Below, piece by piece: positions 1 through 64,000 of a stretch of 64,000 nucleotides of DNA (positions within the stretch are counted from its first letter, which is position 1; each line of letters begins with the position of its first letter). The stretch spans positions 24,943 to 88,942 of the forward strand of contig NZ_LMKM01000035.1 of NCBI RefSeq assembly GCF_001421515.1, read 5' to 3'. The translations under genes were made by a program, and so were the position numbers. This DNA is from Pedobacter sp. Leaf216. Its GTDB lineage: Bacteria > Bacteroidota > Bacteroidia > Sphingobacteriales > Sphingobacteriaceae. Under the pieces are notes generated by a model. The model made no database searches. It was not told where the DNA came from and saw nothing but the letters and a program-made list of their open reading frames with translations.

Positions 1-208
1 CTTTAAGAGCGATAAAATTGCTTTACTCGTACATCCTCATTACAAACGATAACGATGTAGAAGATTGCTTCGTCGGCTGAAAAACTTTAATAGTCCTCGT
101 TTGTAACGAGGATTTTTGAGGCCCGCATTTGCAATGCGAAAATAATTCCTTTAAGAGCGATAAAATCGCTTTACTCGTACATCCTCATTACAAACGATAC
201 CGATGTAA
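1..208. repeat. Direct repeats with hairpin (REP-like), cut by window edge
   Basis: A segment of about 60 bp at 1-60 recurs almost exactly at 149-208, a spacing of 148 bp. Between the copies are a hairpin formed by TCCTCGTT and AACGAGGA (about 93-112) and a second palindromic stretch with GCATTTGCAATGC (about 125-137). No gene covers the region. It resembles the non-coding repeats left by REP-associated transposases in Bacteroidota, but no transposase is visible and the left end lies outside the window. Confidence 0.55.
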
Positions 209-247
209 ACAATATGCCTATCAAAATGACTTCTCCGAATGTTATAC

Positions 248-285
248 AAAAAAGCATCCTGATTTTACATCAGGATGCTTTTTTT
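248..285 (-). terminator. Terminator of the S8 peptidase gene
   Basis: An uninterrupted stem AAAGCATCCTGA / TCAGGATGCTTT with a short loop is flanked by A and T runs, so it can work in both directions. It lies about 100 bp beyond the stop codon of the protease gene on the minus strand. Confidence 0.8.
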
Positions 286-385
286 GTTTTATTAAATAAT
301 GGCTGGAAGATTCTTCGACTTGCTCAGAATGACAAATTGAGATAAAATACTCCGTGTTTCTGTGATTCCGTGGCAAAAAATCAAC

Positions 386-1999
386 CTACTTTGCAGTTGC
401 TTTACCAGTGTATGTTGCTGCTAATTTTAATGCATTATAAGTATTTACGATACCACCGCTAATACAAAGATCAGAGAACGGAACCGAAACTTTTTCTGCT
501 CCAGGCTCTTCACCTTTTGCGTACTCCACGTTGTGGTTCACTTTAGTTACCGATTTAACAATGATTTCTTTAACCTGTGCTGCTGTTAATTTTGGATAAT
601 ACGAACGGATTAAACCAGCTAAACCAGCTACAACAGGAGAGGCCATACTGGTTCCATCAAGGTTTTTGTATTTAGAGCCTGGCACGGTAGAATAAATCTG
701 AACACCAGGAGCGAAAACATCAACCTGTTGTTTGCCAAAGTTAGAGAAGCTTGCTTTAAGCGTTTCATCATCTTTCGGACCAGAAGCACCAACAGTGATC
801 CATGAAGCAATGGTTTTTTCGTCTAAATCTTTATGGTTAGGAAAGTTGTTTTCTACATCAATATTTTTGTTTTCGTTACCAGCTGCCTGTACAATTAATA
901 CATCTTTAGAAGCTGCATATTTCATCGCTTCGTTTACAATTTCCTTGTTCCAGCTGTAAGCTTTACCAAAACTCATGTTGATCACTTTTGCACCATTATC
1001 TACCGCATAACGGATGGCATTGGCAACATCTTTATCCCTTTCATCACCATTTGGCGTACAACGCACACCCATAATGGCAACATTATCAGCCACACCTAAA
1101 ATACCAAGTTTGTTGGTTCTATCAGCAGCTATAATACCTGCTACGTGCGTGCCGTGCATGGCATCAGGTCCGGCTACATCATTATTGCCATAAAATTTCT
1201 CTTTTACATTGTTCGGGTCATCACCAACTACGGAACGAGGATCGTAATCAAGATTTAAGTTGTAATTGGCCTGGCGGGTATAGTAGTCTAAACCTTCAAC
1301 AATCTGATCTTCATAAAAATCTTTAAAGCTGCCTTTTTCAAGCTGTTGGGTTAACACACCCTGAATTCTGCCTTCAATTTCTGTAGCTGGTTTAAAGTTT
1401 TTAAAGTCTTCGATAGTTGGGTTTTCCTTACCAATTTTCTTTACCACAGCATCTAAAGCAGTTTTAAAGCCAGTTATGCCAGCAAGATTCTCTTTAGCTT
1501 CTGCCAGTTGCTTTTCTAAATCTGCTCTTTCTGCTTTAAATGTTTCGTAATCTTTTTTGTCCTTTTCAGCAACATTTGCATCCGTAGTATTTGCAAATCG
1601 AGCCTGATCGCGACGTACTAAACGGGTTAACTCCAGTGTTTCGAAGTTTACGGATTCCTTTGGTCCACCAATAAAATTCCAACCGTTAATGTCGTCGATA
1701 TAACCATTTTTATCATCGTCTTTTCCATTGCCCGCTATTTCTTTGGTATTAACCCACATAATCCTTTTCAGGTCTTCATGCGTAGCTTCAACACCACCAT
1801 CATTAACTGCAACAATAACTTTTACTGATTTTTTACCTTTTAAAAGCTCTTTGTAAGCTTTTTCGGTACTGATCCCAAAAGTGGTATCACTTTTAAGGTC
1901 AAGGTTTTGCCAGTTGGCTTTTTGCGCATTGGCTAAAGTTGGCAACGCACTTAAGAAGGCTGCACTTATAAGGGCGCTAAAAATTCTACTCTTATTCAT
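386..1999 (-). CDS. S8 (subtilisin-like) serine peptidase with long insert
   Basis: Secreted or periplasmic serine endopeptidase of family S8. A signal peptide covers about residues 1-25 and ends ANAQ. The catalytic triad is Asp67 (in VNDGGV), His282 (HGTHVAG) and Ser451 (GTSMASP), with the oxyanion Asn375 in AAGNEN. Asp and His are about 215 residues apart, against about 32 in subtilisin. The insert is rich in Lys and Glu, looks helical between residues 120 and 240, and carries an Asp-rich stretch near 94-103 that may bind calcium. Such inserts are common in Bacteroidota S8 enzymes. No inhibitor_I9 propeptide is obvious. The gene is monocistronic with its own terminator. The substrate is unknown. 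Confidence 0.93.
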   Translation of the reverse strand: MNKSRIFSALISAAFLSALPTLANAQKANWQNLDLKSDTTFGISTEKAYKELLKGKKSVKVIVAVNDGGVEATHEDLKRIMWVNTKEIAGNGKDDDKNGYIDDINGWNFIGGPKESVNFETLELTRLVRRDQARFANTTDANVAEKDKKDYETFKAERADLEKQLAEAKENLAGITGFKTALDAVVKKIGKENPTIEDFKNFKPATEIEGRIQGVLTQQLEKGSFKDFYEDQIVEGLDYYTRQANYNLNLDYDPRSVVGDDPNNVKEKFYGNNDVAGPDAMHGTHVAGIIAADRTNKLGILGVADNVAIMGVRCTPNGDERDKDVANAIRYAVDNGAKVINMSFGKAYSWNKEIVNEAMKYAASKDVLIVQAAGNENKNIDVENNFPNHKDLDEKTIASWITVGASGPKDDETLKASFSNFGKQQVDVFAPGVQIYSTVPGSKYKNLDGTSMASPVVAGLAGLIRSYYPKLTAAQVKEIIVKSVTKVNHNVEYAKGEEPGAEKVSVPFSDLCISGGIVNTYNALKLAATYTGKATAK

Positions 2000-2165
2000 T
2001 TATGTATTTTAGTATTAAACGTCGAAAGTTAATTTTAATTTTTTTATTGAAAGAAAATGTATTAAAAATAATGGTTTTGGCATGTTTTGTTGTTGATTCC
2101 GATTTTATTTTTCTTAAATGAGATCGTCATGTTCAATTTATTTCTGCTTCTTTTATGCAAAATAG

Positions 2166-2212
2166 ATCCTGAAATAAATCCGATAGCTATCCGATCAGGG
2201 TAATGCCTGCCT
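2166..2212. repeat. Dispersed hairpin repeat copy
   Basis: Starts CCTGAAATAAATCCGATAG and contains a near-palindrome around GATAGCTATC. A close copy lies at 37408-37445. It belongs to the CTGAAATAAATTCAG-type family seen in several gaps of this window. Confidence 0.55.
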
Positions 2213-2242
2213 GCGCCTAAATGAAAGAAATTTTGGTTAAAA

Positions 2243-2271
2243 AAAAATCCTGAAACGTTTTTCAGGATTTT
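2243..2271 (-). terminator. Terminator of DUF4142 gene
   Basis: Stem AATCCTGAAA / TTTTCAGGATT with a 2-4 base loop. On the minus strand it is followed by a run of eight or more T. It lies 22 bp after the stop of the DUF4142 gene. Confidence 0.8.
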
Positions 2272-2292
2272 CATCTATATAAATAATACGAT

Positions 2293-2889
2293 CTACTTCA
2301 AATTGGCCACAATTTTTTTGGCCATTTCATCATGCGATTGTATCACAGTTAAAGTATTGGTTGCCCAGGTTTTTACTGCCTGATCGCGGTTTTCAGTTCC
2401 CTGTTTAAAAAGTGCAACGGTTTTATCATGGTCGGTAACCATCATATCCATATAATGTTTATCAAAGGCTGCTCCAGTCATTTTTTTCATTGCATCGATG
2501 TGGATCTGATCTTCGGCCGGAAGTGCATCAGGAGTAATGATTTTTTTATTTACAGCCAAAGCTTTCAACTCGGTATTTGCTTTGGTATGATCGGCCAGCA
2601 TTTTAGCTGCAAAATCTTTCACTTCGGCACTTTTGGCATTTTTTTGAGCAATCTTTGCTGCTTCAACTTCCATAATACCGCCAACGGCTGCTTTTCTTAA
2701 AAAGGTTGCTCCAGCTTCGTCAACCCCAGTTTCTGTGGTTTCTGCACCTGCAACATGATTTCCGTTTACCATGGTGGTATCGCCCGAAACACTGTCTTTT
2801 GTAGTTGCTGATTTTTTATCCGCAGTTTGGCAAGCCTGGAAAGAAATGGCCAAGGCAAAGGCTGTAGACAATAGAAATATCTTTTTCAT
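2293..2889 (-). CDS. DUF4142 domain lipoprotein
   Basis: Predicted lipoprotein of 198 residues. The start at 2889 is preferred over an upstream ATG at 2922, because it places the signal sequence MKKIFLLSTAFALAISFQAC at the very N terminus, with Cys20 as the lipidated residue. A Thr/Ser/Gly-rich linker follows, then a helical DUF4142 domain from about residue 60 to the end with several His and Met residues (HTKAN, HIDAMKKM, HYMDMMVTDHD). DUF4142 proteins are ferritin-like four-helix bundles of unsettled function, often linked to envelope stress. The gene stands alone, with its own terminator. Confidence 0.9.
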   Translation of the reverse strand: MKKIFLLSTAFALAISFQACQTADKKSATTKDSVSGDTTMVNGNHVAGAETTETGVDEAGATFLRKAAVGGIMEVEAAKIAQKNAKSAEVKDFAAKMLADHTKANTELKALAVNKKIITPDALPAEDQIHIDAMKKMTGAAFDKHYMDMMVTDHDKTVALFKQGTENRDQAVKTWATNTLTVIQSHDEMAKKIVANLK

Positions 2890-2947
2890 GTTTTCTTTTA
2901 TTTTGATGTGTATTGAAAACAAGAGAACTTAAAAAAGGTTTTTACCG

Positions 2948-3394
2948 TTAATCCTGCACTTGTTTATAGATGTTTGGATTGGCGATAGCCATTTGTCTTT
3001 CAGGATTTTGGATCTGTGAAAAACCAAACTGTTCATATAGGCCATGCGCATCTAAAGTAGCCAGTTGATAACGTCTTAAACCCTGCAAATCTGGGTGGAA
3101 GATCATAAATGACATCAATTTTTTTGATAAACCCAAACCGCGGTAAGTTTCTTTGATATACACATCGCAAAGCCAGCCAAAAGTAGCCTTATCGGTTATC
3201 CACCTTGCAAAACCAACCTGCTCAGGGCCCTTGTAAATACCAAAACACAACGAATTTTCTATAGAATGTTTTACCGTTGCAAGCGGGATGCCTTCTGCCC
3301 AATAAGATTCTTCACTCAAATATTGGTGTATGGCTTCAATATCCAAATGCGCTTTATTATCTGAAAATATGAATCCGTTTTCGCTGATTTCCAT
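2948..3394 (-). CDS. GNAT family N-acetyltransferase
   Basis: Cytosolic acyltransferase of the GNAT fold, 148 residues. The acetyl-CoA-binding motif A is visible as residues 85-89 (RGLGL) after the strand GWLCDVYIKETY. The C-terminal YEQFGF resembles the conserved GNAT beta-bulge region (YxxxGF). The full-length single-domain size fits the family. The acceptor substrate cannot be told. The upstream DUF4142 gene and downstream YajQ-like gene are functionally unrelated, and the gap of about 125 bp to the next gene contains nothing recognisable. Confidence 0.88.
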   Translation of the reverse strand: MEISENGFIFSDNKAHLDIEAIHQYLSEESYWAEGIPLATVKHSIENSLCFGIYKGPEQVGFARWITDKATFGWLCDVYIKETYRGLGLSKKLMSFMIFHPDLQGLRRYQLATLDAHGLYEQFGFSQIQNPERQMAIANPNIYKQVQD

Positions 3395-3519
3395 TTTTAA
3401 TGCTAGTTAACCGTTTAATTGTAAAAGTTGATTATCGTAAATCAGTTTACTGGTGAATCATATGATAGGCTTATCGAATGGATAAGTAACCAATTTACCA
3501 GTTTACGCAATTAACCTTA

Positions 3520-4011
3520 TTAGTTACGCATATTTATAAACTGCAGGGGTTGACCAAAATCTTGATTTCTGCAAAGATTGATTACAGCTTGCAAATCATC
3601 AATTTTCTTTGCTGTAACACGAACCTGATCATCCATAATTGATGGCTGCACTTTTAATCCGCTGGCTTTAATTTTTGCCACAACTTTTTTTGCGGCTTCT
3701 TTATCCAAGCCCTCTTTAATGCTGATTTCTTTTCTGATCATGTTGCCAGAAGCCTGGTGCTCATCACCAAAATCGAGACTTTTTGGATCTAAATTTTGTT
3801 TCATCATTCGCGAAATAATAGAACCTTCGATGGCTTTTAAACGCATATCATCTTCGGTTACGATGGTAACAACATTTGTTTTTTTATCCAGATCGATGGT
3901 GCTTTTTGAGCCGTTGAAGTCGAATCGGTTTAAAATTTCCTTTTTAGCATTGTTAATCGCGTTGTCTAATGTTTGCGCGTCAACTTTACTTACTATATCA
4001 AAAGAAGGCAT
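3520..4011 (-). CDS. YajQ family nucleotide-binding protein
   Basis: A 163-residue protein that begins MPSFDIVSKVD, the typical YajQ/UPF0234 N terminus, and ends NFGQPLQFxN-like (DFGQPLQFINMRN), typical of the family C terminus. The internal motif KEISIKEGLDKEAAKKVVA also matches. Family members form two ferredoxin-like folds. Some bind cyclic di-GMP (Xanthomonas) and the E. coli protein binds nucleotides and tRNA, so the ligand here is uncertain. Length equals the family norm. It is divergent from the histone-like gene, with 76 bp between the starts. Confidence 0.93.
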   Translation of the reverse strand: MPSFDIVSKVDAQTLDNAINNAKKEILNRFDFNGSKSTIDLDKKTNVVTIVTEDDMRLKAIEGSIISRMMKQNLDPKSLDFGDEHQASGNMIRKEISIKEGLDKEAAKKVVAKIKASGLKVQPSIMDDQVRVTAKKIDDLQAVINLCRNQDFGQPLQFINMRN

Positions 4012-4087
4012 GGTTTTAGCTTTAAAGTAAAAAAATAAGTAGATTTAATAGAAATTAATCCATCCTCACAAAAAAACGAAAAATAAT

Positions 4088-4717
4088 ATGAAAACCACTA
4101 AGCCGAAGTCTCAAAAAAAAATCACCAAAAAAGAAGTTAAGAAACAATTGGAGCAATCTATTACAGATAAGTTTCTGGATGTGATTAAAAGCTTAGGTCA
4201 TGATGTATCTGAAATTAGCACAGAGGTTGGGAAAGCAAGTAAGCGTGTGGCCAGAAAATTAACTAAAAAATTCACAATCGTTAAGGCCGATGTTGGTCAG
4301 AAAATTGATGATTTATTACATGCCTCGAAAGAAAAGGCAAAAGAGGCTAAAAAACCAGTTGTTAAGGCAACAACAAAGGCAGAGAAATCTGCAGCAAAAG
4401 TGGTAAAAAAGGCTGTTGCAAAAGCCAAACCTGTGGTACAGAGCATTAAGGTAGCTGCCATAGAAACAGAAGAAAAGGCAGAAAAAGTATTGGCAAAGCC
4501 AGTTGCAGCAGTAGAAGAAGCCGTAGCAGCATCGCCATCTGTAGCTAAAAAAGCATTAACTACAGCAGCTAAAGCCCCTGCAAAAGCAGCAGCAATAGTT
4601 AAAAAAGCTGTGGCACCTGTGGCTACACCAGAAAAAGCAACTTCGGTTGTTAAAAAAACAGTAGCTAAAGCTGCGCCAGCGGTTAAGAAAGAAGTGAAAA
4701 CACCAGTTAAAAAATAG
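4088..4717 (+). CDS. Histone H1-like Lys/Ala-rich protein
   Basis: A 209-residue, very basic protein. Residues 1-75 form a mixed helical segment (KKQLEQSITDKFLDVIKSLG). Residues 80-209 are low-complexity repeats of Lys, Ala, Val and Pro (KKAVAKAKP, VKKAVAPV), like the tail of eukaryotic H1 and the bacterial H1-like proteins of Chlamydia and Bacteroidota. Such proteins bind DNA non-specifically and compact the nucleoid. The function is inferred from composition only. The repeat tract makes length variation likely between strains. A hairpin terminator follows at 4783. Confidence 0.82.
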   Translation: MKTTKPKSQKKITKKEVKKQLEQSITDKFLDVIKSLGHDVSEISTEVGKASKRVARKLTKKFTIVKADVGQKIDDLLHASKEKAKEAKKPVVKATTKAEKSAAKVVKKAVAKAKPVVQSIKVAAIETEEKAEKVLAKPVAAVEEAVAASPSVAKKALTTAAKAPAKAAAIVKKAVAPVATPEKATSVVKKTVAKAAPAVKKEVKTPVKK

Positions 4718-4782
4718 ATTTGTTAACATTAAAGCGTGGATGAATTAACATCGATTTAACAAATTAATGTGCAGTTTTGAAC

Positions 4783-4815
4783 ATCCCTGTTATGGCAGGG
4801 ATTTTTTATTTTTTT
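4783..4815 (+). terminator. Terminator abutting the ppk1 start codon
   Basis: Stem ATCCCTG / CAGGGAT with a 6-base loop, followed by a T-rich tract that ends 2-3 bases before the ppk1 ATG at 4818. It should end the histone-like transcript. Because it sits in the ppk1 leader, any ppk1 transcript starting upstream must pass through it. Confidence 0.7.
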
Positions 4816-4817
4816 AA

Positions 4818-6878
4818 ATGAGCAATAAGAAGATCCCATTTTTTAACCGAGAGATAAGTTGGCTTTACTTTAACGATCGCGTATTGCAGGAAGCAGCCGA
4901 TGAAACCGTGCCGCTTATCGAAAGGATTAAGTTTCTATCAATATTTTCTTCCAACTTAGAAGAGTTTTATCGGGTTCGTGTGGCTACAATGACCAGGTTA
5001 ACGAATTTAAACGATAAAGCAAAAGCACTTTTGGGCTTTAATCCCAAGAAAATTCTTAATGAAATCAAAAACATTGTGGTAAAGCAGGAAAGAAAATTCG
5101 ACCAGCTATTTCAGGCCACTTTGATCAATGAACTTGCGCAAAACAGAATTTTTATTCTAAATGATACACAACTCAACGTAAGCCGGGGTGAGTTTGTTAA
5201 AAACCACTTTAGAGATAAGATTTTATCCAACGTAGTGCCGATTATGCTGGATATGGAGAAGCCTTTTCCAGAACTTAAAGACAGGTACCTTTATTTCTTT
5301 GTTAAACTTTCGAAAAAAGATACAAAAATTAGAGAAAAGTATGCTTTAATTGAAATTCCACCGAATTTGCCAAGGTTTTTGGTGCTGCCAGAAACCAACG
5401 ACCTGAAATTTATTATACTTGCTGAAGACATTATCAGGTATTGTTTAGATGATATTTTTTATGTTTTTACCTACGATAATTTAGAGGCTTATTCGATTCA
5501 GTTAACACGTGATGCTGAACTGGATATTGATAAAAATATCAATGATAAATTTATTGAAGATTTAAAAAGCAGTTTGGAAAAGCGAAAAAAGGGGAAACCC
5601 ATGCGTTTGCTTTACGATTCTGCTATGCCTTTAAATATGCTTACTGTTTTGGTAAATAAACTTAAACTCGAAGCCGAAAGTTTAATTCCAGGCAACCGTT
5701 ACCACAAATTCGGCGATTTTATTGCTTTCCCAAATGTGGGTAAAAAGGAGCTGGAATATGCGCCAAACGTGCCGCTTAAGGTGCACGATCTGCACCGCAC
5801 ACAAAGCATGTTTAATAAGGTAGCCCAACGTGATTACCTGGTTAATTTGCCCTACCAATCTTACGATTATATTATTCTGTTTCTGCGCGAAGCGGCCCTT
5901 GACCCTAAGGTAACCGAAATACAGATTACTTTGTACCGCCTCGCCGAAAATTCGAAGGTGATTAACGCACTGATCAATGCCGCTAAAAATGGCAAAGCTG
6001 TTTCGGTTTTACTAGAGTTAAAAGCACGTTTTGATGAGCAGGCGAATATTTTCTGGACTACCCGTTTGATGGAAGAAGGGGTGAAAGTAAATTATGGTTT
6101 AACTGATTATAAAGTGCATTCTAAAATCTGTTTGGTAAAACGGATGGAAAAAGAAAAACCTGTTTATTATGCCAATTTGGCCACAGGTAATTTTAATGAG
6201 AAAACAGCAGGTTTATATTGCGACCACAGTATTTTTACCGCTAAAAAAGAAATTACAAACGATTTGGTGAAGCTTTTTGATGCCCTGAGCAAGAGAACAG
6301 TAACCAAAGGTTTTAAACACCTGATTGTTTCGCCTTTAGAAAGCCGTTCAAAGCTGGTTAATTTTATCAACCGCGAAATACGAAATGCCAAACAAGGAAA
6401 GTTGGCTTACATCATGTTAAAAGTGAATAGTTTAGCTGATGAGGGCATTATTGCAAAACTGTACGATGCCAGCAATGCAGGGGTTAAAATTCAACTTATT
6501 ATCCGTGGTATTTGTTGTTTAGTGCCTGGTGTGAAGGGATTTAGCGAAAACATTACAGCCATCAGTATTATCGATAAGTTTTTAGAGCATGCCCGTGTGT
6601 ATATTTTTGGCAATAATGGAAAAAACGATATGTATTTATCGTCTGCCGATTTAATGAGCCGAAATTTTGAACACCGTGTAGAAGTGGGTTTTCCGGTTTT
6701 AGATCATGATGTGAAACAGGAAATTCAGGATATTATCGATCTGCAATTGCAGGACAATACAAAATCGCGGCAGATAAACGCCTTAAATAACAATAAATAC
6801 CATAAAAACAGGTTAAGCAAAAAAATAAGGGCACAAGTAGACATTTATAACTATTTAAAAACCAAGCATCAATCATAA
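4818..6878 (+). CDS. ppk1: Polyphosphate kinase 1
   Basis: Reversible synthesis of inorganic polyphosphate from ATP, membrane-associated in the cytosol. The 686-residue length and full domain order fit PPK1: N-terminal helical domain (KIPFFNRELSW-like start), head domain, and two phospholipase-D-like C-terminal domains. The phosphorylated His is His434 in DYKVHSKICLV. The second conserved His is His619 in NFEHRVEVGFPV. It is followed without a gap by ppx: the stop TAA shares its last base with the ppx ATG (TAATG), so the two are translationally coupled. A terminator hairpin lies directly before the start. Confidence 0.97.
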   Translation: MSNKKIPFFNREISWLYFNDRVLQEAADETVPLIERIKFLSIFSSNLEEFYRVRVATMTRLTNLNDKAKALLGFNPKKILNEIKNIVVKQERKFDQLFQATLINELAQNRIFILNDTQLNVSRGEFVKNHFRDKILSNVVPIMLDMEKPFPELKDRYLYFFVKLSKKDTKIREKYALIEIPPNLPRFLVLPETNDLKFIILAEDIIRYCLDDIFYVFTYDNLEAYSIQLTRDAELDIDKNINDKFIEDLKSSLEKRKKGKPMRLLYDSAMPLNMLTVLVNKLKLEAESLIPGNRYHKFGDFIAFPNVGKKELEYAPNVPLKVHDLHRTQSMFNKVAQRDYLVNLPYQSYDYIILFLREAALDPKVTEIQITLYRLAENSKVINALINAAKNGKAVSVLLELKARFDEQANIFWTTRLMEEGVKVNYGLTDYKVHSKICLVKRMEKEKPVYYANLATGNFNEKTAGLYCDHSIFTAKKEITNDLVKLFDALSKRTVTKGFKHLIVSPLESRSKLVNFINREIRNAKQGKLAYIMLKVNSLADEGIIAKLYDASNAGVKIQLIIRGICCLVPGVKGFSENITAISIIDKFLEHARVYIFGNNGKNDMYLSSADLMSRNFEHRVEVGFPVLDHDVKQEIQDIIDLQLQDNTKSRQINALNNNKYHKNRLSKKIRAQVDIYNYLKTKHQS

Positions 6879-7759
6879 TGTTAAGATACGCAGCTATAGA
6901 TATCGGTTCGAATGCCGTGAGGTTACTCATTGCCGATATCAGTAAACAGGACGGAAAATATAAATACAAGAAAAATACTTTAATCCGTGTGCCTTTAAGA
7001 TTGGGTGATGATGCATTTTTGGATCAGTACATTTCGGATAAGAAATCTGCAGATCTGGTGAAGACCATGACTGCATTTAAAAATCTGATGGATGTTTATC
7101 ATGTTTCAGAATATTTGGCCTGTGCAACATCTGCCATGCGGGAGGCTAGCAATGGTCAGGATATTGTTAAGCTGATTAAAGAACAAACAGACGTTACTTT
7201 AGAGATTATTGAAGGGCAGCGCGAAGCAAATATTATATATGCCAATCATATTGAAGAAGAATTGGACGAAAATAAAACCTATTTGTATATTGATGTTGGT
7301 GGTGGCAGTACAGAGTTGTCGGTTTTTGTAAAAGGAACACCTGAGGCTTCACGCTCATTTAACATTGGTACAATCAGGATGCTTGATAACCAGGACAAAG
7401 AAGAAACCTGGGATGAGATGAGAGAATGGGTGAAAGAGCACACAAAGGCTTATAAGCACCTTGCAGGCATTGGTACTGGAGGTAACATTAATAAGCTATT
7501 CCGGATGTCTGACGAAAAGGAAAACGCGCCTTTATCTTTGCAGAAATTAAATTCGATGTATAACAAATTAACCAGTTATTCATTAAAAGAAAGGATTAAC
7601 ACATTAGGACTAAATCCTGACCGTGCGGATGTGATTATCCCTGCCTGCGAAATTTATTTAACTTTAATGAAGTGGACAGGCATTAAGCAAATTTATGTGC
7701 CTAAAGTGGGGATGGCCGATGGGATTATTAAATTGCTGATTGAAGAGAAGCTGGATTAG
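6878..7759 (+). CDS. ppx: Ppx/GppA family exopolyphosphatase
   Basis: Hydrolyses terminal phosphates of polyphosphate, or the 5' phosphate of pppGpp. The ASKHA fold is evident from AAIDIGSNAVRLLI at the N terminus, ATSAMREASNG, the phosphate-binding loop YIDVGGGSTEL, and GIGTGGNINKL. At 293 residues it has only the catalytic two-subdomain core; the E. coli enzymes are about 500 residues with C-terminal HD-like domains. This short form is common. One-base overlap with ppk1 shows coupled synthesis of the making and breaking enzymes. Whether polyphosphate or pppGpp is preferred cannot be told. Confidence 0.93.
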   Translation: MLRYAAIDIGSNAVRLLIADISKQDGKYKYKKNTLIRVPLRLGDDAFLDQYISDKKSADLVKTMTAFKNLMDVYHVSEYLACATSAMREASNGQDIVKLIKEQTDVTLEIIEGQREANIIYANHIEEELDENKTYLYIDVGGGSTELSVFVKGTPEASRSFNIGTIRMLDNQDKEETWDEMREWVKEHTKAYKHLAGIGTGGNINKLFRMSDEKENAPLSLQKLNSMYNKLTSYSLKERINTLGLNPDRADVIIPACEIYLTLMKWTGIKQIYVPKVGMADGIIKLLIEEKLD

Positions 7760-7820
7760 ATTGTAGTTATTGGATTGTCAATTTAATCGAAACGGAGGAA
7801 CGATAAGTTTTATGAGGTAA

Positions 7821-8180
7821 TCGTCTTCCTGAACTTGTTTCAGGATGTTTTTGCAACGAAATACATTCATGGATTTTAGGCCCTGAAATAAATTCAGGGT
7901 GACGCGTGTATTAGGTAAATCGTCCTCCTGAACTTGTTTCAGGATCTTTATGGCTCAAATACATTAATGGGTTACAGGCCCTGAAATAAATTCAGGGTGA
8001 CGCGTGTATTAAGTAAATCGTCTTCCTGAACTTGTTTCAGGATCTTTATGGCTCAAATACATTAATGGGTTACAGGCCCTGAAATAAATTCAGGGTGACG
8101 CGCGTGTTTTAGGGTGACGCATATTTTTCAGGGTGACGCACGTATTAGGTAAATCGTCCTCCTGAACTTGTTTCAGGATC
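7821..8180. repeat. Tandem hairpin repeat block, about 98 bp period
   Basis: Four copies start at about 7821, 7920, 8018 and 8154 with the motif CCTGAACTTGTTTCAGGAT. The first three are 98-99 bp apart. The last is preceded by extra short units built on AGGGTGACGC. Each full unit holds two hairpins, TCCTGAA-CTTG-TTTCAGGA and CCCTGAA-ATAAA-TTCAGGG. The block fills the gap between the convergent ppx and pgl genes and contains no coding sequence. Confidence 0.8.
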
Positions 8181-8201
8181 TTTATGGCTTGGAATAATTA
8201 T

Positions 8202-8927
8202 TTAAGATTCTAAAAGCGACACGGCCTTATCATCTACAAACCAGGTCAATTTACCATCGATTGGGTTAATTAACTGAGAAGGGTAGGTATCTACATCTTT
8301 GTGTTCATCGCCGATTACATGTTTCAATGCTTCAGCTTTGTTTTCGCCAAAAACTAAAAATGCCACATTATCAGCTTTATTAATTAAAGGTGCAGTAAAA
8401 CTGATCCGGTAAGTATCTAATTTTTCTACATATACAGAAGCTACATTTACTTCTTCATCTTCTACCAGTGTAGTATGAGGGAATATAGAAGCGGTGTGTG
8501 CATCATCGCCCATGCCTAAAAGAATCAGATCGAAAACAATGTCTTCTCCGTTGAAATGCTTGTCAATCGCTTTTTTATATTCAATCGCTGCTTTTTCTGG
8601 AGCTAAAGTTGTATTTACATAAAAAATATGGTCTTCTTTGATTCCTAATGGATCTAAAATGGCTTTTTTTGCCATTAAACCATTATAATTATCATCATCT
8701 GCCGGAACATTGCGTTCATCTCCAAAGAAGAAATATACTTTTTCCCAATCAATTCTATGTTGACCTTCGGTAGCAAGTAAATGATAGAGTGCTTTAGGAG
8801 AACTACCGCCTGTTAAAACGAAATTAAAGCGGTCGTTTTCTTCGATAGACATTTCTGCAATTTTAATTACATAATCCGCCAGATCCTGATTAAGTTCTTC
8901 TAATGTTTTATATATGAGTAGATTCAT
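8202..8927 (-). CDS. pgl: 6-phosphogluconolactonase
   Basis: Hydrolyses 6-phosphogluconolactone to 6-phosphogluconate, step two of the oxidative pentose phosphate pathway. It is 241 residues from the start at 8927 (MNLLIYKTLEEL). The ATG at 8987 would add a Ser/His-rich tail unlike the family. Family motifs are NFVLTGGSSPKALY, WEKVYFFFGDERNVP and LLGMGDDAHTASIFP, all typical of the glucosamine-6-phosphate isomerase/6PGL fold. It is third in the order gnd, zwf, pgl, about 65 bp after the zwf stop. Confidence 0.95.
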   Translation of the reverse strand: MNLLIYKTLEELNQDLADYVIKIAEMSIEENDRFNFVLTGGSSPKALYHLLATEGQHRIDWEKVYFFFGDERNVPADDDNYNGLMAKKAILDPLGIKEDHIFYVNTTLAPEKAAIEYKKAIDKHFNGEDIVFDLILLGMGDDAHTASIFPHTTLVEDEEVNVASVYVEKLDTYRISFTAPLINKADNVAFLVFGENKAEALKHVIGDEHKDVDTYPSQLINPIDGKLTWFVDDKAVSLLES

Positions 8928-8992
8928 GTTGTAGTGGTTAATAGTTGATGGTTCATGGCTAGAGACTATCAGGCCATGAACCATCAACTTAT

Positions 8993-10507
8993 TTATTCTT
9001 TATTCTTCAAAGGCAGGTTAAACCAATGGAAACCATCTCTTGCAATAAGTGCTTCTGCTTCTTCCGGTCCCCAGCTATCGGCAGGATAATTAGGGAAGTT
9101 GATTGATTTTTTGCTTTCCCAGGTATTTAAAATTGGCATTACCAACTCCCAGGCTGCTTCTACCTGATCGCCACGCATAAATAACGTTTGATCGCCCATC
9201 ATCGCATCCAGTAACAAGGTTTCGTAAGCTTCAGGTGTATCACCTTCGTAGGTTCCTTTGTAATCGAAAACCATATCAACAGGATTTAGCACCATATCCA
9301 AACCTGGTCTTTTGGCCTGTACCTGCATACGGATACTCATTTCTGGCTGAATACTGATTACCAATCTGTTTTGCTGCCAGTTTTCGGTTACACCTGATGA
9401 GAAAATCTGATGTGGTACATCTCTAAACTGAATGGTAATTAATGATGAAGTTTGGTTTAAGCGTTTTCCTGTTCTCAAATAGAAAGGAATGCCCTGCCAT
9501 CTCCAGTTATCGATATGAAATTTAACTGCTGCAAAAGTTTCGGTGTTGGAGTGAGGATCTACACCTTTTTCCTGGCGGTAGCCCGGAACTTCTTTGCCTT
9601 CTACCCAGCCTTTACTGTATTGGCCCCTAACGGTATGGAAACGGATATCTTCAGCAGAAAAAGGACGCATTGCTTTTAAAACCTCTACTTTACGGTTTCT
9701 GATTTCGTCGGCATCGAAGTTAATCGGAGCTTCCATTCCGATTAAACAGAGTAATTGCAACAGGTGATTCTGAATCATATCTCTTAACGCACCAGAACCC
9801 TCGTAATAGCCACCACGATCGCCTACGCCTAATTGTTCTGTTACCGAAATTTGAACGTGATCTATATACGATCTGTTCCATAAAGGCTCGAACAAGGCAT
9901 TTGCAAAACGGAAAGCCATCATATTTTGAACGGTTTCTTTACCTAAATAATGATCGATACGGTAAATCTGTTTTTCAGTAAAAATGGTAGCCAATAAAGC
10001 ATTAAGCTCTTTTGCCGATTCTAAATCATGGCCGAAAGGCTTTTCGATAACAATACGGCTGTTGTCTTCATCCTGGGTAAGTTTGTATTTTTGCAAGCAT
10101 TCTGCAATAATAGGGAAGAAGTTAGGGGCAACTGCGAGGTAGAAAATTACCTGTGTACCTGCACCATATTCTTTTTGATATTTTTCTACAGCTGCTTTTA
10201 AATTTTCGAAGGTTTTTGGCTGCGCAAAATCAGTTGGGCAGTAATGCATTGTTTTTGTAAAATCGTCCCACTTATCTTTTTTTACTTTTCCACTGCGTGA
10301 AAACTGATTTACGGCATCTTCTAAGGCAGCTTTATAGCTATCGTCGGTAAATTCGGTTCTACCTGTACCAATAATGGCAAACTTATTTGGCATGTAACCC
10401 TCTATAAACAAATTATATAGGGCAGGTGCTAATTTTCTTTTGTTTAAATCACCTGTTCCACCAAATATTACAAAAATGGTAGGGTTTAATGCAGTTTTGC
10501 TTTTCAT
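8993..10507 (-). CDS. zwf: Glucose-6-phosphate 1-dehydrogenase
   Basis: Oxidises glucose 6-phosphate to 6-phosphogluconolactone, yielding NADPH. It is 504 residues, as usual for bacterial enzymes. The N-terminal Rossmann motif is FGGTGDLNKRKLAPALYNL and the substrate-binding active site is RIDHYLGKETVQN with its catalytic His. The C-terminal half is the typical large alpha/beta domain. It lies 30 bp downstream of gnd and just upstream of pgl, so the three are very probably one transcript. The order supports flux from glucose 6-phosphate made by the ROK kinase further upstream. Confidence 0.97.
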   Translation of the reverse strand: MKSKTALNPTIFVIFGGTGDLNKRKLAPALYNLFIEGYMPNKFAIIGTGRTEFTDDSYKAALEDAVNQFSRSGKVKKDKWDDFTKTMHYCPTDFAQPKTFENLKAAVEKYQKEYGAGTQVIFYLAVAPNFFPIIAECLQKYKLTQDEDNSRIVIEKPFGHDLESAKELNALLATIFTEKQIYRIDHYLGKETVQNMMAFRFANALFEPLWNRSYIDHVQISVTEQLGVGDRGGYYEGSGALRDMIQNHLLQLLCLIGMEAPINFDADEIRNRKVEVLKAMRPFSAEDIRFHTVRGQYSKGWVEGKEVPGYRQEKGVDPHSNTETFAAVKFHIDNWRWQGIPFYLRTGKRLNQTSSLITIQFRDVPHQIFSSGVTENWQQNRLVISIQPEMSIRMQVQAKRPGLDMVLNPVDMVFDYKGTYEGDTPEAYETLLLDAMMGDQTLFMRGDQVEAAWELVMPILNTWESKKSINFPNYPADSWGPEEAEALIARDGFHWFNLPLKNKE

Positions 10508-10537
10508 TTTATGTTGTTGTTCGTGAATCTATTAGGG

Positions 10538-11953
10538 TTATGATAATTTATTCCAGTCAGCATGGAAAACACCATCTTTATCAATACGCTCAAAAGTATG
10601 TGCGCCAAAGAAATCTCTTTGTGCCTGGATTAAATTAGAAGGCATGCGGCCTGTGGTAATGGTATCGAAATAGGTTAGGGTTGATGCAAATGCAGGAATA
10701 CCTAAGCCAGAACTGATACAGGCACCGATTGTTTTGCGTGTGCCGCTTAATGTTCCTTTAATGATGTTTTGAATACCAGCATCACCGAATAAATGTTCTA
10801 ATGAATTGTTTTTCTCGTAAGCCTGATAAATATCTTCTAAAAATTTGGCCCTGATGATACAGCCACCACGCCAGATTTTTGCAATTTCCTGTAACTGTAA
10901 ATCGTATTTATATTCTTTTGAAGCCTGAACCAATAAGTGCATACCCTGCGCATAGGCACTGATCATAGCAAAGTAAAACGCATCTTCAAGTTCTTCAATG
11001 GTAACTGCTATCTGGGTATCTTTTTTGCCAAAAGCCTCTTCTAAAGAAACCCTTAATTGTTTAAACTTGGATAAATCGCGGTTTGAAACAGCCTCGTTAA
11101 TGGTTGGAATTGGCAATTGAAGTTCCATTGAAACCTCTGAGGTCCATTTTCCGGTACCTTTTGAGCGGGCTTCATCTTTAATCTGATCTAAAAGATCATT
11201 TTGAGTTTCTGCATCTTTAAAAACAAAAATTTCAGCAGTAATTTCTAATAAGAAAGATTGCAACCTGCCTTCGTTCCATTTTTTAAATACTTTGTATATA
11301 TCATCGTTGGAATAGCCTAAACCATTTTTCAGGATTCCATAAACCTCGGCAATGAGTTCCATAATGGCATATTCAATTCCATTATGTACCATTTTAACAA
11401 AGTGACCGGAAGCACCCGGGCCAATGTAGGTTACGCAAGGATCGGTTCCAACTTTTGCTGCTACCGCATCAAAAACATCTTTTACTACATTGTAAGCTTG
11501 TTTATCGCCACCTGGCATCATACTCGGACCAAAACGTGCGCCTTCTTCACCTCCAGAAATACCCATGCCGAAGAAATGCAAACCATCTTTCTCCAGTTCA
11601 TCAACGCGGCGGTTGGTGTCGGTAAAATGAGAGTTACCGCTATCAATGATAATATCGCCTTTGCTTAACAATGGTTTTAATTCTGCAATAACACTATCAA
11701 CAATTGGTCCGGCAGGCACCAGTAAAATCAGTGTACGTGGCGTTTGCAAGCTTGCAATAAAAGTTTCAATATCATCAAATCCTTCCAGATTGTGCGTTTT
11801 GCCTTCTTCTTCAAGTTTCGAGATCATTTTTCTGTCTTTATCGTAACCTGTTACAGAGAAGCCTTTATCAGCCATGTTTAACAATAAGTTTCGGCCCATT
11901 GTGCCTAAACCGATCATTCCCAATTTATATTTTTTTGAATCGTTACTTGCCAT
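10538..11953 (-). CDS. gnd: 6-phosphogluconate dehydrogenase, decarboxylating
   Basis: Converts 6-phosphogluconate to ribulose 5-phosphate, CO2 and NADPH. It is 471 residues, the long (gndA-type) form. Visible are the NADP-binding GLGTMGRNLLLNMADKG, the IDSGNSHFTDT segment, the substrate-binding ISGGEEGARFGPSMMPGG and the C-terminal GNxIQAQRDFFGAHTF-like block (LIQAQRDFFGAHTYE family; here ending HTFERID). First of three genes with zwf and pgl. A TAATTTTG -7 box lies 23-30 bp before the start, so the set may have its own promoter although ppgK lies 86 bp upstream on the same strand. Confidence 0.97.
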   Translation of the reverse strand: MASNDSKKYKLGMIGLGTMGRNLLLNMADKGFSVTGYDKDRKMISKLEEEGKTHNLEGFDDIETFIASLQTPRTLILLVPAGPIVDSVIAELKPLLSKGDIIIDSGNSHFTDTNRRVDELEKDGLHFFGMGISGGEEGARFGPSMMPGGDKQAYNVVKDVFDAVAAKVGTDPCVTYIGPGASGHFVKMVHNGIEYAIMELIAEVYGILKNGLGYSNDDIYKVFKKWNEGRLQSFLLEITAEIFVFKDAETQNDLLDQIKDEARSKGTGKWTSEVSMELQLPIPTINEAVSNRDLSKFKQLRVSLEEAFGKKDTQIAVTIEELEDAFYFAMISAYAQGMHLLVQASKEYKYDLQLQEIAKIWRGGCIIRAKFLEDIYQAYEKNNSLEHLFGDAGIQNIIKGTLSGTRKTIGACISSGLGIPAFASTLTYFDTITTGRMPSNLIQAQRDFFGAHTFERIDKDGVFHADWNKLS

Positions 11954-11975
11954 TTTTTATTTTTTAGGTTGCACC

Positions 11976-11983
11976 CAAAATTA
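11976..11983 (-). promoter_or_regulatory. Candidate -7 box for gnd-zwf-pgl
   Basis: TAATTTTG on the minus strand matches the Bacteroidota consensus TAnnTTTG exactly, 23 bp from the gnd start codon. A well-spaced -33 TTG is not evident, so the call rests on the -7 element alone. Confidence 0.45.
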
Positions 11984-12039
11984 GGGTTTACAAATTAATA
12001 TTGCAGATATTGTTGTTAAAAGATTGTAATAAAGATCAA

Positions 12040-12795
12040 TTATTTTTCAGGCTCAACAGTGAAGATGTTGTACTTATCGGCCAGTTTCCAAAGCTTGGCA
12101 CCACCTTTAATTCCATCTCTGTTGGTTACAATTCTAATATTGCTTTCCAGTTTAAAATCTATCTGTTTAGAATTACCGCCACCTATATATAAGGTATCGT
12201 AATTAAAAACTGTTTTGTAGATTTCGATTACTTTTTTAAGCCTTTTATTCCAACGTTCTGAACCGATTTTTTCGAAAGCTTTATTGCCTATATAATCATC
12301 GTAATCTTCATCCTTATTAATTGGCAAGTGTGCCAGTTCTAAATGTGGCAACAATTCTCCATCAAACAACAATGCAGTACCAAAACCGGTACCCACTGTA
12401 AACACAATTTCAAAACCTTTACCTTCTACAACGCCCAAACCTTGCTGATCGGCATCATTTACCAGCCGTACCGATTTGCCCAGTTCGTTGGCCACGCGTT
12501 GGGCAAGGTCTACATCAGCCCATTTATTTTTAGCCAGGTTTGGAGCGGTTTTAACTATTCCGTTTTTTACATAGCCAGGAAAACCGATTGAAACACGGTT
12601 GTAGGTGTTCGGAAAGGGGGCAATTAGTTCAACAATACCAGAAACAATGTCTTTAGGTGTAGCTTCGGGCGGAGTTTTACTTTTTATATATTCGGTAAGC
12701 ATGTTTCCGCTTTCATCCAAAAGAACCGTTTTAATGCTTGTGCCGCCAATATCGATTGATAATATATTGTTTTCAGCTTTTTTCTTTTCAGCCAT
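12040..12795 (-). CDS. ppgK: ROK-family polyphosphate glucokinase-like kinase
   Basis: Probably phosphorylates glucose with polyphosphate and/or ATP as donor. The 251 residues are the size of strict PPGKs (about 250-270), shorter than usual ROK glucokinases. The phosphate-binding loop is SIDIGGTSIKTVLL. The order SIGFPGYVKNGIVKTAPNL, LVNDADQQGLG, VGTGFGTALLFDGELLPHLELAHLPI and YIGGGNSKQ follows actinobacterial PPGK closely. The ROK zinc-binding Cys cluster is absent, as in PPGK. It lies 86 bp upstream of gnd-zwf-pgl, and ppk1-ppx is near, which fits polyphosphate-driven supply of glucose 6-phosphate. Donor preference is inferred. Confidence 0.82.
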   Translation of the reverse strand: MAEKKKAENNILSIDIGGTSIKTVLLDESGNMLTEYIKSKTPPEATPKDIVSGIVELIAPFPNTYNRVSIGFPGYVKNGIVKTAPNLAKNKWADVDLAQRVANELGKSVRLVNDADQQGLGVVEGKGFEIVFTVGTGFGTALLFDGELLPHLELAHLPINKDEDYDDYIGNKAFEKIGSERWNKRLKKVIEIYKTVFNYDTLYIGGGNSKQIDFKLESNIRIVTNRDGIKGGAKLWKLADKYNIFTVEPEK

Positions 12796-12959
12796 AGTAG
12801 TGTATTTATAATTTCGAAGTTCTACAAATAAATTAAAACGACAAACATTAAATCACTATCGAAGTAATTTATGTGTAATAATATATTCTATAAAATCTAT
12901 GTATTTAATAGAATATATTTAAGTTTGTTCCGTTAAACTAAAATTAGACCAAAGTTGTT

Positions 12960-14180
12960 ATGACGGTAAATTACCTTGCATTCGCTATTCCGGCGTTTTT
13001 TATTTTTGTATTTATAGAGTTTAAAATAGCCCGGCATCAAAAAAGGGCAGAGGTATTTAAATATGAAAGTACGGTAGCAAATTTTAGTGTAGGGATTGCC
13101 GAGAGGTTGTTGAATTTATTTATTGCAGCCAGTTTTTATCAGACTTATAACTGGGTTTACACCAATTATGCCATTTTTGATATCAGCACCAAATGGTACG
13201 TATGGATATTGCTATTGTTGGCTACAGATTTGGTTTGGTATTGGTACCACAGGTTGGGGCATGAAATTAACTTTTTATGGGCAGCACATATTGTGCATCA
13301 CCAAAGTGAGGAATTTAATTTATCGGCAGCAGCAAGAATCACCACTATCCAGGCTATTTTTCGGAATGTATTCTGGTGTATTCTTCCATTGATCGGCTTT
13401 CATCCGAATATGATTATTGCCATACTATTGGCACATGGAGCCTATTCTTTTTTTACCCATACCCAATTGATTGGGAAGCTGGGCTGGTTGGAAAACATAC
13501 TGATTACACCTTCCTTACATGGCGTTCATCATGCTTCTGATGAGAAATACCTGGATAAAAATTATGGAGATGTTTTTGTGTTTTGGGATAAGCTTTTTGG
13601 TACTTTTCAAAAGGAAGAAGAAGCTCCGAAATATGGTTTAACACATCCCATTAAAAGTTATAGTTTTTTATGGCAGCATTTTCATTATTACCTCGAAATT
13701 GCAGAGGCTTACAAGCGTGCGAATGGTTTTAAAGCAAAATGGGATGCCGTTTTTGGTAGTCCGGCTTTGATGGATCAGAATATCCGGCCAATTTTAGAAG
13801 CGCGCTATTATCAGAACAAAAAGCAGGAAGTGGCCAAACCTAAATTTAAAATTTACTTAAATATCCAGCTGTTTATTGTGGTGGCCATGCTTACTACAGC
13901 AACTTTATTTTATGGCTTTTTAACACCAGTAAACAAGGTTGCGATCCTTATATTTATTTTGGTTACGCTTATAAATATAGGCGCACTGTTAGAGCAGCGC
14001 AAATGGATTTATTACCTGGAATGTTTCAGGCTGATCTTAATATTTGGCTTCTTTTTTTACACTTATAATCTACTTGGTTTTTTAATATTTCCCGTTATTA
14101 TTTTAATTACACTTGAGCGGGCATTCTCTTTACGTAAACTTTACATGAAACATGTTTTTGAGTATGTAAAAGCCCGTTAG
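12960..14180 (+). CDS. Sterol desaturase/fatty acid hydroxylase family membrane enzyme
   Basis: Integral membrane di-iron oxygenase of the fatty acid hydroxylase superfamily, 406 residues. The N-terminal half has several membrane spans and the three His boxes HRLGHE, HIVHH and HGVHH, with WAAHIVHHQSEEFNLS as the most typical segment. The C-terminal part (from about residue 300) adds three or four further hydrophobic spans. This layout resembles alkylglycerol monooxygenase (TMEM195-like), which cleaves ether lipids, but hydroxylation of another lipid is equally possible. It is divergent from ppgK across a 164 bp AT-rich gap and has no operon partner. Confidence 0.88.
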   Translation: MTVNYLAFAIPAFFIFVFIEFKIARHQKRAEVFKYESTVANFSVGIAERLLNLFIAASFYQTYNWVYTNYAIFDISTKWYVWILLLLATDLVWYWYHRLGHEINFLWAAHIVHHQSEEFNLSAAARITTIQAIFRNVFWCILPLIGFHPNMIIAILLAHGAYSFFTHTQLIGKLGWLENILITPSLHGVHHASDEKYLDKNYGDVFVFWDKLFGTFQKEEEAPKYGLTHPIKSYSFLWQHFHYYLEIAEAYKRANGFKAKWDAVFGSPALMDQNIRPILEARYYQNKKQEVAKPKFKIYLNIQLFIVVAMLTTATLFYGFLTPVNKVAILIFILVTLINIGALLEQRKWIYYLECFRLILIFGFFFYTYNLLGFLIFPVIILITLERAFSLRKLYMKHVFEYVKAR

Positions 14181-14684
14181 TGTTATTTCTTTAGCTTTCG
14201 ATTTTAATTTATACATTATTGTTACAAGATGCTGTTTCGTTTTGTTGCATTATATAGATGCGTATTTATTTGATGTGTAATGAAATTATTACGCGTGTTG
14301 GTTAGCTTAACTTATATTGATGCATTGAGATCAAATTTATTGCTTTAAACACTCTTATTTGGCTGATTTCTATTTAATCCTTTTCAAAATATCTTTTCCG
14401 GATTTTCTTCAATCATCTTTAATTCTGTCTTTTTAATCATTCAGTTATTGAATGTTTGCTGTTCGTGTGTTTTATTGTTTTTTGTTTCGATTTGTTTTTA
14501 TAATTTTATATAACGAAACTTATAATAAGTAAAATTAAACTAAACGCAACATTTTAGTGAGGCTTTTAATACATTAATATTTACTTAACATAGTTTTAAC
14601 ATAAACAGACTTACTTTGCCCGCAAATCCGGTCGAAATAAATCGAAATTATGAACCCTATTACTAACCGGATATATAAATAATT
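14181..14684 (+). promoter_or_regulatory. Long AT-rich leader before the SusC gene
   Basis: About 500 bp without a supportable gene. Near the 3' end TTACTTTG (14611-14618) is close to the TAnnTTTG -7 box. A tiny frame of ten codons (14650-14682, MNPITNRIYK) ends two bases before the SusC ATG and might couple translation. Promoter and leader function are inferred; nothing like an anti-sigma/ECF pair precedes this SusC gene. Confidence 0.35.
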
Positions 14685-17600
14685 ATGATTAAAAATTTTA
14701 CTCAACAGATTTCGTGGTATCAGTGCGTTCTGCATGTAAAGAAAAGCAATCCCGATAGCTTTAAAACAATTACCCCTTTTTTTAAAGGTAGGCTAAAACG
14801 CTTTAGTATTTTAGTGTTTGCATTGGTATTACAATTGGTTTGCATAAACCAAGGTTTTGCACAAACGCCAACCCAAAAAATTGTTATTAAAGGTACTGTG
14901 TTAGATGATGCGGATGGACAGGTGTTAATTGGTACTACCATCACCGATAACAATAAGAAGTTTTTGGCAGTAACAAATGAGAAAGGAAATTACTCAATCA
15001 GTGTTGCTAAGGGAACAACCATTTTGTACAATATGGTGGGTTATAAAACTTTAGCTAAAGTTTTTAATAACAACGATAATGATGCTGTGGTAAGGTTACA
15101 ATCTTCTACAAGTGCTTTAAATGATGTTGTGGTTACGGCCCTTGGTATTAAACGTTCTGAACGGGCACTGGGTTACTCAGTTGCAGTTTTAGATAGTTCT
15201 GCATTTACCAATGCGGTTTCTACCAACTGGACTGATGCTTTATCGGGTAAAGTTGCAGGCTTAAACCTGGTTCGTAACAGCGGTTTGGCTGCATCCAATA
15301 AAATTATCCTTCGGGGAGAAAATAATTTAACCGGCGATAACGAAGCGCTCATTGTAATTGATGGTGTAGTTGCCAGTAGCAGTGCTAAACGTACAGCCGG
15401 AACAGGTGGAGGCGTTTATGGTACATCAGGAGATATTCTGCCTACAGATTTTGGAAGCGCGCTGAATGATTTAAGTCCAGACGATATTGAGAATGTAACC
15501 GTATTAAAAGGACCTGCGGCATCTGCACTATATGGCCAGCGTGGAGCAAATGGAGCCATTGTAATTACCACTAAATCTGCTGGCAGCAGCAAAAAAAAGT
15601 TTAACATTACGTTTACTTCCAATACAGCATTTGAGCAAATTAACAGAGGTCCGGATATTCAGCAAGAGTATGGAGCAGGCGTAAGTGGTGCAAGCTATTA
15701 CAGTTTTGGAACCAATGCCGATGGTGCCGATACCCATGCAACTAGTTCTACCTACGGACCGAGGTTTGATGGCACGAGCATGTTTTTTCAATATGATCCA
15801 ACTACACAAAAAGGGGGCACCACCCGTACACCTTGGGTGGCTTATCCAAATGCTTTGGATGCGTTTTTCAAAACAGGTGTCGAAACTACCAATTCTGTAA
15901 CATTAGATGGAAACGCTGGAAAAGTAGGGTTACGTTTTACTGCAAACCATGGCAACAATGATTGGATTGTTCCCAATACAAATTTAGAGCGTACTTCCCT
16001 TGCGCTATCTGGAAATAGTAACATAACCAAAAAACTAAACATTGTTTTTAAAGCCAACTACAATAATAGGCATAGTGATAATTTACCAGCAACCGGTTAT
16101 GGTAATCAATCGTTAATGTATTGGTTTATGTTTGCGCATCCAAACATGAATTTGGATTGGTTTAAGAACTATTGGGTAGCCGGACAGGAAGGTCGGAAAT
16201 TTGTTGATTTAACATCCAGCTTTCCAGAAGGTCCTTATGCAATTTCTGAACAATATTTAAACGGACAGAGAAGAAATGGTATTTTGGGTAATATCCAGGC
16301 GACTTACAAGTTTACCAATGATTTAAGTTTACTTGTGCGTTCTTCTATTGATTATAATCATGATATCCGCGAAACTAAGCGTCCGTGGGATGCTGCAGGA
16401 GCGAAATTTGCTCAGGGATCTTTTCGTGTTCAGGATATAAATTCTTATGAAGTAAATGCCGACTTTTTATTAAGATACAATAAAGATTTATCTAAGGATT
16501 TAAAACTTTCTGCTTCAGTAGGTGGTAGCCAATTGAGAAATCGATACAACAAATCAGAATTGCGTGCTGATGGATTGGTTGTTCCGGGAGATTACAGGTT
16601 AGAAAACAATCAAAATCCACTGATTTCTGTTCCGGATACTGCCCGTTTTAACATTAACAGTTTGTACGGTACAATGTCGCTTTCACTAAAAAATTATTTG
16701 TTTTTGGATTTGACAGGCAGACAGGATTGGAACAGTACTTTGGCATCTCCGTTACGTACCGATAATGTGGGTTTCTTCTATCCATCTGCAAGTTTATCTT
16801 TCATTGCTTCCGATTTTTGGCAAATGCCTTCACAAATTAGCTATTTTAAACTTCGCGGATCAATTGCTCAGGTGGGTAGTGGAGGTACAACACCATACCG
16901 AACTGCATATAACTATACCCTTGCCGCAAACGGAATTTATCCTGGCGGTGCAATGACAAACCCAAGTGTACTCCCAAACAATAACTTAAAGCCATTATCT
17001 ACCACAACAATTGAAGTGGGTGCGGAATTAAAATTGTTTAAAAACAGATTGAATTTTGATTTTGCCGCTTATACCGGAAATACAAAAAATCAGATATTAA
17101 GTCGCTCAATTGATCGTGCAACTGGTTATTCTATTGCCGTATTCAATGCAGGACGAGTAGATAACAAAGGTTTGGAAATGTCATTAAACGCAATACCATT
17201 GCAAACCAGATCATTTAAATGGACGGTTAACGGAACTTTTTCAGCAAACAGAAACACCATTAAAGAACTTGCAGATAGCTCAGTGATATTGCGTACCGGC
17301 CCAATTGGAGGTACTCAAATCGTAGCCAATGTAGGAGGTAGTTTAGGCGATATTTATGGTTTTGGCCTAAAGCGTTCACCTGATGGACAAGTAATATTCG
17401 ACAATACGGGTAAAGCCATTCCAGATCAAACCCAGTTAAAATACCTGGGTAATACTATGCCTAAATTCAGATTTAGCTTTGGTACTGGTGTAACTTATAA
17501 AGGCTTTGCTGCCAATGTTTTATTTGATGCACAACTTGGTGCTTTTGCCCATTCTTTAACCTTTGCAAGAATGGCCGGCCTTGGTAAATTGAAATTAACC

Positions 17601-18002
17601 TTACCGGGAAGGTACGGCGGTTTAATCGGGGATGGTGTAATGTTAAATCCTGATGGTGTTACTTATAGTCCTAATACCATAGTTGCAACTGATGTGGGTG
17701 CATTTTATGAAGCCATGTACGGCTCAACCAATGCAGAAGGAAGTACATTTAGAACAGATTATTTAAAATTCAGAGAGGCTAATATTAATTATACATTCTC
17801 AAAAAGATTGGTTTCTAGCTTAGGCCTGAGCAGGATAACCATAGGCGTGTATGGCCGTAACCTGTACACCTGGTCGCCATGGCCTGCCTTCGATCCGGAG
17901 TTTGGTACACTGTCGGGCAACGATATTGTACAAGGTTTTGAGGTAGGACAACTGCCATCAACCAGAACTTTTGGTGCACGTTTAGTAGTGGGTATAAACT
18001 AA
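14685..18002 (+). CDS. SusC/RagA TonB-linked outer-membrane transporter
   Basis: Outer-membrane active transporter, 1105 residues, that pairs with the SusD-like lipoprotein after it. A basic N-terminal extension precedes the signal peptide (about 37-60, ending GFAQ). Then come a carboxypeptidase-D-like regulatory domain (VIKGTVLDDADGQVLIGTTI), the TonB-box region (LNDVVVTALGIKRSERALGYSV), the plug domain with LYGQRGANGAIVITTKSAG, and a 22-strand barrel ending in the typical aromatic-poor SusC C terminus (RTFGARLVVGIN). The cargo is not readable from the sequence. The neighbouring esterases and phosphodiesterases suggest glycerophosphoester or phospholipid breakdown products rather than glycans. 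Confidence 0.96.
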   Translation: MIKNFTQQISWYQCVLHVKKSNPDSFKTITPFFKGRLKRFSILVFALVLQLVCINQGFAQTPTQKIVIKGTVLDDADGQVLIGTTITDNNKKFLAVTNEKGNYSISVAKGTTILYNMVGYKTLAKVFNNNDNDAVVRLQSSTSALNDVVVTALGIKRSERALGYSVAVLDSSAFTNAVSTNWTDALSGKVAGLNLVRNSGLAASNKIILRGENNLTGDNEALIVIDGVVASSSAKRTAGTGGGVYGTSGDILPTDFGSALNDLSPDDIENVTVLKGPAASALYGQRGANGAIVITTKSAGSSKKKFNITFTSNTAFEQINRGPDIQQEYGAGVSGASYYSFGTNADGADTHATSSTYGPRFDGTSMFFQYDPTTQKGGTTRTPWVAYPNALDAFFKTGVETTNSVTLDGNAGKVGLRFTANHGNNDWIVPNTNLERTSLALSGNSNITKKLNIVFKANYNNRHSDNLPATGYGNQSLMYWFMFAHPNMNLDWFKNYWVAGQEGRKFVDLTSSFPEGPYAISEQYLNGQRRNGILGNIQATYKFTNDLSLLVRSSIDYNHDIRETKRPWDAAGAKFAQGSFRVQDINSYEVNADFLLRYNKDLSKDLKLSASVGGSQLRNRYNKSELRADGLVVPGDYRLENNQNPLISVPDTARFNINSLYGTMSLSLKNYLFLDLTGRQDWNSTLASPLRTDNVGFFYPSASLSFIASDFWQMPSQISYFKLRGSIAQVGSGGTTPYRTAYNYTLAANGIYPGGAMTNPSVLPNNNLKPLSTTTIEVGAELKLFKNRLNFDFAAYTGNTKNQILSRSIDRATGYSIAVFNAGRVDNKGLEMSLNAIPLQTRSFKWTVNGTFSANRNTIKELADSSVILRTGPIGGTQIVANVGGSLGDIYGFGLKRSPDGQVIFDNTGKAIPDQTQLKYLGNTMPKFRFSFGTGVTYKGFAANVLFDAQLGAFAHSLTFARMAGLGKLKLTLPGRYGGLIGDGVMLNPDGVTYSPNTIVATDVGAFYEAMYGSTNAEGSTFRTDYLKFREANINYTFSKRLVSSLGLSRITIGVYGRNLYTWSPWPAFDPEFGTLSGNDIVQGFEVGQLPSTRTFGARLVVGIN

Positions 18003-18009
18003 TAAGAAA

Positions 18010-19590
18010 ATGAAAAAGATTAAAAATATTACAGGTTATGCTTTCTTACTGGTGATGGGGACTTCATTTTTCTCCTGCAAGAAAGATTTCGATAAAATTA
18101 ATACCGATCCAATAGGTGTGCCAGAAGTTACCGCAGATAAATTGCTGGCACCTACGTTAACCAATGTGTTGAGTGCAAACTTAATCCGCAACAGAACCAT
18201 TAACAATGAACTGATGCAGGTTACGGTTTCTACATTGGATGAGGTACTGGAAGGTAGGATCTACCGCTATGATATCAGAAGACAATTATCTGACGCAATG
18301 TGGAATTCATGGTATTCTGAATTGACTAACATTAAAGATATCAATACAATTGCCAGTAAACCAGGTGCGATTAATACTTCCTATCAGGGAATTTCGAGAA
18401 TTGCAGAAGCATGGACAATGCAATTGCTAACCGATACTTACGGAGATGTACCTTACACCCAGGCAAATCAAGGTAGAGATGGAGTGCTGGAGCCAGCATT
18501 CGATAAGCAAAAAGATATTTATGCATCACTATTAAGCAAACTGGAAGAAGCCAATACATTGCTAACAGCGGGGCAGAAAATTGAAGCAAGCAGTGATCCG
18601 GTATTTAACGGAGATATTAGTAAATGGCGCAGATTTGGAAATTCGCTGTACTTAAGGCTGCTGTTACGTATTTCTGGCAAGGCAGAAGCAAGTGCTCAGG
18701 CCATTGCAAAAATTAAAGAAATTGTTGATACCAACCCTGCCAAGTATCCAATAATGACTGACAATACACATACCGCTAAAATTCTTTGGAATGGTACAAA
18801 TAGCAGTACTGCGGTTTATTCGTCTCCATTTATGGTAAACGTTAGGCCAGCGGATTTCAGGGGTTCGGCCATTGTTGATTTTTTTATGAATAACCTTACC
18901 AGTTGGAACGATCCAAGGATAGATCCAAATCTTGGAAAAAATGGGGTAAACAGGTGGAGCATAGCTGCTGGTCCGGCAGGATATATTGGTGTACAGAGTG
19001 CTTATCCAATAGGTAGCGGGGCACCGGCAAAACAAGCTTACTTTTATTCAGATGCACAGTCGGGTAACCCCACAAGTTTACAAACAGATGCATCAACAGG
19101 TGTGATAATGAACGTGGCTGAAGTTGATTTTATTTTAGCTGAAGCAGCTGCCAAAGGTTGGATTAATGGAACGGGTGAAAATTATTATTATAAAGGTGTA
19201 GCCGATGGAATTAATTATTGGTTGCCAACTTTATATGCAAACAGTAATGATGCAGCTGTAAGAAATTATGCTTTAAAAGGTGATTTTAGCTGGAATAATG
19301 CATTGCCATTGGATAGTAAAACAACAGGTGCAAACAGCAAACTCGAACAAATTCACTTACAAAAATATTATGCACTTTTTTTGGTTGATTTTCAGCAATG
19401 GTTCGAATATAGAAGAACAGGCCATCCGTTGCTTCCGAAAGGATCAAGTTTATTAAATGGTGGCAAAATGCCGGTTCGTTTATACTATCCTATACTTGCA
19501 CAATCAACCAACCCTACCAACTATAAAAACGTTTTGGCCGCTCAAGGTCCGGATGATGTAAACACTTTAATGTGGTGGCAAAAACCTTAA
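18010..19590 (+). CDS. SusD/RagB-like lipoprotein (SusD-like_2 type)
   Basis: Surface lipoprotein that caps the SusC barrel and binds substrate. It is 526 residues, starts 7 bp after the SusC stop, and has a clear lipobox with Cys23 (GTSFFSC). The helical TPR-like core includes RIAEAWTMQLLTDTYGDVPYTQA and EVDFILAEAAAKGW, typical of the SusD-like_2 branch. The Trp/Tyr-rich C-terminal VDFQQWFEYRRTGHP is the usual end motif. Tight spacing implies co-translation with SusC. Confidence 0.94.
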   Translation: MKKIKNITGYAFLLVMGTSFFSCKKDFDKINTDPIGVPEVTADKLLAPTLTNVLSANLIRNRTINNELMQVTVSTLDEVLEGRIYRYDIRRQLSDAMWNSWYSELTNIKDINTIASKPGAINTSYQGISRIAEAWTMQLLTDTYGDVPYTQANQGRDGVLEPAFDKQKDIYASLLSKLEEANTLLTAGQKIEASSDPVFNGDISKWRRFGNSLYLRLLLRISGKAEASAQAIAKIKEIVDTNPAKYPIMTDNTHTAKILWNGTNSSTAVYSSPFMVNVRPADFRGSAIVDFFMNNLTSWNDPRIDPNLGKNGVNRWSIAAGPAGYIGVQSAYPIGSGAPAKQAYFYSDAQSGNPTSLQTDASTGVIMNVAEVDFILAEAAAKGWINGTGENYYYKGVADGINYWLPTLYANSNDAAVRNYALKGDFSWNNALPLDSKTTGANSKLEQIHLQKYYALFLVDFQQWFEYRRTGHPLLPKGSSLLNGGKMPVRLYYPILAQSTNPTNYKNVLAAQGPDDVNTLMWWQKP

Positions 19591-19602
19591 ATATTATTGA
19601 CG

Positions 19603-21138
19603 ATGAAAAATAAATTAAAATATTTTTTCTTGCTTGCAATTCTTGTAGTTGTTTACGCAAGTTGTAAAAGAGATGATGACTATAAATATAAATTTTCTGA
19701 AAGTGGTTTCATTTCTAACTTTGATTTAAGGAGATACTATAAAGGCTCGGATCTTTCACTTAATCCAGATGCTATAGGTGGTGCCACAAGCATAAGAGGT
19801 GTGGTGGTTTCTGATTTTAGATCGGGCAATTCGGTAACAGGATTAATTGCTTTGCAAAACAGCCGCATTAACGGTACTGCAGATTCGCTTAGAGGGATTT
19901 CATTCAATCTTGGAACTGCGGCGGCAAATTTTATTCCAGGAGATTCACTGCACATTAAATTGGATGGAGGAGTATTAAAAAGGGTTGATGGCATTTTACA
20001 AATCACTGGTTTAACGGGTTCGGCGATAACCAAAGTGGCATCAGGAAGAACAATTAAATTACAGGCAGCAAATACGAGTGCTATTTTAGCCAATCCAGAT
20101 CGTTATGAAAGTACGCTGGTTGCAATTAACAATGCGGTTTATGATCCGGAACCTGCAAGCGATGTGGTATATTCTGGAGATAAAATATTAAACGACGGTT
20201 TCGGCCTGGCAACATTGCGTACCAGTACCAATGCAACTTTCGCCAATGCAATTGTACAACCTTCAGGAAATTTTACAGGCATTGTTTACGTTACAGGAAC
20301 AGGAACTTCGAAGAAGATCGAATACCGGATGCGAACTGTTGATGACTTCTTTTACGTTCCTATGCCTAAACTATCACCAGCAATTATTTCGGGCTTCGAT
20401 GTAGATCCAAATGTTACGGATGGTAATTATGAATATATTCAGTTTTTAGCTACAAGGGATATTGATTTTGCAGTAACTCCATTCTCAGTGTATACGAGTA
20501 ATAATGCCGGTGCAGCTTCTTTCCCTACGTTAGGATGGAATACAGGCGGCGTAAGAACCTACAAGTTTAACCTCATTTCCGGAACCGTAAAAAAAGGTGA
20601 GTTTTTCTATGTTGGAGGCGCAGGTCAACGTATTAATGGCTCAGCCTCAACAGTTATACCTGCTTCAAAATGGATAGCCAGTTTAGATTATAGCGTGTTA
20701 GCAGGTGCTAATGGTATTGGCGATAAAACAGGTAACCTGTTGGCCAATAGCGGTAATGTTGCCGGTATCGCATTATTTGAAGGTACAAATGTAACTCCAG
20801 CTTCAACACCTTTAGATGTTATCTTTTATGGAGGCGATAAAGGAAGTTTTTATACTGCCGGTCCGCCAGAGTATGGATTGAGGATTACCATTACCGATAA
20901 ATTTGCCACCTATGCAGGAAAAGTTCCTCAGGAGTATTACGGAAAAGGAACCAATGATGTTTCTAAACGTTTTGCTGGTTTTCCAACAGCAACAAGTTTT
21001 GCAAAATTAGGAGGCGTTTACAAAGCCACCAAAGGCGGCTGGGAATCGGTTAGAACTATGACAAGCGTTCCTTTAACCAATACTTCTGTACTCAGTGCAA
21101 TCGAAACAGGTGGCGTTACCACTTTAATAAATAAGTAA
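19603..21138 (+). CDS. DUF5689 domain surface lipoprotein
   Basis: A lipoprotein of 511 residues with lipobox VVVYASC. The ATG at 19603 is chosen over a TTG six bases upstream. The first half is the DUF5689 domain (about 40-270), an OB-like/beta module seen in Bacteroidota surface proteins beside SusCD pairs. The second half is a beta-rich region with SGFDVDPNVTDGNYEYIQFLATRDI, resembling lamin-tail-like or adhesive folds. It lies 12 bp after the SusD gene, so it is the third component of the locus, probably a surface substrate-binding protein. No catalytic motif is visible. A hairpin follows at 21149. Confidence 0.85.
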   Translation: MKNKLKYFFLLAILVVVYASCKRDDDYKYKFSESGFISNFDLRRYYKGSDLSLNPDAIGGATSIRGVVVSDFRSGNSVTGLIALQNSRINGTADSLRGISFNLGTAAANFIPGDSLHIKLDGGVLKRVDGILQITGLTGSAITKVASGRTIKLQAANTSAILANPDRYESTLVAINNAVYDPEPASDVVYSGDKILNDGFGLATLRTSTNATFANAIVQPSGNFTGIVYVTGTGTSKKIEYRMRTVDDFFYVPMPKLSPAIISGFDVDPNVTDGNYEYIQFLATRDIDFAVTPFSVYTSNNAGAASFPTLGWNTGGVRTYKFNLISGTVKKGEFFYVGGAGQRINGSASTVIPASKWIASLDYSVLAGANGIGDKTGNLLANSGNVAGIALFEGTNVTPASTPLDVIFYGGDKGSFYTAGPPEYGLRITITDKFATYAGKVPQEYYGKGTNDVSKRFAGFPTATSFAKLGGVYKATKGGWESVRTMTSVPLTNTSVLSAIETGGVTTLINK

Positions 21139-21148
21139 AAACAGTGAG

Positions 21149-21177
21149 AGGGCCAGCAAGTACTGGCCTTCTTTATA
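21149..21177 (+). terminator. Hairpin between Sus genes and hydrolase genes
   Basis: Perfect stem GGCCAG / CTGGCC with a 6-base loop, followed by TTCTTT. The T run is weak, so partial termination between the transporter genes and the downstream enzymes is likely. Confidence 0.5.
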
Positions 21178-21218
21178 TTATAGAATTTAATACGATGATT
21201 TAATATCCTTAAAAAATC

Positions 21219-22628
21219 ATGAACAGAAGATCATTCATACAAAAATCTACTTTATTAACCTCAACAATCTTCATCAGCTTAAAATCTTTTCCATCATCCT
21301 TATTTTCTGTTGATGGATTGGTAAGCGGAACCGTAACCAGTAAAGGTAAAGCTGTAGCTGGTGTGGTAATTTCGGATGGCTATAGTGTAGTACAAACAGA
21401 TAAAAGCGGCAATTATCAAATCCAATTGCATGAACTTGCCCGTTTTGTTTGGATCAGTACACCATCTGGTTACGAATTTAAAACAGAAAGCAGTATAGCA
21501 CGTCATTATTATAAACCAGATACAGCTGGCAAATTAAACTTCGACCTTAAACCTTTAAAACAGAACGATAATAAACACAATTTTATCATTTGGGCAGATC
21601 CGCAGGTGAAGAACAAAAAAGATGTTCAGCAGATGATGGAAACTTCTGTTCCCGATACAAGAGAAGTGGTAAAAAGTATGGGTAAAACACCAGTCCATGG
21701 AATTGGTGTTGGCGATTTAGTTTGGGATAATTTCGACCTTTTTCCTGCATACGATGAAGCCATTGCTAATATCGGAATCCCGTTTTTCCAGGCATTGGGA
21801 AACCACGATCAGGATTACAGACAAGGGGGAGATGATACCTCAGATCGTACCTTTCAGGCGCATTACGGACCAACATATTATTCTTTCAATAGGGGGAAAG
21901 CCCATTACGTTGTTTTAGATGATGTTCGTTATTTGGGTGTAGAAAGAACTTACGATGGTTACATTACCCCAACGCAACTCGAATGGCTGGCGAAAGATCT
22001 TCAGTTGGTGCCAAAAGATTCATTATTGATCATTTGTCTGCACATTCCGGTGCACAATTCGGTTAAAAATAATGAAGATTTTTATGCAGTATTAAAAGAT
22101 TTTAAAAACGTTCACATTATGTCGGGCCATACACATTTTAATAAAAATGTAATCAAAAACGGCATTTATGAACATAATCACGGAACTGTTTGTGGTGGCT
22201 GGTGGACAGGCCCAATTTGTGAGGATGGAACGCCTCGAGGTTATGGTGTTTATGAAGTAGACGGTACCAATTTAAAATGGTATTATAAATCAACAGGCAG
22301 AAACCGTAAAGAACAGCTTAATATTTATGTAGATACACTTACCAATCAGAAGAGATTAATTGCCAATGTTTGGAATTATGATCCCGAATGGAAAGTAGAA
22401 TATTACTTGGATGGTAAAGCAATGGGTGTGTTGGCACAAACAGATGGGTATGATCCGTTAGCGGTTAAACTATATAAAGGAGATAAATTACCAAATCCAC
22501 GGCCATTTGTAGAGCCCAGGTCTACTGATCATTTATTCATGGCACATTTCGAACCATCAGTAAAAAAAGTTAAAGTTGTGGCTACCGATCGCTTCGGAGA
22601 AAAATTTGAAGCTGAAATTAAAGCTTAA
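21219..22628 (+). CDS. Calcineurin-like phosphoesterase (MetallophosN/C type)
   Basis: Exported metallophosphoesterase of 469 residues. The N terminus MNRRSFIQKSTLL resembles a Tat-like signal with Arg-Arg but lacks a full twin-Arg motif. An Ig/CarboxypepD-like N domain (about 35-110) is followed by the catalytic core: ADPQ (Asp127), GDLVWD (Asp166), GNHD (195-197), an ICLHIPVH His and GHTH (303-306). A beta-sandwich C domain (about 340-469) completes the typical Bacteroidota three-domain form. The two-metal ligands are present except that the usual first DxH reads DPQ, as is common in this subfamily. The substrate is unknown; phosphodiesters fit the neighbourhood. Confidence 0.92.
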   Translation: MNRRSFIQKSTLLTSTIFISLKSFPSSLFSVDGLVSGTVTSKGKAVAGVVISDGYSVVQTDKSGNYQIQLHELARFVWISTPSGYEFKTESSIARHYYKPDTAGKLNFDLKPLKQNDNKHNFIIWADPQVKNKKDVQQMMETSVPDTREVVKSMGKTPVHGIGVGDLVWDNFDLFPAYDEAIANIGIPFFQALGNHDQDYRQGGDDTSDRTFQAHYGPTYYSFNRGKAHYVVLDDVRYLGVERTYDGYITPTQLEWLAKDLQLVPKDSLLIICLHIPVHNSVKNNEDFYAVLKDFKNVHIMSGHTHFNKNVIKNGIYEHNHGTVCGGWWTGPICEDGTPRGYGVYEVDGTNLKWYYKSTGRNRKEQLNIYVDTLTNQKRLIANVWNYDPEWKVEYYLDGKAMGVLAQTDGYDPLAVKLYKGDKLPNPRPFVEPRSTDHLFMAHFEPSVKKVKVVATDRFGEKFEAEIKA

Positions 22629-22640
22629 TCCATTCTAAAT

Positions 22641-23540
22641 ATGAAACTTAAAACAACAACAATTTTTATCTTATTTTCTGCATTTGCAGCTAAATCATTT
22701 AGTCAGGAAGTTAAATTCCCTGCTTTTAGTGCAGAAGCGCACCGTGGAGGAAGAGGACTAATGCCCGAAAATACAATTTTGGCAATGTTAAATGCCATGA
22801 AAATTGATGGCATTACCACACTTGAAATGGATACTCATATTTCAAAAGATGGTAAAGTAGTGGTTACCCATGATGATTATTTAAGTCCTGCATTTATGCT
22901 AAGCCCTGATGGTAAAGATATCCCAACAACAGATGCGAAGAAATATCCCATTTTTGGAATGGACTATGCTGAAATTAAGAAATTCGATATCGGCACAAAG
23001 TATTATGATTTGTTTCCTCAGCAGAAAAAAGAAAAAACGCATCTTTCATTATTAGCTGATTTAATTGATGCCGTTCAGCAGGATATAAAAGCCAATAAAA
23101 GGAAGCAGTTCTTTTATAATATCGAAACCAAATGCAGCGAAAGCGGTGATGGAATTACCAACCCTAAACCTGAAGAATTTGTTAAGCTTTTAATGGAAGT
23201 AATAATTAAGAAAAAGGTAACTGATTTTGTTGTAATCCAATCTTTCGATAAAAGAACAATACAGATCATCCATGAAAAGTATCCAAAAATGAAAACATCT
23301 TTTTTGGTGGCCAATAAAAAAACATATGAAGAAAATATTGCTGATTTGGGTTATAAGCCATTTATTTTAAGCCCGTTATGGCAAATGGTAAATGAAGAAT
23401 TGGTGAAAAAAGCACATGCTGATGGTGTAAAAATTATTCCCTGGACAGCAAATACTTTAGCTGATATTCAAAAATTAAAAGCTTTAAATGTTGATGGTAT
23501 TATTTCTGACTATCCGGATATTTTAGTGCAGGCAAAATAG
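22641..23540 (+). CDS. Glycerophosphodiester phosphodiesterase
   Basis: Cleaves deacylated phospholipids to glycerol 3-phosphate and the head-group alcohol, in the periplasm. A signal peptide (1-22, ending SFSQ) precedes the TIM-barrel GDPD domain. Catalytic features are AHRGGRGLMPENT (His34, Arg35, Glu43), LEMDTH (Glu62, Asp64) and His77 in VVTHDD. The C-terminal WTANTLADIQKLKALNVDGIISDYPD motif is typical. At 299 residues it is a single domain of normal length. It is 12 bp after the phosphoesterase gene and 29 bp before the GDSL hydrolase, so the three probably form one transcript. Confidence 0.95.
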   Translation: MKLKTTTIFILFSAFAAKSFSQEVKFPAFSAEAHRGGRGLMPENTILAMLNAMKIDGITTLEMDTHISKDGKVVVTHDDYLSPAFMLSPDGKDIPTTDAKKYPIFGMDYAEIKKFDIGTKYYDLFPQQKKEKTHLSLLADLIDAVQQDIKANKRKQFFYNIETKCSESGDGITNPKPEEFVKLLMEVIIKKKVTDFVVIQSFDKRTIQIIHEKYPKMKTSFLVANKKTYEENIADLGYKPFILSPLWQMVNEELVKKAHADGVKIIPWTANTLADIQKLKALNVDGIISDYPDILVQAK

Positions 23541-23569
23541 TATTTTAGTCCCTAATAACTAAATATAAT

Positions 23570-24268
23570 ATGAAAGCACACTTTAAAAGGCTATTACTAG
23601 CTGCCTGTACATTATTACTGCTTAATTTAACAGGATTACAAGCGCAGGAGGTTAAATGGGACAGTACTTACCGACCAGGGAAATATGTAGAACTGGTTGC
23701 AAAATTTAAAGCTGATCCTGCATCAAAGAAAGATTTCATCTTTTTAGGCAATAGCATTACAGCCGGTACCGATTGGGCCAAACTTTTGGATCTTCCGCAA
23801 GCAAAAAACAGGGGAATATCAGGCGACATTACTTTTGGCGTTTTAGAGCGCCTGCAAGATGTGATAGATGGTAAACCGGCAAAAGTTTTTATTTTAATTG
23901 GAATAAATGATGTTTCGAGGAATATTCCCGATAGTGTAATTTTAAGAAATTATAAAACCATCATTGCCCGGATTAGGAAAGGATCGAAAAAAACACACAT
24001 TTATTTTAACACACTTTTACCTGTGAACAGTGCTTTCGAAAAATTTAAAAATCATTATGGTAAAGACGAACATATTCTTTGGTTAAATGATGAAATCAGA
24101 AAATTTGCGGCTAAAAATGTTACCGTTATTGATTTGTATCCAAATTTCACCGATCAGGACAAGCATTTAAGGGCAGAACTCACTAAAGATGGTTTGCACC
24201 TTATTCCGGCTGGATACCAGGTTTGGGCAGATTTTCTTAAAAAAACTGGTTATTTAACTGAGAAATAA
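23570..24268 (+). CDS. SGNH/GDSL-family lipase or esterase
   Basis: Exported hydrolase of 232 residues with a signal peptide ending LQAQ. The SGNH blocks are all present: FLGNSITAG (Ser nucleophile in a GNS context), GISGD (oxyanion Gly), GINDVSRN (Asn) and DGLHLIPAGY (Asp and His). This arrangement is like acetylhydrolases of the PAF-AH IB type and carbohydrate esterases. In this locus an acyl-ester-cleaving role, removing fatty acids from phospholipid before the GDPD acts, is plausible but inferred. The locus ends here with a strong terminator. Confidence 0.92.
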   Translation: MKAHFKRLLLAACTLLLLNLTGLQAQEVKWDSTYRPGKYVELVAKFKADPASKKDFIFLGNSITAGTDWAKLLDLPQAKNRGISGDITFGVLERLQDVIDGKPAKVFILIGINDVSRNIPDSVILRNYKTIIARIRKGSKKTHIYFNTLLPVNSAFEKFKNHYGKDEHILWLNDEIRKFAAKNVTVIDLYPNFTDQDKHLRAELTKDGLHLIPAGYQVWADFLKKTGYLTEK

Positions 24269-24279
24269 TATGATTTGGA

Positions 24280-24310
24280 AAGAAGTCAAGTTTCAAAAAC
24301 TTGACTTCTT
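24280..24310. terminator. Bidirectional terminator hairpin, copy 1
   Basis: AAGAAGTCAAGTTT pairs perfectly with AAACTTGACTTCTT around a tiny loop, between the convergent GDSL and bioD genes. The same 31-bp hairpin with only loop changes occurs at 55475. Confidence 0.75.
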
Positions 24311-24315
24311 AGGAG

Positions 24316-24924
24316 TTAAATAGAAAGGTTTTGGCCAAGAAACTGCACTTTTTCTTTATCAATATTTTCTAAGCTAGGTACACCACCTAGCTTTTTTATT
24401 TTCGAATATTGCAATATGTATCTTTCTGTTTCTAAATTTTCATCGCCATTAAAAATAATGCCTTTAATAGGAATTTGATATTGTTTAAGCAGATTAATTG
24501 ATAAAAGCGTATGGTTAATGCTGCCTAAATAATTTTGAGAAACCAATATCACTTCTACATTCAGTTTTTTAATTAGGTCAACAATCAATTCATGTTCATT
24601 TAACGGAACCATTAAACCTCCGGCACCTTCAATAATTAAATTATTATCGGTTTCAGGAATGTTGATGTTGTTGAGGTCGATTTCAATGCCATCCAATTTT
24701 GCTGATAAATGGGGGGATAAAGGCTGGTTCAGTCTATAACTTTCTGGATGGATAACCGTTTTGCTGTTGCTGATTAAATTTTCGATAGTTAGACTGTCGC
24801 TTGTTTCTAAGTCTCCAGATTGGATCGGTTTCCAATAATCTGCTTTTAATTTTTCAGTTAAAATGGCGCTGATTAAAGTTTTTCCAATTCCTGTTCCTAT
24901 TCCTGTTATAAAATATTTAGCCAT
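24316..24924 (-). CDS. bioD: Dethiobiotin synthase
   Basis: ATP-dependent closure of the ureido ring of dethiobiotin from diaminopelargonic acid, cytosolic. It is 202 residues with the P-loop FITGIGTGIGKTLISAIL, the substrate segment KPIQSGD, and the catalytic/ATP-contacting ENLIIEGAGGLMVPL motif. It follows bioF with zero spacing: the bioF stop codon is immediately followed by the bioD ATG, so the two are translationally coupled. bioA, bioB and bioC are not in the window. Confidence 0.95.
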   Translation of the reverse strand: MAKYFITGIGTGIGKTLISAILTEKLKADYWKPIQSGDLETSDSLTIENLISNSKTVIHPESYRLNQPLSPHLSAKLDGIEIDLNNINIPETDNNLIIEGAGGLMVPLNEHELIVDLIKKLNVEVILVSQNYLGSINHTLLSINLLKQYQIPIKGIIFNGDENLETERYILQYSKIKKLGGVPSLENIDKEKVQFLGQNLSI

Positions 24925-26046
24925 TTAATTTAATGCTTTAAGGTGATTAACCAACGAAATAATTTCTTCATCGGTATTAAAAGTGTGCAGGCAAATCCTT
25001 AATCTTTCTTTTCCTACTGCCACGGTTGGGCTTAATATTGCCCTTACATCAAAACCCTGGTTTTGCAATGTAGTTGCAGCCATTTTTGTGGCTTCATTGG
25101 TTTCGAATAAAACCCCCTGGATAGTGCTTTCGCTGTCAAGGGTATTAATATTCAGTTCTCTTACGGTTTTCCTGAACAAGGCAATTTTTTGATGAACCAA
25201 CTCATGATCAATTTTCGGTAATAACTGATAGGCAGATTTTATCGCTACAATATTATGAACAGGTGCTGCGGTAGTGTAAATAAATGATCTTGCGTAATTA
25301 ATCAGGTATTGGCGCAAATTTTTACTCCCTAAAATAATTGCTCCGTGTGTACCCATGGCTTTTCCGAAAGTTACAATGCGTGCAAAAACCTGACCGGTCA
25401 AATTAAGCTGATTGATTAATCCGCTTCCGTTTTTACCGAATATACCTGTAGCATGAGCTTCATCCACAATCAGATTTGCATTGTAAAGCTTACAAAGATT
25501 CGATATTTCAATCAAAGGGGCAAAATCACCATCCATGGAATAAACACTTTCTACCACCACAAAAATATTTCCCCTGGCAAGTTTCAGTTTGCTTTCCAGA
25601 TCAATTATATCGTTATGAAGAAATTTGTATCGTGTGGCATAACTTAATCTGCAGCCATCTATAATACTTGCATGGATCAGCTCATCTGTAATAATAGTAT
25701 CACCACGTTGTGGAACAGATGATAGGAGCCCCACATTTGCATCGTATCCCGAATTGAAAATCAATCCGCTTTCAGATTGGTGAAAATCGGCAATAAATTG
25801 CTCAGTTTCTTCTATAAACTTGGTATTTCCGCTTAAAAGGCGCGAGCCACCTGCACCATTTAGGTAATTTGGTAGTTTGCTTAATGTTAGATCGATTAAA
25901 TCTTTTAATTCGACAGACCTGGCAAAACCGAGATAATCATTAGAACAAAAATCAACAGGAGGGAAGTTCGTTGATAAATTTCTGATGGAAAAATTATCTT
26001 TTCGCTCCTGAAGTTTGCCATTAAGAAATTGCTCTAATTTGCTCAT
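24925..26046 (-). CDS. bioF: 8-amino-7-oxononanoate synthase-like PLP enzyme
   Basis: Condenses pimeloyl thioester with alanine in biotin synthesis. It is 373 residues, in the alpha-oxoamine synthase family. Key residues are PLP Lys229 (TFGKAMG), Asp195 and His198 in VDEAHATG, His125 (DELIHAS), and the N-terminal NDYLGFA and GAGGSRLLSGN segments. Coupling with bioD supports BioF over the related Kbl or serine palmitoyltransferase. A terminator of the upstream gene lies between 26057 and 26094, so its promoter must be within about 75 bp. Confidence 0.94.
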   Translation of the reverse strand: MSKLEQFLNGKLQERKDNFSIRNLSTNFPPVDFCSNDYLGFARSVELKDLIDLTLSKLPNYLNGAGGSRLLSGNTKFIEETEQFIADFHQSESGLIFNSGYDANVGLLSSVPQRGDTIITDELIHASIIDGCRLSYATRYKFLHNDIIDLESKLKLARGNIFVVVESVYSMDGDFAPLIEISNLCKLYNANLIVDEAHATGIFGKNGSGLINQLNLTGQVFARIVTFGKAMGTHGAIILGSKNLRQYLINYARSFIYTTAAPVHNIVAIKSAYQLLPKIDHELVHQKIALFRKTVRELNINTLDSESTIQGVLFETNEATKMAATTLQNQGFDVRAILSPTVAVGKERLRICLHTFNTDEEIISLVNHLKALN

Positions 26047-26056
26047 CGGTCAAAAG

Positions 26057-26094
26057 TAAAAAAAGCGTCCCGAATAATCGGAACGCTTTTAAAA
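26057..26094 (-). terminator. Terminator of the DUF4890-like gene
   Basis: Stem AAAAGCGT-CCCGA / TCGG-AACGCTTTT with an AATAA loop and one mismatch, flanked by A and T runs. It separates the small exported protein gene from bioF. Confidence 0.7.
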
Positions 26095-26120
26095 ATATAA
26101 TTAATTACTGTTTACTCAAT

Positions 26121-26573
26121 TTATCCTTGTGCAGGTGGATTTGAAACCACAGGGGCTTTATCTTTTCTGCCTCTTCCGCCCATTCCTTTTCTCATTTTTT
26201 CACCTTTTTCTTTGGCTTCTGCACGGAAAGCATCCAGCTTTGTTTTTTGATCGGCGGTTAAAACAGCATCAATTTTAGTTTTTTGCTCATCCATGGCCGC
26301 TTTACGCTCTTTCATCTTACCTTTAATATCACCCTGATCAGCAGTTCTCCAGGTCTCCATTTTTTTTGCATTCTCTAATTGAATGGCATAAATTTTGGTT
26401 TTCTGATCAGCTGTAAGGCTTAATTCTTTCTCCAGTTTGGCGGTTACTTTTTCAGCCCTTTGTTCTGCGGTCATTTTAGGCATTGCCCGTCTTGCACGCT
26501 TTGTAGTGTCTTGAGCAAATGCAGCGGTTAATCCCATTACTGCAATTGCTATTGTTAAAATTGCCTTTTTCAT
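26121..26573 (-). CDS. Exported helical protein, DUF4890/Spy-like
   Basis: A 150-residue periplasmic protein with signal peptide MKKAILTIAIAVMGLTAAFAQ. The mature part is strongly helical and charged, with two LTADQKTK motifs (about 56 and 105) like the LTxxQ motifs of the CpxP/Spy family. The tail is basic, Gly-rich and Pro-ending. DUF4890 and Spy-like proteins are thought to act as periplasmic chaperones or metal/envelope-stress proteins, but the role in Bacteroidota is unproven. The gene is monocistronic with a downstream terminator. Confidence 0.85.
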   Translation of the reverse strand: MKKAILTIAIAVMGLTAAFAQDTTKRARRAMPKMTAEQRAEKVTAKLEKELSLTADQKTKIYAIQLENAKKMETWRTADQGDIKGKMKERKAAMDEQKTKIDAVLTADQKTKLDAFRAEAKEKGEKMRKGMGGRGRKDKAPVVSNPPAQG

Positions 26574-26652
26574 GTTCTGTTTTTTTATGTGTTTGTTAAT
26601 TCAATAGATACATAAAAACGCAAACGGTTTAATCGGCTGTTGTTAAAAAGTG

Positions 26653-27429
26653 TTAATTTTTATTTAATTGCGAAATTGATTTCTGCATTTGGGCCATCAT
26701 CTGCGTTAATGTTTCCATGGTAGGGTCTGGTGCAGGTTCTGGTAATGAGGTAGAGATATACGCTTTAGCTTTCCAGATTTCCAAAATATCTTCTGCAGCA
26801 ATTGTATAGGCATCGTATACCTTATTATCAGATATTAATTTCAAATCTTTATTTTCTCTGAAACGGTTGCCAGCCCTTTTATAAACAACGCCTTCATTTT
26901 TACTGATTACGATATAGGTTTCGCCGGTTTTTACTTCGTTCCAATTGTCTAAATATTCGCCAATAATTACGCTACCTGGCTGAACGGGTAACATACTATC
27001 GCCCATAATTTCAAATGCCCTAAATGTACCCTGCCTTAAGGCAGCAAGAGGAAGCTGAAATTTTGGAAGATCACTAATATATTGTGGGTCTGAAAAACCA
27101 TTTAAATAACCAGCACTTGCTTTAACCGGAACCAATTCGATGTTCTCACGATCATTTTGATCTACAGAAATGCTAAGCACCCTTAGGTTAGATCCCTGGC
27201 TTTTCGGCTTCGGTTTCCAGCTGTCAGATATCTTCTCATTAATAAATTCATCGATGGTCAGGTCGAAGTATTCTGCTATTTTTTTTAGTAAATCATACTT
27301 CGGTTCTGCCCGGTCTTCCTCATAAGCGCCGATCAGCGATCTTTTGATTTCCATAATATCAGCGAAATTCTGCTGTGTATGGCCTTTTTTCTTCCTGAGG
27401 TACTTTAAATTATTTGAAATATTTGACAT
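26653..27429 (-). CDS. XRE/LexA-like repressor with S24 autoprotease domain
   Basis: DNA-damage- or stress-sensing repressor, 258 residues. An XRE helix-turn-helix (1-62; LRKKKGHTQQNFADIMEIKRSLI) is joined to a peptidase S24 domain. The catalytic pair is Ser145 (MGDSMLPV) and Lys184 (VYKRAG). A likely self-cleavage Ala-Gly lies at 106-107 (KASAGY), as in LexA and phage repressors. A Met/Gln-rich helix closes the protein. It is divergent from a GIY-YIG gene, and the 133 bp gap holds three palindromic or half-palindromic sites, so autoregulation and control of that gene are probable. Confidence 0.92.
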   Translation of the reverse strand: MSNISNNLKYLRKKKGHTQQNFADIMEIKRSLIGAYEEDRAEPKYDLLKKIAEYFDLTIDEFINEKISDSWKPKPKSQGSNLRVLSISVDQNDRENIELVPVKASAGYLNGFSDPQYISDLPKFQLPLAALRQGTFRAFEIMGDSMLPVQPGSVIIGEYLDNWNEVKTGETYIVISKNEGVVYKRAGNRFRENKDLKLISDNKVYDAYTIAAEDILEIWKAKAYISTSLPEPAPDPTMETLTQMMAQMQKSISQLNKN

Positions 27430-27456
27430 AAAAATAAATTTTAAAATAAATTTGGA

Positions 27457-27540
27457 ATTACTAAAATAGTTAGTAATTTTATGCTCATAAAGTTAGTAAT
27501 ATTATTTTGATTTGCAAGAGGGTATACTAAATAGTTTAGT
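27457..27540. promoter_or_regulatory. Three operator-like sites for the S24 repressor
   Basis: A perfect inverted repeat ATTACTAA-5-TTAGTAAT spans 27457-27477. A half site TTAGTAAT lies at 27493-27500. A second inverted repeat ACTAAA-TAG-TTTAGT spans 27526-27540. All share the core ACTAA/TTAGT and sit between the divergent repressor and GIY-YIG genes. Binding is inferred from position and symmetry. Confidence 0.65.
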
Positions 27541-27562
27541 TTTAATTTTTAAACACAGGATC

Positions 27563-27913
27563 ATGAAAAAGTTTGTTTATATCGTTACCGACAGAAATCG
27601 TACAAGTATGCACGTGGGCATGAGCTCAGATTTGATTAAGACGCTGGATTTCTACAAACAGATGCCAAACTTATTTTTCGATAGCGGGCAGCAATTAACG
27701 CGGTTGGTTTATTTTGAAGAGTTTAAAACGGAAGCACAGGCATTAGGCCGATTCAAAACAATAAGCAGGTTTACCCGTATGCAAAAAGAGCGATTGGTTA
27801 GATCTTGTAATCCAGATTGGATTGATTTAACAATTGGTCTTGATTTTGAAAATATTCTTTTAGAAAGAAATACTACCAATCAGGTTAAACTCTCATTTTC
27901 CAGTTTATCTTAA
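27563..27913 (+). CDS. GIY-YIG-like nuclease-fold protein
   Basis: A 116-residue protein, probably of the GIY-YIG/UPF0213 (YhbQ) type. The start at 27563 (MKKFVYIVTDRNR) is preferred over the ATG at 27512, which lies inside the operator region. The first strand VYIVTD replaces VYIL and HVGMSSDL replaces the YxG-SxDL element. FKTEAQALGRFKTISRFTRMQKERLV matches the E-x-A...R-E-KxIKxWxRxxK pattern. The GIY and YIG motifs are degenerate, so nuclease activity is doubtful. It faces the LexA-like repressor across shared operators, suggesting damage-inducible expression. Confidence 0.72.
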   Translation: MKKFVYIVTDRNRTSMHVGMSSDLIKTLDFYKQMPNLFFDSGQQLTRLVYFEEFKTEAQALGRFKTISRFTRMQKERLVRSCNPDWIDLTIGLDFENILLERNTTNQVKLSFSSLS

Positions 27914-27976
27914 CCAGGTTTTAAGGTATAGATATTTAATAAAAATACGAATGAAATTTAGGCTTATAAAAAAAAT

Positions 27977-28013
27977 GCTTGAATGATCAGAATAGTTTTC
28001 CAATCATTCAAGC
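27977..28013. terminator. Bidirectional terminator between convergent genes
   Basis: An 11-bp perfect stem GCTTGAATGAT / ATCATTCAAGC with a 15-base loop, A-rich on the left and T-ending on the right, between the convergent GIY-YIG and TolB-like genes. Confidence 0.6.
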
Positions 28014-28104
28014 AATCTTTAGCTTTATATTTGTTATTTAATTATTCTCACATTAAATATTGAATAATTCTCTCATTCCATCATTCTCTATTTTAACCCG
28101 TTAC

Positions 28105-31100
28105 CTACCATCCGGGTGCAAAAGTTAAACCAAATACCCCGGTTTTAACATCTTTACGCTGAAAAGGAATGGCATAATAAGGTTCCAGTACGAAATAACC
28201 GAAAACATTTACACGTAACGATATACCAACGCTCATTGCCGGCACACGCTCAGTTGTAGATTGATAGGTAACAGGCTTTTGCTTATCATCCAGCACAGGT
28301 GCTCCATTATTATCCAATAATGGTAAAGTGGTATAAGTTGGCTCACTTTTAAATTTTACTTTCGTATCATTTGTCCAGGCTAAACCTGCATCAAAGAATA
28401 GATTTAAATCAGAAAATAGAAATTTAGAAGGAATAGCGGCTAATTTTTTCGGACCTGTAAATGGTAAACGTACTTCAAAATTAAAAACTGCAATTTTACT
28501 TCCTGTTAACTGGTTAATATCAAAAGACTCCGAAGATTGAGCTGAAGTACTCTTGTAAATAGAATTGGATTCATAACCCCTTATTAAATAAGGATAACCA
28601 ACATACAATGGATAGAGCCTGTCTGCATCTTTACCAATCCTTAAAGTATTGTAACTTCTAACCGCAAAAGTTACTGGCTTAGCGCGCCAATATTTGCGAA
28701 GGTCGGCAGTTACTCCGGCAAAATTATAGGTTCCGAAGTATTTTTCTCCGCTTACACGATACCTAAAACCATCAAGCGGACCTGTTAATCCGAAAATTGA
28801 GTTATCACCAACAAAACCAGCATTTAATTGATAAAGCGTGAAGGAATTAAATGGAATGCCATAATCCTGAGAAGCAACATCATTAGAGATTCTGGTTTTA
28901 TCTTGTCCAATGAAGTTTCCGGCTGAGTTATAATAATTGCTATATCTGTCAATTCGATAGCTGTAATGAGAAAACGACCCACCCAATTCAAATCTATGTA
29001 TTTTGCTGAATGGGTATGCGCCGAAAACCTGAACTTGATCTTCAAACGTTCTGATAATATCTGTTCTATCTGCCAAGGCTTTAATGGTAGAATTGTCGCT
29101 GGTAGGCAGATTCTCATATCCATAAGACCTAAAACCAGACACATATGGAATATGCGACACAGCAGCACCCCAATTTATCCTGCTTTTCTGATTGATATAT
29201 CCTACCAAACCGCCAAAATCGTAAATCTCTCCGTTGACAGATAAATTTGCTACAATCTGGTTAGTTCCTAAAATATCGCTAAACATGCCCACAATACCGC
29301 CTGATACCCCTGTTCCAAATCTACTTGTTGATACACCAACACCGCTGTTTGCTAAATAATCCAATCTGAATTTTGGTTTATAAGGAACCGTTTTCATTGA
29401 ATCTGCCACAGTTTTTTCGAAACGGTCGAAATTATTTAGGTTGGAATTGATGATATTAACTCCAATATTTTCCATAGGAGGAAGGATAGCTGCATCAAAG
29501 TTTTCTTCTTGATTGCCAATCCTCTTTGCTTTAAAACTGCTCAATTTAGCATTGTATAAAGTGTAACGCTGGTAGCGGTAGTAGCTGTATACAATTTCAT
29601 CTGTGGTGGATACAGATATTGCAGGTGAAAATTCAGTAATTCCGCTTATTCCTGTAAAATAATCCGTTAACTGATCAACTGAATTGTCTTCAAAATTATA
29701 TTTATATAAATTTCTGAAACCATCTCTGTTAGAGAGGAAATAAATATTTTGACTGTTAGCAGAAAACTGGGCATTAAGGTTATTGGCACCCGCAAAAACA
29801 TTAAGGTTACTTACCGTTTTGGAAGCAATATCGTAAACGGCCAAATTAATCGGCAAAACCGCATTTACAACATTTGCCTGAATGGCAGCTCTATCGGACG
29901 AGAATACCAGTTTTTTGCCATCTGGAGAATAATTCGGTGCATAATCTGAATATACATCATTGGTAATTTGTGTTACCACTTTGGTATCCAGGTTGTAAGA
30001 GAAAATATCACTTTGTCCCTCAACCATACCCGAAAAGGCAACATCTTTTCCATTTGGCGACCAGGTTAAATTACCAAACTGCTGCACCTGATCCATTGCT
30101 GTTTGCGAAACAGTAGAGCCGTTTGCAACATTAATAATCATCATCTGGTTTTTACCATGACTGAAAATACTAAATGCAAATTGTTTGCTGTCTGGCGACC
30201 AAGCTCCTGCTGATTCGATAAAGTTAAAATCATCAATGTGACCATTGGAAATCTGACTACTTAACTTTCTGATAATCCGCCCGGTTTTTGCATCTGCCAG
30301 AAATAAATCTATGCCAAATAAATCTTTTTCAGACATAAAGGCCAAATATTTTCCATCAGGACTTAACGCAGGGGCAACATTCATATTCCCAGCATTTTTA
30401 TTATCGATAATTTTTGTACCTGTAATTTTAATCTGCGAACTATCGGCCTTCAACATTGGTTTATAGTGCGCATCTATTGAATTTTTCCAAAGTCCTGAAA
30501 GTGTTTTGTCATCATAACCAAAAGTATATCTGATCGCATTTTCATAACCGTATTTAGCGGTGTTTTTAAATAACGGTACAATGGTTGTATCTCCATATTG
30601 CGAACCTATATATGTCCAAAATGCTTGTCCGTAACGGTAAGGAAAATATTTGTTGGAATTTGTTAAATCTTTTAATGAAGGAATATCGCGGTTTAACATG
30701 GCATCACGCATCCACATTGAAGTAAATGCATCTTTTTTTCCTATGGATAAATATTCGGCCATCCCTTCAACCATCCATAGCGGAGTTTGACCTACATTTT
30801 CAAGGCTAATAGAATCTTTTTCAAGCAGAAGATGGTATTGAAAAGCATGTACAAGCTCATGGCCTAAAACGTGCCTGGTTTGGCTGTTAAGTTCCATCAC
30901 CGGCATAATAACCCTGTTTTTCAATGCTTCGGTAACCCCACCTGTTCCGATTCCGATTTCTCCGTTTAAAACAGTTGTTTGCTGAAAATCAGGATGGTTA
31001 TTGTATAAAATAATAGGATTTTTCTTTAAAAAAGTATCTCTAAAAACTTCCTGATGCATTTTATACCAGGTTTCTGCATCTTGAGAGAAGCGTTTTAAAA

Positions 31101-31278
31101 GTTTTTCATTTTTGATGTAATAGTATATTTCAAAATGGGGAGTTTGCAAAACTTTAAAATCAAGTGTTTTGTATCTCACTTTATTTTGTCCGAAATATTG
31201 AGCTTTAACCGAAAAGGAAAGAATAAGCAGGAGTAATAGAGAAAAGTATCGCTTTAATAAAGTAGAGCCTATTTTCAT
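28105..31278 (-). CDS. Metallopeptidase-TolB propeller-outer membrane barrel fusion
   Basis: A 1057-residue envelope protein with three modules. After a signal peptide (1-26) comes a gluzincin-like domain with His140-Glu141-x-x-His144 in GHELVHAFQ and a possible third ligand Glu171 in EGMAEYLS. Residues about 300-620 carry repeated PD40/TolB propeller blades (SPDGKYLAFMSEKD, SPNGKDVAFSG, SPDGKKLVFSSDR). The C-terminal part (about 640-1057) is beta-rich and ends like a surface-antigen barrel (FGLTFAPGW, last residue aromatic), with an FNFEVRLPF motif as in BamA-type D15 domains. The function is unknown; a surface protease or secretion device is possible. Monocistronic. Confidence 0.85.
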   Translation of the reverse strand: MKIGSTLLKRYFSLLLLLILSFSVKAQYFGQNKVRYKTLDFKVLQTPHFEIYYYIKNEKLLKRFSQDAETWYKMHQEVFRDTFLKKNPIILYNNHPDFQQTTVLNGEIGIGTGGVTEALKNRVIMPVMELNSQTRHVLGHELVHAFQYHLLLEKDSISLENVGQTPLWMVEGMAEYLSIGKKDAFTSMWMRDAMLNRDIPSLKDLTNSNKYFPYRYGQAFWTYIGSQYGDTTIVPLFKNTAKYGYENAIRYTFGYDDKTLSGLWKNSIDAHYKPMLKADSSQIKITGTKIIDNKNAGNMNVAPALSPDGKYLAFMSEKDLFGIDLFLADAKTGRIIRKLSSQISNGHIDDFNFIESAGAWSPDSKQFAFSIFSHGKNQMMIINVANGSTVSQTAMDQVQQFGNLTWSPNGKDVAFSGMVEGQSDIFSYNLDTKVVTQITNDVYSDYAPNYSPDGKKLVFSSDRAAIQANVVNAVLPINLAVYDIASKTVSNLNVFAGANNLNAQFSANSQNIYFLSNRDGFRNLYKYNFEDNSVDQLTDYFTGISGITEFSPAISVSTTDEIVYSYYRYQRYTLYNAKLSSFKAKRIGNQEENFDAAILPPMENIGVNIINSNLNNFDRFEKTVADSMKTVPYKPKFRLDYLANSGVGVSTSRFGTGVSGGIVGMFSDILGTNQIVANLSVNGEIYDFGGLVGYINQKSRINWGAAVSHIPYVSGFRSYGYENLPTSDNSTIKALADRTDIIRTFEDQVQVFGAYPFSKIHRFELGGSFSHYSYRIDRYSNYYNSAGNFIGQDKTRISNDVASQDYGIPFNSFTLYQLNAGFVGDNSIFGLTGPLDGFRYRVSGEKYFGTYNFAGVTADLRKYWRAKPVTFAVRSYNTLRIGKDADRLYPLYVGYPYLIRGYESNSIYKSTSAQSSESFDINQLTGSKIAVFNFEVRLPFTGPKKLAAIPSKFLFSDLNLFFDAGLAWTNDTKVKFKSEPTYTTLPLLDNNGAPVLDDKQKPVTYQSTTERVPAMSVGISLRVNVFGYFVLEPYYAIPFQRKDVKTGVFGLTFAPGW

Positions 31279-31454
31279 ATGTTTGGTTTTAGTATTGATG
31301 TTCAGTAATTTACGAAAATTAAATAGTGAAAGATTTAGAAACTAAAAATAGCAATAGTTTAAAATACTATTGAAATTTTAACACTTTTACAAAGTTTTCT
31401 ATCCTTAAACTCAGATATGCAATGGATCTGAGCCATTTATTCAGAAATGACGTC

Positions 31455-33905
31455 TTATTGTTGATTATTTTCGTTCTTTTTCTTTTCCTTTTCTTCCTGG
31501 CGCTGTTTTCTTCTCAATTCTCTTTCTTCTTTTCTGGTTAGCGGTACTGTAGTTGCGGGCGTGGTTTGTGCAGGATCCGTTTTCTTTTCATCCTTTTTAA
31601 CTTCCGGCTCAACTGTTACAGGAACTTCTGTTGCAGGCACTTCCGGTACTGTGAATTCTGTAGAATCTACAACAGCACTATCTGTTGATGTAGTATCCCT
31701 TATAATTTGAGGACTAGGGCAATTGTAAGTTCTGGTGATATCAACAGTCGCTTTTGGAAAAGCACCATAAGTATAACCTGATTTGGGATCAAGATAAACC
31801 TTCTCCATAAATTTAGCAAAAATGGGCAATGCCGTTCTTGAACCTTCACCTTGTTCGCCATTTTTAAAGTGCGCTGTCCGCTCATCACAGCCCACCCAAA
31901 CACCTGTAACAAGGTCTTTAGTTAATCCCATGTACCATGCATCAACATAATCAGAAGATGTACCTGTTTTACCGCCAATCTGGTTGTTCTTCTTAAATAG
32001 GTTTGGCCATTCCCACAAGGCTTGCGATGTTCCTCCGGGTTCTTCCATACCACCACGGAACATATATGTCATTAACCAGGCAATCTCTTCCGTTAAAACC
32101 CTTTTCGTTTTCGGCTTAAACTCATCAATTATTTTATTGTCTTGATCGGTAATTTTTTCCACCAAAATTGGATCAGTTTTAATGCCCTTATTCATGAAGG
32201 TGGCATATGCTTTTACCATTTCGTATACGGTAACATCATTAGAACCCAAACTCACTGACGGAACAGACTCTAAATGACTGTCAATACCACATTCGTGTGC
32301 AGATTTTACCACATTATCCCAGCCTACTTTTTCGGTAACCTGAGCAGTAATGGTATTCACCGATTTTGCCATGGCCCAACGCAGGCTCATTTCGCGGTAT
32401 GAAACACTGTAATCAGCATTTTTAGGCTCCCAATATTTGGTTTCGCCTTTATCCTGATAGGCTATTTTAACAGGTTTATCTGTGAATTTATCACATGGGC
32501 TCATGCCTTGCTCTAGTGCTGTTAAATAAGCAAAAGGTTTAAATGTAGATCCGGCTTGACGCTTAGATTGATTAACGTGATCATATTTAAAAAATTTATG
32601 GTCGATGCCACCCACCCAAACCTTAATTTTTCCACTCGCTGGTTCCATAGTCATCATCCCTGTATTCATGATTTTTCCGTAATAACGGATAGAATCTAAA
32701 GTTGAAAATGAGGTATCACGGTCACCTTTGTAAGTGAAAATCTGCATCCTTTTCTTTTTATTGAAATAGGCTTTAACAGAATCCGGATTATTTGGGAATT
32801 TCTTCTGTAAAAGGGCATAAATAGGCAGGTTTTTCATTGCTCTATCCGGATAATCAACTTTCTGCTTTTCTGAATCGTACCATGGATCTTCATTACCCCA
32901 AACACTATAAAACCTGCGTTGCAGAATTCTCATTTGATCTGCAACAGCTTCCTCGGCATACCCCTGAAGTCTGGAATCAATAGTGGTATAAATTTTAAGT
33001 CCATCTTCGTAAAGGTCATAACCATTATCCGTGCACCATTTTTCAAGATATTTGGCTACAGCAGCACGTAAATAGGAATCGCCATCACTACCATCCTGTA
33101 CTTTACCTTCTTTTAATTTAATCGGTTCTTTTGATAATTCAGTTAAACTATCTTTACTCAGGTACTTATATTTATTCATTTGCGCAAGCACCACATTTCT
33201 TCTTTCTAATGCTTTAGCAGGATTTTTAGTCGGGTTATATAAGGTTGTGCCTTTAAGCATTCCTACAAGCATTGCAGCATCAGTAGTGGATAAATCTTTT
33301 GCTTCTTTATCAAAATAAATGCGGCTTGCGGTTTTAATTCCGTAGGTATTGTTACCAAAAGAAACGGTATTGAGGTACATCGTAATGATCTCATTTTTAG
33401 GATAGTTAGACTCCAACTTTACTGCCGTTTGCCATTCTTTTAATTTTACGATCAATGTTCTTACCAGAGGGATTTTAATTAATAAGCCCTGAGATTTATT
33501 ATACCTTGTGCGGTAAAGGTTTTTTGCCAATTGTTGTGTAATGGTACTGGCCCCGCCATCTTTTCCAAAACCTACAACTGCACGGCCTACAGCTTGTAAA
33601 TCAATACCCCAATGTTTATAAAAACGAACATCTTCTGTTGCTACCAAAGCCTGTATTACACTAGGCGCAATTTCTTCATAATTGATAGGTGTTCTGTTCT
33701 CTTTAAAGTACCTGCCGATCAGTTTTCCATCTGCAGTATAGAGCTCAGAGCCAACGCGAAGGGTAGGGGCTTTAATATCATGAACACTTGGTGAGTAACC
33801 AAATAACCATAAAAAGTTTAATTGTAGTGCTGAAAAGAAAATTACTATAAAAAATAAAACAATTGTAGGATAACGTAAGTACTTGTTTTTTATCTCTTTA
33901 AACAT
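31455..33905 (-). CDS. Class A penicillin-binding protein 1A
   Basis: Bifunctional peptidoglycan glycosyltransferase and DD-transpeptidase, anchored by one N-terminal membrane span (about 15-35). It is 816 residues. The GT51 domain shows VATEDVRFYKHWGID with the catalytic Glu, GGASTITQQLAKNL and the KxxEIitMYLN segment. The transpeptidase has the SXXK motif in KRQAGSTFKPFAYL, the SVN motif (AKSVNTITAQ) and KTGT (GGKTGTSSDYVDAWY). The C-terminal 80 residues are a Pro/Thr-rich then highly charged Lys/Glu tail without fold. It is divergent from PPK2 with a 143 bp gap. Confidence 0.96.
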   Translation of the reverse strand: MFKEIKNKYLRYPTIVLFFIVIFFSALQLNFLWLFGYSPSVHDIKAPTLRVGSELYTADGKLIGRYFKENRTPINYEEIAPSVIQALVATEDVRFYKHWGIDLQAVGRAVVGFGKDGGASTITQQLAKNLYRTRYNKSQGLLIKIPLVRTLIVKLKEWQTAVKLESNYPKNEIITMYLNTVSFGNNTYGIKTASRIYFDKEAKDLSTTDAAMLVGMLKGTTLYNPTKNPAKALERRNVVLAQMNKYKYLSKDSLTELSKEPIKLKEGKVQDGSDGDSYLRAAVAKYLEKWCTDNGYDLYEDGLKIYTTIDSRLQGYAEEAVADQMRILQRRFYSVWGNEDPWYDSEKQKVDYPDRAMKNLPIYALLQKKFPNNPDSVKAYFNKKKRMQIFTYKGDRDTSFSTLDSIRYYGKIMNTGMMTMEPASGKIKVWVGGIDHKFFKYDHVNQSKRQAGSTFKPFAYLTALEQGMSPCDKFTDKPVKIAYQDKGETKYWEPKNADYSVSYREMSLRWAMAKSVNTITAQVTEKVGWDNVVKSAHECGIDSHLESVPSVSLGSNDVTVYEMVKAYATFMNKGIKTDPILVEKITDQDNKIIDEFKPKTKRVLTEEIAWLMTYMFRGGMEEPGGTSQALWEWPNLFKKNNQIGGKTGTSSDYVDAWYMGLTKDLVTGVWVGCDERTAHFKNGEQGEGSRTALPIFAKFMEKVYLDPKSGYTYGAFPKATVDITRTYNCPSPQIIRDTTSTDSAVVDSTEFTVPEVPATEVPVTVEPEVKKDEKKTDPAQTTPATTVPLTRKEERELRRKQRQEEKEKKKNENNQQ

Positions 33906-34048
33906 ATTGAATAAGATGATCTTTAGGTAAAAGCTGTGGCGTTAAATATAAAAAACTCTATATGCAAATTAACGTATTTAATTTACTTATTTTTTAGTTC
34001 TATATTTAAATTACAGATGCATCAATTTAGCTAATATAATATACGATT

Positions 34049-34927
34049 ATGAAAAACGAATTTAAGGGACTAATTGTACAGGGCGAGAAGAAATTTTCAT
34101 TAAAAAACCATAAAACAGATTTTACCGGAGGCTACAATAAGGAAAAAGCCAAGGATGCATTGGTAAATTCGAAAATAGAGCTTAACCACTTACAGGAAAG
34201 ATTATACGCATCTGGCAAACATTCAGTTCTGATAATTTTTCAGGCGATGGATGCCGCAGGGAAAGATAGTGCAATAGAACACGTTATGATTGGTTTAAAT
34301 CCTCAAGGATGCCAGGTATACAGTTTTAAGGTGCCAACTTCCGAAGAATATGAACATGATTTTTTATGGAGACATTATAAGGCTTTGCCGGAGCGTGGAC
34401 GGATTGGAATTCATAACCGTTCTCATTATGAAAACGTGTTGGTTTGTAAAGTACACCCTGAATATATTTTAAGTGAAAATATCCCTGGTTTTGCAGACAT
34501 AAAAAAGATTAATAAAAATTTTTGGCAGCAACGTTACAAGAGCGTAAGGAACTTTGAAGAGCATTTAACAGCAAATGGAACTGTAATTCTAAAGTTTTTT
34601 CTGAATGTGGGTAAAGATGAACAAAAGCAGCGTTTTTTAGACCGGATTGATGACCCCACTAAAAACTGGAAATTTTCATCAGGCGACATTAAAGAAAGGG
34701 CGCTTTGGGATAAATACATGAACGCTTACGAAGATGCCATTAACGAAACCAGTACCGAAGATTCGCCATGGCATATTATACCTGCTGATAAAAAATGGTT
34801 TGCAAGGTTGGCAATCAGTGAAATAATTGTAGATAAATTAAAAAGTTTAGACCTTAAGTTTCCCGTATTGGGCGAAGAAGAAGTTGCAAAGCTCAACGAA
34901 ACAAAAACGATCTTATTGAATGAATAA
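34049..34927 (+). CDS. ppk2: Polyphosphate kinase 2
   Basis: Transfers phosphate between polyphosphate and nucleotides, in the cytosol. It is 292 residues with a single PPK2 domain. The Walker A motif is QAMDAAGKDSAIEHV (Asp68, Gly71, Lys72, Asp73). The lid and Walker B region GRIGIHNRSHYENVLV carries Asn123-Arg124-Ser125. WKFSSGDIKERALWDKYMNAYEDAI is the conserved C-terminal lid. The single-domain form fits ADP- or AMP-phosphorylating classes; which one cannot be told. With ppk1, ppx and ppgK this is the fourth polyphosphate gene within 30 kb. It converges on rnpB with about 5 bp between ends. Confidence 0.95.
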   Translation: MKNEFKGLIVQGEKKFSLKNHKTDFTGGYNKEKAKDALVNSKIELNHLQERLYASGKHSVLIIFQAMDAAGKDSAIEHVMIGLNPQGCQVYSFKVPTSEEYEHDFLWRHYKALPERGRIGIHNRSHYENVLVCKVHPEYILSENIPGFADIKKINKNFWQQRYKSVRNFEEHLTANGTVILKFFLNVGKDEQKQRFLDRIDDPTKNWKFSSGDIKERALWDKYMNAYEDAINETSTEDSPWHIIPADKKWFARLAISEIIVDKLKSLDLKFPVLGEEEVAKLNETKTILLNE

Positions 34928-34933
34928 AAAAAT

Positions 34934-35325
34934 GCAGGTCTATAAGCCGGGTTCTGTTTCCTGATTGCTCAGGATTTCTATCATTTATCCACTATAAACG
35001 TTGCCGTTTATCTCTAACGACCTACCCACTAACATCGGACGGGCAGCCCTTTATCCCGACGTAAAGTTGGGATGTTAGCCTATTTGGTCTTTCAACTCCC
35101 GGGGTTTACAAACCACTACAGTCGCCTGTAATGCTCGTGCGCTCTTACCGCACGTTTTCACCCTTACTCCGACAAAGTCGGGGCGGTATATTTTCTGTTG
35201 CACTAATCCGTAATTCAGGTTTTCATTCCTAAATCCCTTTCCGTTAGAAAGCGGGATGCCCTGCGTTGCCCGGACTTTCCTCTCTTCCGGTTTTATCCGG
35301 AACAGCGATAGAACAACCTGCATTT
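34934..35325 (-). ncRNA. rnpB: RNase P RNA component
   Basis: Catalytic RNA that matures tRNA 5' ends. On the minus strand the 5' part holds the conserved GAGGAAAGTCCGGGC (around 35267-35283). The 3' part holds ACAGAACCCGGCTTATAG (around 34941-34957). The two ends pair as GCAGGT / ACCTGC to close helix P1. The length of about 390 bases is usual for bacterial A-type RNA. A run of coding frame inside it is accidental. The exact 5' and 3' ends are estimated from the P1 pairing. Confidence 0.93.
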
Positions 35326-35372
35326 TGCGCAAAGATGGGTTTTTTATTCATATTATGCGAATTTGCATTGTA

Positions 35373-35834
35373 CTATTCATTTGCCAATAAATATATTTCA
35401 TCAAGCACTTTTTTAGAAAATCTAAAATTTGTTTGTTGTATTTTTTGAAAAATAGGTTTAACTGAAGTGATAAGTCCGTAATTTTTTGCTTTCAGAATGA
35501 TGCCTAAGGTGCCTGTATAAACAAGATTAAACCGCTCAGCTGCTTTTCTACCTTTGTTATCATCTAAAATAAGTAGTGTGTTTTCTGATTCCATAGCTAA
35601 TGCAATAGCACTTGCTTCACCAGCATCAATATCGAGAGAATTTTGAAATGAAATGTTCTTTGGCGTTCTGATCTCAATCCACTCAGGTAAGGGAGACCCA
35701 AATTCAGAAGCAATGGTTGTTGTAGTAATAATTTTTGAGAAAAGTAATTTTAAAAGGCCGAGTTCTCCAACTTTTTCCAGAAGAATGAAGCAACTGGTAT
35801 CAGCAATTACTAGCTCATATTTTTTCTGCATCAC
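35373..35834 (-). CDS. PIN-like toxin (DUF3368 family)
   Basis: Putative ribonuclease toxin of 153 residues. Acidic PIN residues are visible: Asp12 (IADTSC), Glu44 (IASEFG), Asp70/Glu73 (DIDAGEASAIALA) and Asp91-Asp92 (LILDDNKGRKAAE), matching the DUF3368 pattern. Its start overlaps the end of the UPF0175 antitoxin gene by 20 bp, the typical order antitoxin then toxin. It lies about 50 bp upstream of rnpB on the same strand. The length is normal and no truncation is seen. Confidence 0.88.
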   Translation of the reverse strand: MMQKKYELVIADTSCFILLEKVGELGLLKLLFSKIITTTTIASEFGSPLPEWIEIRTPKNISFQNSLDIDAGEASAIALAMESENTLLILDDNKGRKAAERFNLVYTGTLGIILKAKNYGLITSVKPIFQKIQQTNFRFSKKVLDEIYLLANE

Positions 35835-36042
35835 TTAACATTTCTGAAACGGGATAGTTAAGTATTGAAACACCATAATTAGAAAGCAAATCAGAAAAAG
35901 TACGTTTAGATAGGCCCACCATAGATGCTGCTTGACCTAAAGATAATTTTCCAGATTCATATAACTTTGCTGCGATAAATCGCACGGTATCATGCTCATG
36001 TTCGCCTAAGCTATCTGGAACTTGTAGGGTTATCGTTGTCAT
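35815..36042 (-). CDS. UPF0175 family antitoxin
   Basis: A 75-residue antitoxin partner of the DUF3368 toxin. It contains a short helix-turn-helix (LSLGQAASMVGLSKRTFSDLLSNYG, residues about 33-57) preceded by the HDTVRFIAAKLYESGKLS segment typical of UPF0175. It should bind both the toxin and its own promoter. The gene ends inside the toxin gene (20 bp overlap), implying coupled translation. The upstream gap to cytochrome c is only 23 bp of AT-rich sequence. Confidence 0.88.
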   Translation of the reverse strand: MTTITLQVPDSLGEHEHDTVRFIAAKLYESGKLSLGQAASMVGLSKRTFSDLLSNYGVSILNYPVSEMLSDAEKI

Positions 36043-36065
36043 AGTTTAAATATACGAAATTATAT

Positions 36066-36488
36066 TTATTTACAATTCTGCAAATCTTGTGATACCTTTG
36101 AATAAGGGACAAAACCCTGTTTATTTCCAAATGAATTGGTTATGAATACCATAACCTGTGCCACATCAATATCGGCAAGTTCGGGGAAAGCCGGCATTTT
36201 TTCCTTGTATTCTTTACCATGAATAATCAATGATTCGTTTGCACCATTTTTAATGAAACAGGCCAATCGGGTTTTATTTGCCTTTAAAAATACCGAATCA
36301 GTGAGTGGGGGCGCAAGCTGGCCTAATCCTTCTCCATTTTCACCATGGCAGTTCTGACATTTGGCTTTATAAATATCTTTACCATTAGACATATAATTCT
36401 GAAGATCAATAGTTTCCTGGTTTTGGCAAGAAACAATAATGGCGATAAGTGAAAGTAAAAATAAAGCGTTGATGATGTACTTGCGCAT
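36066..36488 (-). CDS. Class I cytochrome c lipoprotein
   Basis: Periplasmic mono-haem electron carrier, 140 residues. A lipobox-like IIAIIVSC places lipidated Cys21 at the membrane. The haem site is Cys44-x-x-Cys47-His48 in KCQNCHGENGEG, with Met98 in EKMPAF as the sixth ligand. The domain is the small cytochrome c type that often serves oxidases or copper enzymes. It is the last gene of the copper/haem locus, 180 bp after the SCO gene. That gap has no clear promoter, so co-transcription is uncertain. Confidence 0.92.
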   Translation of the reverse strand: MRKYIINALFLLSLIAIIVSCQNQETIDLQNYMSNGKDIYKAKCQNCHGENGEGLGQLAPPLTDSVFLKANKTRLACFIKNGANESLIIHGKEYKEKMPAFPELADIDVAQVMVFITNSFGNKQGFVPYSKVSQDLQNCK

Positions 36489-36668
36489 AATGTTTTTTTA
36501 TAATTAACCACCGATAAAGAAAGATAAACACAGATTTTGTTGCTTATCTGTGTTCATCCTATATAGCTGTGGTAAAAAGGAAATAGCTTAATTTGTCGTG
36601 AAGACACTTTTTTGCTTAAATAACAATTTTTTATTCCGTATAAATCCGTGTTTTCGTGGCTAATAATT

Positions 36669-37319
36669 TTACTTTTTATATTCAGCCAATAAAACAGGAA
36701 TATCCTTTTTTAATTGTTCTACCTGTTCTTCTTTCGTGCCGTCGTAAGCACCACGGATACGTCTGTCTTTGTCGATCAAAACTAGATAACCCTGGTGGAT
36801 GTAACCATCTTTAGCAGTACTATCTTCGCCCACAGCCACTAAATAATTTTTCTCAGCCAAAGTATATACACTGTCCTTACTTCCATAAAGAAATTGCCAT
36901 TTTGGTCCATCTACACCTAGTTTTTGAGCATATTTTTTTAAAACGTGAGGTTTGTCGTATTTAAAATCTATCGTATGTGAAACAAACATTACATCTGGAT
37001 TTGCTTTAAATTCATTATAAACCGTCATTAAATTGCGGTGCATAGTAGGGCAGATGGTTGTGCAGGAAGTAAAGAAAAAATCTGCAACATATACTTTACC
37101 ATCGGTAGCTTTATTGGTGGTGATTATACTGTCTTGATTCAAGAACGACCAATCTGGAATGGTTTGATAAACCGTATCAACTTTTTCAACACCAGCTGCA
37201 TCTTTGACCGTTTCTGCATGACGCTCACCATAAAAAGGGAGTTTTTTTTCTTGTTTACAAGCCGTAAATATGGAAATGGCTGATAGGGAGACAGCCAGGT
37301 AAGCAGTAATTTTATTCAT
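36669..37319 (-). CDS. SCO1/SenC family copper chaperone
   Basis: Thioredoxin-fold lipoprotein (lipid Cys21) of 216 residues that delivers copper to the Cu(A) centre of cytochrome oxidase or a similar enzyme. The Cu-binding pair is Cys86 and Cys90 in FTSCTTICPTMH, and the third ligand His175 is in DGYIHQGYLVLID. The rest matches SCO (VADFFFTSCTTICP, FVSHTIDFKYDKP). It lies on the same strand as the MbnP-type genes and next to cytochrome c, supporting a copper delivery role in the periplasm. Confidence 0.95.
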   Translation of the reverse strand: MNKITAYLAVSLSAISIFTACKQEKKLPFYGERHAETVKDAAGVEKVDTVYQTIPDWSFLNQDSIITTNKATDGKVYVADFFFTSCTTICPTMHRNLMTVYNEFKANPDVMFVSHTIDFKYDKPHVLKKYAQKLGVDGPKWQFLYGSKDSVYTLAEKNYLVAVGEDSTAKDGYIHQGYLVLIDKDRRIRGAYDGTKEEQVEQLKKDIPVLLAEYKK

Positions 37320-37367
37320 GATTTTATTTTAAAATGTAAATATACAACGTATTTTGTTTGAGGTATC

Positions 37368-37450
37368 TTCGTGATGAATTTATTTCAGCATCCATCCAGC
37401 ATTAAATAACCTGAAATAAATCCGATAGCTATCGGATCAGGGTGACGAAG
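37368..37450. repeat. Two dispersed hairpin repeats
   Basis: 37368-37393 holds ATGAATTTATTTCAGCATC, and 37408-37445 holds CCTGAAATAAATCCGATAG followed by the palindrome GATAGCTATC and CAGGGTGACG. Both belong to the families seen at 2166, 7821 and 41140. They separate the YHS and SCO genes. Confidence 0.55.
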
Positions 37451-37465
37451 ATAAGCTCCGACTAA

Positions 37466-37726
37466 TTATTTTTTTACATACTTTGCCGGCTCTGCCACAA
37501 ACTTTTGCTTACAGCTTTCTGAACAGAAACTATAGGTAACTCGATTATAAACCGTTGTTTTTGATGCATTGGCTTTTAATTTCATTTTGCAAACCGGATC
37601 TACCACATTCTTTTTTACTGAATCGGTTAAATTTGTTTTTGAAAAATCCTTTACGGAGTTTGCATTTGATTTTACCGCTATTATTGTTAATCCAATTAGG
37701 ATTATTGCTAAGATTGATTTTTTCAT
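37466..37726 (-). CDS. Exported YHS-domain metal-binding protein
   Basis: An 86-residue periplasmic protein. The start at 37726 (MKKSILAIILIGL) gives a clean signal peptide; ATGs further upstream add an unlikely tail. The mature part is one YHS/TRASH domain: DPVCKMKLKANASKTT and YSFCSESCKQKFVAEPAKY, with three Cys that can bind a soft metal such as Cu. Proteins of this type are frequent in Cu and Hg loci. It lies between the SCO gene and a lipoprotein gene of the same strand. Confidence 0.9.
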   Translation of the reverse strand: MKKSILAIILIGLTIIAVKSNANSVKDFSKTNLTDSVKKNVVDPVCKMKLKANASKTTVYNRVTYSFCSESCKQKFVAEPAKYVKK

Positions 37727-37841
37727 TTTTGAATTCATTTTAAGTTTAAAGCTGGTAGTTAGAAGACTAAAGTTTAGGCCGTTTAACCACCAATTTCCTA
37801 TCATTTGACTCCAGTCTTCTAACACCCGAATTGTTGACCAT

Positions 37842-38273
37842 TTATTTTACCTGATACATCCTTATTAACGAATCCGATTCTCTGGTGACTTTAATGTAAC
37901 CATCTTCCACAGCCCTGATTTTAATCATTTCAGATTTATAATAATCAAGATCTTCCTGCGCTGTTTTCCCTTTAAAATCATCTTTAAAAAAATGCATCCA
38001 ATCCATCATTTTTTCATCAGCAGCATTTAGTTTAATTATTAAGGTATTAATCTCTTGCTTACGCATGGCTGAATCCGGAGTGTTTTTAATTTTGTCAGAA
38101 ACCATTAAGGCGTCCAATTTCATTTTGTTTTTGATTACTTTTTCACCATCAACCATTAACTTATCATGGATATTTAATACTTCCTGCCGTACGGCTTTTG
38201 AATCGGGTTCAGTTTTGCACGAAATCACAAAAACGGTTATCAGGCATAACATTGCAACATTTAATCTGTTCAT
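37842..38273 (-). CDS. Helical lipoprotein of unknown function
   Basis: A 143-residue lipoprotein with lipobox VFVISC (Cys19). I do not recognise a named domain. The mature part is predominantly helical and charged with many Met (DKLMVDGEKVIKNKMKLDALMV, DEKMMDWMHFFKDDFKG), which could bind copper or serve as a coiled coil. It begins 10 bp after the stop of the Cys-rich outer-membrane gene, so the two are co-transcribed. The start at 38273 is chosen because it puts the lipobox at a normal distance. Confidence 0.75.
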   Translation of the reverse strand: MNRLNVAMLCLITVFVISCKTEPDSKAVRQEVLNIHDKLMVDGEKVIKNKMKLDALMVSDKIKNTPDSAMRKQEINTLIIKLNAADEKMMDWMHFFKDDFKGKTAQEDLDYYKSEMIKIRAVEDGYIKVTRESDSLIRMYQVK

Positions 38274-38283
38274 TTTCCTAGAT

Positions 38284-39261
38284 TTAAAAATTATAGGTAA
38301 CTCCAACATAAGCTTTTCCAGCACTCATCGGGTGATCGGTTTCTGCTTCCCAAATGTTTTTTTGTACCCCAACATTTAAGGCCACATTTTTATAAAAAAC
38401 ATCAACACCAACGCCACCCATCAGGTTATTCATCACATGTTCTCCTGTTTTTTGGCCTTTATATTTTTCTCCGCCAGAATATTCATAAAAAAACTGTGCC
38501 GATGGCATAATTTTTACATCCTTACCAATACTTTGCGTATAAAAAATATTAAGGAAACTGGTTGTACTATTGGCAATGCCCTCATCTCTGCTATTGGTTC
38601 CATTAACTTTATAAGAGGTATTTAAACTTGCTCCAAATTTACCCAAACCAACCATGTAATTGAGATAAACAAAACCATCTGTACTTCCTGTTCCTGCCTG
38701 CATTAATGATGAATAACGGATACCTGCTGTATTTTTAAAATCATTTTTACCAGTAGGCAATTTTATTCCGGCCCCCGCAATTAGCTGTTGCTTAAAATTA
38801 TCTTCCAGTTTCTGAACAAGGTGGTAGCCTGCATATAAATTGATATCACCAATAGCCGAAATTGAAGAGGTGTAGCCATTGTATCGCTCACTGTTGGAAA
38901 CATAAGGTAAAATGGCATTGATTTCCAGTTTGCTATTGATGAAGTATTTTCCCCTGACCTCCAAGGATCTGTAAAGTTCATAATCGGTAGGGTTGCCGGC
39001 ATGATTGGTAATTGGAGAATCCTGACTTCTGGCTGGAATAAAGAAACTTCCCCCATTTGGAAATAGTGAGTGTGATTGACCTTCGTATCCGTTAAAAGAG
39101 CGGTAACGGTACAATAAGCTGATGCTGTTGCGGTTGTAGTAGGGGGTAATACCCATAAAACAGCCACAGATATCGCAGGCAAAAACCTGACTGCTCATGA
39201 GTAGGAAAACTAATACCAAGAGTTTACGACTCGCTGTATAGTGTGTTTTTGATAAATTCAT
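38284..39261 (-). CDS. Outer-membrane barrel-like protein with CxxCxC N terminus
   Basis: A 325-residue envelope protein. The signal peptide (about 1-28) is followed directly by Cys29-Asp-Ile-Cys32-Gly-Cys34, giving a mature N terminus with three Cys, a likely metal site. The remainder is beta-rich with alternating aromatic residues (SISLLYRYRSFNGYEG, DINLYAGYHLV, LNVGVQKNIWEAE) and ends GVTYNF, like an outer-membrane barrel. It starts inside the end of the MbnH-like gene (38 bp overlap), so the genes are tightly linked. Probable role: an outer-membrane copper-related channel or sensor, by context only. Confidence 0.78.
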   Translation of the reverse strand: MNLSKTHYTASRKLLVLVFLLMSSQVFACDICGCFMGITPYYNRNSISLLYRYRSFNGYEGQSHSLFPNGGSFFIPARSQDSPITNHAGNPTDYELYRSLEVRGKYFINSKLEINAILPYVSNSERYNGYTSSISAIGDINLYAGYHLVQKLEDNFKQQLIAGAGIKLPTGKNDFKNTAGIRYSSLMQAGTGSTDGFVYLNYMVGLGKFGASLNTSYKVNGTNSRDEGIANSTTSFLNIFYTQSIGKDVKIMPSAQFFYEYSGGEKYKGQKTGEHVMNNLMGGVGVDVFYKNVALNVGVQKNIWEAETDHPMSAGKAYVGVTYNF

Positions 39262-40261
39262 TGTCTGTTAATGTTTTTAAAAAAGCTTTAATCTGTTCTT
39301 TTTCAGTTGTATTTAAAGGGATACCATTTTTAAGTTGGGCATCGAGATTAGTTGATGCTTTTACGCCCGAATTGTAATGTTCCAGAACTTCATCCAGGCT
39401 GTAAAATCGGCCATCGTGCATATATGGGCTGGTATATTCGATGTTGCGTAACGTAGGTACGCGGAACTTTCCAAAATCTGATGCAACTCCGGTAATATGC
39501 GAACGTCCTTCGTCTGCACTTATCAAATCCAACCCGTTACTCCGGTAAGAAAAATCTGTAAAAAATGGTTCTGCGTGGCAGGAAGTACATTTTTCTTTAA
39601 ACAGGTTGTAGCCTGCCAGTTCTGTAGATGTAAAAGAAATGCCGCCTTCTTTACGCATTACCTTATCATATTTAGAATTTCCTGAAACCAACACTGCTGC
39701 AAATTGTGTAATCGATTTTAAAATGAGCTGTGAGTTGATTTCCGTTGAACCAAAAGCTTGTTTAAATAAATCCGGATAAGGTGCCGTATTTTTAAGAAAT
39801 GCTACAATGGTTTGTATATCTGTACCCATTTCGCAAGCGTCAGTAATGGCATTTAATGGTGAAGTTTCGATGTTTTTTACGCCACCATCCCAAAAGAACG
39901 CCTTTTGCCAGGCCAAATTAACTAGTGGGGGCGTGTTGCGCTTACCCTGGCAGTTATTTACCCCATGGCTTACCTTATGATCAAGCTGTGTAAAGCCGGC
40001 AAACTGTTGGTGGCAGCTTCCGCACGAAACACTTTTATCGGCCGATAGCCTTGCTTCATAAAACAGCTTTTTACCAAGCGCAAAACCTGCATTGGTTAAC
40101 TTATTGTCTTCGAAATTATATGCAGGAGCAGGAAAGTTAGCCGGTATAGAAAAGGTGATTTTCTTTTCTTCCTGAGCAACCTCATCTTCATTCTTACTAC
40201 AGGCATACATCAACGCAATGCTTAAAAAAAGCATTGCGAAGACAGTTATTTTCCTTAACAT
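39224..40261 (-). CDS. Di-haem cytochrome c peroxidase/MauG/MbnH-like lipoprotein
   Basis: A 345-residue di-haem enzyme with lipid Cys21 (ALMYAC). The two haem sites are Cys80-x-x-Cys83-His84 (CGSCH) and Cys225-x-x-Cys228-His229 (CTSCH). The internal GKRNTPPLVNLAW and the C-terminal FGKFRVPTLRNIEYTSPYMHDGRF follow the cytochrome c peroxidase/MauG family. Its ATG overlaps the MbnP stop by one base, the same gene pair as MbnH-MbnP in methanotrophs, where MbnH oxidises a Trp of MbnP to make a copper site. By context this is more likely a protein-modifying MbnH than a peroxidase; activity is inferred. Confidence 0.9.
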   Translation of the reverse strand: MLRKITVFAMLFLSIALMYACSKNEDEVAQEEKKITFSIPANFPAPAYNFEDNKLTNAGFALGKKLFYEARLSADKSVSCGSCHQQFAGFTQLDHKVSHGVNNCQGKRNTPPLVNLAWQKAFFWDGGVKNIETSPLNAITDACEMGTDIQTIVAFLKNTAPYPDLFKQAFGSTEINSQLILKSITQFAAVLVSGNSKYDKVMRKEGGISFTSTELAGYNLFKEKCTSCHAEPFFTDFSYRSNGLDLISADEGRSHITGVASDFGKFRVPTLRNIEYTSPYMHDGRFYSLDEVLEHYNSGVKASTNLDAQLKNGIPLNTTEKEQIKAFLKTLTDNEFIKNTLYSES

Positions 40262-41031
40262 TAGTTATGGATATGATCTAAACGGAATAAACCATTTGCA
40301 TAATTATTGGCTACGATAACCGAATTTGTTCCACCCATTGTAAAATTCAAAGTAGCGAAACTCACATCGGTTTTACCGGTAAATAATGCAGCTGCATTTA
40401 CAATAAAGTGCATATTCGGTTTGCCATCTGCTCTAACACGAAGTGGATTTGCTGAATTAATTTCTGTAGCAAACGTTCTGATCGTATTATTTGGATCGGT
40501 TACGCCGCCGATGTGAAACGTTAGCAAATTTTTATCGGCGGTAGATTGCGGCGAAGTTCCTTCCAGTTTAACAAAGATATAGCCGCTGTTCCATGTCCAG
40601 AACATGCCGTTGATGGGATCTAAAGCACCGGTTTGTGCACCAGCAAAATTACGTGCGTAATCTACACCAATTGTATATTCTATTTTTGTGTAATCGCCTG
40701 TCGGCACATCTTTAAAGGTGATATTGGTCGATTCTGATTTTGAAGCATCAATCAAGAAATAACTTTCCGGAATAAGGTAGGTTGTTCCATCTGCTTTGCT
40801 TAATTTAATGTTGCTTACATAATATTTAAATACGTTAATCTTAAAATCTTCGCCTTTTGCATTTTTGTAAGATGTTGTGTTTAAAACCAGCGGACTTCCG
40901 TTTACCTGATTTTCAAACTCGATAGAGAAAGTGGATTTAGTATTGGCGGTTACTTCTTCTGCATCTTTTTTGCAAGAAGATAAGAGTATAACAGGGCATA
41001 ACAAGGCCAAAAAGTATGTTGAAATTTTCAT
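40261..41031 (-). CDS. MbnP-like copper-binding lipoprotein
   Basis: A 256-residue surface or periplasmic lipoprotein (lipobox VILLSSC, Cys20). The beta-sandwich MbnP domain is indicated by FSIEFENQVNGSPLVL, FKINVFKYYVSNIKL and GMFWTWNSGYIFVKLEG. The last carries Trp145 and Trp147, candidates for the Trp converted to kynurenine by MbnH. His173 (TFHIGG), His208 and the C-terminal His253/His255 could bind copper. One-base overlap with the di-haem gene indicates coupling. The family assignment is firm; copper binding here is inferred. Confidence 0.9.
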   Translation of the reverse strand: MKISTYFLALLCPVILLSSCKKDAEEVTANTKSTFSIEFENQVNGSPLVLNTTSYKNAKGEDFKINVFKYYVSNIKLSKADGTTYLIPESYFLIDASKSESTNITFKDVPTGDYTKIEYTIGVDYARNFAGAQTGALDPINGMFWTWNSGYIFVKLEGTSPQSTADKNLLTFHIGGVTDPNNTIRTFATEINSANPLRVRADGKPNMHFIVNAAALFTGKTDVSFATLNFTMGGTNSVIVANNYANGLFRLDHIHN

Positions 41032-41139
41032 TTTAAGTAAATTGAATAAGTAAAAAATGGATTAGCCAGTCGCTATGATTCGTGAGGGCACAAATCAAGG
41101 CGAATGAACATTAAAATATTTAAAGAAATTCTAATACAG

Positions 41140-41172
41140 TCGTCATGCTGAATTTATTTCAGCATCTAATTA
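41140..41172. repeat. Dispersed hairpin repeat copy
   Basis: GTCGTCATGCTGAATTTATT followed by TCAGCATC. The arms ATGCTGAA and TTCAGCAT pair. This is the CTGAA-x-TTCAG hairpin family in the gap before the MbnP gene, and may also act as a weak terminator for the small gene upstream. Confidence 0.5.
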
Positions 41173-41242
41173 ATAGTATACATGAATACCTCCTGATGAC
41201 CAATTATTTGGACAAGGTGATAACCACAAAAGAAAGACTGCC

Positions 41243-41614
41243 CTAAACCGTTTTCGGTGGATGAAAAATTGAGATTGAAAGATCTTTAACAGGTTTTTCG
41301 ATATAAAGATTTTCAGAAGTGATAATAAAATAAGAAAGATGGTGATTTATGGCTAAAGTTTGAAATTGAGGCTCAGCTTCTGCAACTCTTTTCAGGTTTT
41401 CTTGAGCCTGCTTATTTTTACCATCAAGATCTTTTAATTTTTTTGCTAAAAAACACTGGCCATCACAATGTAGCTCCGGATGTTCTTTATTGATACAGAA
41501 TACACTTGTAATGTATTCTTTATTCATCTTATAACCAGAATAGATAACCAATTGCATGAAACCGTTGCTCACGGTACACGTAATGATTAGATATATTAAG
41601 ATTTTTTTGAACAT
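41243..41614 (-). CDS. Small membrane-anchored Cys/His protein
   Basis: A 123-residue protein with an N-terminal signal or anchor (MFKKILIYLIITCTVS), preferred start at 41614. The motif Cys40-x4-His45-x3-His49-Cys50-x3-Cys54 (in FCINKEHPELHCDGQC) is a likely metal site. It is followed by a Lys-rich helix FLAKKLKDLDGKNKQ and a hydrophobic strand-rich tail. I know this pattern as a frequent neighbour of copper genes in Bacteroidota but cannot name a characterised member. It is the first gene of the copper/haem strand block, 210 bp before MbnP. Confidence 0.75.
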   Translation of the reverse strand: MFKKILIYLIITCTVSNGFMQLVIYSGYKMNKEYITSVFCINKEHPELHCDGQCFLAKKLKDLDGKNKQAQENLKRVAEAEPQFQTLAINHHLSYFIITSENLYIEKPVKDLSISIFHPPKTV

Positions 41615-41734
41615 GGTATTGCGATGCAAAAGTATTAAAGAAATTGGTACTGTCAAATGCAAAAAGATAATTCTTACATTTAATATTTGTTGTTCTAATT
41701 CCTAAATTAATAATAACCCAAATAAAATTGCTCT

Positions 41735-43063
41735 ATGCGATATTCGCTATTTGACTTTACAAAATCTTATTCTGCAGGAGCTGTAGTTGAAAAAACTTAT
41801 GTTCCAGCTATTGTTTCCTTTCCATTTGGCAAAATTCAATTGTTAGTTACTTTGATTGAAAACGAAACACAAACTAATTTTCACAAAGAAGACGGAGTTT
41901 TTGGGTATATTATTACGGAAAAAGGAAAGTGGTTTTTTAGTTCTTATAATTTCTTCCAGACTGAGTTTTCTTATGGAAAACAAGTTTATTTACTTGAAGA
42001 TTTTGTTGTATGTGAAAGTCAGGATGATTATCGAACATTAAAATGCGAAACCATTAAATTTGAATATGATAATCTTATCTATTTAGATAATTTTATCAAA
42101 CTTGATATTGAAAAAAATAACATCAAAATCAACCAAGATTATGAAAAAATTATTTTTGATGAGGAAGGAAAAGGGAGTTTAGAACTTAAGAATGAATATA
42201 ATTGGCATTTAAAAAATGATAATTATGAGTACTTTAAAATAAAAAAGCATCCGTATTTTTTAGCGAAAAAAAATGATGGTTATATTAATCTAAAAGAGGT
42301 TCAAGAACTTGATAAAAGTATCAGTTGGTTCTTGAAATTGGTTTTTAATATAAAGCAATCAGTTATTTCAATTCAAATTGATGGACTTAATTCAACTGAA
42401 CAGCAAAGGGGAATTTCCACAATGCATTATTATCATAAGGAGATTATAAAGGGCTATCTAAATCAAGGGGTCGAAAGTCAAACACAGGTTGCTTTTACAA
42501 TCAGAGATTTATCCGATAAGTTAACCCATAATTACAGTAAATGGCAAGATATTTTATCAAAAAAAACGACTTTATTACGGTTGTACTTTAATGAAATTAA
42601 TTCTGAAAATTATATTTTGGATGATAGGTTTAAGAATCTATGTTCAATAATTCAGGGATTGGAAGTCTTTAGTTTTAAGAGACTTTCTAATAGTCGTTTT
42701 GATGGAAAGCCTTTAAGAAAAGGAATGCTAAAAATACTTCATGCATCTTTCAATAATGATTTTTTATTATTGACAAGTGATTATATTGAGAATGCAGAAG
42801 TAGAAAGAGTATTGGATATAATTAGTGATATGAGAGATTATTTTCAGCATTTAAATAAGGAAATTAAAATAGACTTATCAAATGATTCTGAAAGCATGTA
42901 TTGTATAAATAGGCTTTTACAAATCAACATAAGGTTTCATCTTTTGAGATTAATTAATATAACTGAGGAAAAAATAGACCATATGATTAAAAGAGACTTA
43001 GCATTTTTACAACTAAGTCTCTTTAATTTAAAAACTAAACTCATTTTACCGAAAAACAGGTAA
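41735..43063 (+). CDS. HEPN-motif protein resembling ApeA-type abortive infection proteins
   Basis: A 442-residue cytosolic protein, rich in Lys, Asn, Ile, Phe and Tyr, more AT-rich than its neighbours. Residues 1-120 are beta-rich, with FGKIQLLVTL and VFGYIITEKGKWFF resembling the ApeA N-terminal domain. Residues 190-215 (SISWFLKLVFNIKQSVISIQ) resemble the middle helix of that family. The C-terminal 140 residues are helical and hold Arg367-Asp-Tyr-Phe-Gln-His372, an RX4H HEPN RNase motif. A role as an RNA-cutting anti-phage protein is therefore plausible. No mobile element or partner gene flanks it; it ends 4 bp from the convergent phosphohexomutase gene. Confidence 0.65.
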   Translation: MRYSLFDFTKSYSAGAVVEKTYVPAIVSFPFGKIQLLVTLIENETQTNFHKEDGVFGYIITEKGKWFFSSYNFFQTEFSYGKQVYLLEDFVVCESQDDYRTLKCETIKFEYDNLIYLDNFIKLDIEKNNIKINQDYEKIIFDEEGKGSLELKNEYNWHLKNDNYEYFKIKKHPYFLAKKNDGYINLKEVQELDKSISWFLKLVFNIKQSVISIQIDGLNSTEQQRGISTMHYYHKEIIKGYLNQGVESQTQVAFTIRDLSDKLTHNYSKWQDILSKKTTLLRLYFNEINSENYILDDRFKNLCSIIQGLEVFSFKRLSNSRFDGKPLRKGMLKILHASFNNDFLLLTSDYIENAEVERVLDIISDMRDYFQHLNKEIKIDLSNDSESMYCINRLLQINIRFHLLRLINITEEKIDHMIKRDLAFLQLSLFNLKTKLILPKNR

Positions 43064-43067
43064 AAAA

Positions 43068-44804
43068 CTATGCCTGTAAATCGGCCATAACCGCTTTAAT
43101 TTTTTCTCCAAGCTGTGCATTAACTGAATCAAAATCTTTTCTATCGGCTAATGGCGCATTTACACTGCAATAGAATTTAATTTTAGGTTCTGTACCACTC
43201 GGACGGGCCGAAACAATACTTCCATCTTCAGTAATGAATTGTAATACATCCGAAGTTGGATAATCCAGTTTAGTTACTTTTCCTGTAGCTAAATCCGTTT
43301 CCTGACTCAATTCGTAATCTTTTAATACCGAAACTTTAGAGCCACCCAAGGTTGCAGGAGGGTTTTCTCTGAATTTAACCATCATGGCTTTAATTTCTTC
43401 CGCACCCGATTTACCTTTTTTTGTTAACGAAACCAAATCTTCTTTATACAAGCCATATTCTACATACATATCCAATAATGCGTTGTATAAACTTGCACCT
43501 TTATCTTTGTAATAAGCTGTCATTTCAGAAATAAAAGCAGCAGAAACAACCGCATCCTTATCACGTACTAAATCGCCGATTAAGTAACCATAACTTTCTT
43601 CGCCACCGCCAATAAAGTATTTTTTACCTTCCAGTTCAGTCATTAACTGACCAATGTATTTAAATCCGGTTAAGGTATTATAATAGGTAACATCTTTCTT
43701 TTTTGCAATTTCTTCAATCAGGTTAGAAGTTACAATGGTTTTCACAATAAATTGATTGCCATCCAGTTTTCCGCTTTCTTCCCAGGCAGATAAAAGGTAG
43801 TTAATTAACAAACTTCCCGTTTGGTTACCATTAAGCAATACCCATTCGCCATTGTTATCTTTTACTGCGATACCAACACGGTCTGCATCAGGATCGGTAG
43901 CTAAAACCAAATCAGCATCAATTTCCTTTGCTTTATTCATCGCAAGGGTTAATGCATCTTTTTCTTCAGGGTTAGGATATACCACTGTAGGGAAATTACC
44001 GTCAGGTGTACTTTGCTCTTCAACCAAAGTAACATTGGTAAAGCCAAATTGCGCCAAAGCTTTAGGTACCAAAGTAATTCCGGTTCCATGAATAGGCGAG
44101 TATACAATTTTTAAATCGTGTTGTCTTTTAATGGCTTCAGGAGAAATTGAAAGTGCTGTAATGCCATCTAAATATAATTTATCTACATCTTCGCCAATCA
44201 GTTCAACATTCGCCTCAACACGGTCGAATTTCACTTCATCAATACTTTTAATCTTGTTAACCTCATCAATTACCAATTTATCATCAGGAGAGGTAAACTG
44301 GCCACCATCGGCACCGTATGCTTTGTAACCATTGTACTCTTTTGGGTTGTGTGATGCAGTTAACATTACGCCGCTTTTGCAACCGAAATGGCGTACAGCA
44401 AAAGAAAGCTCAGGTGTTGGCCTTAACGCAGAAAAAAAGTAAACGTGTATGCCGTTTGCAGAGAAAACATCCGCAGTAATTTTGGCAAAGTAATCAGAAT
44501 TGTTGCGGCTATCGTGCGCAATGGCAACTTTAATTTTCTCGTTAGGGTATTTGTTGTTCAGGTAGTTGGCTAATCCCTGTGTAGCCGTTCCAATGGTGTA
44601 TTTATTAATCCGGTTAGAACCAGCACCCATAATGCCGCGTAAACCGCCTGTTCCAAATTCTAAACTTCTGTAAAATGCATCTGTTAATTCTGTAGTTGCA
44701 TCTTTGTCTACAAGGGCCTGTATTTCTGCCTTGGTATTCTCATCGTAATTTCCACTTAACCACTGGTTGATTGTAGCTTGTGTTGATTGGTCAATTGCCT
44801 GCAT
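43068..44804 (-). CDS. Phosphoglucomutase/phosphomannomutase
   Basis: Interconverts hexose 1- and 6-phosphates. At 578 residues it is the long bacterial PGM type. The phosphoserine is Ser151 in LTASHNPKEYNGYK. The metal loop is DPDADRVG, the sugar-specificity loop GGGEESYGYL, and the phosphate-binding C-terminal loop SARPSGTEPKIKFY. The N terminus carries FGTGGLRGIMG. It links glucose 6-phosphate supply to glucose 1-phosphate for cell-envelope sugars. A 265 bp gap separates it from the divergent aspartate kinase. Confidence 0.96.
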   Translation of the reverse strand: MQAIDQSTQATINQWLSGNYDENTKAEIQALVDKDATTELTDAFYRSLEFGTGGLRGIMGAGSNRINKYTIGTATQGLANYLNNKYPNEKIKVAIAHDSRNNSDYFAKITADVFSANGIHVYFFSALRPTPELSFAVRHFGCKSGVMLTASHNPKEYNGYKAYGADGGQFTSPDDKLVIDEVNKIKSIDEVKFDRVEANVELIGEDVDKLYLDGITALSISPEAIKRQHDLKIVYSPIHGTGITLVPKALAQFGFTNVTLVEEQSTPDGNFPTVVYPNPEEKDALTLAMNKAKEIDADLVLATDPDADRVGIAVKDNNGEWVLLNGNQTGSLLINYLLSAWEESGKLDGNQFIVKTIVTSNLIEEIAKKKDVTYYNTLTGFKYIGQLMTELEGKKYFIGGGEESYGYLIGDLVRDKDAVVSAAFISEMTAYYKDKGASLYNALLDMYVEYGLYKEDLVSLTKKGKSGAEEIKAMMVKFRENPPATLGGSKVSVLKDYELSQETDLATGKVTKLDYPTSDVLQFITEDGSIVSARPSGTEPKIKFYCSVNAPLADRKDFDSVNAQLGEKIKAVMADLQA

Positions 44805-45069
44805 TGAGCTGTTTTTTTAATTTAATATCTGGTGTTGAACAAATTTTAATGAATGATGTTTTGCTGAAACGTATTTATTTCAATCCATCCAAATTTTATT
44901 TTGTTGAGGGTGTTGCTTTTAAGCTGCTTTTGTTTAATTTCACGCCCCGATACAATAATAAAGAAAATCCATTATTAATATGATGTGATTGTAACTTTTT
45001 TAAAATAGTTGTAAAGCTTATACAGTTACCGTCATATAATCAATGGGTAAAAAAACAATTACTAAATAG

Positions 45070-46383
45070 ATGAAGATATTAAAATTTGGGGGTACCTCTG
45101 TAGGTAGTCCTGAGCGCATGACGAAGTTGTTGGATATCGTTAATCCAAATGAAGAGCAGATTGTAGTGTTATCAGCAGTGTCTGGTACTACAAATAGTTT
45201 GGTAGAAATTGCAAATTATTTTTTAGCTGGAGATAAGAAGAAGGGTAGCGAGTGTGTTGAAAATCTATATCAAAAATATAAATCCTTTGTTGTTGAATTA
45301 TTGCCTGTTGCCGAATTTCAAGAGCAGGGAAATGAAGTGATTGATTACCATTTTGGCTTTTTAGCTGGCCTTGCAAACGATATTTTTACTTCAATAGAAG
45401 AAAAACTGGTGTTGGCACAGGGCGAATTATTGTCTACAACCCTATATCATATTTATTTAAAGTCGATCGGTGTACCTTCTGTATTGCTGCCTGCTTTGGA
45501 TTTTATGAAAACTGATGAAGATAATGAACCTGATATTCCTTTTACTACAAAACATTTAATGCCGCTTTTGGAGCAGCATAAAGACAATAAATTATTTATT
45601 ACACAAGGTTATATCTGCCGCAACAGCTTTGGCGAGGTAGATAACCTGCGTCGTGGTGGAAGCGATTATACCGCATCATTACTAGGTGCAGCAATTTTGG
45701 CAGAAGAAGTTCAAATCTGGACGGATATTGACGGAATGCACAATAACGACCCCCGTGTTGTTAAAGGAACCAAACCGATTGCTCAATTATCTTTTGATGA
45801 AGCAGCAGAACTGGCTTATTTTGGCGCAAAGATTTTACACCCTCAATCTGTTTTTCCTGCACAGAAGTATAAAATTCCTGTTCGTTTACTAAACACAATG
45901 GAACCTTCTGCAGCAGGTACTTTAATTACTCACGATAGCGAAAAAGGTAAAATTAAATCCATTGCGGCCAAAGATGGTATTACTGCTATCCGCATTCAAT
46001 CAAGCCGGATGCTACTTGCTTATGGCTTTTTGCGCAGGGTTTTTGAAGTTTTTGAGCGCTATAAAACGCCAATCGACATGATTACCACATCTGAAGTTGC
46101 GGTATCGTTAACCATTGATGAAACTGCGCATTTACCACAGATTATAGCAGAACTGGAAAGTTTTGGTACTGTAGAAGTAGATACCGATCACAGCATTGTA
46201 TGTGTTGTTGGCGATTTCGGATCAGAGAAACATGGTTTCGCCAGCAGGGTTTTAGAAGGTTTAAAGCACATCCCAATCCGTATGATTTCTTACGGAGGTA
46301 GCAATTATAACGTATCGCTTTTAATTTTAAGTGAATATAAAACCGAAGCGTTAAGAAGTTTGCACAACAGGTTATTCGAATAA
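45070..46383 (+). CDS. Aspartate kinase (monofunctional)
   Basis: Phosphorylates aspartate at the head of lysine, threonine and methionine synthesis. It is 437 residues with the N-terminal KFGGTSVGSPERM, catalytic segment GGSDYTASLLGA, LSFDEAAELAYFGAKILHP, and two C-terminal ACT domains (about 290-437) that would bind an amino acid inhibitor. No homoserine dehydrogenase is fused. The next same-strand gene is lysA, so lysine or diaminopimelate supply fits. Its last 12 bases overlap the end of a small antisense membrane gene. Confidence 0.95.
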   Translation: MKILKFGGTSVGSPERMTKLLDIVNPNEEQIVVLSAVSGTTNSLVEIANYFLAGDKKKGSECVENLYQKYKSFVVELLPVAEFQEQGNEVIDYHFGFLAGLANDIFTSIEEKLVLAQGELLSTTLYHIYLKSIGVPSVLLPALDFMKTDEDNEPDIPFTTKHLMPLLEQHKDNKLFITQGYICRNSFGEVDNLRRGGSDYTASLLGAAILAEEVQIWTDIDGMHNNDPRVVKGTKPIAQLSFDEAAELAYFGAKILHPQSVFPAQKYKIPVRLLNTMEPSAAGTLITHDSEKGKIKSIAAKDGITAIRIQSSRMLLAYGFLRRVFEVFERYKTPIDMITTSEVAVSLTIDETAHLPQIIAELESFGTVEVDTDHSIVCVVGDFGSEKHGFASRVLEGLKHIPIRMISYGGSNYNVSLLILSEYKTEALRSLHNRLFE

Positions 46384-46536
46384 GAGGAAAAAGGCGCCTA
46401 TTATTACCAGCAATCCGATGAGGAAGTGAAAAGCCAGAAAGCTTGATGGTAATAATCCGTTTTTATATTTTTTGTATGAGTTATACAGTCCCGCAGAAAG
46501 AATAAGAACGATAAATATGGCAGCTGCTATCTTCAT
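46372..46536 (-). CDS. Small two-span membrane protein
   Basis: A 54-residue frame with two hydrophobic segments (about 4-18 and 36-53: AAAIFIVLILSAGLY and FHFLIGLLVIIGAFFLLF) and a basic loop (YKKYKNG) between them. The start ATG overlaps the stop TGA of the upstream small gene (ATGA), the classic coupling arrangement, which argues that both are real. It overlaps the 3' end of the aspartate kinase gene on the other strand by 12 bp. No known family is recognised. Confidence 0.6.
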   Translation of the reverse strand: MKIAAAIFIVLILSAGLYNSYKKYKNGLLPSSFLAFHFLIGLLVIIGAFFLLFE

Positions 46537-46703
46537 TTTTTGATAAATAAAAGGAACAGTACGATGAAAAGTAATACGATAAAAAATCGGATTTTTCCAT
46601 TGTATTGTTTCTGGGTAATTCTTCCATGCTTTAAATCCAGGTAGTTACCCAAATAAATTAGCCCAAAGAATAAAATTAAAATTATAATAAGGAATTTGAA
46701 CAT
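46533..46703 (-). CDS. Small two-span membrane protein, divergent from lysA
   Basis: From ATG at 46703 it is 56 residues: a hydrophobic helix (MFKFLIIILILFFGLIYLG), a charged loop (NYLDLKHGRITQKQYNGK) and a second helix (IRFFIVLLFIVLFLLFI). Its ATG and the lysA ATG share the palindrome CATG at 46701-46704, so the two start codons overlap head to head. The stop overlaps the next small gene by four bases. A TM-loop-TM protein of this size is probably real, with unknown role. Confidence 0.6.
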   Translation of the reverse strand: MFKFLIIILILFFGLIYLGNYLDLKHGRITQKQYNGKIRFFIVLLFIVLFLLFIKK

Positions 46704-47871
46704 GTTCGCCGATAAAGATATATCAAAGTTTAACAATATTGAAACGCCTTTTTACTACTATGATACCGATTTGTTGCAAAAAACCTTGCGCACCTGTGCA
46801 GATGCAGCGGCTCCGTATCAGTTTCATATCCATTATGCCCTAAAAGCAAATTTTAACAGTGTGCTGTTAAACCAGATCAAAGCGATCGGTTTCGGTGCTG
46901 ATTGTGTGAGTGCCGGCGAGGTAAGGAGAGCAGTAGAAGTTGGTTTCGACCATAAAAAAATTGTTTTTGCCGGGGTGGGTAAATCCGATAAAGAAATTAA
47001 CGAGGCCTTGGATCTTGATATCTTCTGCTTCAATGTAGAATCTATCCAGGAGTTGGAGGTGTTAAATGAACTTGCGGCCAATAAAGGCAAAACAGCTCAG
47101 GTAGCCATCAGGATCAATCCGAATGTAGATGCGCATACACACCACAACATCACCACAGGTTTAGATGAAAATAAATTCGGAATCAATTCATGGGATTTGC
47201 CAGAGTGTGCCGAAACGTTAAAAGCATCGCCAAACCTTAAGTTTATTGGCATTCACTTTCATATTGGTTCGCAAATTACCAACCTCGATGTATATAAAAA
47301 CCTTTGTGTGCGTGTAAACGAATTTGCGGCCTGGTTTGAAGATAAAGGATTTAACCTTCAGGTATTAAATGTTGGCGGTGGTTTGGGTATTGATTACTAT
47401 AATCCAGATCATCAAATTCCGGATTTTGAAGCTTACTTTAAAATTTTTAATGAATTTTTGACAATTAAACCTGGTCAGGAAGTACATTTCGAACTGGGAA
47501 GAGCTTTAGTCGGACAATCAGCTTCATTAATTACCAGGGCACTTTACATTAAAAAAGGGAAGAAGAAAAACTTCGTGGTTTTGGATGCAGGTATGACAGA
47601 ATTGATGCGCCCGGCATTGTATCAGGCTTATCATAAGATCGAAAATCTTAGTCAGTCGGAAGTTGGTAACCAGAAATCAGAAGTTATTAAATATGATATC
47701 GTAGGTCCGATCTGCGAGAGTACCGATTGCTTTGGAAAAGAAGTAGAACAGCCAGAATCTTTCAGGGGAGACATTTTTGCCATCCGTAGTGCTGGTGCAT
47801 ATGGAGAGGTAATGGCTTCGAAATATAACCTAAGGGATGCAATAAGATCAGTTTATAGTTACGAGCTATAG
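46702..47871 (+). CDS. lysA: Diaminopimelate decarboxylase
   Basis: Final step of lysine synthesis: meso-diaminopimelate to lysine and CO2. The PLP enzyme is 389 residues from ATG 46702 (MFADKDISKF); a TTG six bases earlier is less likely. PLP Lys is in HYALKANFN, with VSAGEVRRA, HFHIGSQI, VGGGLGIDY and the C-terminal ICESTDCFGKE carrying the active-site Cys from the partner subunit. SAGAYGEVMASKYNLR is typical. Followed by a strong terminator. Aspartate kinase lies 320 bp upstream with two antisense small genes between. Confidence 0.96.
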   Translation: MFADKDISKFNNIETPFYYYDTDLLQKTLRTCADAAAPYQFHIHYALKANFNSVLLNQIKAIGFGADCVSAGEVRRAVEVGFDHKKIVFAGVGKSDKEINEALDLDIFCFNVESIQELEVLNELAANKGKTAQVAIRINPNVDAHTHHNITTGLDENKFGINSWDLPECAETLKASPNLKFIGIHFHIGSQITNLDVYKNLCVRVNEFAAWFEDKGFNLQVLNVGGGLGIDYYNPDHQIPDFEAYFKIFNEFLTIKPGQEVHFELGRALVGQSASLITRALYIKKGKKKNFVVLDAGMTELMRPALYQAYHKIENLSQSEVGNQKSEVIKYDIVGPICESTDCFGKEVEQPESFRGDIFAIRSAGAYGEVMASKYNLRDAIRSVYSYEL

Positions 47872-47896
47872 TTTACAAAGAAAATATGCATAATTG

Positions 47897-47945
47897 AATC
47901 TGTTATTGATGCCTGGGTTAGGTATCAATAACAGATTTTTTATTT
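47897..47945 (+). terminator. Terminator of lysA
   Basis: Perfect 14-bp stem AATCTGTTATTGAT / ATCAATAACAGATT, loop of 13 bases, then a T run. It lies 25 bp after the lysA stop. Confidence 0.85.
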
Positions 47946-48057
47946 TTAAGGCAAATCAAAGTATATATCGAGGCTTTTTTATAAATATTTAAAAGTTATG
48001 ATCTTTAAAAGCCGGTTTATTTTTTAATTTGTGCTCTTGTAACATTTCTACTAACCA

Positions 48058-48262
48058 ATTACACGCGATTTCGGTCTCCTGCAACTTTGCGGCTAACAAT
48101 TACACGCGATTTTGGGCTCCTGCAGCAATGTAATGCCCAATATTACGCGATTCTGGTCTCCTGCAACTTTGCGGCTAATAATTACACGCGATTTTAGTCT
48201 CCTGCATAAATGTAATGCCCAATGTTACCCGATTTTAGTCGCTTGCAACTTTGCGACTGGCA
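48058..48262. repeat. Five 41-bp tandem repeats alternating A-B-A-B-A
   Basis: The core CGCGATTTT recurs at 48064, 48105, 48146, 48187 and 48228 (last as CCCGATTTT), exactly 41 bp apart. Odd copies continue CTCCTGCAACTTTGCGGCTA, even copies continue CTCCTGCA then AATGTAATGCCCAAT, giving an 82-bp higher-order unit. It is not CRISPR: no unique spacers exist. The array fills the gap between the lysA terminator and the next convergent gene. The function is unknown. Confidence 0.85.
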
Positions 48263-48283
48263 ACTCCCTACGATAAAGGAGTG

Positions 48284-48496
48284 TTATTTTTTCTTAGCAG
48301 CCACAAAAACAATAACCCCGGCCACCAGAATAATTCCGCCAGCGAATGGGGGCCAATTAACCGATTTTTCCTTATCAGCAGATATTTGAATTGGGCCTGC
48401 ATCTACAATTTTTTCTTTTTTTGTATAGCTAAATCCCGTCCAGATGAGCATAGCGATACCCACAACGATTAATATAAGTCCTACAGTTTTGTTCAT
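48284..48496 (-). CDS. Small two-span membrane protein, DUF3185-like
   Basis: A 70-residue protein with start at 48496 (MNKTVGLILIVVG). Two hydrophobic spans (about 4-21 and 50-66, WPPFAGGIILVAGVIVFVAA) flank a soluble segment of about 25 residues, and the tail is AKKK. This resembles DUF3185-type small membrane proteins, but similarity is by pattern only. It is downstream of the lipoprotein gene on the same strand (gap about 40 bp), a probable operon. Confidence 0.7.
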   Translation of the reverse strand: MNKTVGLILIVVGIAMLIWTGFSYTKKEKIVDAGPIQISADKEKSVNWPPFAGGIILVAGVIVFVAAKKK

Positions 48497-48538
48497 GGTA
48501 TTTAATTTATAGCAGAACAGCAATAGGTGAATTATGTT

Positions 48539-49354
48539 TTATCTGAATGAATATCCTAAACTTAGTTTTTCTGAATAGTTTACACTGTTCGCAAGCTCAA
48601 AACTGAGTGAAAACCGCTTTACGTAAAGGAAGTAGTTAAAAGCCCAGCCCAATGAATTTTTATCACGGATATCAATAGCGGCTTCACTTCCGGATCTAAA
48701 GCTCTTTACCAAATCAGGAGTACCACCGATAAAAAACCTGAAAGCATGTTTAATCTCGTGTTCCTTTCTTGCCCTCCAAATTACCTCGGTAGATAGCCCC
48801 GTTGTCCAGATTACTTTTCTATCGGTAACACCTACGTGATCAGGAATTTTGCCGTTAAAAATTTGCTTCCTGAAAGCAGTATAACTGCCTCCTTCAAAAC
48901 TTACTGCATTCTCAAAGTTGACGAATCTAAAGTCAGTATTTCCATTTGCAGAAGTGTGATGCAAACCTGTGGAAAGCCTAAACCCAATGCCGCCGATTGA
49001 TTTTTTAAAGGATGGCAGGTAATTATCAGAATTGTCTACCACGGTAGCGTCGTTTCCACCTTTGGCAACGCCCGCGTAACCAAAAATTCCATATGAGATG
49101 TTTGCTTTTTCGAAAGTATGTGATCGGCTGATGTTCGCCATTCCAAATTCAAAGCCAACATTGGCATCCGGTGATATGGAAGCCGCATAACTTCCAGATA
49201 AGGTGGTTAACGTTTTAACAGAATCTGCACCCATTGCTTTGGGCATGTAGCCCATATTGTTGCCGAGGATGGCCGGGGTAAGAAATGTTGTGCAGGAGCT
49301 GATTGAGATGATAAAAAGTAAGCTGGAAAAGAGAGCGGTAATTTTAGTTTTCAT
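48539..49354 (-). CDS. Lipoprotein of unknown function
   Basis: A 271-residue lipoprotein. Start at 49354 (MKTKITALFSSLLF) gives the lipobox ISISSC (Cys21). The mature part is beta-rich with motifs like SISPDANVGFEFGMANISRSHT and AFNYFLYVKRFSLSFELANSVN, resembling outer-membrane-associated barrels or beta sandwiches. I do not recognise the family. It follows the AHSA1 gene, whose end lies 14 bp before this start, so the two are probably one transcript. Confidence 0.75.
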   Translation of the reverse strand: MKTKITALFSSLLFIISISSCTTFLTPAILGNNMGYMPKAMGADSVKTLTTLSGSYAASISPDANVGFEFGMANISRSHTFEKANISYGIFGYAGVAKGGNDATVVDNSDNYLPSFKKSIGGIGFRLSTGLHHTSANGNTDFRFVNFENAVSFEGGSYTAFRKQIFNGKIPDHVGVTDRKVIWTTGLSTEVIWRARKEHEIKHAFRFFIGGTPDLVKSFRSGSEAAIDIRDKNSLGWAFNYFLYVKRFSLSFELANSVNYSEKLSLGYSFR

Positions 49355-49367
49355 ATTGATGTTTTGT

Positions 49368-49748
49368 TTATTCGTCAAAAAAATCTACCAGTCCACCCAG
49401 AAAATATTCCTGAATGCCCGAGGTAAAATCTTCATAATCTTCATCAGGAATATTAGTTTGTTTAAACTCCAGTGAAGTGCCTTTTTTATCTTCGTGCAGT
49501 TTTATGGTTACAATAGAAGCTTCGTTATCTTCGCCAAAATACCATTGTTGAACAATCTGTTTACCGTAAGTAAATTCTATGTTTTTGCCGGTGATATCGC
49601 CATCCCAAAAAGAGAATTCAGTGCCGGGTACTTCTTCAAATTCAACATCGGCACCAGTCCACAATTTTATACTGGTTTCTTTGGTGAGTGCTAAATAAAC
49701 TTCTTCGGGTGGGGCAGGGATGTAGGTGTATTTTTTAAAGTCTTTCAT
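49368..49748 (-). CDS. START-like/AHSA1-type SRPBCC protein
   Basis: A 126-residue single-domain protein of the START/SRPBCC fold. The start FKKYTYIPAPPEEVYLALT and the strand VEFEEVPGTEFSFWDGDITGKN are typical of AHSA1 and related small-molecule or chaperone-binding proteins, with a conserved Trp (IVQQWYFGEDN). The tail is acidic. Its start lies inside the end of the DUF3857 gene (14 bp overlap), so the genes are coupled. The ligand is unknown. Confidence 0.88.
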   Translation of the reverse strand: MKDFKKYTYIPAPPEEVYLALTKETSIKLWTGADVEFEEVPGTEFSFWDGDITGKNIEFTYGKQIVQQWYFGEDNEASIVTIKLHEDKKGTSLEFKQTNIPDEDYEDFTSGIQEYFLGGLVDFFDE

Positions 49749-52389
49749 TTTCTTCTATATTTATTATTTCTTGCTTTTCGTTTATAACTTCTTGTTGCTG
49801 GAGATTGCTTATTCTAAAATTTTCATTTAAATCCTGAATTACTGCCTTTCTCCAGTCAGAATCGGGATAAGAAAATACAAAGGTTTGTTTAACACGTTCC
49901 GATTTAAAGAAATAGGTTATCCAAATAATAGCAAAAATACCAATTCTTAATACAGAATAAAATTCTGAAGCTCCCAAAGTCTTGTTATTTACCAGCTTAT
50001 TGATATAGATACCTGCTATAGTATCTAATAAAGTAATTAAGAATGAAAAAATAAGGAAGGCAATATAATATTTCGGAAAAAAATCCCTTCGTTTATAAAA
50101 GGATACCAATATAAAGATGCTAAAAACAAACAACATCACATTAAATACAACTGTAAATATTACAGACAAATTAAGTAAAAACGAATGTGCATTTAGTTGA
50201 ATGCCTTGCCATATCTTATCAGTATATATGCCTTGCTTTAATGCTGCAACCAGTATTATTAATGGATTTAGTGTAATGCCGATGCCTGGTATAACTAACC
50301 AGCCTCCTAATCTCCATGCATTTTTAATAGAGTCCAGATTATATGCAGTTTTTCTGGTATAAAGGTAAATGGTCATAAATACGTAGAGTAAAAGTGCTAT
50401 AAATGCGATTCCAAGTAATTTGATATTTAGTCCGTCGTTTTCAACAGGGCCTGTTCCATTCCAATAAATACCATACGAAAGTGTATTAAGAATTTCTTTA
50501 CTATCCTTTATATAATTATTTATACTGTTAGTTTGTAATACAGAAGTGAAATTTTGGTAATAATACGTTAGTGTCAAAGTATTGTATTTTGCATTTGCAC
50601 TGTATAAAAACCTGTAATTCTCATTATCTATATTTAGATTTTCATTCTCGAAATTCCAAACCTCTGGCAGGATAACCCTTACTTCTTGCTCAATGGTGCA
50701 GGGAAATTTTAACGAGAGCGGAGCATTTCTAAATTTCTTGATTGAAATAATTTGGTCATTAATCAAGTCACCATAAAAGTATGCCAAACGTTTTGATTGA
50801 TCAGTTTCGCTACGTGTCCATAAACTATCTATTTCATATATTTCAGTTACAGTAATTATATTTTCAGCTTCATTATCATGAATCTCAATTGGTTCTTTTA
50901 TGATTAAACCAGGATAAAGATTTGAATAATATTTCACATACGATTTCTCTATATTGTCTGCTCCCTCGTTGTTTAAATTTTCTCTAAAATTATCAGCATA
51001 ATTGTTCGAATATTCGCTGGTAATACGAAGTGTAGATTTGCTTGTGTTAGAGGTGTCGCCAACATTAAAAACCACTAATGATTTTAGTTTGCCAAGGTTC
51101 TGTTGAGCGGTTTCAGTCAATTCTTTATTGCCATCTTTTATCACCAAAACTTTTGCGGTGTATGGAAAGTAATTATTAAAAATTGGTCCACGTTGATTGG
51201 CAACAGTTGGATCGATATAGATCTTTCTATCCTCAAGTTCTACAACAACTGTTTCGTGATTAAATACACTTGGACTGGGTAATAAAGAAGCAGTTTCTTT
51301 TTTAAGATAAGTATTAAGAAATACTGAATAGGCATTAATGCCATTGGCTTTTAATAAATTGCATAACAAAGTAGATTTATCTTTGCAATCTCCGTATCGT
51401 TGTTTTAATATCTTTTCCGGACTATTTGGACGGTGCGAATATTCACCGATCTCAATGCCCATATATCTTATTTCATCCTGTACAAATCTGGTTGCCAGCT
51501 CAAGATATTTTTCTTTATCGCCCTTGGCTTTAAGCTTTAATTCTGATACTTTTTCATTTATAATAGGCGAATTTTTGGTATTAAACTGTTGTAAACTCAA
51601 ACCCCAATCTACAATTTCTTGCCAATTGTTATATTCAGATATTTGAACCCTTGCAAACGGATCATAATCAGAAGGTTCAAAATCATTAGCAGGGTAAGTT
51701 TTTGTCATTGAATTTTGCCATTCGAAAACATTTAGGCCATTTACGACAGACTTTTTTAAGGCGGGTACACCATAAAAATTGTTAGTCCTGATATTTCTGC
51801 TTGGTTTGAAAATAACGTTATTATAAACGTTAACAATCTGACTGCTGCCTTCGAAATAAATGGTGTTCGAGTACTTAGGAAACACGGGATTACTTCCCTG
51901 GATCGTGTATGCGTATTCAATCCGATCACCCTTTCTAATGTCATCCAATATTAAGTAAGCCGTATATAAACCACTATATATAAACCGTGATAATTCTTTT
52001 TCATTTTGCAGGATTTTGAAATTCTGTAAACTGAGTTTATCTATTGGTTTATTGTCGCGCCAGATGGTCAATTTATGAAATACGAGCTTTTCGTAACTTG
52101 GATCATAAGAAACAGATATCTCAGAACCATTTTGAACACCGGTACCATTACTGATTTCTCTTATAATATGCGAATACTGTTCTTTTGTTTCTAAATTGTT
52201 CTGTTTTTCTAAAAGAAAAAGATAATATCCATCCTGAATATTTTTGTAAGCTGGTTTACTGTTTACCACCTTTACTGTTTGTAGCCAATCAGGCAATTTC
52301 GCATTTATAGCAACCTTTCCTTTTTGCGCCAAAGCCAAATTGGCCATTGCCAAAATAATACAAACTGAGAGCGTAATTTTTTTTATCAT
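49735..52389 (-). CDS. DUF3857-transglutaminase protein fused to DUF2569-like membrane domain
   Basis: An 884-residue envelope protein. A signal peptide (1-21) precedes a DUF3857 domain (about 60-230) and a transglutaminase-like core with Cys335 in QRYGDCKDKSTLL, then His in VFNHETVVVEL and Asp in IYIDPT, the expected Cys-His-Asp triad. After a beta-rich linker (about 440-640) come one span near 665 and then a DUF2569-like block (NAWRLGGWLVIPGIGITLNP) with four or five spans. The extra C-terminal membrane part is unusual beside the commoner soluble form. Substrate unknown; a peptidoglycan or surface protein role is possible. Confidence 0.88.
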   Translation of the reverse strand: MIKKITLSVCIILAMANLALAQKGKVAINAKLPDWLQTVKVVNSKPAYKNIQDGYYLFLLEKQNNLETKEQYSHIIREISNGTGVQNGSEISVSYDPSYEKLVFHKLTIWRDNKPIDKLSLQNFKILQNEKELSRFIYSGLYTAYLILDDIRKGDRIEYAYTIQGSNPVFPKYSNTIYFEGSSQIVNVYNNVIFKPSRNIRTNNFYGVPALKKSVVNGLNVFEWQNSMTKTYPANDFEPSDYDPFARVQISEYNNWQEIVDWGLSLQQFNTKNSPIINEKVSELKLKAKGDKEKYLELATRFVQDEIRYMGIEIGEYSHRPNSPEKILKQRYGDCKDKSTLLCNLLKANGINAYSVFLNTYLKKETASLLPSPSVFNHETVVVELEDRKIYIDPTVANQRGPIFNNYFPYTAKVLVIKDGNKELTETAQQNLGKLKSLVVFNVGDTSNTSKSTLRITSEYSNNYADNFRENLNNEGADNIEKSYVKYYSNLYPGLIIKEPIEIHDNEAENIITVTEIYEIDSLWTRSETDQSKRLAYFYGDLINDQIISIKKFRNAPLSLKFPCTIEQEVRVILPEVWNFENENLNIDNENYRFLYSANAKYNTLTLTYYYQNFTSVLQTNSINNYIKDSKEILNTLSYGIYWNGTGPVENDGLNIKLLGIAFIALLLYVFMTIYLYTRKTAYNLDSIKNAWRLGGWLVIPGIGITLNPLIILVAALKQGIYTDKIWQGIQLNAHSFLLNLSVIFTVVFNVMLFVFSIFILVSFYKRRDFFPKYYIAFLIFSFLITLLDTIAGIYINKLVNNKTLGASEFYSVLRIGIFAIIWITYFFKSERVKQTFVFSYPDSDWRKAVIQDLNENFRISNLQQQEVINEKQEIINIEENERL

Positions 52390-52391
52390 AT

Positions 52392-53582
52392 CTATTTAAA
52401 AGCGTTTAATCCTGTAACATCCATTCCGGTAATCAGTAAGTGTATATCATGGGTGCCTTCGTAAGTTACTACAGATTCCAGGTTCATCATGTGGCGCATA
52501 ATCGAATATTCGCCTGTTATGCCCATTCCACCCAGCATTTGGCGTGCATTTCGGGCGATGTCCAATGCAATTTCAACACTGTTCCGTTTCGCCATTGATA
52601 TCTGTTCTGCCGATGCCCTGTTTTCACTTTTCAATACGCCCAATCGCCAAACCAGTAACTGGCCCTTTGTAATTTCGGTTACCATTTCTGCAAGTTTCTT
52701 CTGTTGCAGCTGAAAACCACCAATAGGTTTGCCAAACTGAACCCTTTCTTTCGAGTAACGTAAAGCAGTATCGTAGCAATCCATTGCAGCCCCTAATGCG
52801 CCCCATGCAATACCATAACGGGCCTGGTTTAAACAACCCAACGGACCTTTTAATCCACTTATTTCAGGGAAAATATTTTCTTTTGGCACTTTAACGTTGT
52901 CAAAAACCAATTCACCGGTTGCCGAAGCACGCAAACTCCATTTATTGTGTGTTTCCGGTGTAGAAAATCCTTCCATCCCGCGCTCCACCACCATACCTCT
53001 TATTTTTCCAGCTTCATCTTTGGCCCAAACCACCGCAATATCTGCAAAAGGAGCATTGCTGATCCACATTTTGGCACCGTTTAATATATAATGACTTCCA
53101 GCATCTTTAATATTGGTTACCATTCCGCCTGGGTTAGAACCATGATCAGGCTCTGTTAAACCAAAACAGCCCATCATTTCGCCACTGGCTAACTTAGGAA
53201 GGTATTTTTTACGTTGTTCTTCTGTGCCATAAGCATAAATTGGGTACATTACCAACGAGCCTTGTACTGATGCTGTAGAGCGGATTCCAGAATCGCCACG
53301 TTCTATTTCCTGCATCAAAATTCCATAAGCAGTATAATCCAATCCTGCACCACCATATTCAACAGGTATTGTTGGTCCAAAAGCACCAATGTCAGCAAGG
53401 CCCTTAATCAGGTGTTTCGGAAATTCTGCCTTTTGCGCATAATCTTCAATAATCGGACTTACTTCTTGTTTTACCCAATCTCTGGCCGTAGCACGGATTA
53501 ATTTATGCTCATCGGTTAACAGTTCGTCCAATAAATAATAGTCTGGCGCTTCGTACAGGCCTTTTTTTGCTGATTTGCTCAT
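52392..53582 (-). CDS. Acyl-CoA dehydrogenase, glutaryl-CoA dehydrogenase-like
   Basis: FAD flavoprotein that oxidises an acyl-CoA. At 396 residues it is full length. CFGLTEPDHGSNPGGM and WISNAPFADIAVVWAKDEAGKIRG are the substrate and FAD segments, QLQQKKLAEM the helical part, and Glu375 in VTYEGTHDIHLLI matches the catalytic base of glutaryl-CoA dehydrogenase (lysine and tryptophan breakdown to crotonyl-CoA). The decarboxylating activity is inferred. It ends 2 bp from the DUF3857 gene on the same strand, and is divergent from folB. Confidence 0.92.
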   Translation of the reverse strand: MSKSAKKGLYEAPDYYLLDELLTDEHKLIRATARDWVKQEVSPIIEDYAQKAEFPKHLIKGLADIGAFGPTIPVEYGGAGLDYTAYGILMQEIERGDSGIRSTASVQGSLVMYPIYAYGTEEQRKKYLPKLASGEMMGCFGLTEPDHGSNPGGMVTNIKDAGSHYILNGAKMWISNAPFADIAVVWAKDEAGKIRGMVVERGMEGFSTPETHNKWSLRASATGELVFDNVKVPKENIFPEISGLKGPLGCLNQARYGIAWGALGAAMDCYDTALRYSKERVQFGKPIGGFQLQQKKLAEMVTEITKGQLLVWRLGVLKSENRASAEQISMAKRNSVEIALDIARNARQMLGGMGITGEYSIMRHMMNLESVVTYEGTHDIHLLITGMDVTGLNAFK

Positions 53583-53670
53583 TTAATTTCGTGTTATCTG
53601 GTTAAGAAATCGCGTTAATTTCAAAGGTAACAATTTACCGCAATGGGCATTATATTCATGAATAAAAATT

Positions 53671-53678
53671 TAATTTTG
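53671..53678 (+). promoter_or_regulatory. Candidate -7 box for folB
   Basis: TAATTTTG matches the Bacteroidota -7 consensus exactly, 18 bp before the folB start, so the leader would be short. No convincing -33 TTG at the ideal spacing is visible. Confidence 0.45.
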
Positions 53679-53695
53679 CAGCATACAAAACATAC

Positions 53696-54064
53696 ATGAG
53701 CCATTTTAAACAAACCGTAGCTTTAAAAGATGTAAAGTGTTTCGCTTTACACGGGTATTATCCCGAAGAACAACTTATTGGAAATCATTTTGTTGTTGAT
53801 TTAGAAACCACGTTTGTACCAAAAGGCTTTAACGATGAACTTGCTCAAACCGTTAACTACGAAGATTTAAACGCAATTATTCTCGAAGAAATGAAACACA
53901 CTCAAAAACTTTTGGAAACCGTTTTAAAAAATATTATTTCGAAAGTGATTGAACTGTATCCCTTTGTGGAAACTGTTGATGTGAGCATTAAAAAATTACA
54001 CCCACCTATGCCAGGACAGATTGGCCACTCTTTTGTTAAATTAAACTATACATCAGCAAACTAA
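53696..54064 (+). CDS. folB: Dihydroneopterin aldolase
   Basis: Converts dihydroneopterin to hydroxymethyl-dihydropterin in folate synthesis. The 122 residues match the small homo-octameric enzyme. Typical segments are VALKDVKCFALHGYYPEEQLIGNHFVVDLE with the active-site Glu and His neighbourhood, TVNYEDLNAII and the C-terminal VDVSIKKLHPPMPGQIGHSFVKL. The catalytic Lys is in SIKKLHPP. It is followed 3 bp later by the GlcD-like oxidase gene, an operon without an obvious metabolic link. Confidence 0.94.
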   Translation: MSHFKQTVALKDVKCFALHGYYPEEQLIGNHFVVDLETTFVPKGFNDELAQTVNYEDLNAIILEEMKHTQKLLETVLKNIISKVIELYPFVETVDVSIKKLHPPMPGQIGHSFVKLNYTSAN

Positions 54065-54067
54065 AAA

Positions 54068-55492
54068 ATGAATTTTACCAAAATAAATCCTGAAATTTTA
54101 GCAGCAATCAAGGCTGCTATCGGAGCAGATAAAGTATTTACTGATGCAGATAGTTTAGCAAATTACAGTCATGATGAAACAGAAGATTTGCGTTACCAGC
54201 CAGAAGTTGTAGTAAAACCGACTACGCCCGAAGAAGTTTCTGCTTTATTGAAAATCTGTAACGCACACCACGTTCCGGTTACGCCCCGTGGAGGTGGTAC
54301 CGGTTTAAGCGGTGCTGCTCTGCCTATTTATGGTGGCATTTCCTTATCCATGGAGAAATTTAAAGCTGTTATTGATATTGATACAGAAAATTTGCAGGCC
54401 ACAGTAGAGCCCGGCGTAATTACCGAAGAATTTATTAATGCCGTAGCCGAGAAAGGACTTTTATACCCGGTTGATCCGAGTAGTAAAGGATCCTGCTTTA
54501 TAGGTGGTAATGTGGCTCATGGTTCTGGCGGGCCAAGGGTTGTAAAATACGGAACAATACGTGAATATATTTTGAATCTTGAAGTGGTTTTGCCTAACGG
54601 AGAGATCATTTGGACTGGGGCGAATACTTTAAAATATGCTTCAGGATATAACTTAACCCAGTTAATGATTGGTTCAGAAGGTACTTTGGGTGTAGTAACG
54701 AAAATTGTAACCAAGCTCTTGCCAAAACCTACACAATCTGTATTAATGATGGGCTCTTTTAGTACCAATGAAGATGCCTGTGCTGCGGTTTCGGCAATAT
54801 TTAGGGCAGGGGTAACGCCATCTGCCTTAGAGTTTATGGAGCGTAAAGGAGTGGAGTGGGTAATTAAATTCGATGATATTAAATTCGATTTAAAAGATGA
54901 TGTAGCCGCGTTGCTTATGATAGAATTTGATGGCGATGATTTAGACGATATTTTTAAAAATTGTGAGAAAACAAATATCGTTTTAGAAGCGCATCAATGT
55001 ACCGAGGTTTTATTTGCAGATACCGCTTCACAAAAAGAAGAATTATGGCGAATGCGTAGAACCATGGCCGAATCTGTTAAATCCAACTCCGTTTACAAAG
55101 AAGAAGATACCGTAGTACCACGCGCCGCTTTACCAAAGTTAATTAACGGAATAAAGGAAATCGGTGCCAAATATGGCTTTGAAAGTGTTTGTTATGGCCA
55201 TGCAGGCGACGGGAACCTTCATGTAAACATTATTAAGGCGGGTATGAGCGATGATGACTGGAAGAATAAACTTAAATTCGGGATTGCGGAGATATTTGAG
55301 CTCACCACAAATTTAAGAGGAACACTATCTGGTGAACATGGCATCGGTTTGGTGCAAAAGGAGTTTATGCCGATCAAATACTCCGAAATTCACCTTAATT
55401 TAATGAGGGGGATTAAGCATGTTTTCGATCCAACCGGAATCCTAAATCCTGGTAAAATTATGCCTGATGAATTAAAGAAGTCAAGTTTTTAA
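54068..55492 (+). CDS. FAD-linked oxidase, GlcD/D-lactate dehydrogenase type
   Basis: Oxidises a 2-hydroxy acid such as glycolate or D-lactate. It is 474 residues. The FAD-binding PCMH domain shows VTPRGGGTGLSGAALPIYGG and DPSSKGSCFIGGNVAHGSGG. The C-terminal FAD-oxidase domain shows CYGHAGDGNLHVNI and LSGEHGIGLVQKEF. There is no Fe-S or separate GlcE/GlcF gene here. Its coding end forms the left arm of a terminator hairpin (KKSSF stop), shared with the convergent thioesterase. Confidence 0.94.
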   Translation: MNFTKINPEILAAIKAAIGADKVFTDADSLANYSHDETEDLRYQPEVVVKPTTPEEVSALLKICNAHHVPVTPRGGGTGLSGAALPIYGGISLSMEKFKAVIDIDTENLQATVEPGVITEEFINAVAEKGLLYPVDPSSKGSCFIGGNVAHGSGGPRVVKYGTIREYILNLEVVLPNGEIIWTGANTLKYASGYNLTQLMIGSEGTLGVVTKIVTKLLPKPTQSVLMMGSFSTNEDACAAVSAIFRAGVTPSALEFMERKGVEWVIKFDDIKFDLKDDVAALLMIEFDGDDLDDIFKNCEKTNIVLEAHQCTEVLFADTASQKEELWRMRRTMAESVKSNSVYKEEDTVVPRAALPKLINGIKEIGAKYGFESVCYGHAGDGNLHVNIIKAGMSDDDWKNKLKFGIAEIFELTTNLRGTLSGEHGIGLVQKEFMPIKYSEIHLNLMRGIKHVFDPTGILNPGKIMPDELKKSSF

Positions 55493-55505
55493 AACTTGAC
55501 TTCTT
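55475..55505. terminator. Bidirectional terminator hairpin, copy 2
   Basis: AAGAAGTCAAGTTTT / AAAACTTGACTTCTT, identical to the hairpin at 24280 except at two loop bases. The left arm covers the last codons and stop of the GlcD-like gene; the right arm touches the stop of the convergent thioesterase gene. Confidence 0.75.
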
Positions 55506-55989
55506 ACCCAAGTTGCTCAAAACCGAGCATTTTTTGTTTTTCATCTTCAGGTATTGTGGTTGGTTTGCCTGTGGTGTAATCAACTGCAATGCATACCGTT
55601 TTTCCTTTGCTGCAAATAACCTCTTCACTTCCTTTTAATTTAACGATCTGGTAATCAAGATCAAAACTGGTATTCCCAATACGCGATGTTTTTACATGAA
55701 TTGCAATCTTATCATTCATAACGATGGGTGAAATGTAATCCAATTCGGCATGGGCAATAACGATTCCGGTTTTTTTCCAATCCCATTTAATAATTTCTTC
55801 CCAGTATTTAGTCCGGGCAATTTCTAAGTAGGTAAAATAGATGGAATTATTCACGTGGCCCATCATATCGAAATCAATAAAGCGCAAATGAATATTGGTT
55901 TTGTAGTTGAATTTGTCTGAGAAATTCCTTATTTCTGCCAATTTGTCTTTTGATTTGAATTTATTTTGCCAAAATGTCTTAAAAATCAT
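55504..55989 (-). CDS. Acyl-CoA thioesterase, 4HBT hotdog fold
   Basis: Hydrolyses acyl-CoA thioesters. It is 161 residues with one hotdog domain. IHLRFIDFDMMGHVNNSIYFTYLEIARTKYW carries the catalytic Asp of the FDxxGHVNN pattern. The remainder (TSRIGNTSFDLDYQIVK, GKTVCIAVDYTTGKP) is typical of the YbgC/FadM-like branch. The chain begins after a Lys-rich stretch of about 25 residues. The substrate is not identifiable. It faces Hsp20 divergently with 67 bp between the starts. Confidence 0.9.
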   Translation of the reverse strand: MIFKTFWQNKFKSKDKLAEIRNFSDKFNYKTNIHLRFIDFDMMGHVNNSIYFTYLEIARTKYWEEIIKWDWKKTGIVIAHAELDYISPIVMNDKIAIHVKTSRIGNTSFDLDYQIVKLKGSEEVICSKGKTVCIAVDYTTGKPTTIPEDEKQKMLGFEQLG

Positions 55990-56056
55990 AAATTTTTGCT
56001 TTGGTATGTAAGTTGAATATGGTGTATTATCAATTTAAAAATAAATAATAAGCGAT

Positions 56057-56491
56057 ATGACACTAGTAAATTTTAACAACAGAACCCGTAACACAGCTCC
56101 ATACTTTAACAATGTTTTCGATTCATTGTTTAGCGATGCCGTAACTAAAAACAAAATGGTTGATAAATCACCAAATGTGAATATTTACGAAAATGAAACT
56201 GCATATGTAATCGAGTTGGCTGCTCCAGGTTTGAAAAAAGAAGATTTTCAAATCAATTTAAAAAAAGATAACCTTTCTGTTTGGGCAGAAGTTAAAAAAG
56301 ACGAAACCCAGGTAGCAAAAGATTTTACACGCAAAGAATTTGATTACAGCTCATTTGCAAGATCATTCAATTTGCCTGATAGTGCTGATGGTGATAACAT
56401 TACCGCCGAATATAAAGACGGTATCTTATTGATCAATATCAGTAAAAAAGACGATGCTAAATTACAGAATAAAGAAATTGTAGTATCGTAA
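56057..56491 (+). CDS. Hsp20/alpha-crystallin small heat shock protein
   Basis: ATP-independent holdase chaperone, 144 residues. The alpha-crystallin domain spans about 35-135: VNIYENETAYVIELAAPGLKKEDF, LSVWAEVKK, FARSFNLPDSADGDNITAEYKDGILLINI. The short N-terminal arm has FNNVFDSLFSD. The tail lacks a strong IxI motif (ends EIVVS). It stands alone with a downstream terminator at 56622. A heat-shock promoter is not obvious in the 67 bp upstream gap. Confidence 0.95.
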   Translation: MTLVNFNNRTRNTAPYFNNVFDSLFSDAVTKNKMVDKSPNVNIYENETAYVIELAAPGLKKEDFQINLKKDNLSVWAEVKKDETQVAKDFTRKEFDYSSFARSFNLPDSADGDNITAEYKDGILLINISKKDDAKLQNKEIVVS

Positions 56492-56515
56492 ATAAGATTT
56501 TCTCGAGAGAGGATT

Positions 56516-56608
56516 TTCATAATAGTTTAGTTTTTCAAAGGTTATGAAGCTTGCATTTAGTGGTTTTAGATGAGATGTAAGGAATGGTGCAGGCTTCATA
56601 ATAGTTTA
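56516..56608. repeat. Short direct repeat downstream of hsp20
   Basis: TTCATAATAGTTTA occurs at 56516-56529 and again at 56595-56608, 79 bp apart. The surrounding 340 bp gap (56492-56832) contains no gene, only this repeat and the terminator below. Confidence 0.4.
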
Positions 56609-56621
56609 AGTTTAGGTTTTA

Positions 56622-56658
56622 TAAGGTTAATGCTGGATGGCATTAACCTTATTTTTTT
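56622..56658 (+). terminator. Terminator after hsp20
   Basis: Perfect stem AAGGTTAATGC / GCATTAACCTT with a TGGATG loop, followed by ATTTTTTT. It is about 130 bp after the hsp20 stop and should end that transcript. Confidence 0.8.
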
Positions 56659-56820
56659 AAGAAACTTTTATCTCGACCCGAGTAAAAAAATCTGACTAGT
56701 TAAATAATAGTAATGAATGTTTCCAGTCTACTGAGCTTAATTGATATGAAGAATTAAGGACCTTAGTATTTAGATTGATTTTAAGTTGCATTCTTAAAAT
56801 CACCTTAATCTCATTTTTCG

Positions 56821-56828
56821 TATTTTTG
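56821..56828 (+). promoter_or_regulatory. TATTTTTG -7 box next to a start codon
   Basis: Matches TAnnTTTG and ends 5 bp before the ATG at 56833. If used, transcription would begin at or inside the start codon, giving a nearly leaderless mRNA. A properly spaced -33 TTG is not clear. Confidence 0.35.
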
Positions 56829-56832
56829 CCGC

Positions 56833-58149
56833 ATGGAGAGAGAAATTCTGGATACGAAACGCAAAGCACTTAAAATAAACCTTGACCCAAGAATCTACGG
56901 CACTTTCGCCGAAATTGGTGCGGGACAGGAAGTTTCCAGGAACTTTTTTAATGCTGGTGCAGCTTCTGGAACCGTTGCAAAAACAATGTCGGCTTACGAC
57001 ATGACTTTTAGCGATGCCATTTATGGCGCAGAAACCAATGGTCGGTATGTAAGTCAGAACAGGCTTTTACAAATGCTCGATCATGAGTTTGGTTTGCTTA
57101 ATGAGCGTTTATCAGGCGAAAAATATGAAAGCCGTACCTTTTTTGCTTTCGCAGATACTGTAACTACCCTCAATTATAAGCGTACCAATGAGCCTCATGG
57201 TTGGGTTGGTATCCGCTTCCAGAACGAACCAGGAGGTTTACCTAACGAAATATTTTTCCATGTCCGGTTGTTGGATACAGATGTAAACATGCAACAGCGT
57301 GTGCTAGGTATTATTGGTGTAAACCTACTTTATGCAGCTTTTTACCATTATCAGGATCCCAAAATGATGGTAGAATCCTTGGCTGATAATTTGACTATCG
57401 GATCAGTGGAGATTGATTTGATTTCAGTTAAAGGACCAGCTTTTCCAGATGTGGATAATATCCTGCTTAATCTGTATATGATTATGAAAGATTTCTCTGC
57501 CGCGGCAATATTCGATGCAGATGCGCATCCACGCCAGGCTAAAGATCTTTTATATAAAAAGGATATTATGATTTTAAGAACCAAATATGGTCAGAAATCA
57601 TTGCCTAACTTTAACTTATTCAATAAAGCTACCGATCAGTTTAAACGCACAAATAAGGTAGAAGATGGGAATTTAGCCGTTATGATTGAGGTTTTATTAA
57701 CCAATGTTTTAACTGATGCCCAGGAAACACCTGATGACATCGACCTTGAAACAGTAGCCAAACGGGCCCAGGAAATGTGCGATACAGGGAATATTGTGAT
57801 CGTTTCTAACTTTACGCGCCATAACCGCCTTGCAAAATATTTGGCCCGGTGTAAGCCAAAAAGCGTTGGTTTAGCTACGAATATTAACAACTTAAAATTT
57901 GTGTTCAATTCCAAAAACTTCACCGGAGAAAATTATTCAGGTCAGTTATTGAGTTACGTAAATGATATGTTTAATACAAATGTTAGGTTGTTTGCCTATC
58001 CTTTCTTAGATAAAAAGACAAATGAAGTAATCACAACAGCTAATATGCCGGTTACTCCGGATGCAAAGCCATTGTTCGATTTTCTTTTAATTAATGGTTA
58101 TATTACTGATATTAAGGATTATAACGAAGATGAAGTGAAAACGGTTTAA
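56833..58149 (+). CDS. Conserved protein of unknown function
   Basis: A 438-residue cytosolic protein without signal peptide or membrane span. I recognise it as a widely conserved Bacteroidota protein beginning MEREILDTKRKALKINLDPRIYGTFAEIGAGQEVSRNFF, but no characterised function. Motifs include GAASGTVAKTMSAYDMTFSDAIYG, TNEPHGWVGIRFQ and HPRQAKDLLYKKDIMIL. It is sometimes annotated as a nucleotidyltransferase or TonB receptor, without support I can see here. It converges on the YoeB-like toxin gene with 1 bp between them. Confidence 0.82.
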   Translation: MEREILDTKRKALKINLDPRIYGTFAEIGAGQEVSRNFFNAGAASGTVAKTMSAYDMTFSDAIYGAETNGRYVSQNRLLQMLDHEFGLLNERLSGEKYESRTFFAFADTVTTLNYKRTNEPHGWVGIRFQNEPGGLPNEIFFHVRLLDTDVNMQQRVLGIIGVNLLYAAFYHYQDPKMMVESLADNLTIGSVEIDLISVKGPAFPDVDNILLNLYMIMKDFSAAAIFDADAHPRQAKDLLYKKDIMILRTKYGQKSLPNFNLFNKATDQFKRTNKVEDGNLAVMIEVLLTNVLTDAQETPDDIDLETVAKRAQEMCDTGNIVIVSNFTRHNRLAKYLARCKPKSVGLATNINNLKFVFNSKNFTGENYSGQLLSYVNDMFNTNVRLFAYPFLDKKTNEVITTANMPVTPDAKPLFDFLLINGYITDIKDYNEDEVKTV

Positions 58150-58150
58150 T

Positions 58151-58432
58151 TTATTTATCTCCGTAATCGCCAAGGGCGGAGATAATGGTAACGATTACTA
58201 AATTATCTTCTATTCTGTAAATTAACCTGTCTTTTCTATTTATTTGTCTTGACCAGTAACTAGATAAATCAAATTTTAGTCTTTCCGGTTTACCAATTCC
58301 AACTTCCGGATGTTCCGAAAGTTCTACGAATATTTGGTTTATTCTTTTTATCGAAGCTTTATCTCCAGATTTATATTGCGTTTCGAGATCTTTTTTTGCT
58401 AGTTTTTCAACTTCTATAAAATACTTTCCCAT
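58151..58432 (-). CDS. YoeB/Txe-like toxin, possible catalytic His lost
   Basis: A 93-residue RelE-superfamily protein close to YoeB, which cuts mRNA on the ribosome. Glu50 (GIGKPERLKF), Arg69 (DRLIYRI) and the SYWSRQINRK segment match the active site. The C terminus reads SALGDYGDK, where YoeB-type toxins usually carry a His-Tyr pair, so Asp89 replaces the catalytic His. Activity may be reduced. Its start overlaps the end of the upstream antitoxin gene by 19 bp, the usual order. It converges on the conserved gene at 56833. Confidence 0.8.
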   Translation of the reverse strand: MGKYFIEVEKLAKKDLETQYKSGDKASIKRINQIFVELSEHPEVGIGKPERLKFDLSSYWSRQINRKDRLIYRIEDNLVIVTIISALGDYGDK

Positions 58433-58623
58433 ATATTTTTTGGATCCTTAATCCTGGTTGCATTACCATTTTCAGCATTGGCCGATCTTTCTTTTACCTT
58501 TGCAACAAATTCAGGATTATAAGGGCTTTCCTCTTCTTTTTGAAAAGAAACATTTAAAGCTTTTAAAACAGCCTCCACTGCAGCCTCTTGTTTTTTGTTT
58601 TTAGGATGTGCGATTATAGTCAT
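58414..58623 (-). CDS. Antitoxin (DUF2683-like) partner of the YoeB-like toxin
   Basis: A 69-residue protein. The N-terminal segment IIAHPKNKKQEAAVEAVLKALNVSFQKEEES and the C-terminal RSANAENGNATRIKDPKNIWESIL resemble the short antitoxins that accompany Txe/YoeB toxins in Bacteroidota; the tail would wrap the toxin. Overlap of 19 bp with the toxin start gives translational coupling. The family name is from general pattern, not a motif test. Confidence 0.78.
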   Translation of the reverse strand: MTIIAHPKNKKQEAAVEAVLKALNVSFQKEEESPYNPEFVAKVKERSANAENGNATRIKDPKNIWESIL

Positions 58624-58756
58624 AACAATTATTTTATATCAAAAATACGAAATTATTCGATCAACTTTCCTGCCAGTCTGCTTTTAACTATCGTTATGAA
58701 AAAATTATCCTTTGAGTTGAAATCGTTTAACACTAAAAGCCAAAAAGTTTACCAAG

Positions 58757-59779
58757 TTAAATTGTGCGTAATGTAGAGCCTGTTTCGTTTACGATTAAAG
58801 TATGGTTTACGCCGCATTTTAAAGCGAAGTTATTTCTTTGATGCCCTACAGGGAAATCAAAAGCAATTGGATAACTGTATTCCTTTACCTTTTCTATAAC
58901 AATATCATAAATGGTTTTGCCAAATTCTTCACCAGCATCATCAGGTTTAACTTTAAAACCACCTATAATTAATCCTTTTAAGTATTTTAGTTTGCCACTT
59001 CGCTTCAGGTTCCATAACATTCTATCAATACTGTACAGGTATTCGCCGGTATCTTCAATAAAAAGTATTTTACCTTTCGTATCTAAATCAGAATCGCTAC
59101 CAGATAAGGTTTCAATAATGCTGAGATTTCCACCAACTAAAATTCCATCAACTTTTCCAAGTCTGTTATTGCTATTGGTGGGAGCGGAGTAACCCATTTG
59201 CTCACCAATTAAAGCATTTTTTATGGATAGAATAGTTTCAATCTGAATGGGCTCGGCTTTACTCCAATCATCGGGAAAACTGTTGCACATTTTGGAATGG
59301 ATAGAGGCAATATTATAATTTTTTGCCAAATGGCAGTGCAAAACAGTGATGTCACTAAAACCAATAATCCATTTTGGATTCTTTTTGAAAGATGAGAAAT
59401 CAAGTTTATCAATTATCCTTACAAAACCATAACCACCCCGGGCACACATAATGGCTTTAATGGTTAAATCATCGAGCATTTTTTGGAAATCAGCTAATCT
59501 TTCTTCATCCGTTCCGCCATACGTAAAATCGCGCTTACCGATTGTGTCACCTATTTTTATGTTAAAACCCCAGCTTTGCATCTGTAAAATAGAAGGTTGA
59601 ATCTGCTCTAATGTGATATAACCTGCAGGACTGGTAATTGCAATAGTATCCCCAGGTTTTAAATATGGAGGCGTTTTAAATGATAGATTTTCACTTTCTA
59701 CAGTATTGGCTAATGTTTTAAATGCAGGAAATGCAGTTGCTGCTGCGATAAATGAAGAAAGGAAGTATTTTCTATTCAT
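58757..59779 (-). CDS. LD-carboxypeptidase (S66 family)
   Basis: Trims the terminal D-Ala from muropeptide tetrapeptides in cell-wall recycling. It is 340 residues. The N terminus carries an exported-type leader (MNRKYFLSSFIAAATAFPAFKTLA), so the enzyme may be periplasmic or lipid-bound. The S66 pattern is AITSPAGYI, CARGGYGFVRIIDKLD, nucleophile Ser in IIGFSDITVLH, and the later Glu/His region near FIEDTGEYLYSIDRML and FPVGHQRNN. It is preceded by a terminator hairpin at 59841, suggesting another transcript upstream on the minus strand. Confidence 0.93.
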   Translation of the reverse strand: MNRKYFLSSFIAAATAFPAFKTLANTVESENLSFKTPPYLKPGDTIAITSPAGYITLEQIQPSILQMQSWGFNIKIGDTIGKRDFTYGGTDEERLADFQKMLDDLTIKAIMCARGGYGFVRIIDKLDFSSFKKNPKWIIGFSDITVLHCHLAKNYNIASIHSKMCNSFPDDWSKAEPIQIETILSIKNALIGEQMGYSAPTNSNNRLGKVDGILVGGNLSIIETLSGSDSDLDTKGKILFIEDTGEYLYSIDRMLWNLKRSGKLKYLKGLIIGGFKVKPDDAGEEFGKTIYDIVIEKVKEYSYPIAFDFPVGHQRNNFALKCGVNHTLIVNETGSTLRTI

Positions 59780-59840
59780 CTAAAATGTGATGTAATGTTG
59801 ATTTTGCTAAGATATGATTTAAAATTTTTGCATAAAAGAA

Positions 59841-59870
59841 AAGGGATTTATATCCATAAATCCCTTTTTT
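59841..59870 (-). terminator. Terminator for an upstream minus-strand transcript
   Basis: Stem AAGGGATTTAT / ATAAATCCCTT with an ATCC-type loop and A/T runs on both sides. It lies upstream of the LD-carboxypeptidase start, so it can only end a transcript coming from about 59871-60450. Confidence 0.65.
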
Positions 59871-60101
59871 AAACCAAACAAATTAATCTGTAAAAGATTA
59901 GTATAATGTGAATTATATAAATAACCCAGAATGAAATAAAATGTTTTGGGATTTCTGAAAAAAAATGAATTCTATTTCATTCCTTATTAATAAAATAATT
60001 TTCAATCATTGCCATTACTGAATAGCCCTTATGCGAGCAGAAATAATTTTGGTAATGTTGTCATATTAAATAGATATTAAAAATAATTTGCTTTTAAAGG
60101 A

Positions 60102-60128
60102 AAAGGCTATTCATCGCGAATAGCCTTT
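60102..60128. terminator. Hairpin in the 59780-60794 gap
   Basis: Perfect stem AAAGGCTATTC / GAATAGCCTTT with a 5-base loop. Either a terminator or a structured RNA element beside the tRNA-like sequence on the minus strand. Confidence 0.45.
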
Positions 60129-60210
60129 GCTAACAACAAAACAAATATAAGATAACCAAATCTTGCCTGATTGAGCAGAATCAGGATAAAGTGCTATGAG
60201 ATACACTTTG

Positions 60211-60281
60211 CGGCCTAGTAATGGATTCGAACCATTGTAAAAAGTTTATGAAACTCCAACCTTCCAATCGGTCAACTGGCC
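60211..60281 (-). other. tRNA-like sequence, Met-type anticodon CAT, possibly degenerate
   Basis: On the minus strand a tRNA-like fold can be drawn: acceptor GGCCAGT / ACT-(A)-GGCC with one bulged A, D-arm ACC / GGT, anticodon stem GGAGT with loop TTCATAA (CAT), and T-arm AATGG-TTCGAAT-CCATT. Total about 71 bases. The acceptor bulge and GU pairs in the anticodon stem make a functional tRNA doubtful. It could be a tRNA relic or an attachment-site remnant. No integrase is near. Confidence 0.35.
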
Positions 60282-60286
60282 AATTT

Positions 60287-60448
60287 TTATAACTGTTTTA
60301 ACGATAAATAATCTCTTAACTCTAAAATCTGATCCTTAATTAAGCTATCTTCATCCCTTAATATCTGATGATCTTCTTTTTCGCTATTTAATGGAAAAAT
60401 CTGGTTCGGATATTCGCTTATGGCAGGATATTGAAAATATATGGACAT
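60287..60448 (-). CDS. Possible 53-residue protein
   Basis: An open frame from ATG at 60448, MSIYFQYPAISEYPNQIF onward, with an acidic and Leu-rich second half (LRDEDSLIKDQILELRDYL). Composition and codon choice look like a real protein, but no homologue is recalled and there is no clear promoter. It ends 5 bp before the tRNA-like sequence on the same strand. A plausible small gene, uncertain. Confidence 0.4.
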   Translation of the reverse strand: MSIYFQYPAISEYPNQIFPLNSEKEDHQILRDEDSLIKDQILELRDYLSLKQL

Positions 60449-60794
60449 AATTTAGTGGTTTAAATGATTGACATATTATTTCTTATTATTACCGTTGAGC
60501 AAATATATAAATAAGTATATAATATCTATAGATTTAGTAGTTATTAATTTAAATTATTTTTTAACTTATTCATTTTCAGTTTAATAATTTTTCATTGAAT
60601 TGAAAATTTTGTTTTATGGTTATTAATTCGGCGCAAGAACTTAAAAATAAACCTTCTCATTTTTATTATAGGTTTGAAGAAGAGCATAGCAGAAATTCAT
60701 TATAACCCTACATCGTTTCTGGAGCAGAAAATTCAATTTCAGAAAAGCTAATTATTTTAAGGATATTTGCAGTTCAAAAATTAAAATAGTAATT

Positions 60795-62093
60795 GTGTCT
60801 TTAGATAAATTAAAACTTAGCAAACCACTTGTTGCAGCCATGACTGACGCAGGATTTTTAACACCAAAAGAAATCCAGTCCAGAACAATGTCGCGCATTT
60901 TAGGTGGTCAAGATGTTATAGCGGTGGGACCAGAGGGTTCGGGAAAAACGACAACTTATGTTTTAGCTACTTTAATGAAATTGAAGTATGCTTTTGAAGA
61001 AGCACCAAGGGCTTTAATTTTAGTGCCAGATGCAGAACATGTTGATCACGTTTTGGAACAGTTTAAATTATTAAACCGCAATAGCACTTTTAGGATTTTG
61101 GGTATTGATAGCCGTGGTGCAGTTGATACGCAAATGAACGAAATAACAGATGGATGTGATATTATTGTTGCAGTACCTGATCGCGCACGTGCTTTATACT
61201 TAAAACTGGCACTTAATACCAATAAAATTCAATTGTTTATTGTAGATAATGCAGAGCTTATCGTTAAAAAAGGCTTGCAACTGCCCGTTGTAGAATTGGC
61301 CAATAGTGCTTATAAATCTCAGCATGTAGTATTTACTGAAGTATTGCATGAGAAATTAAACCATATGATTTCTCCTTTCATGAAAGATTCTACCACAACT
61401 ATAGAGGTAGATGAAATTGGCGAAAAACAAGCTGAAGTATATCAGCAAATGCTTTACCAGGTACCAAATTTCAGAACAAAGCTTAACCTGTTAACCCTAT
61501 TGTTAAATGATGCTGAGGTTTTTGATAAAGTTATAGTATTTGTGAACACCCGCTTAACTGCTCAAACAGTTTATAAAAATTTTAATCATACCAAAGAAAA
61601 CGAGATTACCATTTACCGCTCATTATTTTTTGATGATAAAGGTTATGATGATATTGAAGATTTTAAAGATAATCCTGAGGCCAGGGTGCTAATTGTGGCC
61701 AATGAGAATCTCGAAGAATTAAATATTAAGGGAATTCCTTTTATTTTGCACCTAGAATTACCTGAGCAAAAAGAAACTTTAATTCAGCGTATTGTTAAAC
61801 ACGATGATGAGGATGTGGTAGCAATTACTTTTTCTACAGATATTGAATTAATCGAGGTTAAAAAGATTGAACAAGCCATTGGTCAGAAATTAGAGGTAAT
61901 GGAATTGCCAGAAGATTTAAAAGTTGTTGATGCAGTAGCCAAGCCTAAGAAAAAGAAAGGCACCGATGAGGAAGAAGATACCGATCGTGGCGCGGCCTTT
62001 CATGAGAAGAAAGCCAGTAACTTAAAAAATTACAACTATAGTGCTGGTACAAAAGCCAAAATGACTTATAAGAATAAGAAGGGTTTATCTTAA
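60795..62093 (+). CDS. Degenerate DEAD-box helicase-like protein
   Basis: A 432-residue RNA-helicase-like protein, GTG start. The Q motif (FLTPKEIQ) and Walker A GPEGSGKT with Lys51 remain. The DEAD box reads Asp151-Asn-Ala-Glu154. The SAT motif is replaced by FTEV. Motif IV-like VFVNTRLTAQTVYK is present, while the motif V region reads ANENLEELNI and motif VI is QRIVKHDDED instead of HRIGRTGR. ATP binding may persist, but unwinding is doubtful. The C-terminal tail is Lys-rich (KPKKKKGTDEEEDTDRG). Monocistronic. Confidence 0.85.
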   Translation: MSLDKLKLSKPLVAAMTDAGFLTPKEIQSRTMSRILGGQDVIAVGPEGSGKTTTYVLATLMKLKYAFEEAPRALILVPDAEHVDHVLEQFKLLNRNSTFRILGIDSRGAVDTQMNEITDGCDIIVAVPDRARALYLKLALNTNKIQLFIVDNAELIVKKGLQLPVVELANSAYKSQHVVFTEVLHEKLNHMISPFMKDSTTTIEVDEIGEKQAEVYQQMLYQVPNFRTKLNLLTLLLNDAEVFDKVIVFVNTRLTAQTVYKNFNHTKENEITIYRSLFFDDKGYDDIEDFKDNPEARVLIVANENLEELNIKGIPFILHLELPEQKETLIQRIVKHDDEDVVAITFSTDIELIEVKKIEQAIGQKLEVMELPEDLKVVDAVAKPKKKKGTDEEEDTDRGAAFHEKKASNLKNYNYSAGTKAKMTYKNKKGLS

Positions 62094-62115
62094 CTAAATA
62101 ATCGTTTTTATAAAT

Positions 62116-62145
62116 CGCCATCCTGCACTTGTTTCCGGATCTTTT
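62116..62145. repeat. Dispersed hairpin repeat copy
   Basis: CGCCATCCTGCACTTGTTTC followed by CGGATC is a variant of the CCTGAACTTGTTTCAGGAT unit seen at 7821, between the helicase-like and OmpA genes. Confidence 0.4.
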
Positions 62146-62228
62146 AAGGTTAGCTCAATTTTACAAGTGTGGTGTTATACATTGAGTATATGGATCCTGA
62201 TAAATTCAAATTGACGAAAGTTAACATA

Positions 62229-62266
62229 AAAAAAGCTCCTCAGAAATTAATCTGAGGAGCTTTTTT
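62229..62266. terminator. Bidirectional terminator between convergent genes
   Basis: AAAAAGCTCCTCAG / CTGAGGAGCTTTTTT with an 8-base loop, between the helicase-like gene and the OmpA gene. Strong stem with A and T runs on both sides. Confidence 0.85.
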
Positions 62267-62284
62267 GTTAGTTGTTATTTACGA

Positions 62285-63568
62285 TTAATATAAAGTAAAC
62301 TCTACACGACGGTTTTGTTGACGACCAGCTGCAGTTTTGTTGGTTGCAATTGGTTGGTCAGGTCCGTAACCTGTAGCTTCAACTCTTGATGCATTAGCAC
62401 CTTGAGATACTAAGTAAGCTTTCACCGATTCAGCTCTATCTTTAGATAAACGTAAGTTTAATTCTCTACCACCGGTATTATCAGTATGGCCAGCTAATTT
62501 TAAGCTAAAGTTTTTCTCAACTAATAAAGCAGCAACACGGTTTAAAGTAGCATAAGATTTAGAACGGATAGTTGATTTACCTAAATCAAATTCCAAATTA
62601 GAAATTGCATCTTTAACAACTTTACGATCTTCTTCAGTAATTACTCTTGTTTCTTTAATTACTTCACGTTGAACTTTAATTGGGCAACCAGAACCATCAA
62701 CAACTGTACCTGATGCAGTACCAGGGCATTTATCGAATTTGTTTGCTACACCATCATTATCATCATCACCAAGATCTTTTGCATATTGCTCTCTATCACG
62801 TTGTGCATTTTGCTCAGCAGTAGATAATGCTCTTCTTAATTCTGAACTTTCTTCAGCACTTTCTTTACGTAAGTTTGCTAATGAACTGTAGTTTTGTAAT
62901 TGAGGTTTTTCTTTGCTACCCAATGCAAATTCAACACCTGCATGTGCATAAGCGAATCTACTTTTAGGTAATGATTCTGGCGATTTGATGAAATTTACAT
63001 CGTAACCTAAATCAATGTTGATACCTTTTGCAACACCTAATTTAACACCAGCACCAACCGGGATAAACCAACCTTCTCTATTGTTGCTTTCGCTTACAAT
63101 TGCGCCACTTGTGCTATAATCAGACGACATGTAACCAGCACCACCTTTTAAATAAGGAATTAATACTGCATTTTCGTTATTGATGTTGATGTTAGCAACA
63201 TTGAAAACTGCTGTTAAAGCTCCAGACCATTCAACACTTTGTTGAAAATCAGTTGCTCCATTGGTAGATTTAATATCACCTCTTAAGAAATCAGCCTGGA
63301 TACCTAAAGATGGTAAAATTTGTTTTCTAACGTTTGCACCGTAACCGATACTTTTAAATTCTTTTGCTCTAACACTTCCTGATCCGAAGATGGTGTTAGG
63401 AGAAAGTATTCCTCCGTGTACACCTACAGTCCATGTGCGGAAAGATTTTTCTCCAAATCTTGTTCCTGTTGTAGTACTGGTTGTAGTTGGCGTCTCCTGT
63501 GCAAATAATTGTGATGATAAACCTAATAAAGCAACCAACATTGTTGATTTTGTAATTCTCGTATTCAT
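62285..63568 (-). CDS. OmpA-family outer-membrane protein
   Basis: A 427-residue outer-membrane protein. Signal peptide (1-23, ending LFAQ), an N-terminal beta-barrel of about 200 residues (SWTVGVHGGILSPN-like start, HAGVEFALGSKEK), a helical linker rich in Glu and Arg, one thrombospondin-type-3 segment DDDNDGVANKFDKCPG, and a C-terminal OmpA peptidoglycan-binding domain with NLEFDLGKSTIRSKSYATLNRVA and GHTDNTGGRELNLRLSKDRAESV. It tethers the outer membrane to the cell wall. The start ATG at 63568 gives a normal signal peptide. Followed by a terminator. Confidence 0.95.
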   Translation of the reverse strand: MNTRITKSTMLVALLGLSSQLFAQETPTTTSTTTGTRFGEKSFRTWTVGVHGGILSPNTIFGSGSVRAKEFKSIGYGANVRKQILPSLGIQADFLRGDIKSTNGATDFQQSVEWSGALTAVFNVANININNENAVLIPYLKGGAGYMSSDYSTSGAIVSESNNREGWFIPVGAGVKLGVAKGINIDLGYDVNFIKSPESLPKSRFAYAHAGVEFALGSKEKPQLQNYSSLANLRKESAEESSELRRALSTAEQNAQRDREQYAKDLGDDDNDGVANKFDKCPGTASGTVVDGSGCPIKVQREVIKETRVITEEDRKVVKDAISNLEFDLGKSTIRSKSYATLNRVAALLVEKNFSLKLAGHTDNTGGRELNLRLSKDRAESVKAYLVSQGANASRVEATGYGPDQPIATNKTAAGRQQNRRVEFTLY

Positions 63569-63803
63569 TTTCTTCTATTTTGTAATTAATAGTCTCTTAA
63601 CAGTTTTTATATCGTACTGTTTTGCATCGACTAAGAAAAAATCTTGCCAAAGGAGATATTTTACATACAAATAGCATGTTATCAGAAGATTAGCATGTTA
63701 AAATAAATTCACAGAAATGTTACTTAGCATTAAGAAATACTCATTATTATGTATATTATTCTATACATTTTTACTATTGCGGCTTAAGGAAAGAATTGTT
63801 TAT

Positions 63804-64000
63804 TTATTTTTCGGATGGATTTTTCTTTCCGTTTAAAAGCATTTCCAAGGTTTTTTCGAGCCTGTTTAAGCGGGTTTTTTCTTGTTTTGCCGATATAACC
63901 CATAGCACATATTCTTTACGGTGGGAATAAGCGAGTTGGTTAAAGTAAGCCAATGCTTTAGGTTGGTTTTCAAGAATACTTTTCAAATCCTCTGGAAGTT
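63804..64000 (-). CDS. YdeI/OmpD-associated family protein, C-terminal part only
   Basis: The gene runs beyond the right edge, so only the last 65 residues are seen. ALAYFNQLAYSHRKEYVLWV and KQEKTRLNRLEKTLEMLLNGKK match the C-terminal signature of the YdeI/OmpD-associated (bacteriocin-protection-like) family. A TTG at 63986 is internal, since the frame continues upstream as LPEDLKSIL. The full function is unclear for the family. Confidence 0.82.
   Translation of the reverse strand, partial: LPEDLKSILENQPKALAYFNQLAYSHRKEYVLWVISAKQEKTRLNRLEKTLEMLLNGKKNPSEK

Follow-up and report, generated by a model that had tools for sequence, protein, structure and literature searches.

Relation to Described Copper Systems

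To our knowledge, little is understood of copper uptake by Gram-negative bacteria, and few studies have addressed how Bacteroidota handle the metal. Among the closest described systems is the MbnP-MbnH pair of Methylosinus trichosporium OB3b (PDB 7l6g and 6e1c), reportedly the work of Manesis et al. in 2021. The Pedobacter pair described here resembles it in its overlapping genes, its MbnP fold, an M-x-W-x-W motif plus His, and a partner with two CxxCH motifs, whereas it lacks methanobactin genes, consists of lipoproteins, scores below the curated equivalog models, and adds His208, a C-terminal HxH and a dedicated Cys-barrel partner. The CorA-CorB and MopE-SACCP systems of other methanotrophs likewise place a surface or envelope kynurenine copper protein beside a di-haem peroxidase-like gene (PMC3912023), but their site comprises two His residues and kynurenine, and their sequence is not markedly MbnP-like (PMC3621798).

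Two small leaders are also relevant, CutF of Rhodobacter capsulatus (PMC9973294) and CruR of Bordetella pertussis, which heads cruR-crtA-crpH; MbnPH-like genes have been reported in CruR operons (PMC9426467). The Bordetella TonB receptor CrtA and PepSY protein CrpH serve to provide haem-copper oxidases with copper (PMC12914433, PMC13038864). Methanobactin-free MbnP-MbnH pairs are already published; what appears to be new is the coupling of a barrel to MbnP histidines, the assignment of the leader, and the exchange with a TonB receptor. The locus also offers a non-pathogenic, culturable genus of soil bacteria for testing kynurenine copper proteins outside methanotrophs.

Organization of the Pedobacter Locus

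The window analyzed is a 64,000-nucleotide stretch of Pedobacter sp. Leaf216. It contains an eight-gene run on the minus strand, from 41614 to 36066, in the order small CxGxC protein, MbnP, MbnH-like di-haem enzyme, CDICGC barrel, Met-rich lipoprotein, YHS, SCO and cytochrome c. Its features are as follows.

41627..41657, minus strand: Bacteroidota-type promoter match, TTTG-N19-TACTTTTG, closely preceding the leader gene
41243..41614, minus strand: small exported protein, putative CutF/CruR-like copper-sensing leader; 123 aa, C-x9-CDGQC, C-terminal FHPPKTV
41032..41242, minus strand: leader-mbnP gap of 211 nt, strongly folding RNA, candidate attenuation site
40261..41031, minus strand: MbnP-family lipoprotein (PF20243), predicted copper-binding; core Met143, Trp145, Trp147, His173; extra His208, His253, His255
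39224..40261, minus strand: MbnH/MauG-like di-haem c lipoprotein; CxxCH at residues 80 and 225; Trp124, Tyr296
38284..39261, minus strand: outer-membrane β-barrel with COG4313/FapF-like fold; CDICGC directly after the signal peptide
37842..38273, minus strand: helical Met-rich lipoprotein; conserved HD-x-[LV]-M and A-M-M/N-x-W-M motifs; no Pfam family
37466..37738, minus strand: YHS-domain protein; PF04945, E=4e-13
36669..37319, minus strand: SCO copper chaperone; PF02630 (SCO1-SenC), E=2e-21; intact CTTIC
36066..36488, minus strand: mono-haem cytochrome c lipoprotein; PF13442, E=8e-10, and PF00034, E=3e-9; single CQNCH

An earlier note on this DNA had read eight genes on one strand, and all of them lie where it placed them. 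The one-base overlap that it saw between mbnP and the di-haem gene was borne out (TAATG; 40261-41031 and 39224-40261), its numbering of Trp145 and Trp147 in MbnP is correct, and its family names agree with Pfam (MbnP, CCP_MauG, SCO1-SenC, YHS and cytochrome c). No Pfam family was assigned to the small protein, the barrel or the lipoprotein. The arrangement is not due to chance, because the order small protein-MbnP-MbnH-barrel recurs across Bacteroidota and the entire run recurs in Pedobacter. The lipoprotein-SCO-cytochrome c genes form a separate module that is also found without MbnP; the Met-rich lipoprotein gene lies directly 5' of SCO, with a gap of 1-2 nt, in three loci (L296, L297, L298). 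YHS is optional even in Pedobacter, being missing from about half of the loci of this genus. The SCO and cytochrome c genes of the window are set off by gaps of 146-180 nt and may be transcribed separately from the rest of the run.

A Putative Copper-Sensing Leader

The small protein is most likely a copper-sensing leader of the CutF/CruR type, a reading by analogy based on its export segment, invariant CxGxC, terminal FHPP, fixed spacing and first position in the operon, together with a promoter found solely before the leader. CutF-like leaders have been defined as proteins of <150 aa with an N-terminal export signal and PP in the last 15 residues, followed on the same strand by a gene ≤1000 nt away (PMC9973294). 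The Pedobacter protein has 123 aa, an N-terminal hydrophobic segment (judged by eye) as its export segment, PP 3 residues from its end, and a 211-nt gap before the next gene, and it is the first gene of the run, on the same strand as those behind it. Residues C41, C51, G53, C55 and P120-P121 are invariant in the leader alignment (A4), and the CxGxC-to-PP spacing is 64-70 in 47/50 non-redundant proteins, with an intervening stretch that is unconserved in sequence.

With CruR and CutF it shares first position, an export signal, a Cys copper motif (CutF also has CxxxC), a near-C-terminal Pro-Pro, constrained spacing, a gap before the next gene and a copper-gene operon. It differs in carrying CxGxC and FHPP rather than CXXC and RAPP, in its spacing (64-70 vs 45), and in having no detectable DUF2946 homology; among 29 leader members, no match to PF11162, the CruR family, was obtained at E up to 10. 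Other operons headed by the same leader contain a TonB receptor, PepSY, YtkA, barrel-SCO or DUF2911 genes, and the protein may represent a copper-sensing leader family of Bacteroidota.

The promoter motif has 5 matches in the window against 6 expected, so that the single match before the leader is not significant; across loci, it precedes the leader in 41/91 (0.25 expected) and is found in 0/89 of the leader-MbnP gaps, that of the window included. The RNA of 41010-41260 folds at -55 kcal/mol (z = -3.26).

It is rather unlikely that the small protein instead functions as a copper chaperone in the periplasm or membrane. Its CxGxC could bind copper, and a membrane segment and a complete reading frame are both present; however, its middle region is fixed in length without being conserved in sequence, and the PP at the extreme C-terminus, the first position and the promoter solely upstream are hallmarks of CruR/CutF-type leaders. 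The protein is probably a sensor and not a metal carrier, a point that the earlier note missed, and the operon is probably switched by this small copper-sensing leader peptide.

MbnP and the Di-Haem Enzyme

The protein encoded behind the leader is a member of the MbnP family PF20243 (E=4.9e-58; 196.6 bits vs a gathering score of 27). Foldseek comparison of its AF2 model (pLDDT 87.5) returned Methylosinus MbnP, 7l6g, at the top (E=4e-10, prob 1.0); all six 7l6g chains occupied the first six ranks (E 4e-10 to 1e-8), followed by a match at E=0.04. Single-sequence and profile searches of the PDB with MbnP gave no match, and 7l6g was found by fold comparison only. Its M-x-W-x-W motif and His align with those of Paracoccus, Methylocystis and Ideonella MbnP, and within Bacteroidota W145 is conserved in 157/159 proteins, H173 in 158/159 and W147 in 151/159. 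By analogy with the Methylosinus protein, Trp145 is the candidate for oxidation to kynurenine. W145 is also kept in MbnP proteins that have no adjoining MbnH gene. MbnP stands alone in L163, L165, L170 and L180.

The di-haem protein matches PF03150 (CCP_MauG) at E=1.7e-49, and its PDB matches include MbnH 6e1c (E=6e-36). It shares with MbnH two CxxCH motifs, an inter-haem Trp124 and a distal Tyr296; the distal Tyr was rejected as an MbnH marker, as other peroxidases carry Tyr there too. TIGR04039 (MbnH) is its best NCBIfam model, and the protein is called MbnH-like because it scores 200 bits against a cut-off of 363; it also scores 175 bits with the MauG superfamily model TIGR03791. MbnP falls short of its own equivalog model as well (TIGR04052; 59.8 vs 140 bits). 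As a correction to the pair named in the earlier note, the two are therefore divergent members or homologues; MbnP is claimed as a family member and not as an equivalog. In the MbnH tree, the Bacteroidota enzymes are not firmly joined to proteobacterial MbnH.

A Barrel Coupled to Histidines of MbnP

The barrel model (AF2 pLDDT 78, pTM 0.78) has FapF (E=2e-10) and the COG4313 channel 4rl8 (TM 0.73 by target length) as its best structural matches. Unlike these channels, the Pedobacter barrel has CDxCGC at its N-terminus and is linked to MbnP, which 33/35 strong barrel homologues adjoin. Where a barrel with intact C..CGC is present, MbnP has both H208 and the C-terminal HxH in 34/34 cases, compared with 6/81 otherwise. 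The coupling has a Pagel LR of 39.2 (p about 6e-8), but strongly supported branches alone retain only 3-4 independent pairs. These patterns suggest that the barrel, whose role the earlier note missed, is a dedicated partner of His-tailed MbnP, and they supply a residue-level prediction in which the MbnP His tail pairs with the barrel CxxCGC.

Module Exchange in Relatives

Three loci share the leader, SCO, cytochrome c and an NtrC gene, the latter 80-81% identical, and differ in between. The order is leader-MbnP-MbnH-barrel-lipoprotein-SCO-cytochrome c-NtrC in Pedobacter L031, leader-TonB receptor-PepSY-lipoprotein-SCO-cytochrome c-NtrC in G310, and leader-TonB receptor-BNR-SCO-cytochrome c-NtrC in G122. 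In the last two, MbnP-MbnH-barrel has given way at the SCO-cytochrome c-NtrC site to a TonB receptor, which PepSY accompanies in G310. The arrangement in G310, from leader to lipoprotein-SCO-cytochrome c, recalls CrtA-CrpH, whereas the operon of the window has no TonB receptor; the Bacteroidota receptors are likened to CrtA by type. Genes for a copper-uptake protein, PCuAC and two SCO proteins come after the MbnP-MbnH pair in Paracoccus. The exchange ties MbnP-MbnH to the copper supply of an oxidase in directly testable form.

Whether the block itself constitutes a TonB-receptor-independent copper route across the Bacteroidota outer membrane is a more tentative matter. A His-tailed kynurenine protein might hand Cu(I) to the CxxCGC segment of the channel, and a module of TonB receptor (and PepSY) could functionally take the place of the block behind the same leader; this is possible and, on balance, doubtful.

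Proposed Mechanism and Alternative Readings

The earlier note had proposed a methanobactin-free system for copper acquisition or delivery feeding an oxidase. Its assumption of absent methanobactin holds, as a genome search that included positive controls gave no match to the MbnB family PF05114; a search of the genome for MbnC (TIGR04160), run without a positive control, also gave none. The proposal is supported, on comparative grounds, by the absence of MbnB, the retained copper-site residues of MbnP, the CutF/CruR-like leader, the presence of the genome's only SCO with intact CxxxC, and the TonB-receptor replacement in relatives. We infer that copper is the metal of the locus and a haem-copper oxidase its client. 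The run would then be a copper-starvation operon in which copper captured at the outer membrane reaches a haem-copper oxidase through SCO, a reading to which we assign a probability of roughly 0.68.

By analogy with CutF and CruR, the nascent exported leader (41243-41614) would sense copper through CxGxC, and the FHPP at its end, together with the structured gap, would gate expression of the genes behind it. The di-haem enzyme would oxidize MbnP Trp145 to kynurenine, as in Methylosinus MbnP, and kynurenine would complete a Met143/Kyn145/His173 Cu(I) site, the residues being present and the chemistry modeled on the Methylosinus protein. Transfer may follow His208, His253 and His255 to the Cys-rich N-terminus of the barrel, a route suggested by their co-evolution. 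The lipoprotein, SCO and cytochrome c would complete delivery, with the role of SCO taken from its family. Overall, outer-membrane copper capture is probably followed by passage to a respiratory oxidase.

The operon, induced at high copper, could alternatively protect the envelope, with excess copper bound and oxidized, or peroxide removed, by a di-haem peroxidase and an MbnP sponge. The di-haem enzyme shares ancestry with cytochrome c peroxidases, and certain CutF-like leaders stand at the head of copper-efflux operons (PMC9973294), but efflux pumps, multicopper oxidases and P-type ATPases are all absent from the locus, SCO and the exchangeability with TonB/PepSY point to acquisition, and in Bordetella the CruR operon, which includes a TonB receptor, is repressed by copper (PMC9426467); protection is accordingly unlikely. 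It is highly improbable that the enzyme makes a different Trp-derived group on MbnP for electron transfer to the cytochrome c, copper being secondary or lost, since the kinship to MauG (TIGR03791), the cytochrome c in the locus and the persistence of W145 away from MbnH genes are countered by conservation of Met143 and His173 alongside Trp145, as in proteobacterial MbnP, and by the agreement in fold with 7l6g. A leader and barrel serving another metal (e.g., iron, nickel or cobalt) or a haem pathway are just as improbable, for although iron is frequently what PepSY and TonB modules handle and CutF-like leaders head Ni/Co genes, those leaders have histidine motifs only (PMC9973294), whereas the leader motif here is of the Cys type, the MbnP copper site is kept and SCO lies within the run.

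SCO Genes at Oxidase Operons

In the other SCO of the genome, encoded at the oxidase operon, CxxxC has been lost. A strict rule equating decay of the oxidase SCO with possession of MbnP was rejected, as G339, G310 and G340 have a decayed SCO and no MbnP. Decay is clade-bound; MbnP is carried by 11/14 genomes with a decayed oxidase SCO compared with 6/32 with an intact one (Fisher 2e-4; 0.045 at genus level).

Gene Content of the Locus

The eight genes that the earlier note had named between 41614 and 36066 were confirmed in position, and all lie on the minus strand:

41243-41614 (-), 123-aa small protein with CxGxC and a terminal FHPP
40261-41031 (-), MbnP
39224-40261 (-), MbnH-like di-haem enzyme
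38284-39261 (-), barrel protein with CDICGC
37842-38273 (-), Met-rich lipoprotein
between lipoprotein and SCO genes (-), YHS protein
36669-37319 (-), SCO protein
36066-36488 (-), cytochrome c

The reported overlap of the MbnP and di-haem genes amounts to one shared base. Pfam searches matched MbnP, CCP_MauG, YHS, SCO1-SenC and cytochrome c, and returned no family for the barrel, lipoprotein or small protein. Neither MbnP nor MbnH reached its NCBIfam equivalog cut-off; both thus count as diverged members of their families, hence the label MbnH-like for the di-haem enzyme.

MbnP Identity and Distribution

The window MbnP is a genuine MbnP. With its AlphaFold2 model (pLDDT 87.5) as query, all six chains of 7l6g, the Methylosinus MbnP structure, ranked first in the PDB (E 4e-10 to 1e-8), and the first match beyond these had an E of 0.04. 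Trp145 and Trp147, singled out in the earlier note, proved to be conserved in 157/159 and 151/159 Bacteroidota MbnPs, and His173 is kept in 158/159. Alignment revealed the Met-x-Trp-x-Trp motif and the His in Paracoccus, Methylocystis and Ideonella MbnP as well. In the Methylosinus structure, copper is reportedly liganded by His, Met and solvent, with a kynurenine derived from the first Trp close by; the window counterparts would presumably be His173, Met143 and Trp145. By analogy with Methylosinus, the di-haem enzyme may oxidize Trp145, and the site residues and fold suggest that MbnP would bind Cu(I). These and the other mechanistic steps considered here for Pedobacter sp. Leaf216 are proposals drawn from comparison. 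The idea of a methanobactin-free system held up, as an MbnB-family gene was absent from the window genome in a search with positive controls present; an MbnC search, which had no positive control, gave no match.

PF20243 was present in 78 of the 296 sampled Bacteroidota genomes. The window genome is a Pedobacter, and the MbnP of its nearest named species is 93% identical. The Pedobacter run is nearly invariant (leader-MbnP-MbnH-barrel-lipoprotein-(YHS)-SCO-cytochrome c), and leader-MbnP-MbnH-barrel is the conserved core outside this genus. Four loci (L163, L165, L170, L180) carry leader, barrel and MbnP with no adjacent MbnH; because the Trp and His residues are still kept, an MbnH encoded elsewhere, or some other oxidant, is expected there. 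Two di-haem MbnH-like genes (L189:6795-7964 and L191:5848-7119) are misannotated in plasmid records as "methanobactin export MATE transporter MbnM."

Coupling of the Barrel to MbnP Histidines

The barrel is a dedicated partner of MbnP: strong homologues (E<1e-60) occur in 35/296 genomes and adjoin MbnP in 33 of these. Its model is a beta-barrel with FapF and the COG4313 channel as nearest matches, and the mature chain begins with CDICGC. In a set of 115 non-redundant MbnPs, all 34 beside a barrel with intact C..CGC carry His208 together with a C-terminal HxH, vs 6 of the 81 others, one of the six lying at a contig end and three belonging to a divergent His-tailed clade. Damaged barrel motifs (CDFCN, CDVCGA) pair with MbnPs devoid of these histidines, with L163 the single exception. 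A Pagel test, using a tree built without the tested His columns, supported correlated evolution (LR 39.2, p about 6e-8), and sign tests on strongly supported branches comprised just 3-4 pairs, every differing pair having the same direction. This co-evolution suggests contact or copper transfer between the two proteins, in which the MbnP His tail would act with the barrel Cys motif. Operons that combine a leader with a barrel relative and SCO, MbnP not being adjacent, were seen at L345, L348 and L349 (genomes G139, G077 and G069).

A Putative Copper-Sensing Leader

The most likely role of the small protein is that of a leader peptide. A hydrophobic segment at its N-terminus is followed by an invariant CxGxC, usually preceded by CxNKxKPxL. 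Of 50 non-redundant proteins, 48 place the invariant Pro-Pro, usually within [IV]F[HR]PP, 1-4 residues before the C-terminus, and in 47 it lies 64-70 residues from CxGxC, the intervening stretch being almost unconserved. The gene is first in the run, on the same strand as the genes downstream. Bacteroidota-type promoter matches were found upstream of the leader at 41/91 loci vs 0.25 expected, many of these loci being from Pedobacter and hence non-independent, and in 0/89 leader-MbnP gaps. The leader-mbnP gap RNA is strongly folded (z -3.3). A palindrome in this gap, ATGCTGAA...TTCAGCAT (window 41145-41166), may be a dispersed repeat, since its pattern was found once more in the window.

CruR carries CXXC and RAPP at conserved spacing, and its nascent chain senses copper and shuts off a TonB receptor operon; MbnPH-like genes were already noted in CruR operons (PMC9426467). 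CutF carries CxxxC, and many CutF-like proteins have been counted in Bacteroidota (PMC9973294). The export segment, Cys motif, Pro-Pro spacing, first-gene position, promoter and folded gap of the window leader are the marks of CruR and CutF. A DUF2946 profile search did not recover it as a homologue; it most likely works like CruR/CutF, yet stands outside DUF2946, and would sense copper and gate the operon. The same Bacteroidota leader also heads TonB receptor, PepSY, YtkA, barrel-SCO and DUF2911 operons. A proteobacterial counterpart of the window arrangement occurs in Ideonella, where a DUF2946 (CruR-family) gene (L191:4348-4713) directly precedes MbnP-MbnH and a TonB receptor.

SCO and Exchange With a TonB Receptor Module

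SCO proteins load the oxidase, and the window SCO would be expected to do so. The window genome encodes two; the one in the cytochrome oxidase operon (L197:6127-6822; G000:C2, about 146 kb) has lost CxxxC (FYTAAGSQQTIKY), leaving the window SCO as the genome's only one with a copper motif. Such decay was seen in 4/4 sampled Pedobacter as well as in three or four genera besides; it is commoner in MbnP-bearing genomes and not strictly tied to MbnP.

In Pedobacter (locus L031), lipoprotein-SCO-cytochrome c ends the run and an NtrC-like regulator follows. MbnP is absent from G310, a genome of the same family, and from G122, which carry leader-TonB receptor-PepSY-lipoprotein-SCO-cytochrome c-NtrC and leader-TonB receptor-BNR protein-SCO-cytochrome c-NtrC, respectively, with NtrC 80-81% identical to that of Pedobacter. 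Congeners of G310 (G329 and G342) have the MbnP version of the run. In Bordetella, the TonB receptor CrtA imports copper for haem-copper oxidases, which the PepSY protein CrpH supports (PMC12914433, PMC13038864). Given this swap and the Bordetella precedent, the simplest reading is that MbnP-MbnH-barrel would do the TonB module's job, supplying the envelope with copper destined for SCO and the oxidase.

Earlier publications describe MbnP-MbnH pairs without methanobactin, Bacteroidota leaders of the CutF-like kind, and CruR-MbnPH operons. In the open-access literature searched, no report was found of the barrel or its coupling to MbnP histidines, of an FHPP/CxGxC leader heading MbnP operons, or of an MbnP block swapped at the SCO site for a TonB receptor module. 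Downstream of cytochrome c in the window, UPF0175 and DUF3368 genes (35373-36042) form a VapBC-like toxin-antitoxin pair where many other Pedobacter carry the NtrC-like regulator.
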